64,000 bases of DNA from Miscanthus floridulus. Lineage: Eukaryota; Streptophyta; Magnoliopsida; Poales; Poaceae. Each line of letters starts with the position of its first letter. The first letter of the stretch is position 1. Below, one piece after another: positions 1 to 64,000 of the stretch. Made by a program: the position numbers and the translations under genes. The stretch lies in the NCBI RefSeq assembly GCF_019320115.1, contig NC_089585.1, positions 140,477,426-140,541,425 on the forward strand, given 5' to 3'. The notes under the pieces were generated by a model. It was not told the origin of the DNA. It made no database searches and saw nothing but the letters and a program-made list of their open reading frames with translations.

Positions 1-392
1 TCGGATTGAAGCTCAGTGCTAAAACAAATACACTTCTATCTATGTAAGTGGACAAATACTTGTCCAGATACATTGCTAGAAATGTATTCGTTTTAAAATG
101 ATTAAAATATGTCTTTTTAAACGTGCCTGCTATTTTTCAACAGCTAACTATTAACTGCATAAATCCAGGCACCCAAAACCAAACAAATCACGTCATGAGC
201 GGCTCATGACCGTTGAGGCGTTGACCATGATTATGAGATTCCCAGCCCCCTTCGTGTGGTACTCCTGCACCACATCGCTACAAATACAGCCCTCTCTGCC
301 CTCTGCCCCCCTCCCACTTTGTAAAGGTTGCCAGATACGAGGAGGTCAGCCACCAACTGCGCTCCGACACCTCGCGGCTCGCGCACGCACGC
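1..392 (+). promoter_or_regulatory. Upstream region of NQR copy 1
   Basis: Intergenic DNA leading into the first NQR gene. The first 200 bases are AT-rich and the sequence becomes GC-rich near the start codon. A weak TATA-like CTACAAATA lies at about 278-286, some 110 bases before the ATG at 393, which is a plausible core-promoter spacing. No ORF here looks like a gene. The promoter call is inferred from position only. Confidence 0.3.
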
Positions 393-1132
393 ATGGAAGG
401 CTCGACGGCGCAGGCAGCGGGGAAGACCGTCCTGAGGGTGGCGGCGATCTCCGGCTCGCTGCGCAGGGCGTCGGCCAACACCGGCCTCATCCGCGCCGGT
501 AAGCTCGTTCCTTCCACTCCACCCCCCTACGCCTTATCTGAATCTTCTAGCGCCTGCGGTCTGTGGCTGCCGAATACTGACCGCCTGCCGGGGTAAACGT
601 GTCCACGCGCGCAGCCGCGGAGATCTGCAGGGAGTCGATCCCGGGGCTGGAGATCGACCACATCGACATCTCCTCGCTGCCGCTGCTCAACACCGACCTC
701 GAGGCCGGCGGCGTGTTCCCGGCGGCCGTCGAGGCGTTCCGCGCCAGGGTCCGCGGCGCGGACTGCTTCCTGTTCGCGTCGCCCGAGTACAACTACTCCA
801 TCTCGGGCCCGCTGAAGAACGCGCTGGACTGGGGGTCGCGCCCGCCCAACTTCTGGGGCGACAGGGCCGCGGCGATCCTCAGCGCGTCGGGCGGGTCCGG
901 CGGCAGCCGGTCGCAGTACCACATCCGGCAGGTCGGCGTGTTCCTCGACCTCCACTTCGTCAACAAGCCCGAGGCGTTCATCAAGGCGCACCAGCCGCCG
1001 AAGAAGTTCGACGACGACGGCAACCTGGTCGATCCGGAGACGAAGGAGCAGGTCAGGAAGGTGCTCCTGGCGCTGCAGGCTCTCGCGCTCAGGCTCCAGC
1101 TGGGGAAGCCTGCTGCGGACTCTGAAGTCTGA
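393..1132 (+). CDS. NQR: NAD(P)H:quinone oxidoreductase, copy 1 (2 exons)
   Basis: Plant NQR-type flavodoxin-fold enzyme; the family uses FMN and NAD(P)H for two-electron reduction of quinones, which limits semiquinone and radical formation. I read two exons, 393-498 and 615-1132, joined in phase 1 across a 116 bp GT-AG intron, giving 207 residues, close to the ~200 usual for this family. Family marks are the N-terminal phosphate-binding loop ISGSLRRASANTGLIRA (about residues 19-35), FASPEYNYSISGPLKNALDW in the middle (FMN and quinone side) and SASGGSGGSRSQYHIRQ after it. There is no signal or transit peptide, so a cytosolic product is likely. In this copy SISG runs directly into PLKNALD without an intron, whereas copy 2 downstream has an intron exactly there. 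The frame is intact and the gene looks functional. Confidence 0.88.
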
Positions 1133-2208
1133 ACAGGGAGGCTTGCTCATTAGATTGTCAGTCAGGAGCAGATAATCGCAAACTACAAATGTCCTGTAAT
1201 CTGTACTACTAGCGTACTGTACGCTTGATGGTGTCTTCAATAATTATTTGCGACCCAATATTTCGGTGGCTTTTTCTTGACCCGGCGAAGTACTTGGCGG
1301 CCAAATGGGTGGCTTTCGTCCGAGAGTCGAGAGTCAAGTTTTTAGCAATGCAAAATTATGTCTATTTCTCATTTGAGATACGTGCAGGGTTTAAAATTGA
1401 GGGCTATAACAAACAGTAGTTTTTAAATACAATAAAAAATACAGGCAATTAATGAAAAAGCATGCTAATATGAATTTTGACGAAGACAAATTTGTTTACA
1501 AGGTTCTTAGAGTCCAAGGAACGGTACTTAAGGTGTGTTTGGTTTCTCAGCTAGCCTAGCTAACGCGTGGAGCCTAAAAAGCAACTAATTTCGTATCACA
1601 GTGTCTTAAGCTTTGGTATAGGACAAGCCTCGAGGTCCTCAAGCAAACCATCCCAACAAGCAACTAGTTTTGTATCACAATGTCTGAAAATTTGGTATAG
1701 GATGTTGTCTCCATCCGAGATTATTTGAAAATTTTGAAAATTTGAATATCAAAATATGTGGATTTAAAATAAATATCTGAGGCACTAAACAACTTCAATT
1801 CAAAAAATTTGGTATTAACTATGTGAACATTCAAGGTCGTTTAGAAATTCTAAATTTTGAATTTCAAAATCTATGAACTTAAAATACATATTTGGGACTA
1901 TAAACGACTTCAAATAAAAAACTATTCAACTACAAAGTTGTAGATTGTATTGAGAACTACAACTCTGGTATAGACCATGTCAACATCCAAGGTTGTTTAA
2001 AAATTTCAAATTTCAAATTTCAAATTTCAAAATCCATGAATTTAAAACAATATTTTAGGACTCTAGACAATTCTAAACTAAAAACTTTCCAACTACAAAG
2101 CTATAGATTGTGTCGATGAAGAAATTATTATGAATAATTTTTTGTTACAACTGTTTATAGCGGTGTGCATTTGAGTTTCAAGACGGACTCCTAGAATGCC
2201 CGGCTTTT
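1133..2208. repeat. AT-rich intergenic DNA with three degenerate ~130 bp repeats
   Basis: After the copy 1 stop codon the sequence becomes AT-rich and carries no credible gene. From about 1690 to 2110 one phrase recurs three times with divergence: a stretch like CATTCAAGGTCGTTT, a run of AAATTTCAAAT-type sequence, ATGAACTTAAAAT, then a hexamer like ACTACAAAG. Copies begin near 1698, 1822 and 1979, so the spacing is about 125-155 bp. Similar arrays occur inside grass DNA transposons such as CACTA elements, so I read it as a transposon remnant. The class is inference. Confidence 0.45.
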
Positions 2209-2346
2209 GGCCCGTTCGGCTTGCTGAATCTTGGCTGAAACCGACTGAAAAACACTGTTCTGGCTGAATTGTTGTGAGAGAAAAACACTGTTCCGGCTGA
2301 AAAAACAAGCCGAACAAGACGAATATGGGGTAAGCCAAACGAGGCC
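2209..2346. mobile_element. Short MITE with GGCC(C)GTTCGGCTT-type termini
   Basis: A 138 bp non-coding element. The left end GGCCCGTTCGGCTT and the right end AAGCCAAACGAGGCC are imperfect inverted repeats. Inside, GAAAAACACTGTTC occurs twice with CGGCTGAA-type flanks, which makes the element partly self-complementary. I cannot identify a clear target-site duplication, so the superfamily is open; hAT-like is a guess. Confidence 0.55.
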
Positions 2347-2478
2347 TTTGTTAGCGATTTCCAGAGACTTAAGTTAAGTTTTAGCAGCTAAACTAGCAAA
2401 TGAGTTATATTTTGTTAATTGGGACTGAAGAGTTGCATATTGTGACTTGGTTGGGTTGAGTAGCTGCGTGTATTCTTA

Positions 2479-2590
2479 GGCTTTGTTTGGATGCGCATGT
2501 ACTCATCTCAATCCACATGTGTTGAAGTGAATTGGAGTGGAATTAAACACGTATAGATTGAAGTAGATACACATGCATCCCAACGAGACC
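2479..2590. mobile_element. Tourist-like MITE with TTA target duplication
   Basis: A 112 bp element bounded by TTA at 2476-2478 and TTA at 2591-2593. The left terminus GGCTTTGTTTGGATGCGCAT matches the reverse complement of the right terminus (GGTCTCGTTGGGATGCATGT) with few mismatches. A three-base TTA duplication with short TIRs is the signature of Tourist (PIF/Harbinger) MITEs. It lies between the two NQR genes and encodes nothing. Confidence 0.65.
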
Positions 2591-2593
2591 TTA

Positions 2594-3292
2594 ATCTTTT
2601 GTAAAAATGGATTGTAATCTGACTCGTGTCTTGTTTATAGTAAAGATATCTTATCTTTCAACTGCAAAAAAAAAAAAAAATTGAGGGTGAGAGGGTGACA
2701 ACTGACAATAGCGCTAGCTTCTCCACGTGCGTGGACCGTGGAAACGGAAGGTCCGGAAACCGTGGAGCGCTTCGTTTCCTTGTTGATCTTCCGCATGGGC
2801 ATGGAAGAGTTGCTGCTAGCAGCGTCGAAAGGGCGGCCGATCGAGCTGAGTCCGCCTACCATGCAAGCATATGCATTGCATCATTTGCATGCCTACTGGC
2901 GGCCGTGGTTCCTCGTATGGGGCACGGCACCCGCACCACAAACCAACAAATGGACGGAAGCTTCGTTCCAATGCTAAGCAACCTCCAGGAAGAGGGGAAA
3001 CGGCCACGGCACTGCTGCCGTAAGCAAAAGGTTGACAGACAGCAACTCTTCGTGTAGACACATGCATCTCGTCAAAGTCAAAGGCGGTCAATCGACGACG
3101 TCAAATTCCACATTGCTCCGTTCGATCATATATGACGCGCGCACGCCCTCTAGCCTCCGCAACCCCATCATCATCATCATCATCAATAAAAAAAAACAAA
3201 AGAATTTTCTTTCGCACAAAAAAACAAACAAAAAAACAAAAGAATTTGGTACGAGAAGCCGAGGAGGTCACCCAATCCGACTCCGATACGTC
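2594..3292. other. Spacer and putative promoter of NQR copy 2
   Basis: About 700 bases between the Tourist-like MITE and the copy 2 start codon. It holds a 15-base A run near 2665, a GC-rich stretch at 2700-3000 whose overlapping frames show no family signature, and an A-rich low-complexity tract at 3185-3240 close to the ATG. No gene is supported. The last few hundred bases presumably act as promoter and leader of copy 2. Confidence 0.35.
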
Positions 3293-4380
3293 ATGTCGCT
3301 CAGGGAAGAACCCTCGACAGCACACGCGCCGGCGAAGACCGTCCTGAGAGCGGCGGCGATCTCCGGCTCACTGCGCAGGGCGTCGGCCAACACCGGCCTC
3401 ATCCGTGCTGGTAATTAGCTCATTTCCACTCTGTGACCCATGGCCTAGGCCCTGTTTAGATCCCACCCAAAATCCAAAAATTTTCAAGATTCTCTGTCAC
3501 ATTAAATTTTGCGGCACATGCACGAAGCATTAAATATAGGTAAAAAAAATAATTAATTGCACAGTTTGTCCGTAATTGGCGAGACGAATCTTTTAAGCCT
3601 AAATAGTTCATAATTGAACATTTTTTATCAAATACAAACGAAAATGCTACCGTAGCCAAAAGCCAAAAACTTTCGCATCTAAACGGGGCCTTATCGGATT
3701 TCGTTGCGTGGCTCCTGCCTTACCGACATTCCATAATTAAACCGTGTCACCGTGTGTGCAGCCGCAGAGATTTGCAGGGAGTCCATCCCAGGCCTGCAGA
3801 TCGACCACGTCGACATCTCCGACCTGCCGCTGCTCAACACCGACCTGGAGGCCGCCGGCGGCGCGTTCCCGCCGGCCGTCGAGGCGTTCCGCGACAAGGT
3901 CCGCGGCGTCGACTGCTTCCTCTTTGCCTCGCCCGAGTACAACTACTCCATTTCAGGTAAATACCGGCCGCTTCTCCTATCACACTCTACCCTGAACGAC
4001 CAACTCCATGCATTTCGCATGTCTGCTGATTGCGTGCTGACCGACCACGGTCCTCCCTTGCAGGCCCGCTGAAGAACGCGCTGGACTCGGCATCGCGGCC
4101 GCCGAACCGCTGGGGGGACAGGGCCGCCGCGATCCTGAGCGCGTCGGGCGGCTCCGGCGGCGACCGGTCGCAGTACCACATCCGGCAGGTCGGGGTGGCT
4201 CTCGGCATCCACTTCGTCATCAAGCCGGAGGTGTTCACCAAGGCTCATCAGCTGCCGAGGAAGTTCGACAACGACGGCAACCTGGTCGACCCGGAGACGA
4301 GGGAGCAGGTCAGGAAGCTGCTCCTGGCGCTGCAGGCGTTCGCGCTCAAGCTCCAGGGGAAGTCCGCAGACTCTGAATAG
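3293..4380 (+). CDS. NQR: NAD(P)H:quinone oxidoreductase, copy 2 (3 exons)
   Basis: Tandem paralog of the gene at 393-1132, same strand, with most residues identical by eye. Exons are 3293-3410, 3762-3956 and 4064-4380, all with GT-AG borders and phase 1 joins, giving 209 residues. The start at 3293 is chosen because the frame then matches copy 1 from KTVL onward, after a different N-terminus (MSLREEPSTAHAPA). The loop ISGSLRRASANTGLIRA and FASPEYNYSISG are kept. One oddity is LKNALDS, where copy 1 and the family usually have LKNA-DW, so the tryptophan near the active site has become serine. Intron 1 (3411-3761) contains a 243 bp MITE. Intron 2 (3957-4063) is absent from copy 1. Substrate preference may differ between the copies, but that is inference. 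Confidence 0.85.
3448..3690. mobile_element. MITE inside intron 1 of NQR copy 2
   Basis: A 243 bp AT-rich element with termini GGCCCTGTTTAGAT and ATCTAAACGGGGCC, an imperfect inverted repeat. The flanks are CTA (3445-3447) and TTA (3691-3693), compatible with a slightly mutated PIF/Harbinger-type three-base duplication. Internal phrases such as TTTTCAAGATTCTCTGTCAC and GCGGCACATGCACGAAGCAT belong to a MITE family I recognise as abundant in Andropogoneae introns. It accounts for most of the length difference between intron 1 of the two NQR copies. Confidence 0.7.
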
Positions 4381-5276
4381 GTGAATCGGTTGATGGCTCC
4401 GTTTGTTAGATTGTTGAGGCGAGTTCAGTTGTGAATAATTCTCTGCGACTGAACATTTCGGTGGCAGTAATGTAAACCATCGCTTATTACCTTTTCTGCT
4501 TCAGTTTTGCTCACTGATATTTCGTTACCAGTGAGTATGTTCGGTATTATACAAAAATAAGAGCAACGGTGATCCCCATTGCATGTTAGATTCGGCAGTA
4601 CAGGATATTGTGACATCATTTTTGGACAGCCATTTTCTTGTACGATGATATTACACCAGGAACTGAAATTGGGTTTGTGCTGAATGATTGAACTGATGAT
4701 AAACCATAAACGGCAGAGTTGCCAGCTTGAGTTGAGGAAAGAAATGATCACCTCTGGCTAAACACATGTCTACTCCTAGTGTGTGACGACGACAATCCAG
4801 TAAACCAAATACAGAGAACACGCAAGCCAGAACCTGAAGTAATTCCTCATTCCGAAACGAACTTTGATCGATCTGTAGGCAAAACAATATGCGGATGGAA
4901 CGACAACGACTGGATGCAGGATGCAGCAGCCCATACGTGAAACTCGACAGTATGCAATTCTACAATCTGTAACACGACAACCAGCCATGCCAAGACGAAA
5001 CAATTGGCACAACCTTTAGTGGGCCTTATATACCATGCCGCTATGTCCTACTCCTATGGTTGAAATATGTTGGCCAAAATCCCACGGGCCTCTTCCTTCT
5101 GGAGAGCTTACTTATCCAGCCGGGATGAAAGTGTCGGATGAAAAGATATAAAAAAAAAGAAAAAAAAAACTGCAGCAGAGATAACACTGACCATGACTAG
5201 TTTTCATATTTTTTTTTTCTCGATCACATAAAAGATTTGGGCGTCTTTATATTAAGAGAGAATAGTTTAATTACAA
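4381..5276. other. 3' region of NQR copy 2 and spacer
   Basis: About 900 bases from the copy 2 stop codon to the solo LTR. The first few hundred bases should contain the 3' UTR. There is an A-rich tract near 5150-5170 and a T-rich tract near 5210. Reverse-strand ORFs here show no family signature. TACAA at 5272-5276 is the left target duplication of the following solo LTR. Confidence 0.35.
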
Positions 5277-8200
5277 TGTGGTAGAACCTCCTAAATTATA
5301 GGGCACACATACACATGTCACTGTCCAATGACCTCTGACGACTATGCATATATTCCCAGTAACTTAAGAAGACTGTCGGGTGTCCTCGTAGAACCCCGAA
5401 TCATCCACGATTTTCCGAGCAGGATCTCATTACAGAGTCATTGCAGTATTACAATAGTTTATTCATTAATATACATCAGAGTGCAATAGCGGAAGTCTTA
5501 CAATAACTTAGTTTACAAAACAGTTATTTCAAACCTTACAAACTAAGTATGATTATTATTACAAATCATAGTAGTGGAGTGGCATTAGTATCATAAACAT
5601 AACACACAAAGAAAGTATCCTGCCCAAGGGTCACACATTTACTTATCATCATCGATTTGAACAACAGTCATGCAGCATGGTCCAAGACAGACCTGCCCCA
5701 TGAGGCTCACTTGCAACAAGGGTTAACGAACCCTGAGTACAAAAGTACTCAACAAGACTTAACCGAAATAAAAACTGATAAGACTCAGGAATGCAGGCTC
5801 ATAGATTCAAGATAAGGCTTTAATAAGACTCAAAGTTCTTTTGTGTAAAAGCTCTCTAAAAAGATTCTTTCTTTTAACATTTAATCCTTATCAAAACCAT
5901 ATATGAATCTGTCATGATCCGTAATGAGATCATGAACTTCATATCAAACTCTTTCTCAAATCCAACTCAAGTTTCATTTATTAACTACGATGATGAACAG
6001 TGAGTTGAGTCTCCATAACCGAGGAGCAACGACGATTCAAACTGGTTATAACCCAGCTGGAGATTCCCAACCACACGACATATGCAGGTCCCCGACCTAC
6101 ATATACCAACCCACCCTCAGATCCTCTAAAACAAGAACGGGTCCGCGCCACCCGAGAATACAGTACTCCACCAATCCAGCCCATTGCCATGTGGGTACAC
6201 GCTACTCTCGCCATCTCTCCACTCCCAGTGCGCGAGTAGCCATTCTCATAATAGAATAGCCAAGTTAAGGCTTACCGGAGTATGTGATCAGTATTACAAA
6301 GTCTCACCTCATGCAATTCAACAATGGACGTGTCTTAATTGACACAGGCGGAAAGAACCCGCTCACAAGACCTCCATGTCTTGTGGCTCCCATACACCGA
6401 GTCCGTCTGGTCTAGATTTATTACTCCACATGCTCATATCTCATGATAACATAAATAACCAGTCGTATCTAAGAAACCATTTATATCTCGTAGGTGACCG
6501 GTAATCACCCGACTTTTATCGTTCTAAGCATGGCTAAGCATAAATAGACATCCTCGGATTGAAACGGGTAACAAGGTTGATATGGAAAAACAAGGTTGGT
6601 AATGCACCAATTAGGTTTTCACTCAACTCCTAATCACTTAATGCAGTATAGAAAAGTAAAAGCGATATAAATTTGTAAAACACAAGGTAGGTTTAAATGC
6701 ATCCGGGGCTTGCCTTGGTTGTCGAAAAAGTCAGGTTCTAGAGATGTTCCACATATATCAGACCCGACCTCAATAGATGGATTAACTTTCTCCCGACCTC
6801 AATAGATGGATTAACTTCCTCAACAACTTGATTGACTACCACGTTCTCACTTTCGTTCACTACACGTAGTAACAATACCATATTTAAAATGATGCTCAAT
6901 ATAAAACATGATGCATGACAATGGATACAAAAGTTAATAACTGGAATACAACTTTCCTTCGCGGTACAGTTGCAAACCAACAACTAACTCAACACTTTTA
7001 TAAACTCAAACACATACTATACATACCAAGAATTATTTTATATTAATGACCTAAGGTCATCACTCAATCCAAAATTCAAACAAAACCTAAGTCATTAAGG
7101 TTTACTATTTGCTTTTATGAATTAATTATTTAATTCAAAATTATGAAATAGATCAACTTCTTCCAAATGAGTTCAAATTTTTTTGTGAAGACTCATCATA
7201 TGATAACTAAGTGGCAAAACAATTTTCATAATTTTTGGATAATTATTTAAGCCTAGAAAAATCATGGAAACCCATTTATTAATTAATTTGAGTAATTTTT
7301 ATCACATTCAAAATGTACTGAAAAATAACATTTAATATTTTTCCTAAATAGTTTACATCTCAGAGAGGTCACACAATAATTTTCATAATTTTTGGAGCTC
7401 TAATTAATTCTATACAAACATAACAAATCACAGCACTATTTATTTAATTCTGCAAAATAGAAAAATCCATTTTCAAACCCATAGTCACTGACATCGGGGT
7501 CCCACATGTCAGCATAGTACCCTGCGCTCAACAGCAACGACCGCGGGTTTGACCGCCAGTATCTCGCCGCCGGTGAGGTCTTCGGCCACGACGACGGTAC
7601 CACCACGTTCTCTACATCACAACGCATCGATTGGTGGCACAAGCTAGACCAATTACAGCCTGGACCGAGCACGATGCCGCGGCTGCGGCACGCCGATGAA
7701 AGGAGGCCGGTAGCGGTTAAACACAAAGCCTAGGAAGAATCAGGAGCTCACCCCAAACACACTCAAGTAGAAAGAGGAATCGGAGGAGCAACGGAGAAGC
7801 GGGTCGACAATCACAGCAGACACGGCGGCGCAAGCTACGTCGACGGCGGTGTTCCGGTGGCTGCGGAGGACAAAAGGATCAATCAAAGGGCCACAGAGCA
7901 CCAGAGCAACATGATGAAGCTGAAGATATGCTTAGCAAGGGCAGGGACAGACCGTAGAGCGCTGGCCACGGTGAATCGAGGTCGACGGCGATGCTGCTGG
8001 CCGCGAGGAAGAACGACGGCGTGCAGCGAAACTCGGCGAAGTCAGGCGCCTAGGACCGGTCGGCTGGGTTCGCAAGGAGTAGACGGAGTTGTGGCAAGCT
8101 TTGCCGAGACTAGAAAGACACTACGGCGACGGCACGAGCTCGACGGAGTTGGGCGGTGGCGACGGAAAAAGTAGAGGAAGAAGAAAGAACGACGACGACG

Positions 8201-8898
8201 GCGTCCCGACCTTTATAACGCGGTCAAGGCACACGGGGACAATGCGCAGCAGCTTCTCCATGCCAGCGCGACGCCGAAGATGGCCACGGGCGCGACTGGA
8301 ACGCTGAGGAAGCTCACCGACGGTGAGGTGTCACCCGTGGGTACTGTTCACAATATTTACAGAATTGCCACTCGCCTAATTTCCCAAATTACTCCCAAAT
8401 TTATATGGTAACTCAAAAATCTCCAAAAATAAAAGCTGTTTCAAATTCAAAGTTCTACAACTTTGCTTTAATAACCATACCCAAATTATGTCTACATTTT
8501 GAAATGCAAGTTTAAAATAAAAAGGGGACACTTTATGCACTTATCGCCTTTTTAAATTACTTCAAATTTTATATAACAACTTTAAAAACTCCAAAAAACC
8601 AACTTTGTACACCTTGACAAGCTCTACACTTTTGTTTTTAGGCTCAACCCCAAAATGTGCTTAGATTTTGAATTAGGTTTTCAGGGTAGAATTTAAATGC
8701 TGAAAATTAGGGTTTTCGGAAATTCCAAATCAATACAAAGATTTTGAACTTGATTCAAACCATACAAGTCAACACATATAACATAAAAGTAAACTTGTTT
8801 TAGTGTATGCATATCAAAGTTTTCACTAACACATGAATGATGTGCAATGCATATGATGACATGGCATATTTTAGGATTTAAACACCAGAGGTGTTACA
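5277..8898 (-). mobile_element. Solo LTR, Tekay-type gypsy (3.6 kb, TSD TACAA)
   Basis: The piece runs from TGTGGTAGAACC to GTGTTACA and is flanked on both sides by TACAA (5272-5276 and 8899-8903), a perfect 5 bp duplication. Read on the minus strand it starts TGTAACACC, like the full chromovirus LTR at 53127-56992, and ends GGTTCTACCACA, sharing the GGTTCT end with that LTR. It also shares internal phrases such as an ACCCTGAGTAC...GTACTCA motif near 5730 (compare 53578) and AGCGGAAGTC. A minus-strand TATA-like TTATAAAGG sits at about 8211-8219. No gag, pol, PBS or polypurine tract lies within the duplications, so recombination between two LTRs is the simplest origin. ORFs inside are incidental. 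Confidence 0.8.
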
Positions 8899-8903
8899 TA
8901 CAA

Positions 8904-9496
8904 CGGGGATGACTTAAGGATTTTCAACAGGTTCATGGTCTCAACGACACGACACACGCTTAGCCTATTACTCGCCGTAGAAGATTAGTTTTCATTTTGA
9001 TAATCACTTACATTATTAAACATTTATTTAGGCCAAACTAGCTCACGTTATTGACCCTAAGCGTCGTATCTTTTAAGAACTTAGAGGGTATAGTGTTTCC
9101 TCAAAAAAATAGAGGGTATAGTATGCTATATATATATATATATATATATAGGGAGTAGTTACTCCCATGTGTATATCTCTAGATTTAGGACGTGTATGGT
9201 CCGACAAAGTGTATGTAGATGGAGTATATCATAATACTAGACCATCTAGGGTACTATGTATGACAAGTATGTATGTATACTTAGAGTATATGATTATACT
9301 TATTTTATATGCTACTATCATAGTATTATATAATACATTAAAAAATATGTGCTCTTTTAAAAAAAATCACTAGTAAAGATCTAGAGTATCTTAATATTAG
9401 TATGTCAACATACTCAAACTGATAAATGAGTATGTACATATACGCAACGTGATTTATTGATTATGAAATTAACTACTCTCGGGAATATATAAAATG

Positions 9497-9497
<1 letters not shown>
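8904..9497. other. Spacer with a short (TA)n tract
   Basis: AT-rich spacer right of the solo LTR. A (TA)n run of about 26 bases lies at 9126-9151. No credible gene. The 68-codon reading frame near 9167 is low-complexity and unlike any family I know. Confidence 0.3.
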
Positions 9498-9576
<79 letters not shown>

Positions 9577-9590
9577 GTATGTGTGTGTGC
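9498..9590. repeat. Compound microsatellite (AT)n(AC)n(GT)n(GC)n
   Basis: About 65 bases of AT repeat pass into CACACACACACA, then GTATGTGTGTGTG and GCGCGCGC. The AC and GT parts can pair with each other. Confidence 0.9.
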
Positions 9591-9722
9591 GCGCGCTCAC
9601 TGCACTACACGAACTGTGAACAGGTCCGATAATAAGGGTCGCAAAATCTCCTCTTCAATGTCTTACCTCTTACTCAGCAAGGTAAAACAAGCCTGAGCAA
9701 AGAAACCAAATAAACCCCCATC

Positions 9723-9843
9723 AGGCCTTGTTCGGTTGATTCCAAAATCAAAGTGATTCGAGCGGGTTAACTTGTAGGGATTTAATCACTCTCAATCCTC
9801 TCCAATCCCCTTGGGTTTGGGATAAACAAATAAGAGACCTTGG
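9723..9843. mobile_element. Possible degenerate MITE
   Basis: The segment begins AGGCCTTGTTCGGTTGATTCC, a common grass MITE terminus (first 20 bases shown apart from one), and ends with GGGATAAACAAATAAGAGACC, which resembles a decayed inverted copy of GGTTATCC-type ends. Core phrases on both sides of the middle (TTAATCACTCTCAATCCTC) are typical of this MITE class. No clear target duplication is visible, so the call is tentative. Confidence 0.3.
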
Positions 9844-11616
9844 CCCCTTATTTATAGTTCTAGCATCAACCAGTCTAGAATTAAATGTAGCTATATATCA
9901 CAAGCTCATGTTTCTATGATCTCAATTTGTATTTACTAAAATGAGTAAAGTCATTTTGCATAATTGCATAAAAATGAGAACTGGTCTAATAAAAGTGAAC
10001 TATATATGATCTGACACTCGCTTTCGTTGAAAAGAGGAAGACTAATGTAGGTAGGTACCGTGAAGAAATGTATCTTTATCAGTTGCTCGACCAAAGCCGA
10101 TAGCCTTCAAGGTGAAGGGAATTAATTAAGTTGCTTACATTCAAACAAAACAGCCGTTTTTTCAAACGAATGAAACCGCCGTGATGACACTAACAACATA
10201 ACCAGCAGATCGATGACGATCGAGCATATATATAAGATTTAAGTTGCATACACAACCGGATGGAGCTAGCTAGAACACACATAGGAATGATGGATCAAAA
10301 CATAGCGCCGTACCCGTACGTACGTGGAGACGAATGCTAGCTAGCAAGCTGCCGCCGTGTTGGACTCTAACGACCACTACAGGTACCGTCGTCGTCGCGT
10401 GGCTTGTTGCCGCCGGTCGTCCCATCCGACGGAGTACGGCTTCCCGTGGCTGGCGGCGGCTTCTTCATCGTCGTTTGCCCTTCCTGCCCTTGCCCTTCCT
10501 GCCCTTTGTTAGCCCCGCCGCCGGCATCCCCGCTGCCACCGGAACGGGGTTCTGCTGACAGTGCCGGTCCTTGATTTTAAGGGTCCTCTGACGATCTCGT
10601 CGTAACGGTCTCTTTTGATCACGTATAAAATCTTATAATATATAGACGCTAATTCTACTTACAAAACGAAAGCAAATTCAATAACATATTTTTAATTTAA
10701 CATGTCTGATGATTATCTAGGAATAATGTAGATTAAGCAATATATTTATAGATGTATGATAATTATCGAGGAACAATGTTGATTAAAAAACAATATATTC
10801 GTTTTCTTTTCTCATCCACGACAAATGTTTCTTAGGTAACATTCTAAAATTCTAACACCTAAATTAAAAAAAAATATGACTATATGGGTACAAAGTACTA
10901 GAAGTCTGGAATACTATACAAATAATTAATTTGGATTAAAAATAAAAAGGAAAAAATACCTTGGGCCTAAACAACTGATCGATGATCGTAATTCGTAAGA
11001 AGCCAAAAATCAAGATGTCGTCGTTGTGGAGCCATGCCTGGTGGCTGTCCTCATGCGTCGTGTCCGTGTCTCCGGTAGTCTAGCTCTTCGCGGCGGCGCG
11101 GTTCGCCAGCTCCGCATGTGTAAGGTGCACGTCGCGAACTCACGATCAGAGTGTGTTGTGTGCAGCATGACTTCTCGTCTCCTCTCTACCCGAGAGCCAT
11201 GAGAAAAGGAAACTAGGAAAGAAATATCGATTTTGTCTTTTTAGACTACCTGACGAGTTCTATGTCTCACTTCTCATTAGTTTGCTAATGTCTAATGGAC
11301 TATAGGACCTAAGGGCTTGTCCCTCGAACGTCGCACCTCGTTCCCTTCCCCTAGGGCTAGCACTGTCTGCTGGTTCCCGTCGACCGACGTGGCGCCCTCC
11401 TTGGCTGCCGCTGTTGGCCGCTCCTCGTCGTCGGCGTTGAAGTCGAGAGGGAGCGCGCGGGATGGCTGCCGCCGGTGGCGCGACATAGTTGGGCCACCCG
11501 GCCCTAGCTTGGTAGTGCTAGTAGTTACCAACCAACCTAGATGACGGTCGTACCTGTAGTTGCAACGTTTGGCAAATCAAGTACTACTACATTCCGCTAA
11601 ACCAAGAAAGGATATA
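9844..11616. other. Spacer with isolated GC-rich coding-like islands
   Basis: Mostly AT-rich sequence with three GC-rich islands at about 10310-10560, 11030-11150 and 11292-11531. On the minus strand 11531-11292 is an 79-codon frame with LPLDFNADDEERP and a charged composition. At 10556-10372 a minus-strand frame is rich in G, Q, K and T. I recognise no domain and cannot join them convincingly with splice sites. They may be exons of a decayed host gene or transposon-captured fragments. TCTGT at 11617-11621 is the left target duplication of the next element. Confidence 0.25.
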
Positions 11617-11621
11617 TCTGT

Positions 11622-13220
11622 TGAAAGGATCTAACAATGCCTAGAGGGGGGTGAATAGGCGTATCAAAAAATTTACTGCAAATGCTAAGTTCAAATCTGT
11701 CAGTCAATGTCGGAAGTCCCGGCGTTTGGGTCAGAACTCCCGACGTTGTCAGAAGTTCTGGCGCAAACGTCAGCAGTTGCGACGCCTACGTGAACTACAA
11801 AAACAGTGTAAAATTTAACTTTGCGGATAAATAATCTTACAACCTCACTTCCTAGTGATTTGGTAAAGATGTTGGGTCACTCCCTTGACACCGTAATGCC
11901 TCCAAACAGTAGATCAAGTCCAAACCCTAAAATGAAAGTTTGGGAGACAAAGAGACAAACACATACAAGTAATCTCTAGCAATCATAACAACAAGCACAT
12001 GAGATACAAGGATTTGTCTCGAGGTTCGGCAACCCCACTAAGGAGCTCCTACGTCCTCGTTGTTGAGGTGACCACCAAGGTCGGAGTCTTTTCCACCTCC
12101 TTGCCTCTCTCAAAGCGATCACAAAGGTCACTTGAGCTTTCCACTAAGAAATCGAAGGGTGATACAAACTTCCTAAGGCTCTTCCACAAGATGGAAGCTC
12201 TTGGGCAACGCCTAGCCGGTTAGAGGCAAAGCCCCAAGAATAATAGATGCAAAATCAACCGGCTTGACGAAGAAATCAAGTGCTCAAGCTTGCCAAAGTG
12301 ATGCTCTCACTTAATCCACTCTTCTTTCACTCAAAACCCTAAGGGAATCAAAGATTAGAGCAAAGGGGGAAGGACAAGGGTGCTTTAGTTGCTTGGGAGC
12401 TGTTGAGCACGAAGTGGGTTAGCTATGAATGAGTCCGTAACGGTTAGAAGTGAAGAGAGTGGTATTTATACTCTAAGTAAAAATCTAACCGTTCAGATCT
12501 ACGTCGGAAGTTCCGACGCAGATCTCGGGACTTCCGACGTCAATAGAAAGAACTGTTCACACAGGGTCAGAAGTCCACGCGTGCAAGTTAATGTCGAAAC
12601 TCCCGGCAAACATCGGGACTTCCGACAGTCAAAAGTTTCGACGTACGTCGGGACTTCCGACGGTCGGAAGTGTCGACGTACGTCGAGACTTCCGACGAGC
12701 GCAGTTAAAATAGCCAGTAAAGCTCCAGGTGTTGGAACTCCCGACAAGCTTCGGGACTTCCGACGGTCGGAAGTTCCGACGTTCGTCGGGACTTCTGACG
12801 AGCACAGACAGCCAGACGGTCAGAACCACCGATGCCGGGACTCCCGGCTTGGGTCGGGACTTTCGACACCGACAGTCACAGAAAAAATAATCTACGTGCT
12901 CGTGGAGTGCTAGAGTGTCTCTCTTTTGATTTAATTATTATGCTCGAGCACTCTATCTTTCTCAGACCAACTAAATTTACATCCCTCTTTATAGTGCGGC
13001 GGATCCTAAACTCAAAAACAAAAATAAAACCTTTGGAGAGCGCTTTGAGTTCGTCCACCTTTACAACTTCAAAAATTGAGGGATACTATTTCATCTTTAT
13101 CAACTCTTTGATTCTTTCATGGGACTAATAGCTGCAACATATCTCATTAAGATCACATTAATCCCTAATTTGGATGTCATCAATACACCAAAACCCATAT
13201 ATGGGGCAAATGCACTTTCA
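11622..13220 (-). repeat. 3' LTR of the Sirevirus
   Basis: 1599 bp, TGAAAGGATC...GCACTTTCA as read on the plus strand. It matches the LTR at 26862-28430 along its length, with about 7 percent mismatch by eye over the first 240 bases. A TATA box (TATAAATA on the minus strand) is at 12463-12470. A cluster of short palindromes lies at about 12505-12870. Confidence 0.92.
12505..12870. repeat. Palindrome cluster in Sirevirus LTR
   Basis: GTCGGAAGTTCCGAC-like and CGTCGGGACTTCCGACG-like units recur about ten times with TACGTA and other spacers, so single strands can fold into many hairpins. CpG-rich palindromic blocks are known from the U3 region of maize Sirevirus LTRs. The partner LTR has the same block at 27745-28085. 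Confidence 0.8.
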
Positions 13221-13234
13221 ATCTCCCCCTTTTT
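13221..13234 (-). other. Polypurine tract
   Basis: On the minus strand AAAAAGGGGGAGAT abuts the 3' LTR. This is the plus-strand primer for reverse transcription in LTR retrotransposons. Further short G-rich tracts (AGGGGGAGCT and similar) occur at about 13315, 13390 and 13765, the repeated-PPT arrangement typical of Sireviruses. Confidence 0.8.
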
Positions 13235-13836
13235 GGTAATTAATGACAAACAACTTAGGCTTTTATAAGAATGAAAGATTTTAAAACTTTTGAACTCCAA
13301 AATTTATGAAGAGCTCCCCCTTGATGTATGCATGAATTTGAATATCAATTAGAATCATCTATACATGATTTGCATACTTCAAGACGAAAGCTCCCCCTAA
13401 ATTTTGCAATCCGTGGGGGTGCAACAAGTGTGTGAACAAATAGATATCCGTGAAAAAAAATGCAATATGACATGTTATTTCACACAACAAATAAAAGAAT
13501 ATGATGGCCAAGATTTCAAAGTAGAAATTTGAAGCAACACATGGCCATCAAAATACAAGCACCATCACAAGTAGAGACAAGCACAAGTTAATAAGCTAGA
13601 TAGATAATCATGACTTGTCCTACAATCATTCATCATGAACATATATAGATATTTGTCCAACACAAAAGTGGCCACCACACGACAAAGTGCTTACATGCTA
13701 AGGGTTTTAAAAGTCTCCAAACAAAATAACCAACTAACTTATTACAAGATATCAAAGCCTAACACTCCCCCTTTGTCAACAAGTGCCAAAAGGGGTAGGC
13801 CGCATGAAAAAAACAACTACTCATCCTCGGAGTCAT

Positions 13837-16800
13837 TGTAACAACCCAAAAATCCACACACTGAAAATACCAACTACAAAATTTTTCTTAGAACAACCAT
13901 GTGATGATGAGGGTCATGTATAGTAACCCAACCTAAGAGATGCATTAGGTCTAACCCCAACCCAAGTTAACACATAAGCATGGCATGTCATTAGTTAATT
14001 GCATTTATTTAAATTCTAACAAATAAGTGTTGCATACATTGAATGTGATTTAGATTTCCATTTGAGTTATGATATGCTTAACAACTCCAATAAATTAGGT
14101 GCACCAATTTGGAATTCAAATTCTAGAACCAAATTCGAATTCAAACAAAAGAGACGAAATGAAAAACAGAAAAAGGAAAGGAGGAAGAAGGCCTCGCAAA
14201 CCACCTCGGCCTGCTCGGCCCACGCCAGCCAGCCAGCCCAATCGGCCTGCCAATCCTTTTCCGTCTTCCCAGCGCGCACGCAGCCCATGAGCCGGCCCAG
14301 CGCGTCGCCCACGCTCGCGCACCTGTCTGCCTCGCTCGCAGCCACTGCCCGCTGGACCCCACATGTCAGCCGCACCCCCGTCTACAGTGTCGTCTTCCTC
14401 ACCCACGCCTCAACCACCTACGCGACCGGCGCCCGACAGCTGTGGCAGGGGCGGGCCAGGGGGTCACGCCCGGGGCATGACCCTGTCCCCTTGCGCCGCG
14501 CCCACGCAACCCCGCACCACCATCTGATGCGATGCATCCGCCTCCACCACACGATGCCATCCGCCCTGGGAGGCATGGCGCTCGGCTATAAAGCCAGCCC
14601 GCACGCCGCTCACGCCCGGCGCCCTAGCTTCTCCCTTAGCCTCCGCCGCCGCTTGGTGGCCTAGCAGCCGCACCACATCGAGAGTAGAGGGCCGAGAAGG
14701 AGATTGTGAGAGGAGGATCGGAGCCCCCACACGCTGCCGAAGTCGCCGGAGCCGAGGGCGACGTCATCGTTGTCATCACGATCGCGGATCGGCACTACAC
14801 GGCACTGCTTCCGGAGCTACACGGCCGTAACTCGACACTGCACCGCCATCCTTTCTTCCACAGCACCCACAGTGAGCCCCGGTTCATTCCCTGCTCGCCA
14901 CTGGACCTTGCTACTCCGGCCATGGCGCTCCATACCGTGAGCGCGTAGGCCAAGGCCATCCCCGGCCTCTAGGCACACTAGCACAGCACACTCACGTTGA
15001 CCGTGACCATCCCCGAGCCCTTGGACGCTGTAGGCCTCTCCAGGTTCCCCGGACGCCGTAGCCGAGCACGCATGCCGTGCTCGCAACGCCGCCGCCATGA
15101 CGCAGCCACCAATCCAAGCACCAGACCACAGGTCCGAGCACCCGACCACTGGTCCGAGCACCAGACCACTAGTCTGAGCACCCGACCACCAGTCCGAGCA
15201 CCAGACCACAGGTCCGAGCACTCGACCACCGTGGCCAGTACCGATGGGAGCACCTGGCGCCTCCTTGACTCGCTCGTTCCATTCGCTGAAGCCACGGGTA
15301 ACTCACACGCATGCCATGACCACCCCGCAGGAGCCCGTAGTGACCCGCGCGCCTCGCCGTCATCACCATGTCGCCGTGGCCGTCGGGAAGACCCTACCAG
15401 CCACCTAGAAATCGGAAGTCCTGCCCTGAGCTCTGGACGCCCTCGCCACGTCCACACGGATTCGTAGGAGCCTACATGCCCCACTGTGACGCCCTCCGAG
15501 GCCATAGCCACCACACCGATGCCGCCGACATGATCGGAAGGCTGTCCACCGTGGCCAAAGCCACCAGAGGCCCTGGAGGACCCCTCGACCTACCCAACAT
15601 GCCTGCTGGAGCATTGTGACGCCCATGCGCACCACAGAGCCAGCCAATGCCACTGCACCCACGCCATTCCCACACGCCGGTTGTGCTCGAGCAGCCGATC
15701 GCCGTGACCAGTGACTTAGGAAGCACCATCCGTCGCCCTGACTTCATCATTGTAGTCGCCATGGCATAGGGAGGCTTTTCCCCACCTCAATTGGATGCCT
15801 GAGCCATTGTGGGAGCTCACCGGTGAGCACGTCGTCGGTAGGAGCGCGCCGTGGAAGAAACAGAGGAGATGGGGCAAGGTGAGCAGCGTAGCCCTGCACT
15901 CGGTGCACATGAGCCGAGCCGAGGAGAAATGACGATGGGCTCGGTCCACCATGGACCCTGCCTTAGGACCATGGACCAGGAGCGCTGGTCCACCGTGAGC
16001 CACACGATGTGAGCCATGCTGTGGACGAAGCCCAATAAGAGCCCACGGCCGTGACGTGGCCGCACCACAGCACGCCACGTGTTCGGCCCGACCCGAGCCC
16101 ACCAAGGCCCATTTGAGACCCGGCACGTATTGACCGTTGACCTGGCCCCACATGTCAGCAGCACAGACACGCTGGACCCACACGTCATATGCTGACGTCA
16201 TGATGACGTCACGAGGGACCCACATGTCTGCGACCCAAGAGCCCCTGGACCCACCTGTCAGCTCGGAACCGAGACGATGACGTCATGCTGATGTCATGCT
16301 GACGTTAGCATGCCACGTTGACCAGTGACACCGTGACACGTGTCAGCCCAGGATTAATTCAGCCTTTATTCAATTTCAGAAAGGATTTAAACTTCAGGAA
16401 TTCATAACTAATTCATACGACCTCAGAAAAATACGAGACTAGGACCAAAATTCATCTAAAATCAAGCTCTACGCAATGAACTCATGTTTGGGTGCATTTG
16501 ACTCTTTTGAATTTTCATTGCTTCTTTGTGCTACTCTATAGACGTCGCTAACGCGACTATAATGCAAACGTTGCAGACTCGGAGGAGAACCTGACAGACG
16601 AGGACCGTGAGTACCGTGAGGAGAACGGAGACGAATACACTAAAGGTGCCACATCCCACCTAATCTCGTAGCACCTATTACGCATGGCTAATATAGAACT
16701 GCTATTGCTTTACTTTACTGTTGTAATCATACTATGATAGGACTTGCATGGTAGTATGCTTGCTTGAAAGCCTTTACCTTGGCACAACCTTACCCCTGCA

Positions 16801-18244
16801 TACCCTGCTATTAGGCTAGACACACGCTTACTGCTATACATTTCATTACTCATACTTCTACTATGCTTATACTACGTGCGTGGTGGATACTGGTATTATC
16901 TGGACCATAGGGAGAGTGCTGCGTGTGTGACTTAGGTGTGTGGAGGGTGAGGGTTGTGTCGACCAAGTTGGAGTATACGACGAGCCTGGGGCAAGTCTTG
17001 CTATGGGATGCTACCTGGGCACCCCTGGAAATGGATACCTGTGGTGGGTAAATGGTATATGAGGTGGACCTGGGTGTGAACCTATGACGGGTGGAGCCCG
17101 AGATGGAGGTGCTGTGGTGGCACGGTAAATGGAAACCCTGATGGAGACATTCTGGCTTGGTCATCCCTAAGGACTTACTAGTACTCAGATTCACCGAGAA
17201 GCCTTACGTACCACTCGCCCTATATGGTGCGGGACGGCTGGACTACTTGGTAGAATATTGCCACTACTGCTAGGTTGATAGCGGACAGTGTAAGGAGGAA
17301 CGGGCGCGGAGGATTCCCCCCACACCCTTCTGAGACTTCATGGAGACCTTGTGGACCCGGCTCATGACTCACAGTTTCAGCCACCCCAGACTTGACTTGG
17401 GGTGAACCAGGGCTGAATGGTAGAGTGGCATTATCCTAGGCTAGCAAGCAGTCGGAATCAGCCTAATTGACGACGGTCAGCGAGGAAGGCGGATCTTGTG
17501 GTTATGTAAAACCTCTGCAGAGTGTATGGTTGATCGATCGATACATGTGCCGACTCGTTGGCTATGGACCTTTCCTGGGTTTCGCTTAAACTAGATAGTG
17601 AGATGAGTCCCTCTCTTCTTCCCCTGTGAGAGAGTGTCGGTCGTAGCCAGGGGCTACGAGCCTTGAGACAGTGCCGAGAGGGAGTTGGCCTATCGACTGA
17701 GCGATGGTATGGTATGGAGAAGGTGGTATGTCGATCCTAGGATCGAAACCTAGCTCTGGAAAGGGAATGGGGTGGATTGTGTGTGGGAATGGTGTTAAAA
17801 TTGGACAAACCACTATTATATACTTAATATGCTAAATGCATAGGAAATCCCAGCCTTACAGGTTCCTTTTGATTATATCCAACTTGCATCCAATTTCCAC
17901 AAAACAATGCTCATAGGGTTGGGAGTGGCCAGTACAAATCATACTGATAATTTTTGGCACACAGGTTCTGCTGAGGAGTTTAGCTCTGAGGAGTTCGACA
18001 GTTGAGGGGTTCGTGCCTACGCTCAAGTTTGGCGATCTTATCTTCAAGCTGTTCTGAATGAATGTTACTTTTGATTCCGCCAATATGGCGATGTAATAAA
18101 TTATGTAATTCCGCACTATTTGTACTCTGATATTATCATTGTATGGATGTGATATTCGACTGGAATTTGGGTAATATGATCTATAACGATCTTATTACAC
18201 TTCAACGCTGTGGATTTCCCTTCACGGAAATTGGGGTCGTTTCA
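13837..18244 (+). mobile_element. Solo LTR of a gypsy element (4.4 kb, TSD GTCAT)
   Basis: Starts TGTAACAACCC and ends GGTCGTTTCA, flanked by GTCAT at 13832-13836 and 18245-18249. The TGTAACA start is shared with the other Tekay-type LTRs in the window, so the orientation is plus. A TATA box (CTATAAAG) is at 14586-14593, followed by a GC-rich transcribed-looking segment. There is no gag or pol, no primer site and no second copy of the ends, so it is a solo LTR; a non-autonomous element with very short LTRs is less likely. The ORFs inside have no recognisable family. Confidence 0.78.
15121..15232. repeat. 20 bp tandem repeat in the solo LTR
   Basis: Five full 20 bp units of the form CCAGACCACNGGTCCGAGCA, alternating CCAGACC and CCCGACC so that the higher-order period is 40 bp, plus a partial sixth. 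Confidence 0.9.
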
Positions 18245-20039
18245 GTCATCATCCTCATCATGGTCACCGTCGTCACCACCGTCGTCGTCTTCATCATCAT
18301 CGTCCTCGATGTAATCCTCATCTTCTTCCGTGGCCTTGCCCTTTCCATGAGGGCGAGAAGTGACATCATCTTCGTAGGCTGCACAAGCCTCATCATATAG
18401 AGCCAACGGATCACGGGGAGGCACAAATGGCAGCGGAGGAGAAGAGACAATCCATGCGTGCTGTTCCAACCGATATAGCCTCTCTTGCATATCGTGCTCA
18501 CGTTGAGCACTAGCACAACACTGTCCAAACATGTATGTCATTAGAAACTAGAACTTGTTGGGCTTCTTTCCAAAGGAGGACGAAGAGAGGGGCTCAGCAC
18601 TAGAAGAGCGAGCAGCAACAACAGATGTAGAAACACCACGACGAGAGCGAGAACCCGCAGCACCTTTCCCTCTAGCTTTGGCAGCATCAACTTTCTCCCT
18701 CAGTTCTCTGGCAGCAATGATGGAGGTCTTGTTGGATATCTTGAGGAGCTTTTGCTGAGTGTCATAGGGAAAATGGATGCCAGATACTTGCTCAATGACA
18801 TGCATAATGTATGGTGCATAGGGAATATGCTTCACTAGATCCTCGGAAGCATCATGTATCTTGTTCCAAATATATCTGCTGATGGAAAACTTTTGAAACT
18901 CATCTCCAAATCGCTGAAGCACCTTCTGTGAATCATCACGAAGGTGGAATCACCTACCTTGGGATACAAGATCTGTCACAGGATGTTGTTCAGAACATAA
19001 TAGTAGGGCTTCAGAAACACTGTCTGTCCATCAATTGTGTGTCCATCAAGATACATATGTTGGTACTCCTCCAAAGCGACATCCTCATACTCAGTCAATT
19101 CAATTGCAGTGCGGTCGTTGTGACTCAAACCAAGTAGGTGAGAGAAAGTGATGAAGTCCACCTTATAATGCTTGCCTTCAGTAGTCCAATGAAAAATGTC
19201 AATAGCACCTGTAGGGTCTCGCTCATGATGATAGAAAGCATAAAACTGATAAATAAGCTCATTGTTCCAATGCTTCCTAAACTCTAGCAGGTAGGATAGC
19301 CCCATTGAGCGTATATCCTAAACCATCTGCTATAGCTTGGGTTCCTTGTACTTTCCAAGAGAGTATGCATCAATGCACTTCATCTGAAGGACCGGTGGCT
19401 CCCTCTTCTTCAAAAACTTCCGATATAGATAGAATCATAAAAAGTATAATGGAAGGGGTGCCAGAAATGATACTCAAGTCATAGATCCTTCTCGTCCTCA
19501 GCATAAAGTTTCCTGCCCCTCTGGGACCGATGTCCTAACCCATGACGATAGTCCACTAGAAGAGGAGGAGTCCATCCACCAGCAGGATTCAGCCATGGCA
19601 GGCTCCCACATGATCAGCGACACACCCATGAATGGAACAAGCTGAGAGATGAACCTTGGACCGTGAGTCGGGGTGCAAGTTGGTGGAGCAGCAATGGTGC
19701 CTCCGGCATGGTCAGCGCTTCCTCTTCTTCATCAACAATCGGCATATCCCCAACAAAGGCCAGAGCAAGAGGGGGAGCGATAGCCAATGACCCTTGATCG
19801 ACACGACGATAGGCAGCACAGGAACCACTAGCACCACCATGCTGATATGATGCCTTGGTGCGACCAGACAGTCTAGGGACAGCGGCATGGTCCTGGTTCT
19901 TCTTGGAACGCTTCTCCTGATGACGTGAAGGACTTCCACCGTCCATGACTGTGAAGAACACAAAGTGGAACTTAAGAAATAATGCAAGGAGATGCGAACA
20001 AACATCAAGAAGTGAAGAAACAGGAATGGAGTGGTCACC

Positions 20040-20790
20040 CTAGGGTCGGGAGTTCTGGCCAAAGTCGGGACTTCCGACAGCCGGAGTTTCAGCCTGGCGT
20101 CGGGAGTTCTAACGGTCGAAACCACCGACGTTTACCGGGACTTCTAGCGCAAAAGGTACCATCCCATTCATGGGCTTCAAATCACGACACTCATTCAAAC
20201 AAGAAAGATAGAGGAGTAGATGAGAGAGGAAGAATGGAGTCAAAACACAAGGTACATTGGATTAGGGTTAGGGTGCCACGTAGTGCCTTGAATCGAGAAA
20301 GAGGAGACGAAGAGAAACGAAATCGCAGTTGACGAACAAATCCCGAGCGTAATCACCTCCACCAAAGGAAACTCCACCACCAAACTGACGAAGAAACCAA
20401 GGCAAACAGGGAGGAGAGGAGGGCAGAAGTCTCCGAGCAACCAGAAGGGAAGGAGCCAGAATTCCCGGCGATGGCCGAGATCGTCGGAACCGTGGCAGGT
20501 GGGTAGGGGCGACCACAGCGGAGGTGGCGCAAGGAGAAGCTAGGGCGGCGCATGGAGAGGCGATGGGGGCGTCGGGAGGGAAGGAGGGAGGAAATAACAG
20601 AAGTAAAAACAATTCGGGCCAGGTATAAATGAGCTGGGCAACCGACGCGGCGTGGTAAAAAATTTAGATATGCATCGGAACTCCTGGTGTATGTTGGGAC
20701 TTCCGGCAGTCGGGACTTCCGGCACGAGCCGGGACTTCTGGTCGTCGGGAGTTCTGACCAACGTCGGGACTTCCGACACAGGGAAACTGA
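20040..20790 (-). promoter_or_regulatory. Palindrome-flanked leader upstream of the env-like ORF
   Basis: Two blocks (20040-20150 and 20685-20780) hold GTCGGGAGTT / GTCGGGACTTCCGAC units of the same kind as the LTR palindromes. Between them, read on the minus strand, is a 5'-UTR-like pyrimidine-rich stretch (CCTAGCTTCTCC, GCCACCTCCGC) with no long ORF. It sits between RNase H and the env-like start. I infer a separate leader or promoter for the env-like ORF; transcription is not shown. Confidence 0.35.
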
Positions 20791-21055
20791 AAAAAACTCA
20801 AACTTGAACTCACTACACCATGTGGGGCACAAATATGATGGACACTCACATTTTCACAAGTGACTAGATTTCATTCAACCAACATAAAGCAATAGTCACT
20901 TATGAAAATTATAAAATAGATTTTGAAAGTGGCACACAATGTTTTCTTAATTCTTTTCTCCTAACTAGATCAAACAAAATGTGTGTGCAAGGGATCAAGC
21001 CACGTTACGAGAATCAATGATATTTAGTTCACTCCTCAAAGCATAAAATCTTGAC

Positions 21056-21480
21056 TCATCTAGGGGCTTTGTAAAGATATCGGCTAATTACTTTTCGGTG
21101 CTCACATGGTGAATGGCGATATCCTCCTTTGGCTTCGTGGTCTCTCAAAAATAATGTCGGATGTCTATGTGCTTTGTTCGAGAGTGGTTTACAAGGTTGT
21201 TTTGTCAACTTAATGGCACTCTCGTTGTCACACAAAAGTGGAATCTTGGTTAACTTACATCCAAAGTCCTTTAGTGTTTGCTTCATCCAAAGTAGTAGGG
21301 CACAACAAGCGCCTAGCAAGTCCCGGTAGTACTCTTTCGGGTTACTTTGCAACCGGCATAATCTGAATTGGAATAGCCATGTAACTCAAAAGTGGATCCC
21401 TTAGGATACCACAAGCCAAGATTAGGAGTGTGCACTAAATACCAAAAAATTCTCTTAATAGCCATCAAATGATATTCTTT
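21056..21480 (-). pseudogene. Sirevirus RNase H, deleted
   Basis: C-terminal part of copia pol. Readable pieces are WMKQTLKDFGCK and PLLCDNESAIKLTKQP (the CDNESA motif), then a degenerate tail. Upstream the frame reads YAGCKVTRKSTTGTC and then joins CCALLLWMKQ directly, so roughly 80 bases that normally encode the TAEAEY catalytic part are missing and the frame shifts. RNase H removes the RNA template during reverse transcription; this copy cannot. Confidence 0.75.
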
Positions 21481-21489
21481 CGGATTAGC

Positions 21490-22443
21490 TTAAAATCTTG
21501 CACACATGCACACGCTAAGCATAATATCGGGCCTAGATGCACAAAGGTAAAGAAGTGATCTAATCATGGAGTGATATACCTTTTGATCGACGTCCTTTCC
21601 TCCTTGATCAAGATCAAGATGTCCATTGGTTGGCATGTGTGTCTTGATGGGCTTGGCCTTGTTCAAGTTAAACTTGTTCAACATATCATTGGTGTACTTG
21701 GTTTGACTTATGAACGTGCAATCCTTGAGTTGCTTGATTTGAAATCCAAGAAAGAACTTCAACTCTCCTATCATGGACATCTCGAACCTACTTGTCATAA
21801 TCCTACTAAATTCTTCACAAAAAGCCACATTAGTACTACCAAATATTATGTCATCGACATATATTTGGCAAACAAAGATATCATTATTGACTTTGAGAGT
21901 AAACAAAGTGGCATTGGTCTTTTCTATCTCAAAACCTTGTTTGAGTAGGAAATCCTTTAAGCAATCATACCAAGCTCTAGGGGCTTATTTGAGCCCATAG
22001 AGCACCTTGTCGAGCTTGTAGACGTGGTTTGGATACTTGGGGTCTTCAAAGCCCGGTGGTTGCTCTACATACACCAACTCGGATAGGGGGCCGTTGAGAA
22101 ATGCACTCTTCACATCCATTTGATATAGCTTGAAGTCATGATGGGCGGCATAGGCAAGTAGAATATGAATTGATTCTAGCCTAGCCACCGGTGCATAGGT
22201 CTCCTCAAAATCCAAGCCTTCAATTTGAGTGAATCCTTGAGCCACCAACCTTGCCTTGTTCCTTGTTACCACGCCGTGCTCATCTTGCTTGTTGCGGAAG
22301 ACCCACTTGGTTCCAATCATGTTTTGCTTAGGTCTTTCCACTAAGGACCAGACTTCATTCTGAGTGAAGTTGTTCAACTCCTCTTGCATGGCTATCATCC
22401 AATCCGGATCATCAAGTGCCTCTTTCACCCTATGAGGTTCCAA
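21490..22443 (-). pseudogene. Sirevirus reverse transcriptase
   Basis: Copia-type RT, the enzyme that copies element RNA to DNA in virus-like particles. Visible marks in order are [53 protein letters not shown] and LYGLK. Then come an in-frame TAA at 21987-21985 where family members have a glutamine before APRAW, the catalytic YVDDIIFGST, FFLGFQIKQ and ASRPDIM. The catalytic YVDD is intact and the two pieces share a frame, so the single stop is the main lesion. A second stop follows CARF at 21490. Confidence 0.88.
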
Positions 22444-22726
22444 AGGAGAAACAAACGAGTAATATTCACAAAAAACTTGCTAAACGGGAACGTGTAGTTA
22501 TCCCTTGTCGAATGCTCCCCAATATGTTATCAACGGGATGATCTCATTGAATGGATTGATGCACTCTAGGATGTGGCACTTGAGTTGATCTTTGGATAGG
22601 GCTATCATCATCATCATCATGATCATGATCTACTGGAGGATCACAATCATGAGCTTGTGGAGGGTTGACTTCACTTCTTTCTTCATTGTTGAGTTGTGGT
22701 TGAGCTCGCTCATTGTTGACACCATC

Positions 22727-24160
22727 TTAATGAGAATGACCTTGTGCTTCATTTGATCTCCCATCTTGATTATTTCTTATTGCGGAAGCTTCACCATGTT
22801 CATTGGATGAAACATGATGAATAGTTGGATCAAGATCATCATGCACAACATGGTCTTCATCTTCATCTTCAATGGGCTTTACTTTACCAATAACAAGCTT
22901 CTTGATTACTTCGTGTGGAGCTTCTTCATTACCTATATTCTCAACATTGACTTGCTCTTTTTGAGAGCCGTCGGTTTCATTAAAAGTCACATCTACCGCT
23001 ATTTCAATCAAACCGTTGGTTTTAATGAAAACACGATATTCATGTTTGTTAGTACCATAACCAAGCATGAAACCTTCATCAATCTTTGGTGCAAACTTAG
23101 AGCTTTTGGATTTCTTGTTAAGTATAAAACACGTGGATCCAAACACTCTAAAGTAGTGCACCTTGGGCTTTTTACCGGTTAGAAGTTCATAGGCGGTCTT
23201 TTCTCTTTTCTTGTGAAGGTATAAGCGGTTGATGGCATGGCATGCCATGTTGACCGCTTCCGCCCAATAGTTGGTTGGAGTCTTATACTCATCCAACATT
23301 GCTCTTGCGGCTTCTATGAGCGTTCGGTTCTTCCTATCCACAACACTATTTTGTTGTGGAGTGTATGGAACCGAAAACTCATGCTTGATTTCTTCTTCAT
23401 CAAGAAACTCTTCAATGTTGGTGTTCTTGAACTTTGTCCCGTTGTCACTTCTAACTTTCTTGATTTTGACATCAAACTCATTTTGGGCTCTTCTTGCAAA
23501 CTTCTTGAAGATACCTTGGACTTCACTTTTTTCACGCAAAAAGAATACCCAAGTGAAACAAGAATAATCATCAACAATTACAAAACCATATTTGTTACCA
23601 CCAATGCTTATGTAAGCGACGGGTCCAAATATGTCTATGTGAAGCAACTCCAATGGCCTTTTGGTTGTCACAACATTCTTGACAAGATGTTTAGCTCCAA
23701 CTTGTTTTCCCGCTTGGCATGCGCTATAAATCCTATCTTTCTCAAAAGAAATATTTGTTAGTCCAAGGATATGTTCACCCTTTTGAAGTTTGGCCAAGTT
23801 CCTTATCCCAACATGGGTAAGTCGGCGATGCCACAACCAACCCATGCTAGATTTTGCCATTAAACAAGTCTCGGGATTTACTCTATTTGATGTGAAATCA
23901 ACTAGATAGAGTTTCCCTTTTAAATGACCCGTAAATGCAATAGAAGAATCCTCCCTTCTATAGACTTCCACACCCTTATCCGTAAAGAGACAATTATAAC
24001 CCATTTCACAAAGTTGTGAAACGGACAACAAATTGTATCTCAACGAATTCACAAGTAAAACATTGGAAATGGAATTATCATTTGATATAGCAATTTTACC
24101 CCAAACCGAGGACTTCTCCTTTTCCATTATCACCAAACACAATATTTCCACTTTGATCAT
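22727..24160 (-). pseudogene. Sirevirus integrase with GAG-pre-integrase zinc domain
   Basis: Copia integrase, which joins element cDNA to host DNA. After the end of the protease region (LRYNLLSVSQLCEMGYNC), the HHCC zinc region reads WHRRLTHVG...YSACQAGK, where the first cysteine of the CxxC pair has become tyrosine. The core has HIDIFGPV (first Asp), VRSDNGTKF (second Asp) and NSVVDRKNRTLIEAARAML, where the catalytic glutamate is replaced by aspartate. GYGTNKHEYRVF and VDVTFNETD precede an acidic linker. The 477-codon frame is open but two key residues are changed, so it is probably inactive. Confidence 0.88.
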
Positions 24161-24174
24161 GACTTGGTTGGAAT

Positions 24175-24260
24175 GATGTGAATATATCCTTTTCTCCGGT
24201 CATATGATTGGTGCATCCACTATTCAACACCCAACTTGTTCTACCAGAGGAATATTCCTA
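24175..24260 (-). pseudogene. Sirevirus aspartic protease active-site region
   Basis: The minus strand reads SWVLNSGCTNHMTG at about 24240-24195. Copia proteases have DSGC here; the catalytic Asp codon is AAT (Asn) at 24224-24222. Upstream (24591-24292) is a linker frame ending VWVPKFYVANPLGPK. The protease would normally cleave the Gag-Pol polyprotein; this copy has lost the catalytic residue. Confidence 0.7.
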
Positions 24261-24887
24261 CAAAGACAAATTAAGCTTTTGTTTTAGGTATTCAAAAAGA
24301 TTTGGGTCCTAGGGGGTTAGCCACATAAAACTTCGGCACCCAAACACTCCTCATAATTTCCTTTCTCTTTTGGGCACCAACATACTTAATCACAATCTTG
24401 TCATCCTTGCCCCAACAACACATATAGTCACTAGCATAGCACTGTGGAAGTGGTGCTTGTGGCTTTGGGACATCGGATTGCTTTGTCTTGATTGTCTTGT
24501 TACTTGTAGGTTGGATCTTTGGAATATAGACCTTGTTGTTGGCCTTGCATATAAGCTCATCAGAGCAACGCCCTTGTTGAACTTCACACAAGGCACACCA
24601 TTGATCATGTTCCTTCCATTGGCCTTTCCATCATACCTATTGTAGCCAATGCCTTCCTTGATTGATGGGTGCCTTGATGACTTGTATATAGTCTTGTTAG
24701 ATTGCTCTTAACACTTGCACCCATTCTTCAATATCATCTTCAACCTATGAATCTCCTTGTCTTTCTTCTCAAACTCAACAAGGTTAGTTGTATATGCATT
24801 CACATCAATTTTATAGCATCTTTTACAACTAACACTAGTGGAGACATTAGAGTCTTCGGTTGCCTTAGGAGAAGTTGAAGTGCTAGC

Positions 24888-25434
24888 CTAAAGACTACTA
24901 TAGTTTAACTCATGATTTTGGTATTTTTCTTCCAAGCTTGTGAGGCTTTCTTGAGCTATACTCTTCTCATTCTTAAGGCTAGCTACTTGATCATTAACCG
25001 AGGAATGTTCCTTAGTCAATTTCCCAATTGAGTTATTGGCTAAAGACAATTCTACGGTTAACTTCTCAACCTTCATCTTTTCCTCGGTGATAGATGCTTC
25101 AAGTGCAAGGTTTTTCTCTCTATTGAGTAATTATATCTCCTTGCATCTCTAAGCATCTATCTCTCTTCTCTAATTTCTTCATTAGCGTTTTTATTTTAGT
25201 GAAGACCTTTTTACCAAATTTCTTTATCATAGTTGCTTCAATTTCTTTTATGTTCTCATCACAACTATCATTCTCATCACTAGATGAGATGGGTGTAGTA
25301 TGTACCTTCTCTCCTTTTGCCATGAGGCAAGTTGGAGTGTAGTAGTCATTGTCGATGAGCTTGGAGAAGAGCTTCGGTGGTGAAGATAGGTTGGGGAAGA
25401 GTTTTGGTGGTGAAGTTAAGTCGGGGAAGATCAT
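24888..25434 (-). pseudogene. Sirevirus Gag C-terminal coiled-coil region
   Basis: Two frames: 25434-25120 with LIDNDYYTPTCLMAKG and KKVFTKIKTLMKKLEKRDR, and 25076-24888 with VEKLTVELSLANNSIGKLTK and LTSLEEKYQNHELNY. Heptad-like patterns suggest coiled coils. Extended Gag with coiled coils after the zinc knuckle is typical of Sireviruses. Stops separate the pieces. Confidence 0.6.
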
Positions 25435-25638
25435 GGTCGGTGAAGAAGAGTGGTGGATGGCAATGTTTGTAGCTCCCTTCTTCTTCTTCTCATCATCGCT
25501 TGAGTCACTATCACTTGACTCCCATTCTTCCCCAAGATGAGCTTCACCTCTCTTCTTGCCTTTGTTCTTCTTGTCTTCATCCTTGTCATGCTTGTGCTTC
25601 TTTTTCTCATTTGGACAATCGGCTATGAAGTGACCGGT

Positions 25639-26808
25639 TTAACTACATCCATAGCAAAATCTCTTTTTGAACCTTCTCTTTCCATCACCATAGGTCTTGC
25701 GGTTGCTTTTCTTCTTCATAAACTTTCTAAGATTTCTAATCACAAATATAGCCTTCGCATCGAAATCTTCTTCTCCACTTGAGGAATCATCCTTCACTTT
25801 CTTCTTCTTTTCTTGACTTAAACCTTGACCTTCATGTTGTTGAGTTGCTTTAAGGGCTGCACTCTTGTTGAATCCCATTGCATTAGGATTTTGATTGTGA
25901 GCATTGATTGCATCTTCATCTAGACACTCATGATGCTTGAGTTTTGAAAGAACTTCTTGAGGGGTCATCTCATCATAACCGGACCTTTCCATGATCACGG
26001 ACGCTAGCATGTTGTTCTTGGCTCTATAGGTTCTCAACATCTTTCTAGCAACCTTGTTGTCATCCCATTCGGTGCTTCCAAGAGCTCTTATGTGGTTGAC
26101 CAATGCCATAAGCCTATCAAACATGGATTGTGTTGTTTTATTTTGCAAGAATACAAATCTTTCCAATTCACTATGAAGCAACTCAATGTTGCCTTTTCTC
26201 ACACTTTTATCTCCTTCAAATGACACTTTCAAAGTATCCCAAATTTGTTTTGCACTTTCCATTCCATTCACTTTTCTAAACTCATCCGGGGCTAGGCTTG
26301 ACACAAGCAATGCTATGGCTTGTGCATTTTGATGGAGGTTGTGCACTTCTTCTAGAGTTATCTCTCTATCTTCATTGGTAGGAATCATCACACCAACATC
26401 CACAACTTCCCAAAGTCTTGCGGCTATGAGATGCATCTTTTGTAAGACCAATCGGTGTATCTTGTTTCATCAAAGTGAGGTCGCTTGCCAATGTTGACGG
26501 ACGGAGTATATAGTGTTGAACTTTTCATGAGTTGTCCATAGTCAAAGCTCATGTTTGAATATATTCCCTTTTCATAAGCATGCTCACCGGCTCCAATATC
26601 ACTAGCGGCATCTTTGTTTGTTTCATTCTTGTCACTAGTATCATTCTTGCCACTTATTGCATCATCAACCTTCTTGCTCAATTCTTCCTTCATCTTGCAT
26701 CTTTTTCATTTCATCTTGAAAGAGCTTGGCTTGAGCACTCATCAACTCTTCAGCTATTTTCTTGGCCATTTTAATGGCAACGACTTGCATCTTATCAGAC
26801 TTCGACAT
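25639..26808 (-). pseudogene. Sirevirus Gag, N-terminal and capsid part
   Basis: Gag packages element RNA into particles. The likely start is the ATG at 26808 (MSKSDKMQVVAIKMAKKIAE), followed by a frameshift near 26700, then GKRPHFDETRYTDWSYK (26693-26424) and another frame change near 26440. The capsid-like UBN2 region runs from MHLIAARLWEVVDVG through QIWDTLKVSFEGDKSV, LERFVFLQNKTTQSMFDR, YDEMTPQEVLSKLKHHE and a basic Lys-rich stretch. The CCHC knuckle begins CYGCS and is cut by a TAA at 25641-25639; the next codons read TGHFIADCP, the second half of the same zinc knuckle. Confidence 0.85.
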
Positions 26809-26844
26809 TGTTTCTTCTCACGCGGTGAAGCACAAAGAGAAGAC

Positions 26845-26861
26845 CTCGCTTTGATACCAAT
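26845..26861 (-). other. Primer binding site (initiator Met tRNA)
   Basis: The minus strand reads TGGTATCAAAGCGAGG directly after the 5' LTR end, complementary in its first half to the 3' end of plant initiator tRNA-Met. It fixes the orientation of the element. Confidence 0.85.
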
Positions 26862-28430
26862 TGAAAGGATCTAACAATGCCTAGAGGGGGGGGGGGTAAA
26901 TAGGCATATCTAAAAATTTACTGCAAATGCTAAGTTCAAATTTGTCAGTCAATGTCAGAAGTCCCGGCGTTTCGGTCGGAACTCCCGACGTTGTCAGAAG
27001 TTCCAGCACAAACGTCAGCAGTTCCGACGCCTACATGAACTATAAAAGTAGTGCCAAATTTAACTTTACAGATAAATAATCTTACAACCTCACTTCCTAG
27101 TGATTTGGTGAAGATGTTGGGTCACTCCCTTGACACCGTAATGCCTCCAAACAGTAGATCAAGTCCAAACCTGAAAATGGAAGTTTGGGAGACAAAGAGA
27201 CAAACACATACAAGTAATCTCTAGCAATCACAACAACAAGCACACGAGACACAAGGATTTATCTCGAGGTTCGGCAACCCCACTAAGGAGTTCTTACGTC
27301 CTCGTTGTTGAGGTGACCACCAAGGTCGGAGTCTTTTCCACCTCATTGCCTCTCTCAAAGCGACCACAAAGGTCACTTGAGCTTTCCACTAAGAAATTGA
27401 AGGATGATACAAACTTCCCAAGGCTCTTCCACAAGATGGAAGCTCTTGGGCAACGCCTAGCCGACTAGAGGCAAAGCCCCAAGACTAATAGACGCAAAAT
27501 CAACCGGTTTGACGAAGAAATCAAGTGCTCAAGCTTGCCAAAGTGATGCTCTTACTTAATCCACTCTCCTTTCACTCAAAACCCTAAGAGAATCGAAGAT
27601 TAGAGCAAAGGGGAAAGGACAGGGGTGCTTTAGTTGCTTGGAAGCTGTTGAGCACGAAGTGGGTTAGCTGTGAATGAGTCCGTAACGGTTAGAAGTGAAG
27701 AGAGTGGTATTTATACCCCAAGTGAAAATCTAACCGTTCAGATCTATGTCGGAAGTTTCGACGTAGATCTCGGGACTTTCGACATCAACAGAAAGAACTT
27801 TTCACACGGGGTCAGGAGTCCATGCGTGCAAGTTAATGTCGGAACTCCCGGCAAACATCGGGACTTCCGACGGTCGGAAGTTTCGACGTACGTCGGGACT
27901 TCCGACGAGCGCAGTTAAAATAGCCAGTAAAGCTCCAGGTGTCGGAACTCTCGACAAGCTTCGGGACTTCCGACGGTTGAAAGTTCTGACGTACGTCGGG
28001 ACTTCCGACAAGCACAGACAGCCAGACAGTCAGAACCACCGATGCCGGGACTCCCGGCTTGGGTCGGGACTTCCGACATCGACAGTCACAGAAAAAATAA
28101 TCTACGTGCTCGTGGAGTGCTAGAGTGTCTCTCTTTTGATTTAATTATTATGCTTGAGCACTCTATCTTCCCCAGACCAACTAAATTTGCATCCCTCTTT
28201 ATAGTGCGGCGGATCCTAAACTCAAAAGCAAAAATAAAACATTTGGAGAGCGCTTTGAGTTCGTCCACCTTTACAACTTAAAAAATTGAGGAATACCATT
28301 TCATCTTTATCAACTCTTTAATTCTTTCTTGGGACTAATAGCTGCAACGTATCTCATTAAGATCACATTAGTCCCTAATTTGGATGTCATCAATACACCA
28401 AAACCCACATACGGGGTAAATGCACTTTCA
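26862..28430 (-). repeat. 5' LTR of the Sirevirus
   Basis: 1569 bp partner of the LTR at 11622-13220. TATA box (TATAAATA on the minus strand) at 27708-27715, palindrome cluster at about 27745-28085, end CACTTTCA followed by the TCTGT duplication. A 12-base G run at about 26885 is longer than in the partner. Confidence 0.92.
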
Positions 28431-28435
28431 TCTGT

Positions 28436-29504
28436 AGGGTTCTAAAAAATTCAGGAAAAAAAACTAGAGATAGGGTGAGCTGTCTGTGTTATGGATATAA
28501 AGCTACAAATAGCACACATGCTGTTCACATGGACTACCTCAATATACCACAATACATTTCTTATAAAGGCACCTAGCCACCTTATTATTTCCTAAATGAA
28601 TGGGGGGAAACTTATTTCTTGACAAAGCATAGAAAAAGAGTGATCCGCAGACCTACTAATGTTCTTTGGCTAGGCCCGAGATTCATCTCCACTAATCCCA
28701 ATACATGCTACTTTTGATAAGTCATGGTGTCGTGGTGGGTGAACAACTCTCCAAACATTCAGGTTACAACCAAGCCAAGCCTATGTAAACTATCCGGGTA
28801 CAACTTCCTTCGTATTCCACGAGTGTCTCCCATGGGAAAGTGATACACGAGGAACCCAAAAAAATATTAAAATCATGAAAATATATTTATAAACTTCCAA
28901 AGTTTTGATTTTGCTCTAGGAAAAAAAATGGTGAAAGTACCCATCATGAATGGATGTTGCATTCCTGCTGGTCTTTATCTCATATATTTGTTGTGAAATT
29001 TTTTGAAAACAAGTTTATACATTGATCAGAATATTTTTGGAATTTACAATATTTTCAAGGTATTTCCCCCTTTTTTCTATATTTTTATTCTAATTTCTTG
29101 CAGCCTCGACATATATTTTCACGAGCGGTATATATTTCCTTTGGGTTTGTAGTGTCTCGATCCATCTCTACGATTTTTTCCTCATAATTTATATGGTTAT
29201 ATATCATTTTTTGTGGTTTAAAACCCTTATCAGGTGTTTACCGAAAGGGGAAAAAAAAACTTAAGAGATAGATTGAGAACCATCCTGATCCTGCAAACCT
29301 AATTTTTGTGCTTTGAACCATCTCTAAGATGACCTTTTCCGCTTTCGCAGCATATAGAACGAACATACCAAATCAGGGAAAGTCAAACTTGTCACGCATC
29401 ACCTGCTGGTAGCAAACTTGGGAGCCAAGTACCTTGATTTGATCTGCTCGCGCGGTGCGGCGCTCGATCTCACCTCGTTTGATTTCCCTTTCCTCGTGTG
29501 TTAG
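28436..29504. other. AT-rich region upstream of the RING gene
   Basis: About 1.07 kb with no recognisable ORF or repeat structure. It should contain the 5' part of the RING gene, since the visible exon at 29505 starts at a splice acceptor (TGTGTTAG), but I cannot identify an upstream exon with a start codon. The Sirevirus at 28430 may have separated the promoter from the gene. Confidence 0.3.
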
Positions 29505-29753
29505 GTTGCGGCGGCGGAGGATTGCGGGGTGTGCGCCATCTGCCTCGACAGGATAGCGCTCCAGGAGACGGCCCTCGTCAAGGGCTGCGACCACGCCTAC
29601 TGGTCCGTTGCTAATTTCCCCACCTCTCCCCCTTCCTCCAGATTATTTACTGGTATATACTTAGTTGCGCGGTGGAATTGCTGTTAGGTTGTTTGTTATT
29701 CCCCACCTCTAATAGCAATCGAATCCCTAGATTTGGCGCACTATTTCGCACCT

Positions 29754-29754
<1 letters not shown>

Positions 29755-29794
<40 letters not shown>
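29755..29794. repeat. 40-base poly-C tract in intron 1 of the RING gene
   Basis: An unbroken run of about 40 C between CACCTT and AAATTAGC. It is either a true homopolymer or an assembly or base-calling artefact. Confidence 0.9.
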
Positions 29795-29796
<2 letters not shown>

Positions 29797-31181
29797 ATTA
29801 GCAGCGCTTTGCTTGATACTGTAATTGCCATCCCCTTTCTAGGCCGTTTGCTGTGTTCGTTTTCGTTGTCTTGCTGACATGTAGCTCTACAAATCTAATT
29901 CAACACCTTACACACTTACCGGGCTGCCCTGACGCCCTGACCTTGTGATTCACAAGCTGATTTTTCTTAATTGCGTTAACACATGCAGTTTGATTCTGTC
30001 ATCTTAGACCTATGGAATAGATGCGGCGCCGGTCCAGTGAGATTATTCTGGAACACTATCATGTGTTCCCTTGTACAAGTGACTGACTTCAACTTATTCT
30101 TTAGCACAGTTGCCATGTGCATCTTGCCCTTTGCCCGACCAACCACGCCGTGCACTCAATGGTTGTTTCACCAACCCTTGTGGCTTTCAGCTCTAGATTG
30201 AATTATAGAGCTTGACTTTGTGCCTATGTGTAAAGTAGCAAGCAGCAAGTACCTTCGATGTATCCATTACAGCTGATGCTGAAGGACTAACGTCTGGCGA
30301 TACCTCCTGTTTTCCAGTTGCTATAATTTTCTGTTTTCAAGTGTTACTGCTTGGTAAAATATAATTGATGTGGCATTGATCCTACAGTGTTCACCCTTTT
30401 ATATCTGACACTGATCCTCTTACTAAAAGATGACTGTTCATTATATTTGAAATCTGTTTTGTGATTGCAGTGTAACCTGTATTTTGAGGTGGGCATCCTA
30501 CAAGCAAAACCCTCTGTGCCCACAGTGCAAGCATCCATTCGAATTCCTCAGCGTGCACCGCTCTCTTGACGGCTGGTAACCCCTTGTGTTCATCTGAAAT
30601 GTGGGGGGGCTAAAATGTTTCAGGTAGAATGTGAGCTTAATGCCTGTTTCTTTTCTTCAGCCTACATGACTACCTGTTTGAGGAGAGCGTTTGCCTTCTC
30701 CTGAGGGCCGCTTGGTTTGAACCTCTGATCGTAGAGGCTCACGAAGAGGCTCTGGAAGAAGAAGAGTTCTTCCACGAGCAATACCAATACGATGACGCCG
30801 AAGATGATCTTGACGAGGAATCTTATTACATGAGCAGGTCCCCAAGCATTCGTATTAGTAACAGGAGATGGGGTGACAATGGATACATCAGAGGAGGCAG
30901 GAAAGAGGCGAGGCCAGTGAATACTGATGCTTCTGCTGGTCCAGGACCCCGAAGAAGAAAGAGAAAGCTGCATCGTCTTCGGCGTCGGTGTCAGGTTCGG
31001 GATCAGGGTCTGTATCCAAGGATGTCGCTGGAAGGCGAGCGAAGAGGGCGCAGAAGCCAGAAGCTGCGGACAGGGCAGCTGCAGAGAAGCACCTGCAGAG
31101 GTTGGGGCTGAGGAAAGCACCTGAGCCTGAAGTGCCCGCGGAGGTTGGGCCTCAGCGAGTGAGCGTAATGGTGCTGCTAAC

Positions 31182-31753
31182 CAAAGTTCAAGAAGGCGCT
31201 AGGAGCTCTCTAGGCGGTGACCCATAGCCTAACACCTAGCGGGCCTAGACGAGCCTAGGTGTTTTAAGGTGTTTTCGTAGGCGGTAGCTAATACATGCAT
31301 AAATACTTAAAAGAAAGAAAAAATAGCAGATCGGTGGAGAAAGAAGAGAAGGCTCAATAACGCCCTAAGTCTCCCAAGTCTGGTTCAAAAGTCTTATCCC
31401 CTCCCCTCCAAGCTTCTATTCCCGTCTCTCTCCCACTCAGCCTCTGCTCGCGCTCGCCCACGCCGATGCCATCGCCCGACGCCCTGACGTCGCATACTTC
31501 CCCACCAGTCGTCGCTGCCCCTGTCGATATTCGCCATCGCCTGACGCCGCCTCTTCCCCCACAGGCTGCCGTTGCCTCATCTTAGCTCCTCCCCCATCGT
31601 CTCCCGACACGTCCCTGCCTTGGCGGATCTGGCCGCCTTTCATCGGCAACAGTTGGGCAGCCGCCTAGGTACCCGCCTACCCCCTAGGCGAGGCGGTACC
31701 CCGTCCCCTAGCGCGCCCAGGCGACCGTTCTAGCGTCGCCTTTTTGAACATTG
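31182..31753. mobile_element. hAT-type non-autonomous element with TSD CTGCTAAC
   Basis: 572 bp. The termini CAAAGTTCAAGAAGGCG and, in reverse complement, CAATGTTCAAAAAGGCG are inverted repeats, and CTGCTAAC flanks both sides (31174-31181 and 31754-31761), an 8 bp duplication as hAT elements make. Inside are many CTAGGCG / CGCCTAG units at both ends. It is inserted in the final codons of the RING gene reading frame and encodes no transposase. Confidence 0.85.
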
Positions 31754-31855
31754 CTGCTAACAACACTGCAGCCATTTAGGCCACAAATAATCTTCCACTG
31801 TGAAGACCGTGAGCGTGGCCTTGTATCATGGCAGCTTTTCGCCGCGTTGTACATA

Positions 31856-32604
31856 GGGCCCGTTTGGTAGAGCTCCGGCTCCAGCCAAAACTGCTTCAGT
31901 TGTAGCTTTACCGGGGGAGCAGATTCACTTGAGGAGCTGAAACAGTTTTTTTGGACCGTTTGGTAAAACAGCTTCTCCCGGTCGTTGAAAAGAAGAAAAT
32001 GTCCACAATACCCTTCTTTTTTTATTTTTTTCTCTCCTTTTATTTCTCTTTATTTATTCTCTCTCTACCTTATCACCAATGCGGCAATGCACGCAGACCC
32101 GTCTGACACCTGCCTTATCCTCTCGCTACTCTCTACCTTATCCTCTCGTTACTCTGTCCCGTGGCCTCCTATTCCTCTTCCCCACGCCTCCGCCTCCCCG
32201 TGCCGCAAGAGACCGAGGACCGAGCCACGAGCGGCAGCTCGCTGGAGTAGCCTGACCACGTGCGGCTGGCCATGGGAGCTCGAGCACGCACGGCCGGCGT
32301 GGCGCACACGCCCGTGTCCGCGAAGACCAACACCGCGCCGCCTCTGCTCCTCCCCAGGCTGACGCTGCTCCGTGCCCACGCGCATGGAAGAAGGCAGGGG
32401 CATCCGCGGCCAAATACGCCATGGACCCACGTGCTCCTGACAAGGAGCCGGAGGAAGCTCGATTTTTTTGGCTCCAACCGACGCGCCTGGCGTGTGAGAG
32501 CGCAAATCACGCGGCTCTTTCGTCGGAGCTAGTTCCTTCTGACCCGTTTGGCACTCAAAGCACAAAAACAGCTCCAGGAGTTGTCCCCGGAGCCATACTA
32601 AACG
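31856..32604. mobile_element. Putative TIR element with GGGCCCGTTTGGTAGAGCTCC terminus
   Basis: The left end begins GGGCCCGTTTGGTAGAGCTC and continues CGGCTCCAGCC; the right end CGGAGCCATACTAAACG is a decayed inverted match (CGTTTAGTATGGCTCCG). Inner subterminal GGAGCTGAAACAG / CAGCTCCAGGAG also pair. About 750 bp, GC-rich centre, no recognisable transposase. The right end abuts the left inverted repeat of the next element, and target duplications are not clear. Confidence 0.45.
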
Positions 32605-33879
32605 AGAAAATTATAATTATAGGACGCGAAACAATGCGCTTCGTTGTTGCAGGACTCCAAATATCAATTTTGCTAAAATGATTTTCGAAACGTTGGCACT
32701 TTGTTATACATAACAATTGATCTTTTTAATCACTTTTCTCAACTAAAATACTTATGTTTTGCCATGATATAACCATATTGTTCTCCTGGCTTTAATTGAC
32801 GTGGGACGGGGGTGCTGGCCGCTCACCTGGCCTGCCTGGCTGGCCGCGGTCTGGGCTGGCTGGCCGGCCGCGCCTGGGTCATTGCAGGTAGATGAATTCA
32901 GTTCAGACGAAATCACATCAGAAATCTATTTTTAAAGAAGAAGGCGAAACATGAACAGTGCTTGACCACCTAAAATCCTCACGCCCGCATCTTCAACCAC
33001 AACCCACAAGCGCGCGATATCAACCCATCTACCCACCACCTTTTCTTGCTCAAAGAAACCATGTCAATGGCGGCAGCCGCCTCCGCCGCCGCCGCGGCAT
33101 CATCCACGCTGCTGCGGGCAAGCAACCTCTCTGTCGCGCGCTCCGTACCAGTCACCGCCGGTCAGCAGCTCGTCCCAGGTGGCGTTGCCTGCTGCATCCG
33201 CACCGTGAGTGGGCGGAGAGCAGCGGTCGCGCGCGCGGCAGTGGCAGGCGATGGGGGCGCGACGGCGGGTGCCCTTCCGGCGGCGCTGTTGTTCGATTGC
33301 GACGGTGTGCTTGTGGACACCGAGAAGGATGGCCACTGCATCTCCTTCAACGAAACCTTCGCCGAGGTCCGGTTCCTTCCATCGATACTCCCGTTAATTC
33401 ATCTCCATTTTCCTGATGCGGCTGCACCTCCGACGTTGATCTTTTCTGTGGTTCGTATGCTCCTAGTTATTTAAACCGATGGCTCACGGACCATTCTTTG
33501 TTTTCTTCTGACAAATTTGTCCTGCAGCGCAGTTGACCACTAATGACTGATTGAGACCATGACTTTGGAATAATGTGCATCCGATGAAATTTTGAAATAA
33601 TGGTATACTTATATTCGTATAATATGGGACCTGGGTCCATGTTCTTTCAACGATGCAGGGTTCCGGTTAATTAGTCTTAACTGAGGGTAATACAGTCATA
33701 TCATGACAAAATACATGTATTTTAGTTGAGAAAAGTGATTAAAAAGACCAAATGTCATGTATAACAAAGTGCTAACGTTTCAAAGGTCGTTTTAGCGAAG
33801 TCGATGTTTAGAGTCCTATAATAACGAAGAGCATTGTTTCGCGTCCTGTAATTGCAGTTTTCTCGTACCAAACGCCCCA
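32598..33879. mobile_element. Pack-MULE-like element carrying a CBBY exon
   Basis: Two ~185 bp inverted repeats (32598-32780 and 33688-33879) flank a 0.9 kb gene fragment. The left arm CGAGAAAATTATAATTATAG...GGACGCGAAACAATG and the reverse complement of the right arm (CGAGAAAACTGCAATTACAG...GGACGCGAAACAATG) stay alignable to CACTTTTCTCAACTAAAATAC and beyond, at about 80 percent or more by eye. Long TIRs enclosing a piece of a host gene (here 5' leader, first exon and part of an intron) define Pack-MULEs. The expected 9 bp target duplication cannot be checked because the left edge is overlapped by the preceding element. The alternative is two separate inverted MITEs around a genuine gene. Confidence 0.6.
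33061..33366 (+). pseudogene. CBBY: CBBY-like HAD phosphatase, first exon only (chloroplast type)
   Basis: A 102-codon exon from the ATG at 33061 to a GT splice donor at 33367. Residues 1-70 are Ala/Ser/Arg-rich like a chloroplast transit peptide. Then comes LLFDCDGVLVDTEKDGH with the HAD catalytic pair Asp79 and Asp81 (DxD), and ISFNETFAE. Plant CBBY proteins are plastid sugar-phosphate phosphatases reported to dephosphorylate xylulose-1,5-bisphosphate, a Rubisco inhibitor. The cap domain and the remaining HAD motifs are absent; I find no following exon in 33367-36648 or 46910-47114. A track-style start 15 bases upstream would use TTG and is not used. As it stands it encodes only a transit peptide plus HAD motif I. 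Confidence 0.75.
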
Positions 33880-34511
33880 TAGTTTTAGTTTCTCGTCACT
33901 GTTTTAGATCCAGCACAGAAATGCAGATGCCGTCTGCACGACTGACGCAGCAATGAAGTTGTATCTCGTTCTTGATACACTATTTAGGTATTACATTATT
34001 ATTAGGGGATGCAATCGACATCTGTGTTTATTTATGTGTTATTACTATGGGGACACAAATGAGGCGTGGACCCAATTTCACACTGCAACCTTGTAACCAA
34101 TATGGAATCACTTGCTGTTGACGTGATAGTAATCCAGGTGACTGGTCAGATCTTGCTGTGCATCTAATTTTGTCCCGCAAGGGAACAATATGTGGTTTTG
34201 CCCAATTTATTCTGCACGGCCTTTGTGTTTGTGCCAAATTGGGCTGACCAAATAGTTTCGTCAGATGGTAATAATATGTTCTTGTTTTATAAGGCTGTTG
34301 AAGCATAATATCTATTCTTGGGTTTTCAGCCCGTTTTGCAACTGTTCTAAATGAAGCTAGGGTTGGAGGGTCACCCGATTAGCATAGCTACTAGTATGAT
34401 TCGATTCTGATGTCTGTGAAGTCTTATTGGCAACTACATTGCACTGTGTCTGTTTTTTTTTTCATTTTTAAACTATATAATGACTGGTTTGCTCTGTTTT
34501 TTTCCTTTTTG

Positions 34512-34514
<3 letters not shown>
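33880..34514. other. Spacer right of the Pack-MULE-like element
   Basis: About 635 bases of moderately AT-rich DNA with no recognisable gene or repeat. If the CBBY fragment were a genuine gene this would be intron, but nothing in the sequence shows it. Confidence 0.25.

Positions 34515-34596
<82 letters not shown>
34515..34596. repeat. (TA)41 microsatellite
   Basis: 82 bases of uninterrupted TA repeat flanked by T-rich imperfect repeats containing CTGCTTTGCTCTG, which recurs four or five times between 34480 and 34760. Confidence 0.95.
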
Positions 34597-34597
<1 letters not shown>

Positions 34598-34799
34598 TGC
34601 TTTGCTCTGTTTTTTTCTTTTAAAACCATATAATGAATGCTTTGTTCTGTTTTCCTTCCTTTTTATAGTGTATACTGCTTTGATTTTTCTTTTCTTTTTG
34701 AACTATATAACGACTGCTTTGCTCTCTTTCTCTCTCTCTTCCGATCAACTGCTTTGCTCTGGCATTGCTCGAACGAAGAGCACCATTATTATTAGGGAA

Positions 34800-36648
34800 C
34801 AAATGTCAAGTCCGGCACTGCGGACCGGGCCAGTCCATACGTTTCGCGATGAAGAGCCTGCCTGCTATCTTGGTGGCCGCTCCGGCCCATTGCATTCCCG
34901 TTGTGTCAGGCTCCACGGTGGGCTAGTTGGGCCATTCGGCTCGCCACACCAATACGGACACGCATCGCCGCTCTATCTAAATCGGTAACGCTCCTCTTCG
35001 GTCCGGACCGACGGACCCCGACCGCGTCGTCCGCTCGTGGAATGGACTCCACCTGCGCCACCCCCGTCCCCATCGTCCACTAGCTCTGCGGCTTCCGCGC
35101 GCTGCACGCCCCTGCTCGTGAGATAGATCCCGCCCTTCCTCGCATAACCCATGCTGCACGCCCCTGCTCGTGGGACGGATCACGCCCACCCCGCGCCGCC
35201 CTCACCAATACTCGCGCCTCCTGTTGCGGCCGCCCTCCATCTGCATGTCGCGGCTCCTGCCGAGATCTGTGTCGTCGACGAGTTCCACACCAGCGACCTC
35301 CGCACCACTCCATGACATCGAGCTCCGTGCCGACGTCGATCTCCGCATGGACGAGCCTCTATTTTCGTCCAAGCATCAAGTAGATGTTGCAATTGAAAGA
35401 AGTGTTTTAAATGTTTTAGAGATATATTGTAAGTGCTTCATATGGATGTTACAAAAGTAGATCGAGATATTGCATATGTTGCAATCGTTGTACACGTATG
35501 TTGCAAGCTTTTGTTCCCAATGTTTCTTCTATTTTTTCAGACGTCTGTTGCAAATGTGTTTATCTGTATGTTATATATGTTTCACACATATGTTTGCAAG
35601 TGTATTATTTGCATGTTGCGTATGTTTTGCAATGGTTTTATGTGTTTTTACAAGTGTTTCAGATGCATGTTTTAAGTGCTTCATCTGTCATCAGACGTAT
35701 GTTGCAAGTGTTGCATCTGAATGTTTCAAAAGTACATCGGGTGTTGTATCTCCCTCCTCGCCTTCTGCTACCTCGCTTCAGTGTCTCCTCCTCCTCCCGG
35801 CGCTGGTTGGGCATCTGCCGTCTCCTCCTTCTCTTCTAGATGCTGGTAACGTTCAGGGCGGTGCGGGCCCCACGTGGGCGTGCAAAACGGCACGGCAAAA
35901 TCACTGCAGGCACGAGCGTTCGGACGCCCTATCTGTCCAGATGTCCGAACGCTAGCAAGCCCGTATCTAAAGGTAGAATGGCAAGCGCGGGCACGCTCAC
36001 AGGTTGGCCACATCATTGAAACGAATTGAGGCCGTTAGATTTAGCGATCGACGGTGCTGCTGTTTCCTCTCATGTCGAATATAATATACCGGTTCCAACT
36101 CTAGGTCCCTCTCGTGCATCCACATCCTCCTCTCCCTCCCCCTCCTCTCTCGCAGCAGCAGGTCTCTCTCTCTTGTCTCCAACTCTTGTCACCTCATCCT
36201 ATCTGTCGGCGGCATGGGAGGGCCCGGGCGCGGTGGCCCAGCACGGCGGTGTGGCGGCCCCGGCATCGTGGCCTACGGGCCCCGGCATCGTGGCCTACGG
36301 GCCCCGACGTCGTGGTGCGAGCGCGGCGCTACGAGTAGGCCCACTGGCCGGCTGCAGCCCGGCTAGGCGCGGGCCGCACGCGGTATAGAGACAGATGGAG
36401 ACCGACCGTGGATGGAGAAGGACGATGCACACCTCCCTACTAGTCCCTACTCTACTTCTAGTCCTAAGCTACGTGGGAAAACACGTTACGTCAACACATG
36501 CTGTGCCGACAAGCAACAGTGTCCCGATGCTTCTGTCACCTCCGCCCTCGACAATCGCACGGCGCGCCACGCCACGCCGTGCCATGCATGCCGAGGTCCC
36601 TAGGTGGCGGGGTCCGGATCCTGGTGCAAGCGTGCTGCTCCTGCGCAC
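34800..36648. other. GC-rich transposon-like region with degenerate ATGTTGCAAGTG repeats
   Basis: No gene is supported. 34990-35330 is GC-rich, with GCACGCCCCTGCTCGTG twice (35103 and 35158). From 35385 to 35740 a phrase like ATGTTGCAAGTGTTTCAT recurs about ten times with irregular 25-40 base spacing. At 35905-35960 GTTCGGACGCCC...GTCCGAACGC can pair. 36030-36200 looks like a 5' leader with CT-rich runs, and 36225-36310 repeats CGGCATCGTGGCCTACGGGCCC. The pattern resembles the subterminal part of grass DNA transposons, but the class is unknown. CGCAC at 36644-36648 is the left duplication of the next element. Confidence 0.3.
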
Positions 36649-38984
36649 TGAAAGGGTCGAGATGGCGACTAGAGGGGGGTGAATAGTCTTTTTTAAAACT
36701 TAATCACGTTGGCTAACCGAAACAAGTGCGGAATTAAAACTATCGGTCTAGCCAAGACTACACCCCTCTATCTATATTCACTAGCACCTTGCAAAGATAC
36801 TAATCAAGCAAGAAAGGTGCCGGGCTAGCTAGAGCTCACCTAACCAATTCTAGGAGCAAGGTCACACAAACCTATGCCACTAGTACTTTAAGCAACAAGG
36901 GAGCTCCTACACATGCTAGTAAGCAAAAGCACAAAGCCAACTAAGCTCACTAGCAATGCTCAATAACAAGGCAACCAATGCCAAATTAGAGAGCGCAATT
37001 ACTTAGCTACACAAACTAAGCAATGTGACTAACAAGGTTACACAAACCAAATTAGTCATGCAAGGGAGCTACTTCTATGCTACACAAGCAAGAAGGTAAC
37101 TAGCAAGCTACACAAGCTAACTAATTAGAAAAGCAACAACACAAGCTCAATGTATATGAATGTAATCGCAAGCTTGTGTAACGAGGATGCAAACCAATGG
37201 GAAGAACAAGGTTGACACGATGATTTTTCTCCTGAGGTTCACGTGTTTGCCAACATGCTAGTCCCTATTGTGTCGGCCGCTCACTTGGTGATTCAGCGGC
37301 TAATTGGCATCACCCGTCAAGCCCGCACGTCGGGTGCCGCAAGAACCTACCCCGGAAGTGAGGGTAGCTCAATGACATGCTTTACTAAAGTTGCTCTTTG
37401 CGGCTCCCGCGGGGCGAGCACAATGCCCCTCACAAGCTCCTCTTCGGAGCGCCACACAAGCTTCTTGCGGGCTTCCACAGAGACCACCACCAAGCCATCT
37501 AGGAGGCGACAACCTCCAATAGTAACAAGCACCACCGGCTTGCAACTCGATCACCTAGTGCCACTCGATGCAACCTCACGATGCAATCGCACTAGAATCG
37601 CCCACTCACTCAATCGGATGATCACTATCAAGTATGTGTGAGATGGAGGGCTCCTAAGCACTCTCAAACATGGACACAAAGTCCTCCGAGGTGCTCACCT
37701 TCCGGCCCAAGGCCGACCATGGCTTCTATTTATAACCCCACAAATAAATAGAGCCGTTACCCCTTCATTGGGCGTTTTTCGGGTCGACTGGACGCAGCAC
37801 CGGACGCACCGATTGTGAATACCGGACCACCATGTGTCCAACCGTTGCCTCCAACGGCTCTCTGACAAGACGACCGGGCGCTCAGCACGAAACGACCGGA
37901 TGCTCAGCCGCTGTGTCTGGTCGAGTCCAGTAAACCTCCAGGGCCGATCGGACGCGTCTGTTAGAAACTGACCGGACGCTGAGCCTCAGCGTCCGGTCGA
38001 GTACAGTAAGCACCCACCGACGACCAGACGCGTTCGGTCACACTGGACCGGACGCTGCCAGCGTCCGATCGACTGTTCCACCGAACACCGATTTTGCTGA
38101 TTCACACCGGACGTGTCCGGTCGCTGAGTACGTCACCAAATACCGGACGTGTCCGGTCACCATACCGGACGCGTCCGGTCACTCTGTGACCAGCGCGACT
38201 AACTATTTTTCACCTCTAACTTCTTCACCCTTACTCAAATATGCCAATCACCAAGTGTATCACCTTGTGCACATGTGTTAGCATATTTTCACAAACATTT
38301 TCAAGGGTGTTAGCCACTCAACTTGCCACGCCACTCGATCCTAGCGACGATGCAAAGTTAGATCACTTGAGTGGCACTAGATGACCGATATGCAAACAAG
38401 TTTGCCCCTCTTAATAGTACGGCCATCTATCCTAAACCCGGTCATGAACTTCTCTACACACCTATGACTGGTGAAATGAAATGCCCTAGGTTATACCTTT
38501 GCCTTACGTATTCCATTCCATCTCCTCCAATGTCGATGCAACACATGCACCAACACGATCAACAATGATATGATCCACTTCATATCATAACGTGATCATA
38601 TTGGTTGATCGATCTTGACTTCACATGCTCTTCACCGTTGCCATCGTCCATCAGCGCCAAGTCTTGCTCAAGCTTCACCGCCACGCGGTCCATCGCTCCA
38701 AAGCCTTCGACTTGCCCTCCACGCTTGCAACTGGCCCATCAAGCCAAGTCTTGTCTTGATCTTCTCCACCTTGATCACATGACTCAATGTCATGTCTCAT
38801 GTGCAATGAGCTCCTTCATCTTCACATGTGTGAGCTTTGCAACATCTCCAAGCCATTTACACCTTCATGGCATATGTTGCTCACACACATGTGTCTGTGG
38901 ACTAATTACCTGTGTATATCATATAAACACAATTAGTCCACCTAGGTTGTCACTCAATTACCAAAACCACACAAGGACCTTTCA
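36649..38984 (-). repeat. 3' LTR of the gag-only element
   Basis: 2336 bp. It aligns with the partner at 44490 with about 4 percent mismatch over the first 240 bases by eye. TATA box (TATAAATA on the minus strand) at 37727-37734. ACCGGACGCGTCCGGT-type palindromes cluster at about 37790-38185. Confidence 0.9.
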
Positions 38985-39760
38985 ATCTCCCCATTTTTGG
39001 TAATTGACGACAACTCTACAAAGATATGGAAATTAAGCTCTTTTGGATTCATGTTGCTTGCCTAAGCAATTTTACCATGTTAAAATGATTTTGGACAAGT
39101 ACCACAAATCCGAGATGGTAGTATTAGCTCCCCCTACATATGTGCTAGAATGTTTGATTTGAAGGTCGCACATATGCATAGATTAAAATTGTGGGAGAGT
39201 AATTACTACCAAATGATGCTAAGGTGTATAGAATAAACCTTTGAAGCATGTACCAATCGGAGTTGCACCTTGAAGTTCATCCTTAGCACCATGGTTAGCT
39301 AGATCACTTGGAAATAAAAGCACTAGATACCTTTGTGAGATCAACATTAAAAGCAAGGTACTAGCATTACTTGAAAAGCATACCAAGTGTCTAGCTATCA
39401 TCCTATGCATGCTAGTTATCAAATCATCATTCAAGTTCTACAACTAGCATACACCATACAAGCATGCATATTGAATTTGAAAGCTTAGGCAATGCAAGCA
39501 AGCACATGAATATGCACATATCAAATGCAATCAATCAAAGTTCATGAGCTTGCTCCCCCTACTTGAGTGCTTCTCTTGTCCAAGAATTTTGATCCATCTC
39601 TTTTCTCCAATGTTGCTCCCTCTTTGTCCATGTCCATGTCCAACCTCTACTTCTTTGATCTTTTATATATTATCTCTCCCCCTTGTACAATTTATCTCTC
39701 CCCCCTATAAAGGCTTTCATATCTTTGTACAATCTCTCCCCCTTTGTCATCAATTTTCAT
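38985..39760 (-). other. Array of polypurine tracts beside the 3' LTR
   Basis: On the minus strand the primary tract AAAAATGGGGAGAT abuts the LTR. Further tracts of the AGGGGGAG type occur near 39130, 39552, 39675, 39700 and 39728. Multiple polypurine tracts upstream of the 3' LTR are a known hallmark of Sireviruses. The remnant at 49038-49690 shows the same layout. Confidence 0.75.
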
Positions 39761-42332
39761 AGAAGGTGTGCTTCTCATTGATGCAAAGGTATGCATTTGG
39801 GGTAGATGGTTGAGGCTTGAATCTTGCATTTTTGTTGGACCTCACTTGATTGTTGGAATGACACTACTTGTAGCTACCACTTGTAACTTGTACTAGTATC
39901 TTGTGTAGGGCTTCTTGAGATACCACACATAGAATCTTTGATCTTAATATCAATTTGTGTGACAACTCTCCCTATGTGATAGCATGGGTCATCCATTTGA
40001 TACACTTGAGCTCATGTAGGTGAGGGAACCATCGTCTTGTATGATTGATATTATGTGTAGATACGATATCACTTGTATAAAGTGAATACCATTTGAAAGA
40101 ATCTTCTAGTATGGAAACACTTGTTGGATTTATCAATAAAGATCATTTCTTGAACATTTGCTATCTTTAGGAGTACCACATATAGGATATCACTTGTGAG
40201 TTGATCTAGACATCACTTATAAAATCTTGATGAAATACCTGAGTCTAGATACCATTTGAAACATACAAATTAGATATCCATTTGCATTGTTGTCTTGTGC
40301 TTATACTCTTATCACTATCATGAGCTTTTATGATTGACTTGAACTAAATTGATTTGCCTAAGCTTCCAAGTCTGGTTTGAACTAATGACAAGCTTCTTCA
40401 CACCTCTTGCAAGGGTTATCTTGGCAATGGTGTACTTGTCACTTATTGGCAATCCAAATTAAATCAAGTACTTGGGTTTACAAGCTTATGAATAAATTCA
40501 TGTACTAACCACTAGATCAAGTACTCATTCAAGCAATAGTGGTAGGTTATGAATTTAAACATTTCATTTGTTATGCATGATCCTATGAAGCATGTACTAT
40601 ATGCACTAACCACATATTAGTAAGGGATGAAATGATCATGCACATTACAATGATACCTTTGCTATGTTGGAGTAGAGGATAGTCACATAGATTCCAATTC
40701 ATTACTCCAATAGCAATGTGAAGTCCAATTATAAGCTTGGTGAAGACCAATAGATACCATGTTGAATTTATTCTTCACCTATATGAAATGAATACCACTT
40801 ATGATCAAGTACACTTTCTTGTTGTGGTTGGCTTGCTTTATCTTTTAATCTTTGCTTGCATGAGAGCATCAAATTGAGAATACCACTTAAAATATCATGA
40901 TTAGCTCTCTTTTGGGTGTTGCTTGCTTTTTTTGATCAACCCTTTTGATTGCTTCAACTAAGCATCTCAAATGTTCCTCGGATCACCACTTCCATGTTAG
41001 CCTTCCAAGTACCACACTTGGTTCACCTACACATAGGTGGCAAGCCCCTACACTAGGGAGAAGTGACCTCTCTCCAAGAATCATTCTTGATACTCACTTG
41101 AAATGACTTGATAGATTAATCCAAGTGATGGACTTAACTTGGTGAGTAACCTTGATTCCTTCTTTAAGTCCTTTTATTTCTTCTTATTTAAGTCCTTTTC
41201 TTTCTACCAAATGATTTTCAATAGTCACTAGAACTTAAACTTCAACTTCATCTTGAGTTTGATCTTAATCTTCATCTTGAGTACCAAAGGTGTGCAAAGT
41301 ACACTCCGCAATCAAATGGCCTTGTACTCATATCTTATCATGCTTCTAGATCATCTCAAAACCAAACTTAGGTACCTCAAACACTTGTAAACATGTTTCC
41401 AACTTGAGGACCTTTCAATCAAAGTGACTCTAGATCAATCCAACATTTGTCTCTTTTCTGACAGATTTTATACCCTTCAAAGAAATAAGCATATCTCCCA
41501 AAGTACAAATCCAAATACCACGAAATTTGGTGGAGATGTTCTTTACTAAGTTATCTAGCAGCTGTAAAAATTTGAGCTTTTATTGACTTCTAGATTGCTG
41601 TCATATATCAGTTCTTCCACCACTGCTACATGCTGAAAAACTGCTGCACTATAGCTGACAAGATCCACTCCAAAACCGAAGCATTTCTTATCCAATTCTC
41701 ATAAAATTGTACAGCATATTATACCATAAGTCTAGAGCATGTACACCAATTTTTATGCCAATCCAATAAGTTTTGATCACTCAAACATGGCTAAGATCAT
41801 AGCTAGCTCAGATTTTGCAATATAGGACATATTTCAACAATTGAGCTATACTTCATCAAATGTGAATCAAACTTGAAACTAACTTGTTTGAATACTTCCG
41901 TAAGACATATATCTATTTAAACCACTTACTAAGTGTCATCTTATGAACTTATCCAACACAAATCAATCCAAACTTGATTACTAAACAATTATCCATTCAA
42001 TCATCTTATAGCAAGCAACTTTGTATATTTATCCAATTCAATCAACTCATATGCACCCAAATAAAATGATCAACAAGAGATATACCTTGGTTAGCTCATG
42101 ATCATCCAACTAGCAAGCTTCAACTCAATTATTTGCAAGTCATCAAATATATCCAATGAATCACCAATAACTTGAATTGACACTTGTATGTTGATAGCAC
42201 TTGGACTTCACTCAATTTTCTCTTGGCATTGGGTTAGGATGTGCACTAAGCTTCATAACTTGATTCAACATATGATGAACAATGTAAGATCAATTGAATC
42301 AAGTCTCCAATGCTGATGGTACCTACAAACAA
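39761..42332 (-). other. Pol-free internal region of the gag-only element
   Basis: 2.6 kb of AT-rich DNA with no ORF resembling any retrotransposon protein on either strand. A loose phrase of the type ATACCACTTGNNATG, with CTTGAGTACC and ATACCATTTGAAA variants, recurs many times between 39890 and 41100. A full-length Sirevirus would carry pol here. Confidence 0.6.
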
Positions 42333-44438
42333 TCATCCACTTTTTGATGGTAGCCAAACTAGTTTGGGTCCTCTGAAGTTAGGAGCAACATACTTAGGCA
42401 ACGCCTTAGTATGAATAGCGGGATGTTTTGCAATTGAAACCAATGAGGTACCATTGCCATCCTTCCTAAGCATAGAATCATCATCAATTGAAATAGACTT
42501 AGGAGTGTTACCTAGGGGACATGAATGTGTCATGTGTCCCCTTTCTCGACATGAGTAGCACTTTCTCTTTGCTTGAACATTCTCTTCTTTGCTCATGTGG
42601 TGCTTCTCATTGCCTTGCCTCTCATGGATTGCTTGAGCCTTCTTCTCAAGCTTGGTAGGACACTTAGAGGCAAAGTGTCCCATACTTCCACACTTGAAGC
42701 ACTTGATGTGAGCATAATCTTTCTTCTCATCTTCATTCTTGCTCATCATCTTGGCATCTTGAGTTTGCATTGGATGCCTTGCCTTTCCACCCCTTCTTGT
42801 TTTTTTCTTCTTTATCATCAAATCACTACCATCTTCATGGTTGATCTTGATTTGAACTTGGGGTGCAATCTCTTGCTCAACTTGTGGCTTTGGTTGAGTC
42901 TTCACTTGTTGCTTCACCAATTGCTTGGTTGGGCACATTGAGGTAAGGTGACCCCAAGTGCGGCACTTGAAGCACTTGACATGCTTGAGCCTCTCTTCTT
43001 CTTTCTTCAACTTGAGCTTTTCTTCATTGGGGCAACCATTTGCAAGATGTCCCACTTCATAGCACTTGAAGCACATGAAATAAGAGAGCTTCTCTTGTTC
43101 TTGCTTCTTCATCTCTCTTTCATATCTTCTCTTGCCTCATCTTTTGCCCTTGATCTTGCTCTTGTTGAAGCTAATGCCACTTGTGTCGTTGTGGCTTTCT
43201 TGATGATTGACTTTGCTAGTCTTGAAGCCGACTCCACTCTTATCACCAAAGTTTCTTTGAGTCTTCAACATATGCTCAAAGGTGACTTGAGAGTTGTAGC
43301 ACCTCTCTAACTTGTTGCTCAATTTCTTCACTTGTTCATTTAGCTCATTGTTCTCCTTCAAAAGGTTAGTCTCACAAGACATAGGAGTAGAACAAGCATC
43401 TATATGTGAAGAGCATGGCATATCTAATAAATCATCACAAGAGGTGGATACATGCTTCTTGCCTACATCATAAGGGTTAGCAATAATATGTGATTGATCA
43501 ATTGACCCATGTGATGAACTCTCATTATTTTTAAGTTTCTTGATAAACATTTTAATGAGAGAAGCATGTTGTTCTAATAATTCATCATGAGATGCAAGTA
43601 GTGTCTCATGATTCAATTTAAGCTCATCATATGAAGATTTATAAGCATCAAGTAAGTCTTTATGTTCTTCACAAGAGTTCTTTAGAAATGAGTTTTCATT
43701 TTCTAATTTCAATGTTTTAGCTTTCTCATTTTCTAAAGACATGGTCATGCTAGCAAGTCTACTAACAAGCTCATCATATGAATCAACATGATCAACCACA
43801 TTATCATTTGATACCTTGGTGTCACCTTGTGGCATGAAGCAATGTGGTGTGGTTGGAGAGCATGTAGTAGCATCTTCATCATGGCTTTAGCATGAACCAT
43901 CATTACCATCAAGTGTGCATGGGGTAGCATCATCACTTGCAACACTTGTGGCATCATCATCAACCTTGTCAAGTGAACTTGTAGTTGATTGATCATCATC
44001 ATCATCACTTGACCATGAGGTGGAGTAATCTTCCACAATCACCAAATTGTGGTTATACTCAACACACTCATGCGCCTCCTTCTTTGGTTCATTCTCCTTC
44101 TTGAATTTACCATCATCCCATGTGGAGGAATCACCGAAGGTTTCCTTGATGGACTCCCATATCTCACGAGCAGTTCCCTTGATGTTTACTTATTTTATCA
44201 AATCAAAGCTTAAAGCATCCATTAGAAAACAACAAGCATGTGCATCAAATTTATAGAGAACTCTTTGAGCTTTGGTGAGATTTCTATGGTCCAAGACATG
44301 GGTGAGACCACTTGTGACAACCCACCAAAATTTAGGTCCCTTTGCATGAAAATGATCAAGCATGTGATTTTTCCAAAGTGCAAAGTTTGTGCCATAAAAA
44401 ATGTGTGCCTCACAAACATCTAGCCCATTAGACGCCAT
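42333..44438 (-). pseudogene. Sirevirus Gag with four CCHC zinc knuckles
   Basis: One reading frame of 702 codons from 44438 to 42333, broken only by three in-frame stops (TAA 44192-44190, TAA 43889-43887, TGA 43139-43137). The N-terminus has GTNFALWKNHMLDHF and PKFWWVV, a Sirevirus Gag/UBN2 start. Next come an acidic Asp-rich stretch and a coiled coil (LASMTMSLENEKAKTLKLEN, YDELKLNHETLLASHDEL, LKENNELNEQVKKLSNKLE). Then four knuckles follow: CFKCYEVGHLANGC, CFKCRTWGHLTSMC, CFKCGSMGHFASKC and CYSCRERGHMTHSC, each CX2CX4HX4C with long basic linkers. Plant copia Gag usually has one knuckle, so four is unusual. It ends after LPKYVAPNFRGPKLVWLPSKSG-type residues (last 20 of the frame shown loosely). 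Confidence 0.85.
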
Positions 44439-44471
44439 CCTCTCGGGTCAGTGAAGACCACAAATGAGAGA

Positions 44472-44489
44472 CCTCACTCCGATACCAAT
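44472..44489 (-). other. Primer binding site of the gag-only element
   Basis: The minus strand reads TTGGTATCGGAGTGAGG beside the 5' LTR, partly complementary to initiator tRNA-Met. Confidence 0.75.
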
Positions 44490-46909
44490 TGAAAGGGTCG
44501 AGATGGCGACTAGAGGGGGGTGAATAGTCTTTTTTAAAACTTAATCACGTTTGCTAACCGAAACAAGTATGGAATTAAAACTATCGGTCTAGCCAAGACT
44601 ACACCCATCTATCTATGTTCACTAGCACCTTGTAAAGATACTAATCAAGCGACAAAGGTGACGGGCTAGCTAGAGCTCACCTAACCAATTCTAGGAGCAA
44701 GGTCACATAAACCTATGCCACTAGTACTTTAAGCAACAAGGGAGCTCCTACACATGCTAGTAAGCAAAAGCACAAAGCCAACTAAGCTCACTAGCAATGC
44801 TCAATAACAAGGCAACCAATGCCAAATTAGAGAGCACAATTACTTAGCTACACAAACTAAGCAATGTGACTAACAAGGTTACATAAACCAAATTAGTCAC
44901 GCAAGGGAGCTACTTCTATGCTACACAAGCAAGAAGGTAATTAGCAAGCTACACAAGCTAACTAATTACAAAAGCAACAACACAAGCTCAATGTATATGA
45001 ATGTAATCGCAAGCTTGTGTAACAGGGATGCAAACCAATGGGAAGAACAAGGTTGACACGATGATTTTTCTCCCGAGGTTCACATGTTTGCCAACACGCT
45101 AGTCCCTGTTGTGTCGACCGCTCACTGGGTGGTTCGGTGGCTAATTGGCATCACCCGCCAAGCCCGCACGTCGGGCGCTGCAAGAACCTACCCCGGAAGT
45201 GAGGGTAGCTCAATGACACGCTTTACTAAAGTTGCTCTTTGTGGCTCTCACAGGGCGGGCACAATGCCCCTCACAAGCTCCTCTCCGGAGCACCGCACAA
45301 GCTTCTTGCAGGCTTCCATAGAGACCACCACCAAGCCATCTAGGAGGTGACAACCTCCAAGAGTAACAAGCACCACCGGCTTGCAACTCGATCACCTAGT
45401 GCCACTCGATGCAACCTCACGATGCAATCGCACTAGAATCGATCACTCACACAATCGGATGATCACTATCAAGTATGTGTGAGATGGAGGGCTCCTAAGC
45501 ACTCTCAAGCATGGACACAAAGTCCCCCGAGGTGCTCACCTTCTGGCCCAAGGCCGACCATGGCTTCTATTTATAACCCCACAAACAAATAGAGCTGTTA
45601 CCCCTTCACTGGGCATTTTTCGGGTCGACCGAACACAGCACCGGATGCTGCACCGAACGCACCGATCGTGAATACCGGATGTGTTCGGTCGCTATACCAG
45701 ACATGTCCAGTAGCTGCTGGACCGCCACATGTCCAACCGTTGCCTCCAACGGCTCTCTGACAAGACGACCGGACGCTCAGCACGAAACGATCGGACACTC
45801 AGCCGCTGTGTCCGGCCGAGTCTAGTAAACCTCCAGGGCCGACCGGACGCATCTGTTAGAACCTGATCGAACGCTGAGCCTTAGCGTCCGGTCGAGTATA
45901 GTAAGCACCCACCGACGACCGGACACGTCCGGTCACACCAGACCGAACGCTGCCAGCGTTCGATCGACTGTTCCACCGATCCACTGAACACCGATTTTAC
46001 TGATTCACACCGGACGCGTCTGGTGTGGCGACCGAACGCGTCCAGTCGCTGAGTACGTCGCCAAATACTGGACGTGTCTGGTCACCATACCGAACGCGTC
46101 CGGTCACTCTGTGACCAGCGCAACTAACTCCTTTTCACCTCTAACTTCTTCACCCTTGCTCAAATGTGTCATCCACCTAGTGTATCACCTTGTGCACATG
46201 TGCTAGCATATTTTCACAAATATTTTCAAGGGTGTTAGCCACTCAACTTGCCATGCCACTCCATCCTAGCAACGATGTAAAGTTAGATCACTCGAGTGGC
46301 ATTAGATGACCGATATGCAAACAAGTTTGCCCCTCTTGATAGTACGGCCATCTATCCTAAACCCGGTCATGACCTTCTCTACACACCTATGACTGGTGAA
46401 ATGAAATGCCCTAGGTTATACCTTTGCCTTGCGTATTCCATTCCATCACCTCCAATGTCGATGCAACACATGCACCAACACGATCAACAATGATATGATC
46501 CACTTCATATCATAACGTGATCATATTGGTTCATCGATCTTGACTTCACTTGCTCTTCACCGTTACCATCGTCCATCGGCGCCAAGTCTTGCTCAAGCTT
46601 CACCGCCACGCGGTCCATCGCTCCAAAGCCTTCGACTTGCCCTTCACGCTTGTAACCGGTCCATCAAGCCAAGTCTTGTCTTGATCTTCTCCACCTTGAT
46701 CACATGACTCAATGTCATGTCTCATGTGCAATGAGCTCCTTCATCTTCACATGTGTGAGCTTTGCAACATCTCCAAGCCATTTACACCTTCATGGCATAT
46801 GTTGCTTACACACATGTGCCTGTGGACTAATTACCTATGTATCTTATATAAACACAATTAGTCCACCTAGGTTGTCACTCAATTACCAAAACCACACAAG
46901 GACCTTTCA
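44490..46909 (-). repeat. 5' LTR of the gag-only element
   Basis: 2420 bp, 84 bases longer than the 3' LTR, mainly because the palindrome block (about 45635-46110) has extra CGGACGTGTCCGGT-type units. TATA box at 45568-45575 (minus strand). Confidence 0.9.
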
Positions 46910-47114
46910 CGCGCGCACGTTCGCCTTGTCCCACTATTACAACCCGCCCACGGACCCATCAGCCCAACATGTATGCATGTCGGCCGATCCTATCGGCTGC
47001 GCCAGGGACTGCGAGACGTGCGGCTGCCGACGCCGACAGGAACAAGCACTACTACACATATCATTTGTTGGGGTGGCTGGTGAGGCTTTGTAGAGGTGGC
47101 TCGGCCAGCCACCC
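46910..47114. mobile_element. Sliver of older DNA, possibly a CACTA terminus
   Basis: About 200 bases between two Sireviruses. CACTACTACACATATCATT at 47047 resembles a CACTA terminal repeat, and it is followed by GGGTGGCTGGTGAGGC and AGGTGGCTCGGCCAGCCACC, which look like CACTA subterminal repeats. The other end is not visible, so the call is weak. Confidence 0.35.
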
Positions 47115-49883
47115 TAAAAGGTCCTAATGGCTAGAGGGGGTGAATAGCCTATTAAAAAATTCTACAACAACACTTAGCAAACCGGTTAGACAATTATGAG
47201 GCGAAGCAAGTGTTGCGCTAGTCTACTAAAAATTGCTAGCCACCTACCACAATTCTAGTTTGTATAGTTTCTATCCACACAATAGCTATGTCACTATACT
47301 AAGTTAGTGTGCTCTCAAAGGCTAACTAAAAAGCCACACTAATAAGCTCTCACAACTAGCTACACTAAAGAGCTTGATAACTAGTTTGCGGTAATGTAAA
47401 GAGAGTGAACAAGATGTTTATACCACCGTGTCGAGGAGTGAACCAATCAATCACAAGAATGAATACCAATAAAAACCAATTACCTCAAAATCAAATGATG
47501 AACACAATGATTTTTTACCGAGGTTCACTTGCTTGCCGGTAGGTTAGTCCTCGTTGTGGCGATTCACTCACTTGGAGGTTCACGCGCTAATTGGCATCAC
47601 ACGCCAAACCTTCAATAGGGTGCTGCATAACCAACATAAGATGAGAATCACACATACCATGAGCAATCCACTAGAGTACATTTTGCCTCTCCACCGGGGA
47701 AAGGTCAAGAACCCCTCACAATCACCATGATCAGAGCTAGAGACAATCACCAACCTCCACTCAACGATCCTCGCTGCTCGAAGCCATCTAGGTGGCGGCA
47801 ACCACCAAGAGTAACAAGCGAATCCTGCAGCGAAACACGAACACCAAGTGCCTCTAGATGCAAACACTCAAGCAATGCACTTGGATTCTCTCCCAATCTC
47901 ACAAAGATGATAAATCAATGATGGAGATGAGTGGGAGGGCTTTGGCTAAGCTCACAAGGTTGTTATGTCAATGCAAATGGCCAAGAAGTGAGCTTGAGCT
48001 AGCCATGGGGCTTAAATAGAAGCCCCCATGAAATAGATCCATTGTACCCCTTCACTGGGCAAAACACGGGGTGACCGGACGCTCCGGTCATATCGACTGG
48101 ACGCAGGACCCCAGCGTCCGGTCGTGCGATGCACGCCATGTGTCCCCTCTCTCCAAATACTGAGCGCATGATCCCAATGGTCAAGTGATGATCGGACGCG
48201 CTGCTGTAAAGTGACCGGACGCTGGACCTCAGTGTCCGGTCATTTCTAGTAAGCATCCAAAAGCGAGAAATTACGACCGGACGCGCCCGGTCATGCTCGT
48301 CTGGACACACCCAGCGTCCGGTTACTCGACATCTCCTCTGTGCACTGCCACATCAGTAGGACCGGATGCACCCCTTCAGCGTCCAATCACTAAGTGACCC
48401 AGCGTCCGGTCACGGACCGACGCTAGCGTCTTCACGCATCCACTAACCGGACGCACTGGTCCTACCGAGACCAGCGTCCGATCACTTACAGTGACCTCTG
48501 TCTTTTCTGTATGGAGCACCGGTGGCACCGTCGGACTGTCCACACTCTATGGGTGGGCACTCCGCCCGTGAAGTTCCTAACCCTTGCTCAAATATGCCAA
48601 CCACCAAGTGTATCACCTTGTGCACATGTGTTAGCATATTTTCACAAATGTTTTCAAGGGTGTTAGCACTCCACTAGATCCTAAATGCATATGCAAAGAG
48701 TTAGAGCATCTAGTGGCACTTTGATAACCGCATTTCAATACGAGTTTCACCCCTCTTAATAGTACAGCTATCGATCCTAAATGTGATCATACTCACTAAG
48801 TGTGTCGATCACCAAAACAAAATGGCTCCTACCATTTATACCTTTGCCTTGAGCCTTTTGTTTTTCTCTGTCATCTTTTCAAGTCCAAGCACTTGATCAT
48901 CACCATGGCATCACCATCATGTCATGATCTTCATTTGCTTCACCACTTGGAATGTGCTACCTATCTCATAATCACTTGATAAACTAGGTTAGCACGTAGG
49001 GTTTCATCAATTCACCAAAACCAAACTAGAGCTTTCAATCTCACCCTTTTTGGTAATTGATGACAACCCTTTCACAAAGATATGAATTGAAATTCAATTG
49101 AATCTATGTTGCTTGCCTAAGCATATTTACCATGTGTAAAAGGATATGGACAAGTTTTATGAACCCCAAATGGTAGCAATTGCTCCCCCTACATATGTGC
49201 TACGAGTTTGGATTGTAGCTTGCACATATGCTTGAATAGGAAATATAGGAGACAATGTCTACCAAATGATGCTAAGGTATAAAAGATGGACCTTTGAAGC
49301 GTGATACAATCGGAGTGCACCAATATATCATCCTTAGCATTATGGTTAGCTCTATACCACTTGGAAATGAAGTCACTAGATAACCTATGCATGCTAGTTT
49401 TTTATTTCATCATTCAAACCTACAACCAGCATACACCACACAAGCATGGATATTGAAACTTAAAACTTGTGCCATGCAAGCGAACATATGAAATGCACAT
49501 TCAAATGCACCATATAAATTCATGATCTTGCTCCCCCTACTTGTGTGCTCAAAATTTTAATTGATCCCTTTTCTTTGTCATATCTCTCCCCCTATGTCAA
49601 GTTCTCCCCCTTTATTGTCTTTTTATCATCTTAGTACACTAATATATCTTTTGTTTTCTCCCCATGTACTAATATCACTAATATCTTTGTTTATCTCCCC
49701 CTTTGTCATCAATGACCACAAAGGTTCAAAATATAGATAGGTTGAGATTATCAAAGTCAATCAATGGGGTGAGGATCATTTTCTCAAATTTGGTTCAATC
49801 TAGATCATTTGTCAAAGATATTTAACTCAGTTTGATCCAAGGACAAGCTTCTTTATACCTCCAAATAAGGGTTATCTTGTACC
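47115..49883 (-). mobile_element. 3' end of a third Sirevirus (LTR plus polypurine array)
   Basis: The LTR 47115-49037 begins AAAAGGTCC after a decayed TG, ends GAGCTTTCA and has the same opening (CTAGAGGGGGTGAATAG) as the other two Sireviruses. A palindrome block with CGACCGGACGC and GCGTCCGGTC units is at 48060-48490. Beside it on the minus strand is a polypurine tract (AAAAAGGGTGAGAT) and an array of AGGGGGAG tracts to 49690. At 49883 the internal sequence, still alignable with 40380-40430, stops at the start of a gypsy LTR. The remaining gag and pol are not in the window. Confidence 0.75.
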
Positions 49884-50379
49884 ATGCTCGACAGTCCTTC
49901 GAGGGGTATCCCACGAAGGTAGATTGATCAGTGGAGGTGCGCGTAATCAGGAACCAGATGGTGACACAAGGCGTAGAGACGGCGATTTTGATAGGTTTGG
50001 GCTGTCTGATCGATGTAATACCCTACGTCCTATGTCTTTGGTGTATTGCATTGAGATGTATGTAGATGTCGACTAGGGGACCCCTGTCTCTCCTTATATA
50101 CTCTGGAGGGGTAGGGTTATAAGGAAAATATCCTATTTGGTACTATACAATATCTTGCGGTGCACGTCGACTAGTGCTGTACATGTCTTGATCTTATGGG
50201 CTGGATCACCTCTGATGGTGCGGCCCATATGGTCTGCCTTGGGTATCCAGGGTTGTATCCCCCATAGCTAGTCCCCGAGCGCCTTGTATCTGTTGTGAAA
50301 TGCCGTCTTGAGTTTGTTCGAGCAGGTGCAAACAAAATCGAGCAGTCAAACTCATGGTTCGACCACCGTGTTGAGTTGT

Positions 50380-50453
50380 TGAGCAGTTGTGAACCATCAT
50401 CGAGCAGTGTGAACCATCACCGAGCAGCGTGAACCGTCGCCGAGTAATGTATC
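50380..50453. repeat. 20 bp tandem repeat
   Basis: Three to four units of CGAGCAGNGTGAACCATCAC with small changes, in the gypsy LTR. Confidence 0.75.
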
Positions 50454-51277
50454 CCAAGTTTGGCTTGCTATAAGGATGTAAGACGCTCAAGTTCAAAATC
50501 TGAAAATTCTTCGACTTTGGAGAAGTGTAGCCACTTAGACTTCATCAATAAGGAGGGTAAATCAAGAAATAAGCACTACATTCACCGCCAGGTGAAGTGT
50601 GGCCACTTAGTCCCTGAGCCTGCTGGAAGATGAAAAATGAATCTTGTAGCAGGGTCAAAGAAAAGAAGTCTGAAAGCTTGTCGACGTCATCTGACATGCG
50701 CGTATCAAGACCCCAGACATGCTACCCAAATTCAGCACCCTCATCCGAATAGCATGGAGCAGCTTGATAGCACACCGATGAGACGTAGCAAGATTCGACC
50801 ACCAAGGGAGTCCTCAGCGATGAAGCACGAGCGATGAATAGTCCAGTCAACTGGTCGGTGGCGAAGTAAGCGTTGAGTAGAAGCGACCGACGAACAGTCC
50901 GATCAACTGGTCGACGACGAAGTCCATGTACCTAGCGGTTTGACCAATTGATCGATGGAGAAGTCCGAGCACTAGGTGGTTCGATCACCTGGACGATGAT
51001 CCTGCAATACAAATATGTAGAACAGGTAGTACATGATGTAAAAATATATGAACTCCAGAGAAGAGTCAGCAATGGTGATGAAATAGCATATGCAGCGCGA
51101 CGATCAGTTGGTGTGAACACTTAGTGTTATTATGAAGATGTATTTATATTTAATATAAACCCTCCGACCAGCTAGTGTGTAGCTGAGTCTCTAGCCCTAG
51201 CTAGCCTATTAACCATAACATGAAGCACGGAGCTTGTGTACGTGTAGGAAGAACAAAGCATCGCTAAGGAGCCACTG

Positions 51278-51480
51278 CCCGATGTCTGAGGGCAGGGTCC
51301 ATCTCGCTTGATCCTTGAGGGCTGGCTCTACCTCACCCAATATCTGAGGGCTGGCTCCGCCTTACTCGATGTCTGAGGGCTGGGTCCGCCTCGCCCAACG
51401 TCTAAGGACTAGCTCTGCCTCGTCCAACGTCTAAGGGTTGGCTCTAGCTCGCCCGATGTCTGAGGGCTAGGTCCTCCTCG
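51278..51480. repeat. 29 bp tandem array, seven units
   Basis: Exactly seven 29 bp units, consensus start CCCGATGTCTGAGGGCTGGC and end TCCGCCTCG, filling 203 bases without indels. Units differ by substitutions only. Confidence 0.92.
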
Positions 51481-52759
51481 CGCCAACATCTGTGCGCGAC
51501 TCCATTATAATGACACACGTAAATAAGGTAGAACACTCAAGTCAACCGCAATACCGAGGACTGTATGGCCAAGCTAGGCCAGAAGGGTGCTTTATGACCT
51601 TCCAGGCATATCAGAGCCCAAACAGTGTTGTAGGCACCGACATTTGCCTTACAGTGTTGTGGGCGCCATCATTTTCCCTCGGGCATGGATCCTTACAGAA
51701 GCTCATGACAATCACTATGGTCTAGAAGGAAACTCGCATCATCCACAGTAACGGACATACGGTCACTGTGCTACCTGCTCTCTGTATGGCCGTTGATCAG
51801 CACCCTGGTCCACCGCGCTTCCCGCTAGGGCAGGATGGGATGCGACAACTCACTAACAATGTCAGGACATGGCATCGTCTATGTACAGACGCCCAGCGTG
51901 GCCCTATCAGGGTCAGCGGACATACGCCCAGCATCATCGAGGGTGAAGAGTGTCGACGTCGGGTCTTTTGGATTCATCCACCAGAGTAGAGGCTCATCCC
52001 GCATGGGCAAACGACTACCCTCTGATGTTAGGGCTAGGGATGATTCCCCGCTGGTCCTCTCTGCCACCGCCATGATGTTCAGGGACCCCTCGGCCATGTC
52101 CCCCTCCGTTCGGCCCATGTTGGGCACCGTCACTTGGACCGTCGATGGCATGGATCGCGGTGCTGCCTCGGGCACCGCCACGGTTGCATCCAACTATGTC
52201 TCAGCCGTAACAGTCATTGCCACCTCCACCTACATCAGGGGGCCTCAACCAGCGGTGTCGCGCCCGCTGCGGTCGGTGCCACAAGCTTGGTCGGCAGCTC
52301 CGTCTGCCCCATCATCGGTAGCGGAATCACATCCTTGGCTGGCTCCTCGGTGACCTTCGAGGGCATTCCTTCAGCCTTGGCGCCTGCTTGTCCCACCGAG
52401 GGCATGGGTGCCACCATGAGCGGCGCCTCATCGGTCGGCGCCACAGTCGCACCGGCGCCGCTCTCGCCCGAAACGAGCGCTACGTCAGCCGATGGCTGCC
52501 GCCTCACTTGAAAGGCGATGATCTTTTTTGGTGCCAATGCTAAAAGATTGTGCCGCCTCAAGACGCTGCGAGAAAGAAAGGTGTGAGTCACGATGAAAAC
52601 AAAGGAAAACATAGAGAAAAACAGGGGAATCGGTGACTTACATCGATGTTGTTGGGTGGTAGAGATGTTTGGGGGGCGCACCCCTAGACCCCTACTCCGC
52701 CTCATTAGGGCGGGGCCATTTTGAGCCCACCCCCTGCTCCTGGGTAGAGGGGCTCGCTT

Positions 52760-52930
52760 CCCTTACATCTGGGGGCGCGGCGGTGGAGCCACCCTCCTCC
52801 GTTGGTACCTCGGGCGCAGCGGCAGATCAGCTCACCCTGACTGGCTCTTAGGGCGTGGTGGCAGAGCCACCCTCCTCCGCTGGCACCTCGGGCACAACGG
52901 TATATCCGCCTACCCCTGCTTGCTCTTAGG
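52760..52930. repeat. Two ~85 bp direct repeats
   Basis: GAGCCACCCTCCTCCG and a following CTCGGGC segment occur at about 52787 and 52865 with the same spacing to GGCTCTTAGGG or GCTCTTAGGG. It is part of the degenerate extra-ORF region. Confidence 0.6.
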
Positions 52931-53126
52931 GTAGGCTGATGGTCAGGCCCATCTCCGCTGGCCTCACAGACATGCCTTCCCCTCCATGAAACAAGAAGGG
53001 TCCTAACCCCTGCAAGGATGAGCGGGTACCTATCAGCATATCCTCGCTCTCTAGGTCATCACACTCGGTGTCGTCGACTACCTCATCGTTATCTTCCTCG
53101 TTATCATCGTCACTGTCAGTGTTCTC

Positions 53127-56100
53127 TGTAACAGAACCGACCAATTATACGAAATTAAGTAAGAAACTCATCCGCCAGAGCAGACGCTTTAGCAAACTTA
53201 AGCCCGTATAACCCAGTAGTCCGTGAAATCACGAAAGATTTCAAACCAACTTCCATTCCAGCCAAGATCGTAATAAGTTTTGCGGTCACCATCATATTTT
53301 ACATAAAAGTTCACAATCTCAGATACATTAGAGTTTCAACATAGTTATTACAAACCAGTTCGAATAAAAGTAGCGGAAGTCATTTGTTCAAACCACACAC
53401 ACACACTCACGCAGAGTTTAAATATAGTGCCAGCGAATGATCATCTCCAACAAAAGCATCAGACGAGACGTAAGGAATGACCATGCCCATGGTCCTAAGC
53501 ATCACCCATCGCAGGATAAAGGCAGTTGATACAGTAGCCGTAATACATCTGCCCATCTGCAACAAGTGGGAATAAAACCCTGAGTACGAGAAGGTACTCA
53601 GCTAGACTTACCCGACATAACCGAAAATAAGTGACACCAAGGATTATGAAGGGCTTTATAGTAGGGTAGCTGACTCATTTGCAAAAAGAAGCATTTTTAG
53701 CATTTCAAGAACCTTTCTAAAAGCATTATTGCCAAGTTAATTATTATTAACCTGTCCACTAGATTTGCACCTATACTAGAGTAAACATGTGATTAAGCAG
53801 ATAATGATAACCAATGATCATTAAACAACTTCCATACTGCCATATTCATTATAACTGTCCAAGTGTTCCATAAACATTTACTACGATGAAGTCACTCAAG
53901 TCAAGTGCTCACTATCCAGGAGCGATGGCGATTCGAATCGATTCCTAACCAGCTGGTGATTTATTCCTTACACAAACCTCACTCACCCGCTAAAGTGAGA
54001 TATTGATCACCGAGTCAACTTTCCAAGAATCTCGAGTTTGCTAGGAACCACATGTACCCGGGGGCTGACCGACTACACTTTGGTCTTATCATCCCGCCCC
54101 CGTGTCCTACCACACCTGCTCCGGCACAGTGCGCTGCGGGCAATCTACTCGGCCCGAAAAATCTCCCAGCTTCGCGGTCGGAAGGTACCTTATCCGGCCA
54201 GCTAAATGTAAGGCATGCGTTCAACATGACTCGAGGCCCAACAACGGTCGGTCCTTAATCGACACAGACGGAAACACTACAGTCCAAAACTCTGCAAGTC
54301 TTCGTCCGGTCTCAACTTCATTTAACACTTAGTTATACCATGACTTCATAGTCATCCAAACAGATCCAGGTAACCACCTATAGCTCGCAGGTGACAGGAA
54401 ATCACCTGACTTCTACCGGTCTAAGCCAGCTAAGCATTGACTCGACTGCGGATACCAGGGTAACAAGGATATAGTATAACAAAGGTAAACAAGGTATAAT
54501 GCAGCAACGGTTGCAAACAACTCCTGAACGTAATGCATCAATTAAGTAAAGCATTTAATTAAATAATTGCAAACCGGGAGAAAAATGCTCCGGGGCTTGC
54601 CTCTCTCGAAGGAGCTCGGACGGTGATCGAGGCACTCTGGAAGTTCCTCAACGTCCTCCTCGTCGGCTTCTGGCACTTCCTGCGGCTACACCTCGAGCTG
54701 CTCCTCGGGCTCCTCGGGTATGACGACTGGGTTCTCGGGTTGCGATCCTGTATGATGCAATGCGCGTAAGTGATTATGCAAACGGTGCATCGAAGGAGAC
54801 GAATGCAATGGATATGTTTAAATGCAAGGTAGTCAACATCATCCAAGAAACTATACTACAAGCACATGTCATCTACTGCATTCTCTTCTACTACTAATAT
54901 GTTAAGTCAACATATCTTATGAAATGCCTCAAAGATACACCAAAGATATTATTATTAACTAATCTTGTATTAAAGATGATTATTTTATTTCCTTTTTAAT
55001 TAGGGCTACAACAGCAATCTATATTTTTGGTGCTTATAAAAATCTGAGAAAATTACAGTAGCATGGTACTACTCTAATTAGCCTACCATCGGATTTTCAT
55101 GGTGTTTGAATGAGTGAATTAGCCTACACAAAAATCACAAACTATGGCATGATTTTGTACATAAAAATACTTTGAACTGTGAAAAGTGTCAAACAACAGA
55201 ATTAATATTTTTACTAGGTTCTTCATAGCATAGAATGACTGTACAAAAATTATCACATGCATGTTTTATACAAAATTTGTTCTCTAGCAAAAATAACAAA
55301 AATCAGCCATTAAAGGTACTTGAACTACACCTAAAACTTTTCCCACAGCACATGCATGAAACATATTTTTCCTAGGAAGTACATGACATAAGAAGATTAT
55401 CAAACTTGAAATCATATTTTTCTGAAGCCTATAGATTTTTCTACACATTTTTCAAGTTATCAGCAATATACATGATTAAATAAAATCCTACAGAAAAGTA
55501 TCAAAAAATGACATGCAAAAATTTTTACCAAGTAGATCTGATGATAAGGAACCTAGCAAAATTTGTTTCAACAAATTTGGAGCAAATTTGAGCACCCAAA
55601 CATTTTTCAAACAATTTCAGATTTCAAATAATAAAGAATAAGTGAAAACAAATCATTTAAACAATGATGGGCCGGCCCGCGGGGAACAGCTGGCCCATGG
55701 CAACATCTGGCCCGCGCGGTCCGAGCGAAAAGGGAGCGCGGCGGCCTGGCAGGGCCTCGGCCCACGGCCGCTTTCGGCCTAGCCGGCCTAGCTGGCTGAG
55801 GCAGAGTGCCTCACCGATGTGCGCGCTGGCGCGGCGGCGTGGCTCGGCCAGCGGCCGGCGGCCATCTCCGGCCACGGCAGGGCGAGCTGGCGAGCGCACG
55901 GGATGTGCGAGGAGAAGGCGAGTGCAGTAGGGTAGCTAGGCGAGGCTGGAGAGGAGAAGGAAGACAGCTGCCATGGCGGCCGAGCACGGTGGCGCCATGG
56001 CCGTCGGTGGCGAGATGCGGGGAGGCCCGACCTGTGCTCGGAAGGCGGCGCAAGCTCGAGCGCGACTTGAAGGAGGGCGAGGCGGAGTTGCGGGCGCGGC

Positions 56101-56992
56101 GAGGGCGGAGCTTGGGGCTCTCGGCTCTGGAGGAGAAGGAAGGCAGCTTGGGCGGGAGTGAGCGAGCGCACGGGCATCAGTAGTTGAAGGCGGGCGCGTG
56201 GGCACAGTGTCAGGCCGCGGCTGCCGCGCGGCGGGCGACGCCGGCACATGGTCGCCACGCGGCGAGAGCTTCCTTACGCGGTCGTGGTGTGGCGCGGCGA
56301 CTGGCGCGGCGCGCGGGAGAAGGAGCCAGCGCACGGGGCTGGGCTGGGCCGAGGCGAGGTGGGCTGGCGCGGGAGGCGCGCTGCTGCAGGCGGCTTCGCT
56401 GGCGCGCTGGGCCAGCTTCGGCAGACGGGCCAGAAACGAGGCGGCGGCCCGATAAGGAGGGAAAAAACATTTTTCATATATATTTTCAATGAATTTTTAC
56501 ATGCTATCTTTAAATTATTATTTTGAGCAAGAAAATGACCTCTTTTAAAAATGTATCAAAAATGAAAGTTGCTTAGAATTTAATTCTCTACAACTTTGCT
56601 TTTATGACCAAAGCCAAATTCTTTCTAGATTTTGAATTGTAACATCAAAGTCCACGTTTAGCTCAAAACCCTAATTTTTAAAATTTATTTTTGAAGCCAA
56701 ATTTTTGAATTAATTTGAATACAAACATTGCTCCAAAAATTGAACTAAACATTGCTAGATGATTTACAATAGTAGCCAAACATGTTTTACTAATCTAGCA
56801 AGAAAAATTCAGGGCAAAACAATTCTTAAATAGGTGTATGCAACATTCAGGTTTTATGCATGTTTCAGATGTTTCAAAGCAATGTTTCAATTGGTATTCA
56901 CATGATTAAGCATGTATGATTTGGATGCTTGATGATGCATGATATGCGTGATTTGCAGTGCCTAAATGTAGGCATAACACCGGGGTGTTACA
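53127..56992 (-). repeat. 3' LTR of the chromovirus
   Basis: 3866 bp, TGTAACAGAACC...GGGGTGTTACA as read on the plus strand. The left part (53127-53471) repeats at 63656-64000. The region 55670-56460 is very GC-rich and holds overlapping ORFs in all frames with no family signature. No functional gene is supported in the LTR. Confidence 0.9.
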
Positions 56993-59900
56993 GCCCTCCC
57001 CCCTTATAAAAATCTCGTCCCGAGATTTGGGTTACGAACCATTTGTTATAAAATTCTTCATAAGCTTTTTGTAGATACTCTCCTGTTTCCCAAGTTGCAT
57101 CTCCCTCATCATGATGATCCCACTGTATCTTGTATGTTTTCACCACACTATTCCAAGTAGCATGTTCTTTAGTGTCTAACACTCGGACTGGTTGCTCACG
57201 ATACACCAAATCTGATTTGAGTTGAATACCTCTAGGTTCTATTCTTTCCTCCAGAACACGCAAACATTTCTTGAGATGTGATACATGGAAAACTAGGAAA
57301 ACTGTACTCATTGTCTCAGGTAACTCTAACTTGTAGGCTACCGGACCTCTTCGTTCCAAGATCTTGTATGGTCCTACGAATCTTGCGGCAAGCTTTCTTC
57401 GGATTCCAAACCTTTTCTTCTTCATTGGCGTGACTTTCAGATAAACATAGTCACCAACTTCAAATGCAAGGGGTCTCCTCCTTTTGTCTGCATAGCTTTT
57501 CTGACGTGATTGGGCAGCTTTCATATTCTGCTGAATAATATGAACTTTCTTCTCGGCTTCTTCTACAAAGTCAATACCATAATACCTTCTATCACCAGGC
57601 TCGACCCAATTCAATGGTGTTCTACATTTTCTACCATATAAAGCTTCGAATGGGGCCATCTTGATGGTTTCTTGATAGCTATTATTATAAGAAAACTCGG
57701 CTAATGGTAACCAAGACTCCCATGATCCCTTAGAAGACAATACACAGGCTCTTAATATATCCTCCAAAACAGCATTCACTCGTTCAGTCTGACCATCTGT
57801 CTGAGGATGATAAGCGGTACTGCGAATCAAACTAGTTCCTAAGCCTTTGTGTAAATGTTCCCAAAAATGAGCCGTGAACTGTGAGCCTCTATCAGATACT
57901 ATGGTCTTTGGTATACCATGCAACCTCACAATTTCTGCGACATACTTCTCGGCATATTGAGGTGGTCGATAAGTTGTTTTGACAGGTAGGAAATGAGCGG
58001 TCTTGGTAAGACGATCCACAATTACCCAAATCGAATCATGTCCTTTTGGGGTAGTGGGCAAACCCGTGATAAAATCCATACTGATATCGTCCCACTTCCA
58101 ACTAGGGACTGATAAGGGTTGCAACATACCGGTAGGTTTCATGTGAATGGCTTTCACTCGACAACATGTGTCACATCTGACAACATATGCTGTAATTTCT
58201 TTCTTCATTTTGGTCCACCAATAGCGAGATCTTAGTTCTTGATACATCTTACTACTTTCTGGATGGATAGATAGCTTAGAAAGGTGAGCTTCATCCATGA
58301 GTTTATTCCTAAGCTCTCGATCCTTGGGAACCACAAGACGGTTGTCAAACCACAACACGCCCTGTTCATCCACTTTAAAGTGTTGAGACGGCTTTTCTTT
58401 TATTTTCTCTTTGATGTGGAATATCCCCTTGTCGGTTTTCTGGCCTTCTATTATCTTACTCTCCAAAGAACAACTAATCTAAATACTATGTAACACAGCA
58501 GGATGCATTAGATCGAACCCATCTTCAAGTAATGGCTGCACATTCAAGTAATGTGACTTTCTGCTCAAAGCATCTGCCACTACATTGGCTTTACCAGGAT
58601 GATATTGCACATTCAAGTTGTAATCCTTTATCAATTCCAACCATCTGCGCTGTCTCATGTTTAGCTCTGGTTGGGTAAAGATATACTTAAGACTCTTGTG
58701 ATCCATGAAAATATTGCACACATTACCAAGTAGATAATGTCTCCAAATTTTGAGGGCGTGCACAACTGCAGCAAGTTCAAGATCATGTGTTGGATAGTTG
58801 ACCTCGTGCTTTCTCAATTGACGTGATCCATAAGCTATGACTCTCCTTTCTTGCATAAGAACACAACCCAATCCAGTATTCGATGCGTCGCAAAACACAT
58901 CAAATGGTTTCTCGATATCTGGTTGTGCTAGAACAGGAGCAGTGGTCAACAGTTTCCGCAAAGTGTGGAAAGCTACTTCACACTCCTCTGTCCACACAAA
59001 CTTGTGATCCTTCTGTAGGAGGCTCGTCATCGGTTTGGCAATCTTCGAGAAATCTGGTATAAAGCGACGGTAATAACCCGCTAGTCCTAAGAAACTTCTA
59101 ATCTCCGAAACTGTGGTCGGTGCTTTCCAATTCATAACTTCTTGCACCTTACTTGGATCGACTGAAACTCCATTCTCTGACAGAATGTGACCAAGGAAAG
59201 GAACTTCCTTCAACCAGAATTCGCATTTGCTAAACTTAGCATACAATTGATGATCTCTAAGTCTGGTCAAGACAGTTCTCAGATGCTCTTCATGATCTTT
59301 CTCGTTCTCGGAGTACACCAGAATGTCATCGATGAACACTACCACAAATTTATCCAATTCTGGCATGAAAACGGTATTCATCAAAAACATAAAGTATGCA
59401 GGAGCATTTGTCAAGCCAAAAGACATGACAAGATACTCATACAACCCGTATCTAGTGGAAAATGCAGTTTTTGGTATATCCTGTGGCCTAATCTTGATCT
59501 AATGATAACCGGATCTCAAATCTATTTTTGAGAACACCTTGGCCTTGGATAATTGGTCAAACAGAACATCAATATGTGGCAAGGGATATTTATTCTTGAT
59601 GGTCACGGCATTGAGTGGCCTATAATCTACGCACATTCTCAATGTGCCCTCTTTCTTCTTTTTCACAAATAAAGCGGGACATCCCCATTCAGACTTGCTT
59701 GGCCGAATAAACCCCTTTTTTGATAGATCTTCTAATTGCTTCTTCAGCTCAGCTAACTCATCTGGAGGCATCCGATAGGGCCTCCTTGAAATCGGGGCTG
59801 TTCCGGGGACTAGCTCAATTCCAAACTCAATCTCCCTATCTGGCGGAAGACCAGGTAGCTCATTCGGGAATACATCCAGGAATTCACACACTACCGGAAT

Positions 59901-61517
59901 CTGATGAATAGGAATGACTGCCATAGCACATGTAACACTTATAAGGTCTGTTCTCTGAGGCAATGGTACTTGGAAAGTACCCTCACCTAGGGGATCCTTA
60001 AGGGTAAGTACTCGACTTCCAGTATCTATGACTGCTCCCCAATCCTTCATCCAATTCATCCCTATAATGACATCCAAAACTAATCCAGGCATAACTATCA
60101 AGTTCACTCGGAACTTCCTGCTACCTAATTCAAGGGTTGCCCCTCGAACCATCCGATTGGTCAAAACATCAGCCCCTGCTGAACTTATATGGTAACCATA
60201 ACCCAATTCTGTGCATAGTTGTTCATGTTTCTGTGCAAATGCTTGACTCATAAAAGAATGCGATGATCCAGAATCAAATAGAACAACTGCAGGGTTTTCA
60301 TTGACAGGAAACTTACCAGCAGTGATGGGCTCTCCCTCTGGAATTTCATCCACTGTCGTACTATGCACTCTAGCATTATAAGTCTGCTGCTTCTTCTTGG
60401 GCGGGTATGGACAAAACCTCGAGAAATGACTGGGCTGATCACAGTTATAGCAGGGTCCTCTTACTGTCCCGGCAGATCCCACAGCTCCTTTGGAACTGCC
60501 TTGTACCGCAGTTGCGACTGCTTTGTTGGGCTGTACTGCCATCTTGTATGGCTTTTGAGGTCCACGGAAATTCTGACTTCTTGGCTGAGGTGGCCTGAAT
60601 CTAGCACCAGGTGCCGATGGGCGATATGGAGGACGACCTCCCATAGGTGCTCTAGCTTGAGACGGCCCACCTTCAAAGGCTCTCTTGCGTGTCTTGGCTG
60701 CGGTGCTGGCGTTGTTATTCTTCTCCTGCTTCAGACAGTCGCTGATGAAGTCATTGAATCTGACGCGGTTGTTGGTACCAACATGCTTCATCATTTTTGG
60801 ATTGAGACCCCTCTTAAAGCTGGCTATTCTTTTAGCATCTGTGTCAACCATGTCGGGAGCATAGCGACACAAGTTGTTGAAGGCATGCAGGTATTGCGTC
60901 ACAGTTTTGGTGCCCTGGTTCAACGCCAGAAACTCTCCCAACTTCATTTCGGTCAGCCCGGGTGGAATATAGACTCCACGGAAGGCCTCAGCAAACTCTC
61001 TCCAAGAAATCTGAGCATTTGGAGGGAAGGTGGTGCGATGGTGCTTCCACCACATTCCCGCCGGTCCTTGCAATTGAAGTGCAGCATATTCCGTTTTCAG
61101 CACCTTAGTCATCCTCAACACACGGAATTTATCTTCCATCGTGTTGATCCATTCCTCAGCATCGAGTGGCTCTGTTGCTTCCTTGAATACTGGCGGCCTA
61201 GTGTCCATGAAATCTTTGAAGCTGCTGTATTGGTTCACTCCCATGCCACCACCTTGATTGTTACCACGTTGAACGTTGTTGGCGATGGTCCGAAGGAAAT
61301 CTTCCATGTTCTTCTGAGATTGTTCCGCGTTGCGCTGACTCCCGAGTAGCTGTGCGAGGAACATCTCGGGGGTAAACGGGGGAGGAGGTGGCAAATGCGG
61401 TTCATGGGGAGGTTCATTATTGTTGCCGTGGTTTCCACCACCACCACCAGTCCCCGCACCGTTGGCACCGGGCTCAGTGGCCTCATACGTGGTTCGGTGA
61501 GTGTTTGTCATCTGCAT
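56988..61517 (-). pseudogene. Chromovirus Gag-Pol polyprotein with two amber stops
   Basis: One frame of 1510 codons from the ATG at 61517. Gag: [41 protein letters not shown] and a CCHC knuckle [14 protein letters not shown]. Protease: [36 protein letters not shown], then TAG at 59501-59499 in SGYH-IKIR, then [11 protein letters not shown] (catalytic). RNase [14 protein letters not shown] and [11 protein letters not shown]. Another TAG at 58481-58479. Integrase: HLSKLSIH...CDTCCRVK zinc, then MDFITGLP, VSDRGSQF and YHPQTDGQTERVN with D, D and E present. C-terminal chromodomain-like tail: VRVLDTKEHATWN, YKIQWDHHDEGDATWE. Apart from the two TAG codons I see no lesion. Its own stop (56990-56988) lies inside the LTR. 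Confidence 0.92.
56993..57007 (-). other. Polypurine tract inside the pol coding end
   Basis: The minus strand reads ATAAGGGGGGAGGGC just before TGTAACACC. It encodes the last residues (KGGG) of pol and primes plus-strand synthesis at the same time. Confidence 0.85.
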
Positions 61518-61875
61518 ATTTCAGCAACAAGTAACAATTGAGTGAAGCTGTAATAATTGCGAGTGAAGGAAAAATTATGCTGTACTGAATTTACTGGAGA
61601 GAATAAATTCATGCAATAAAATAGAGGCAAAACAATCGCATCCAATTAAAACAACAGCACTTAATCGAAATACTTCAATGGCAAACATCGCGTCCATACA
61701 ATTAAATTGCCAGCATACATACACTGGACTTTTATGCGTTCAGGTATCGCATTCGAAAATTAAGTTCCAACCATCTGCCAAGTCTCATACGTTCGAAGCA
61801 ACATACGATAGATTACATGCCAACAAAAGAAAGGTCATCGTGACAAGACCTAGATACTAGCGCAAGGCAACTAGC
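61518..61875 (-). other. Spacer between the extra ORF and gag
   Basis: About 358 bases with no ORF. It may hold signals for expression of gag downstream of the extra ORF. No splice site could be assigned confidently. Confidence 0.35.
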
Positions 61876-62865
61876 CTACTCCTTAGGGCCATCGTCAGGA
61901 TCAGAGACGTCACCATCGCCCCTAGGTGAGACTGCAGGCTCGTCCTGGTTGTCGTCGTCAATGTCCATGCCAGCGGCGTTCGGTGGAGCATATGGGCCAA
62001 CCCCATTGTAGAGCGCGTGAAACTCCTCGTGCAGGTTGCCATTGTATTCCTCTAGCTCATCGACTCTCTGCAGCAGAAGGTTTCTTGCGTTCCAGGCTTC
62101 ATTCCTCTCCTGAACCAACTGTCCAATCATGCGGTCTGCATTGTTGTTGGCTTGAGTCAACGTATGCACTCGCTGCATAGCTCTATCACCTCTCTCAACC
62201 GCCTGATCTCGCTGTAAGTTCATATCAGCCAACTGCTCCTGCAAGCTAGCTATAGCATGTGCATGTCTCTTCTTCTGCTTCTTCCCTTTGAGCTTATCCT
62301 CACTACGCAAGCCAGTCAAAGTCCAGTAGGTACTCTCGAGACCCTCATATGCTCTGATGGCGGCGAACATAGCACTCATTGCCTGGTTGTCGCTAGCCTA
62401 TCCTTCAGCTGGACCTCTGACTAACGCACTTCCTCGAGGCTGAACCCAAATGGCATCACGAGGATCATCTCTAGGAAAAGTACCAGCCAGAGCTGCAGCA
62501 AGCTCATTGGGAAATCTGCTCATAATGTCCCTGATGACACGGAAGGCTGCTCCCTCTGCACCCTCAGCTAGAGTGCGACCCTCAAACTCCAAATGCCAAC
62601 CATCCCAATCTGGAGCATCACTGAGAGCAGGAACCGTGATCTCCACCACTGTGAGTCCATCCTCTGCTAACTGGCTCTCATTCCAAGAGTACACCGGCTC
62701 TTGACCCTTTGGGTATCCCACATCATGGAGCACTCTCCAAAGCAAAGTCGACATGCCAAATTCGCTCAAGAAGGTGTCCATGGTGCGGTGCTCCCTCAGG
62801 GCCAACGGACGTCGGGGTGCTCTTCCTTCGGTGGACTTACGAGCGGTCTGCTTCGTGCGGGCCAT
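61876..62865 (-). pseudogene. Extra ORF with histone H3 N-terminal tail mimic
   Basis: Not a known retrotransposon domain to me. The frame runs from the ATG at 62865-62863 to 61876 (330 codons) with one TAG at 62400-62398. After Met it reads ARTKQTARKST, identical to H3 residues 1-11, and continues similar to H3 residue 21 with only four changes (G12E, K14R, K18R, Q19P), keeping K4, R8, K9, S10, T11, A15, P16 and R17. ALRE-R follows, like the H3 alpha-N start, but the histone fold is absent. Residues ~30-155 form an unknown domain (WRVLHDVGYPKGQEPVYSW, DWDGWHLEFEGRTL, AFRVIRDIMSRFP). After the stop come a coiled coil (IASLQEQLADMNLQRDQ, QLVQERNEAW, RVDELEEYNGNLHEEF) and an acidic tail (MDIDDDNQDEP). 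TTTTGCTACAG just before the ATG could be a splice acceptor. I infer binding to histone-tail readers or writers. Confidence 0.8.
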
Positions 62866-63637
62866 CTGTAGCAAAAGTTCTTTTATTACCTCGGGGAAAC
62901 ATATTTTAGGTGATACAACTTTTATCAAAAGGAGATAATCAATTTATAAGGGGAGGAATGCATGACATGAATGAAATGCACAAGTAACATGATGTATGTA
63001 TGTGCCGTACGTTCTCGCAAACTTAGGAAATAAATAAGTTCTAACGACGAATTCGGTGGCATACAGACGGTCTCTTAAATACGTAGCTAATACGTTCTAC
63101 ACGATAGCGTTGTTATGTACCTGCAGAAGATTCATTTCAGCCCAATTCCCAATGAATGCATAAAAGCAGTAAAGTTTTATCTACACGCTCTACACGAATC
63201 CCCAGATACGTGTACAACGGTAGTAACTACCCGAACCATCGTCCTATTGACGGCATCGCCTCCACAGACGGAAGACCCATACATGAGATACCTTTGTAAA
63301 ACATGCGTAGAACATGTAATTACTCTAGCACCATAAAAGCATTCACCCTAGATCGATGGTGTATCCGATCATGCTCTCACAGCTCACACTTACCGATGTG
63401 TAGAGGCAATTGATCCATACATTACCACTCAAACAAGTGGCACTCATACAATAGCACGCCGTATGAGCGACGAAAGAGAAATATGATGCAAGAACCCCAG
63501 TCAGTACTTAATTAAGCCACCTAAAATCCTTAACTGGGCATAAAGGATATGATCACTGGCACACTTTATAGTTTTAAAATCACGTTTTCCAAATGCCTTT
63601 TTGTTTTAAATACACTTGTGAACAGTAACATGCTAAA
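62866..63637 (-). other. 5' untranslated leader of the chromovirus
   Basis: About 770 bases between the primer site and the extra ORF. No ORF is supported on either strand. A leader intron is possible because the extra ORF starts right after an acceptor-like sequence, but no donor was assigned. Confidence 0.45.
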
Positions 63638-63655
63638 CCATGCTCTGATACTAGC
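63638..63655 (-). other. Primer binding site (Met tRNA) of the chromovirus
   Basis: The minus strand reads GCTAGTATCAGAGCATGG directly after the 5' LTR end GTTACA; AGTATCAGAGC matches the complement of the 3' end of plant initiator tRNA-Met with small changes. Confidence 0.8.
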
Positions 63656-64000
63656 TGTAACAGAACCGACCAATTATACGAAATTAAGTAAGAAACTCAT
63701 CCGCCAGAGCAGACGCTTTAGCAAACTTAAGCCCGTATAACCCAGTAGTCCGTGAAATCACGAAGGATTTCAAACCAACTTCCATTCCAGCCAAGATCGT
63801 AATAAGTTTTGCGGTCACCATCATATTTTACATAAAAGTTCACAATCTTAGATACATCAGAGTTTCAACATAGTTATTACAAACCAGTTCGAATAAAAGT
63901 AGCGGAAGTCATTTGTTCAAACCACACACACACACACTCACGCAGAGTTTAAATATAGTGCCAGCGAATGATCATCTCCAACAAAAGCATCAGACGAGAC
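63656..64000 (-). repeat. 5' LTR of the chromovirus (partial, cut by window end)
   Basis: 345 bases starting TGTAACAGAACC, matching 53127-53471 except for about three substitutions and one extra CA unit. The remaining ~3.5 kb lies past the window. Confidence 0.92.

Follow-up and report, generated by a model that had tools for sequence, protein, structure and literature searches.

A histone H3-like tail at the N-terminus of ORF0 in a Ty3/gypsy retrotransposon of Miscanthus floridulus, a probable H3K9 mimic

In the genome of Miscanthus floridulus, a minus-strand LTR retrotransposon occupying the final 11 kb of the 64,000-nucleotide stretch of DNA analyzed here (the window) carries an additional open reading frame, ORF0, between its 5' LTR and gag, and this frame opens with the N-terminal tail sequence of histone H3. 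Comparison of many copies and relatives suggests that the tail was very probably acquired from H3 and kept by selection, and it is considered likely that it serves as a functional mimic of H3K9, whichever use is made of it. ORF0 has already been published for the Retrosat2 group of elements; among the results viewed from searches of open-access literature, none mentions an H3 tail in such a frame. Grass retrotransposon ORF0 was described no later than 2012 but has been given no convincing function, and a selected H3 tail gives it a testable role. If this reading is true, a mobile element has appropriated part of the same histone that serves to silence it. The presence of tail-bearing and tail-less subfamilies within one genome permits direct comparison, and a natural series of tail variants is available for H3K9 writers and readers.

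Architecture of the element and its leader

According to the open reading frames and Pfam matches, the parts of the element follow the order of a probable primer-binding site, ORF0, gag-protease-RT, RNase H, integrase, and a weak chromodomain. The features are as follows, in window coordinates.

63655..64000 within the window, extending to 67583 (window numbering) beyond its end, minus strand: 5' LTR, GAGAA-flanked
63642..63650, minus strand: probable primer-binding site, TATCAGAGC
63388..63396, minus strand: donor-like TCGGTAAGT, a putative 5' splice site for an intron in the leader
62866..62876, minus strand: splice-acceptor-like TTTTGCTACAG adjoining the ORF0 ATG, from conservation of its AG
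62398..62865, minus strand: first part of ORF0, with an in-frame stop at 62398-62400
62794..62865, minus strand: Met and H3-like tail (H3 1-23), exact at H3 1-11 and identical at 17 of 21 positions
62476..62760, minus strand: dsRBD-like domain, residues 36-130, as modelled (AlphaFold2; VIA-align)
61876..62379, minus strand: in-frame second part of ORF0, with a coiled coil and an acidic terminus, on evidence including the fold of a natural relative
59499..61517, minus strand: gag, zinc knuckle, protease, and start of RT, with the gag ATG at 61511
58479..59444, minus strand: remainder of RT and RNase H, a separate ORF in the window copy
56988..58466, minus strand: integrase, a separate ORF in the window copy, with a weak chromodomain match at 57045-57152
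53126..56992, minus strand: 3' LTR, with a GAGAA target-site copy immediately outside

The LTRs are about 3.9 kb in size, starting with TGTAACACC and ending with CTGTTACA, and the GAGAA on both sides represents the target-site copies. The LTR pair exhibits 96.7% identity, with 67 mismatches in 3929 aligned columns, and this divergence, assuming 1.3e-8 substitutions per site per year, suggests an insertion age well under a million years. The primer-binding site TATCAGAGC is one that we take to be of the initiator tRNA-Met type. In the window copy, gag-pol is split over three ORFs and ORF0 contains one in-frame stop, while an uninterrupted ORF0 of 353-355 aa is found in many copies of the same genome. 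The Pfam matches run in the order gag, protease, RT, RNase H, integrase, and chromodomain, the chromodomain match being weak (E 0.08). The element fits a chromovirus (Ty3/gypsy) of the Tekay type; the long LTRs and the chromodomain agree with this label of the initial annotation, but its basis is architecture rather than an RT tree.

Elsewhere in the window, two long direct repeat pairs of about 91.5-91.8% identity are located at 36649-38984 and 44490-46909 and at 11621-13220 and 26861-28430, and two minus-strand open frames resemble, by eye, part of a copia-type integrase (22727-24160) and a protein with repeated zinc knuckles (42333-43112). An open frame of 328 aa antisense to gag (60363-61349, plus strand) is probably mechanical.

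The leader contains 22 ATGs in the interval from the LTR to ORF0, so that its splicing would help. Copies of the element in its own genome were read in four groups, namely A (the window type, 30 copies), B (the P0064 type, 21), C (7), and D (4). An AG stands immediately 5' of the ORF0 ATG in 61 of the 62 copies read, taking the form TTGCTACAG in 48 of them, and the sole exception, L042, is out of register at the ATG; in the tail-less copies read, GGTACAG directly precedes the ATG in three of three. The ATG, for which an intronic position had been raised as a concern, does not look intronic, as it directly follows this conserved splice-acceptor-like AG. The donor-like site near 63393 is kept, in varied form, in L009, L064, and L059 and is altered in L070. 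The gag ATG is likewise preceded by CAG, in the context ATATGCAG, and alternatively spliced messages could therefore express both ORF0 and gag. At 63120 on the minus strand, the leader sequence TGCAGGTACAT, in which an acceptor-like end is followed by a donor-like start, is kept in A and B copies and looks like a recursive splice site.

The tail, its distribution, and the residues retained

The ORF0 ATG at 62865 (minus strand) opens MARTKQTARKSTEGRAPRRPLALREHR, which gives the N-terminus M-ARTKQTARKSTEGRAPRRPLA, and the first 11 residues after Met match H3 exactly. This run, ARTKQTARKST, corresponds to mature H3 1-11 as initially annotated; a recount likewise bears out the identity of 17 of 21 positions to H3, and K14 and K18 are both Arg in the window copy. 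Such a match is not attributable to chance, as an exact 11-mer at one fixed place has a probability of about 3e-14 in a naive estimate from general residue frequencies, and histone H3 entries are the top matches of a phmmer search against PDB sequences (best E 9.8e-5). The ORF0 part gives no Pfam histone match and its modelled domain is dsRBD-like, which is consistent with the annotated lack of a histone fold. Across 30 near copies, the window copy included, residues 1-6 and 8-10 are invariant, 29 copies carry A and one carries T at position 7, and 29 carry T and one carries I at position 11; position 12 is G in 28 and E in two, the G12E of the window copy not being the usual state.

Three protein searches returned 129, 1014, and 561 matches, 120 of which were listed for each, and the pooled lists comprise 231 distinct relatives, almost all of which come from ENA or JGI sets. 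Among these listed relatives, the H3 tail is present in 37, in addition to the window copy (36 by score, plus P0170, which fell below the cut-off and was included manually). A short start without the tail is seen in 13, and the other 181 are uninformative, either through starting too far downstream or for another reason. The third query was deliberately devoid of the tail, guarding against a biased search, and its 120 listed matches include 28 with the tail, 13 tail-less, and 79 uninformative proteins. The usual family form is ARTK(Q/L)TARKSTGGRAPR(H/R)QLA. In the 2.68-Gb own genome, where first-look candidates numbered 8608, 9240, and 8513 in overlapping lists, window-type copies match from residue 1 in 150 of 150 scored and, with P0064 as the query, 148 of 150 scored copies do so; P0153 as the query added 11 more diverged, mostly broken copies. 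The tail is thus a family trait, and the objection that other copies might lack it fails for the tail-bearing subfamilies.

Scans of IMG/VR viral contigs with P0002, P0064, and P0150 found no relatives, and plasmid sequences gave no match. A scan of GTDB contigs with the window ORF0 yielded seven loci matching the tail only (residues 1-24 to 1-31), six of which translate into histone H3 sequence and the remaining one into an H3-like tail, which serves as a useful control. These loci, L001-L007, lie in GTDB metagenome bins named as bacteria that carry eukaryote-type histone H3, probably through contamination.

In a tree of 51 rows, rooted for display only, the 13 tail-less proteins form one clade with a support of 100, interrupted by P0099 alone. 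With the tail-less P0197 as the query, 150 of 150 scored copies in the own genome match among 9942 candidates, and the three copies read from this search are all tail-less; the tail-less clade is therefore also high-copy, and the tail is optional for the success of an element. L059, P0099, and P0229 are apparent recombinants that join tail-bearing and tail-less-type sequence, either as a leader of tail-less type before a tail-bearing ORF0 start or, in P0099, as a tail before a tail-less-type domain.

The tail residues differ in their retention. In an alignment of 38 rows (the window copy and 37 relatives), picked by a loose measure of H3 likeness that 9 of 21 identities passed, K9 is present in all 38 rows, S10, A1, and A7 in 36, T3 and T6 in 35, R2 in 34, and R8 in 33. 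K4 is found in 29 rows, with Arg in eight and Trp in one. The other lysines are mostly lost: K14 is kept in two rows and K18 and K23 in none, the replacements being mainly Arg for K14 (32), His (23) and Arg (9) for K18, and Arg for K23 (32). Among 14 representatives less than 80% identical in the domain, K9 is retained in 14 and K4 in 10. The contrast between K9 and the Arg sites may be partly mutational, because K9 is encoded by AAG, which has no CpG, and CGN Arg codons decay in methylated elements. It is conceivable, if rather unlikely, that the H3-like N-terminus has another use, such as nuclear import, chaperone binding, or PHD/K4-reader binding, in which K9 is not the point; A1, R2, and T3 also show high retention (36, 34, and 35 of 38), but K4 is replaced in 9 of 38 rows and K9 never, which favors the H3K9 mimic.

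The tail also evolves slowly. The mean site rate (LG+G4) is 0.53 in H3 1-12 versus 1.08 at the other 87 sites, and only 2 of 20000 random 12-site sets are as slow; among later contiguous windows of sites, 5 of 76 are equally slow, every one in the FLxEFGMPTLLWRVL region. Where the domains of a pair share 20-45% identity, mean tail identity is 75% versus 38% for the domain, and tail identity exceeds domain identity in 280 of 281 such pairs. For the closest pairs (domain at least 80% identical), the tail exceeds the domain in 64 of 87.

Selection at the DNA level and origin of the tail

K4, K9, and S10 are present in all 62 own-genome copies read. Between groups A and B, pS and pN are 0.416 and 0.012 in H3 1-12, 0.717 and 0.175 in H3 13-21, 0.878 and 0.616 in the linker, 0.836 and 0.175 in the FLxEF block, and 0.740 and 0.337 in the domain. 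Of the 348 stop-free A-B pairs (29 A and 12 B copies), 193 differ in H3 1-12 by four synonymous and no nonsynonymous codon differences (Fisher p 0.0036) and 49 by three and one (p 0.057), p values that hold for a single comparison, as all pairs share one divergence. The A-B difference in H3 1-12 amounts to 0.014 at codon positions 1+2 and 0.342 at third positions; third positions vary freely and positions 1+2 do not, and the amino acids are therefore the target. In the noncoding leader, the A-B difference in 100-base bins from -600 to -100 is 0.115, 0.273, 0.175, 0.224, and 0.215, followed by 0.181 at -100 to -50, 0.456 at -50 to -10, and 0.081 in the final 10 bases (L059 was excluded from B in the leader and codon-position comparisons). 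The A-B leader and tail are less diverged than the rest of ORF0, which suggests recombination between subfamilies, and A and B are thus not fully independent witnesses.

The remaining comparisons give pN/pS ratios for tail 1-12 of 0.21 (A-C), 0.29 (B-C), 0.40 (B-D), 0.45 (A-D), and 0.60 (C-D); the C and D copies are old and partly broken, with a pN/pS of about 0.5, and these comparisons are less clean. Within A, pN/pS is 0.25 for tail 1-21 and 0.12 for domain 31-155. The mimicked residues are hence conserved beyond neutral expectation, and neutral drift, which had been put forward as an objection to the mimic, does not describe the tail-bearing subfamilies, where purifying selection acts on the tail amino acids. 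An accidentally picked up, functionless H3 exon, whose N-terminus might serve only the start of translation or splicing, is consistent with the thriving of tail-less relatives, the drift of old copies, and the adjacency of the tail to a splice-acceptor-like site that could constrain nearby bases. This explanation is nevertheless improbable, as the pattern of free third and fixed first and second positions between A and B indicates that amino acids are targeted, and an invariant K9 together with replaced K14, K18, and K23 is not expected from a splicing constraint. Acquisition from H3 followed by selective retention therefore remains the strongly favored account.

Regarding the source, H3.1-type genes of the own genome are intronless (three read; of 54 matches at E <=1e-20, 18 are perfect over 136 residues), and the H3.3-type genes contain introns (four read). 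The first coding exon stops after residue 23 in four of four H3.3-type loci, in L090 after a one-base shift, with exon borders placed by GT...AG and reading frame rather than by transcripts. The likeness of the element tails to H3 extends as far as residue 21, with Arg replacing K23 in 32 of 38 rows and no clear similarity further on. Over codons 1-21, the nearest gene is of the H3.3 type for every group (A 0.787, B 0.808, C 0.735, and D 0.734), versus best H3.1-type values of 0.713, 0.763, 0.690, and 0.683, respectively. At third positions, A scores 0.56-0.61 to L090-L092 but only 0.295 to L093, and 0.37-0.39 to the H3.1 type; the corresponding values for the H3.3 and H3.1 types are 0.51-0.55 versus 0.28-0.42 for B, 0.48-0.50 versus 0.36-0.37 for C, and 0.45-0.57 versus 0.42 for D. 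In L093, TTAATTAATGCAG directly precedes the ATG of the first coding exon, apparently as the end of a 5'UTR intron, and the other three loci lack such a CAG; since CAG-ATG is found in one of the four H3.3-type loci and is shared by tail-less elements, the left border is not diagnostic of the source. These data are most simply read as uptake of the first coding exon of an H3.3-type gene, although they are not proof of it. A basic unstructured N-terminus might instead have converged on H3 without transfer of a histone gene, acquiring the same mimic function, given that short linear motifs can evolve and known viral histone mimics are mostly short; this is very improbable, because the likeness spans 21-23 residues in H3 order, including G12, G13, P16, L20, and A21, and third positions are mostly nearer to H3.3-type genes.

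Possible uses of the tail and comparison with known systems

The domain that follows the tail has a dsRBD-like fold, alpha-beta-beta-beta-alpha as in the dsRBD superfamily, in two predicted models; for the window domain, this comes from an AlphaFold2 model and VIA-align. Foldseek alone is weak for it (best E 6e-3), the window part and eight relatives match neither dsRBD nor any other Pfam family in this domain, and a structure search of BFVD returned no match at E <=0.001. In dsRBDs, the RNA-contact motif is KKxAK at the last helix; (S/T)KKxA(K/R) occurs, at any position, in 1 of the 231 relatives, and the domain is probably protein-binding rather than RNA-binding. The predicted fold is shared with TRBP dsRBD3, Staufen dsRBD5, Loquacious dsRBD3, plant DRB7.2/DRB4, and DCL4 dsRBD2; unlike these protein-binding dsRBDs, the ORF0 domain is without a Pfam match and is placed after an H3 tail.

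Plant H3K9 silencing factors include SUVH methyltransferases, CMT3, and H3K9me readers. In the proposed mechanism, ORF0 would long ago have gained the part of a host H3.3-type gene equivalent to its first coding exon (from Met to roughly residue 23), placed before a dsRBD-like, coiled-coil protein. Splicing of a leader intron at CAG-ATG would let translation start at the ORF0 ATG, and removal of Met before Ala would expose A1-R2-T3-K4...K9. The coiled coil may multimerize the protein, presenting several H3 tails as substrate and ligand for H3K9 silencing factors, and this decoy would weaken the silencing of the element, while the dsRBD-like domain may provide a docking surface for DRB proteins, Dicer-like proteins, or components of the element. 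A decoy, as opposed to a tether, is the most likely single use, although it is put forward tentatively. A fuller version, which is possible but doubtful, would make the tail a locked H3K9 mimic from an H3.3 exon, with K9 invariant and positions 14, 18, and 23 neither acetylatable nor ubiquitinatable, and the protein a multivalent antagonist of both the H3K9me/CHG-methylation loop and the DRB/Dicer small-RNA pathway.

A tether is less likely than a decoy. Under that explanation, heterochromatin readers would hold the K9-methylated tail and bring the element nucleoprotein to H3K9me2 chromatin, and the tail might, with the same limited likelihood, compensate for the loss of most of the methyl-lysine cage from the integrase chromodomain. 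PMC3350952 describes plant group II chromodomains, Tekay included, as lacking Y24 and usually Y48, the chromodomain match of the window integrase is weak, and the coiled coil and dsRBD-like domain could connect to the element's own parts. Against this, ORF0 is not known to contact integrase, Gag, or RNA, and the tail-less clade manages without the tail. The tail has also been considered as a ligand for the element's own chromodomain, but group II chromodomains are without two of the three cage residues.

Histone mimicry exists in some viruses and host enzymes, such as influenza NS1 and G9a, among others. These are also non-histone proteins with an H3-tail-like sequence and a methylatable Lys; they are mostly short motifs, whereas an exact match of 11 residues, and similarity over about 21, stands at the extreme N-terminus of ORF0. 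Among mobile elements, Gao et al. (2012; PMC3485330) describe the ORF0 of Retrosat2, RIRE3, RIRE8, ZMsat2, Sorsat2, and Brasat2 as a fast-evolving frame upstream of gag-pol in Ty3/gypsy elements with LTRs >3 kb, reported there from grasses only, for which hydrolase-like or other enzyme functions are inferred; the word "histone" has no occurrence in PMC3485330 and likewise none in PMC7264820. The window element shares with the Retrosat2/RIRE elements the LTR of >3 kb and the extra ORF before gag-pol, and the LTR ends are similar in kind (TGTCACACCC in PMC3485330, TGTAACACCCC in the window element), a likeness in architecture. VANC of VANDAL DNA transposons, according to PMC10398659 and PMC5735166, counteracts host epigenetic silencing, as is proposed for ORF0; VANC works by sequence-specific DNA binding, with no histone-like tail mentioned in the opening lines of the two abstracts, whereas the role of ORF0 is inferred. 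H3L, carried by a hAT transposon of Pyrenophora tritici-repentis (PMC3538342), is likewise a case of a mobile element with histone H3 sequence; H3L is a histone H3-like protein with the globular domain in a DNA transposon, whereas ORF0 has the tail only, fused to another domain, in a retrotransposon and across many subfamilies.
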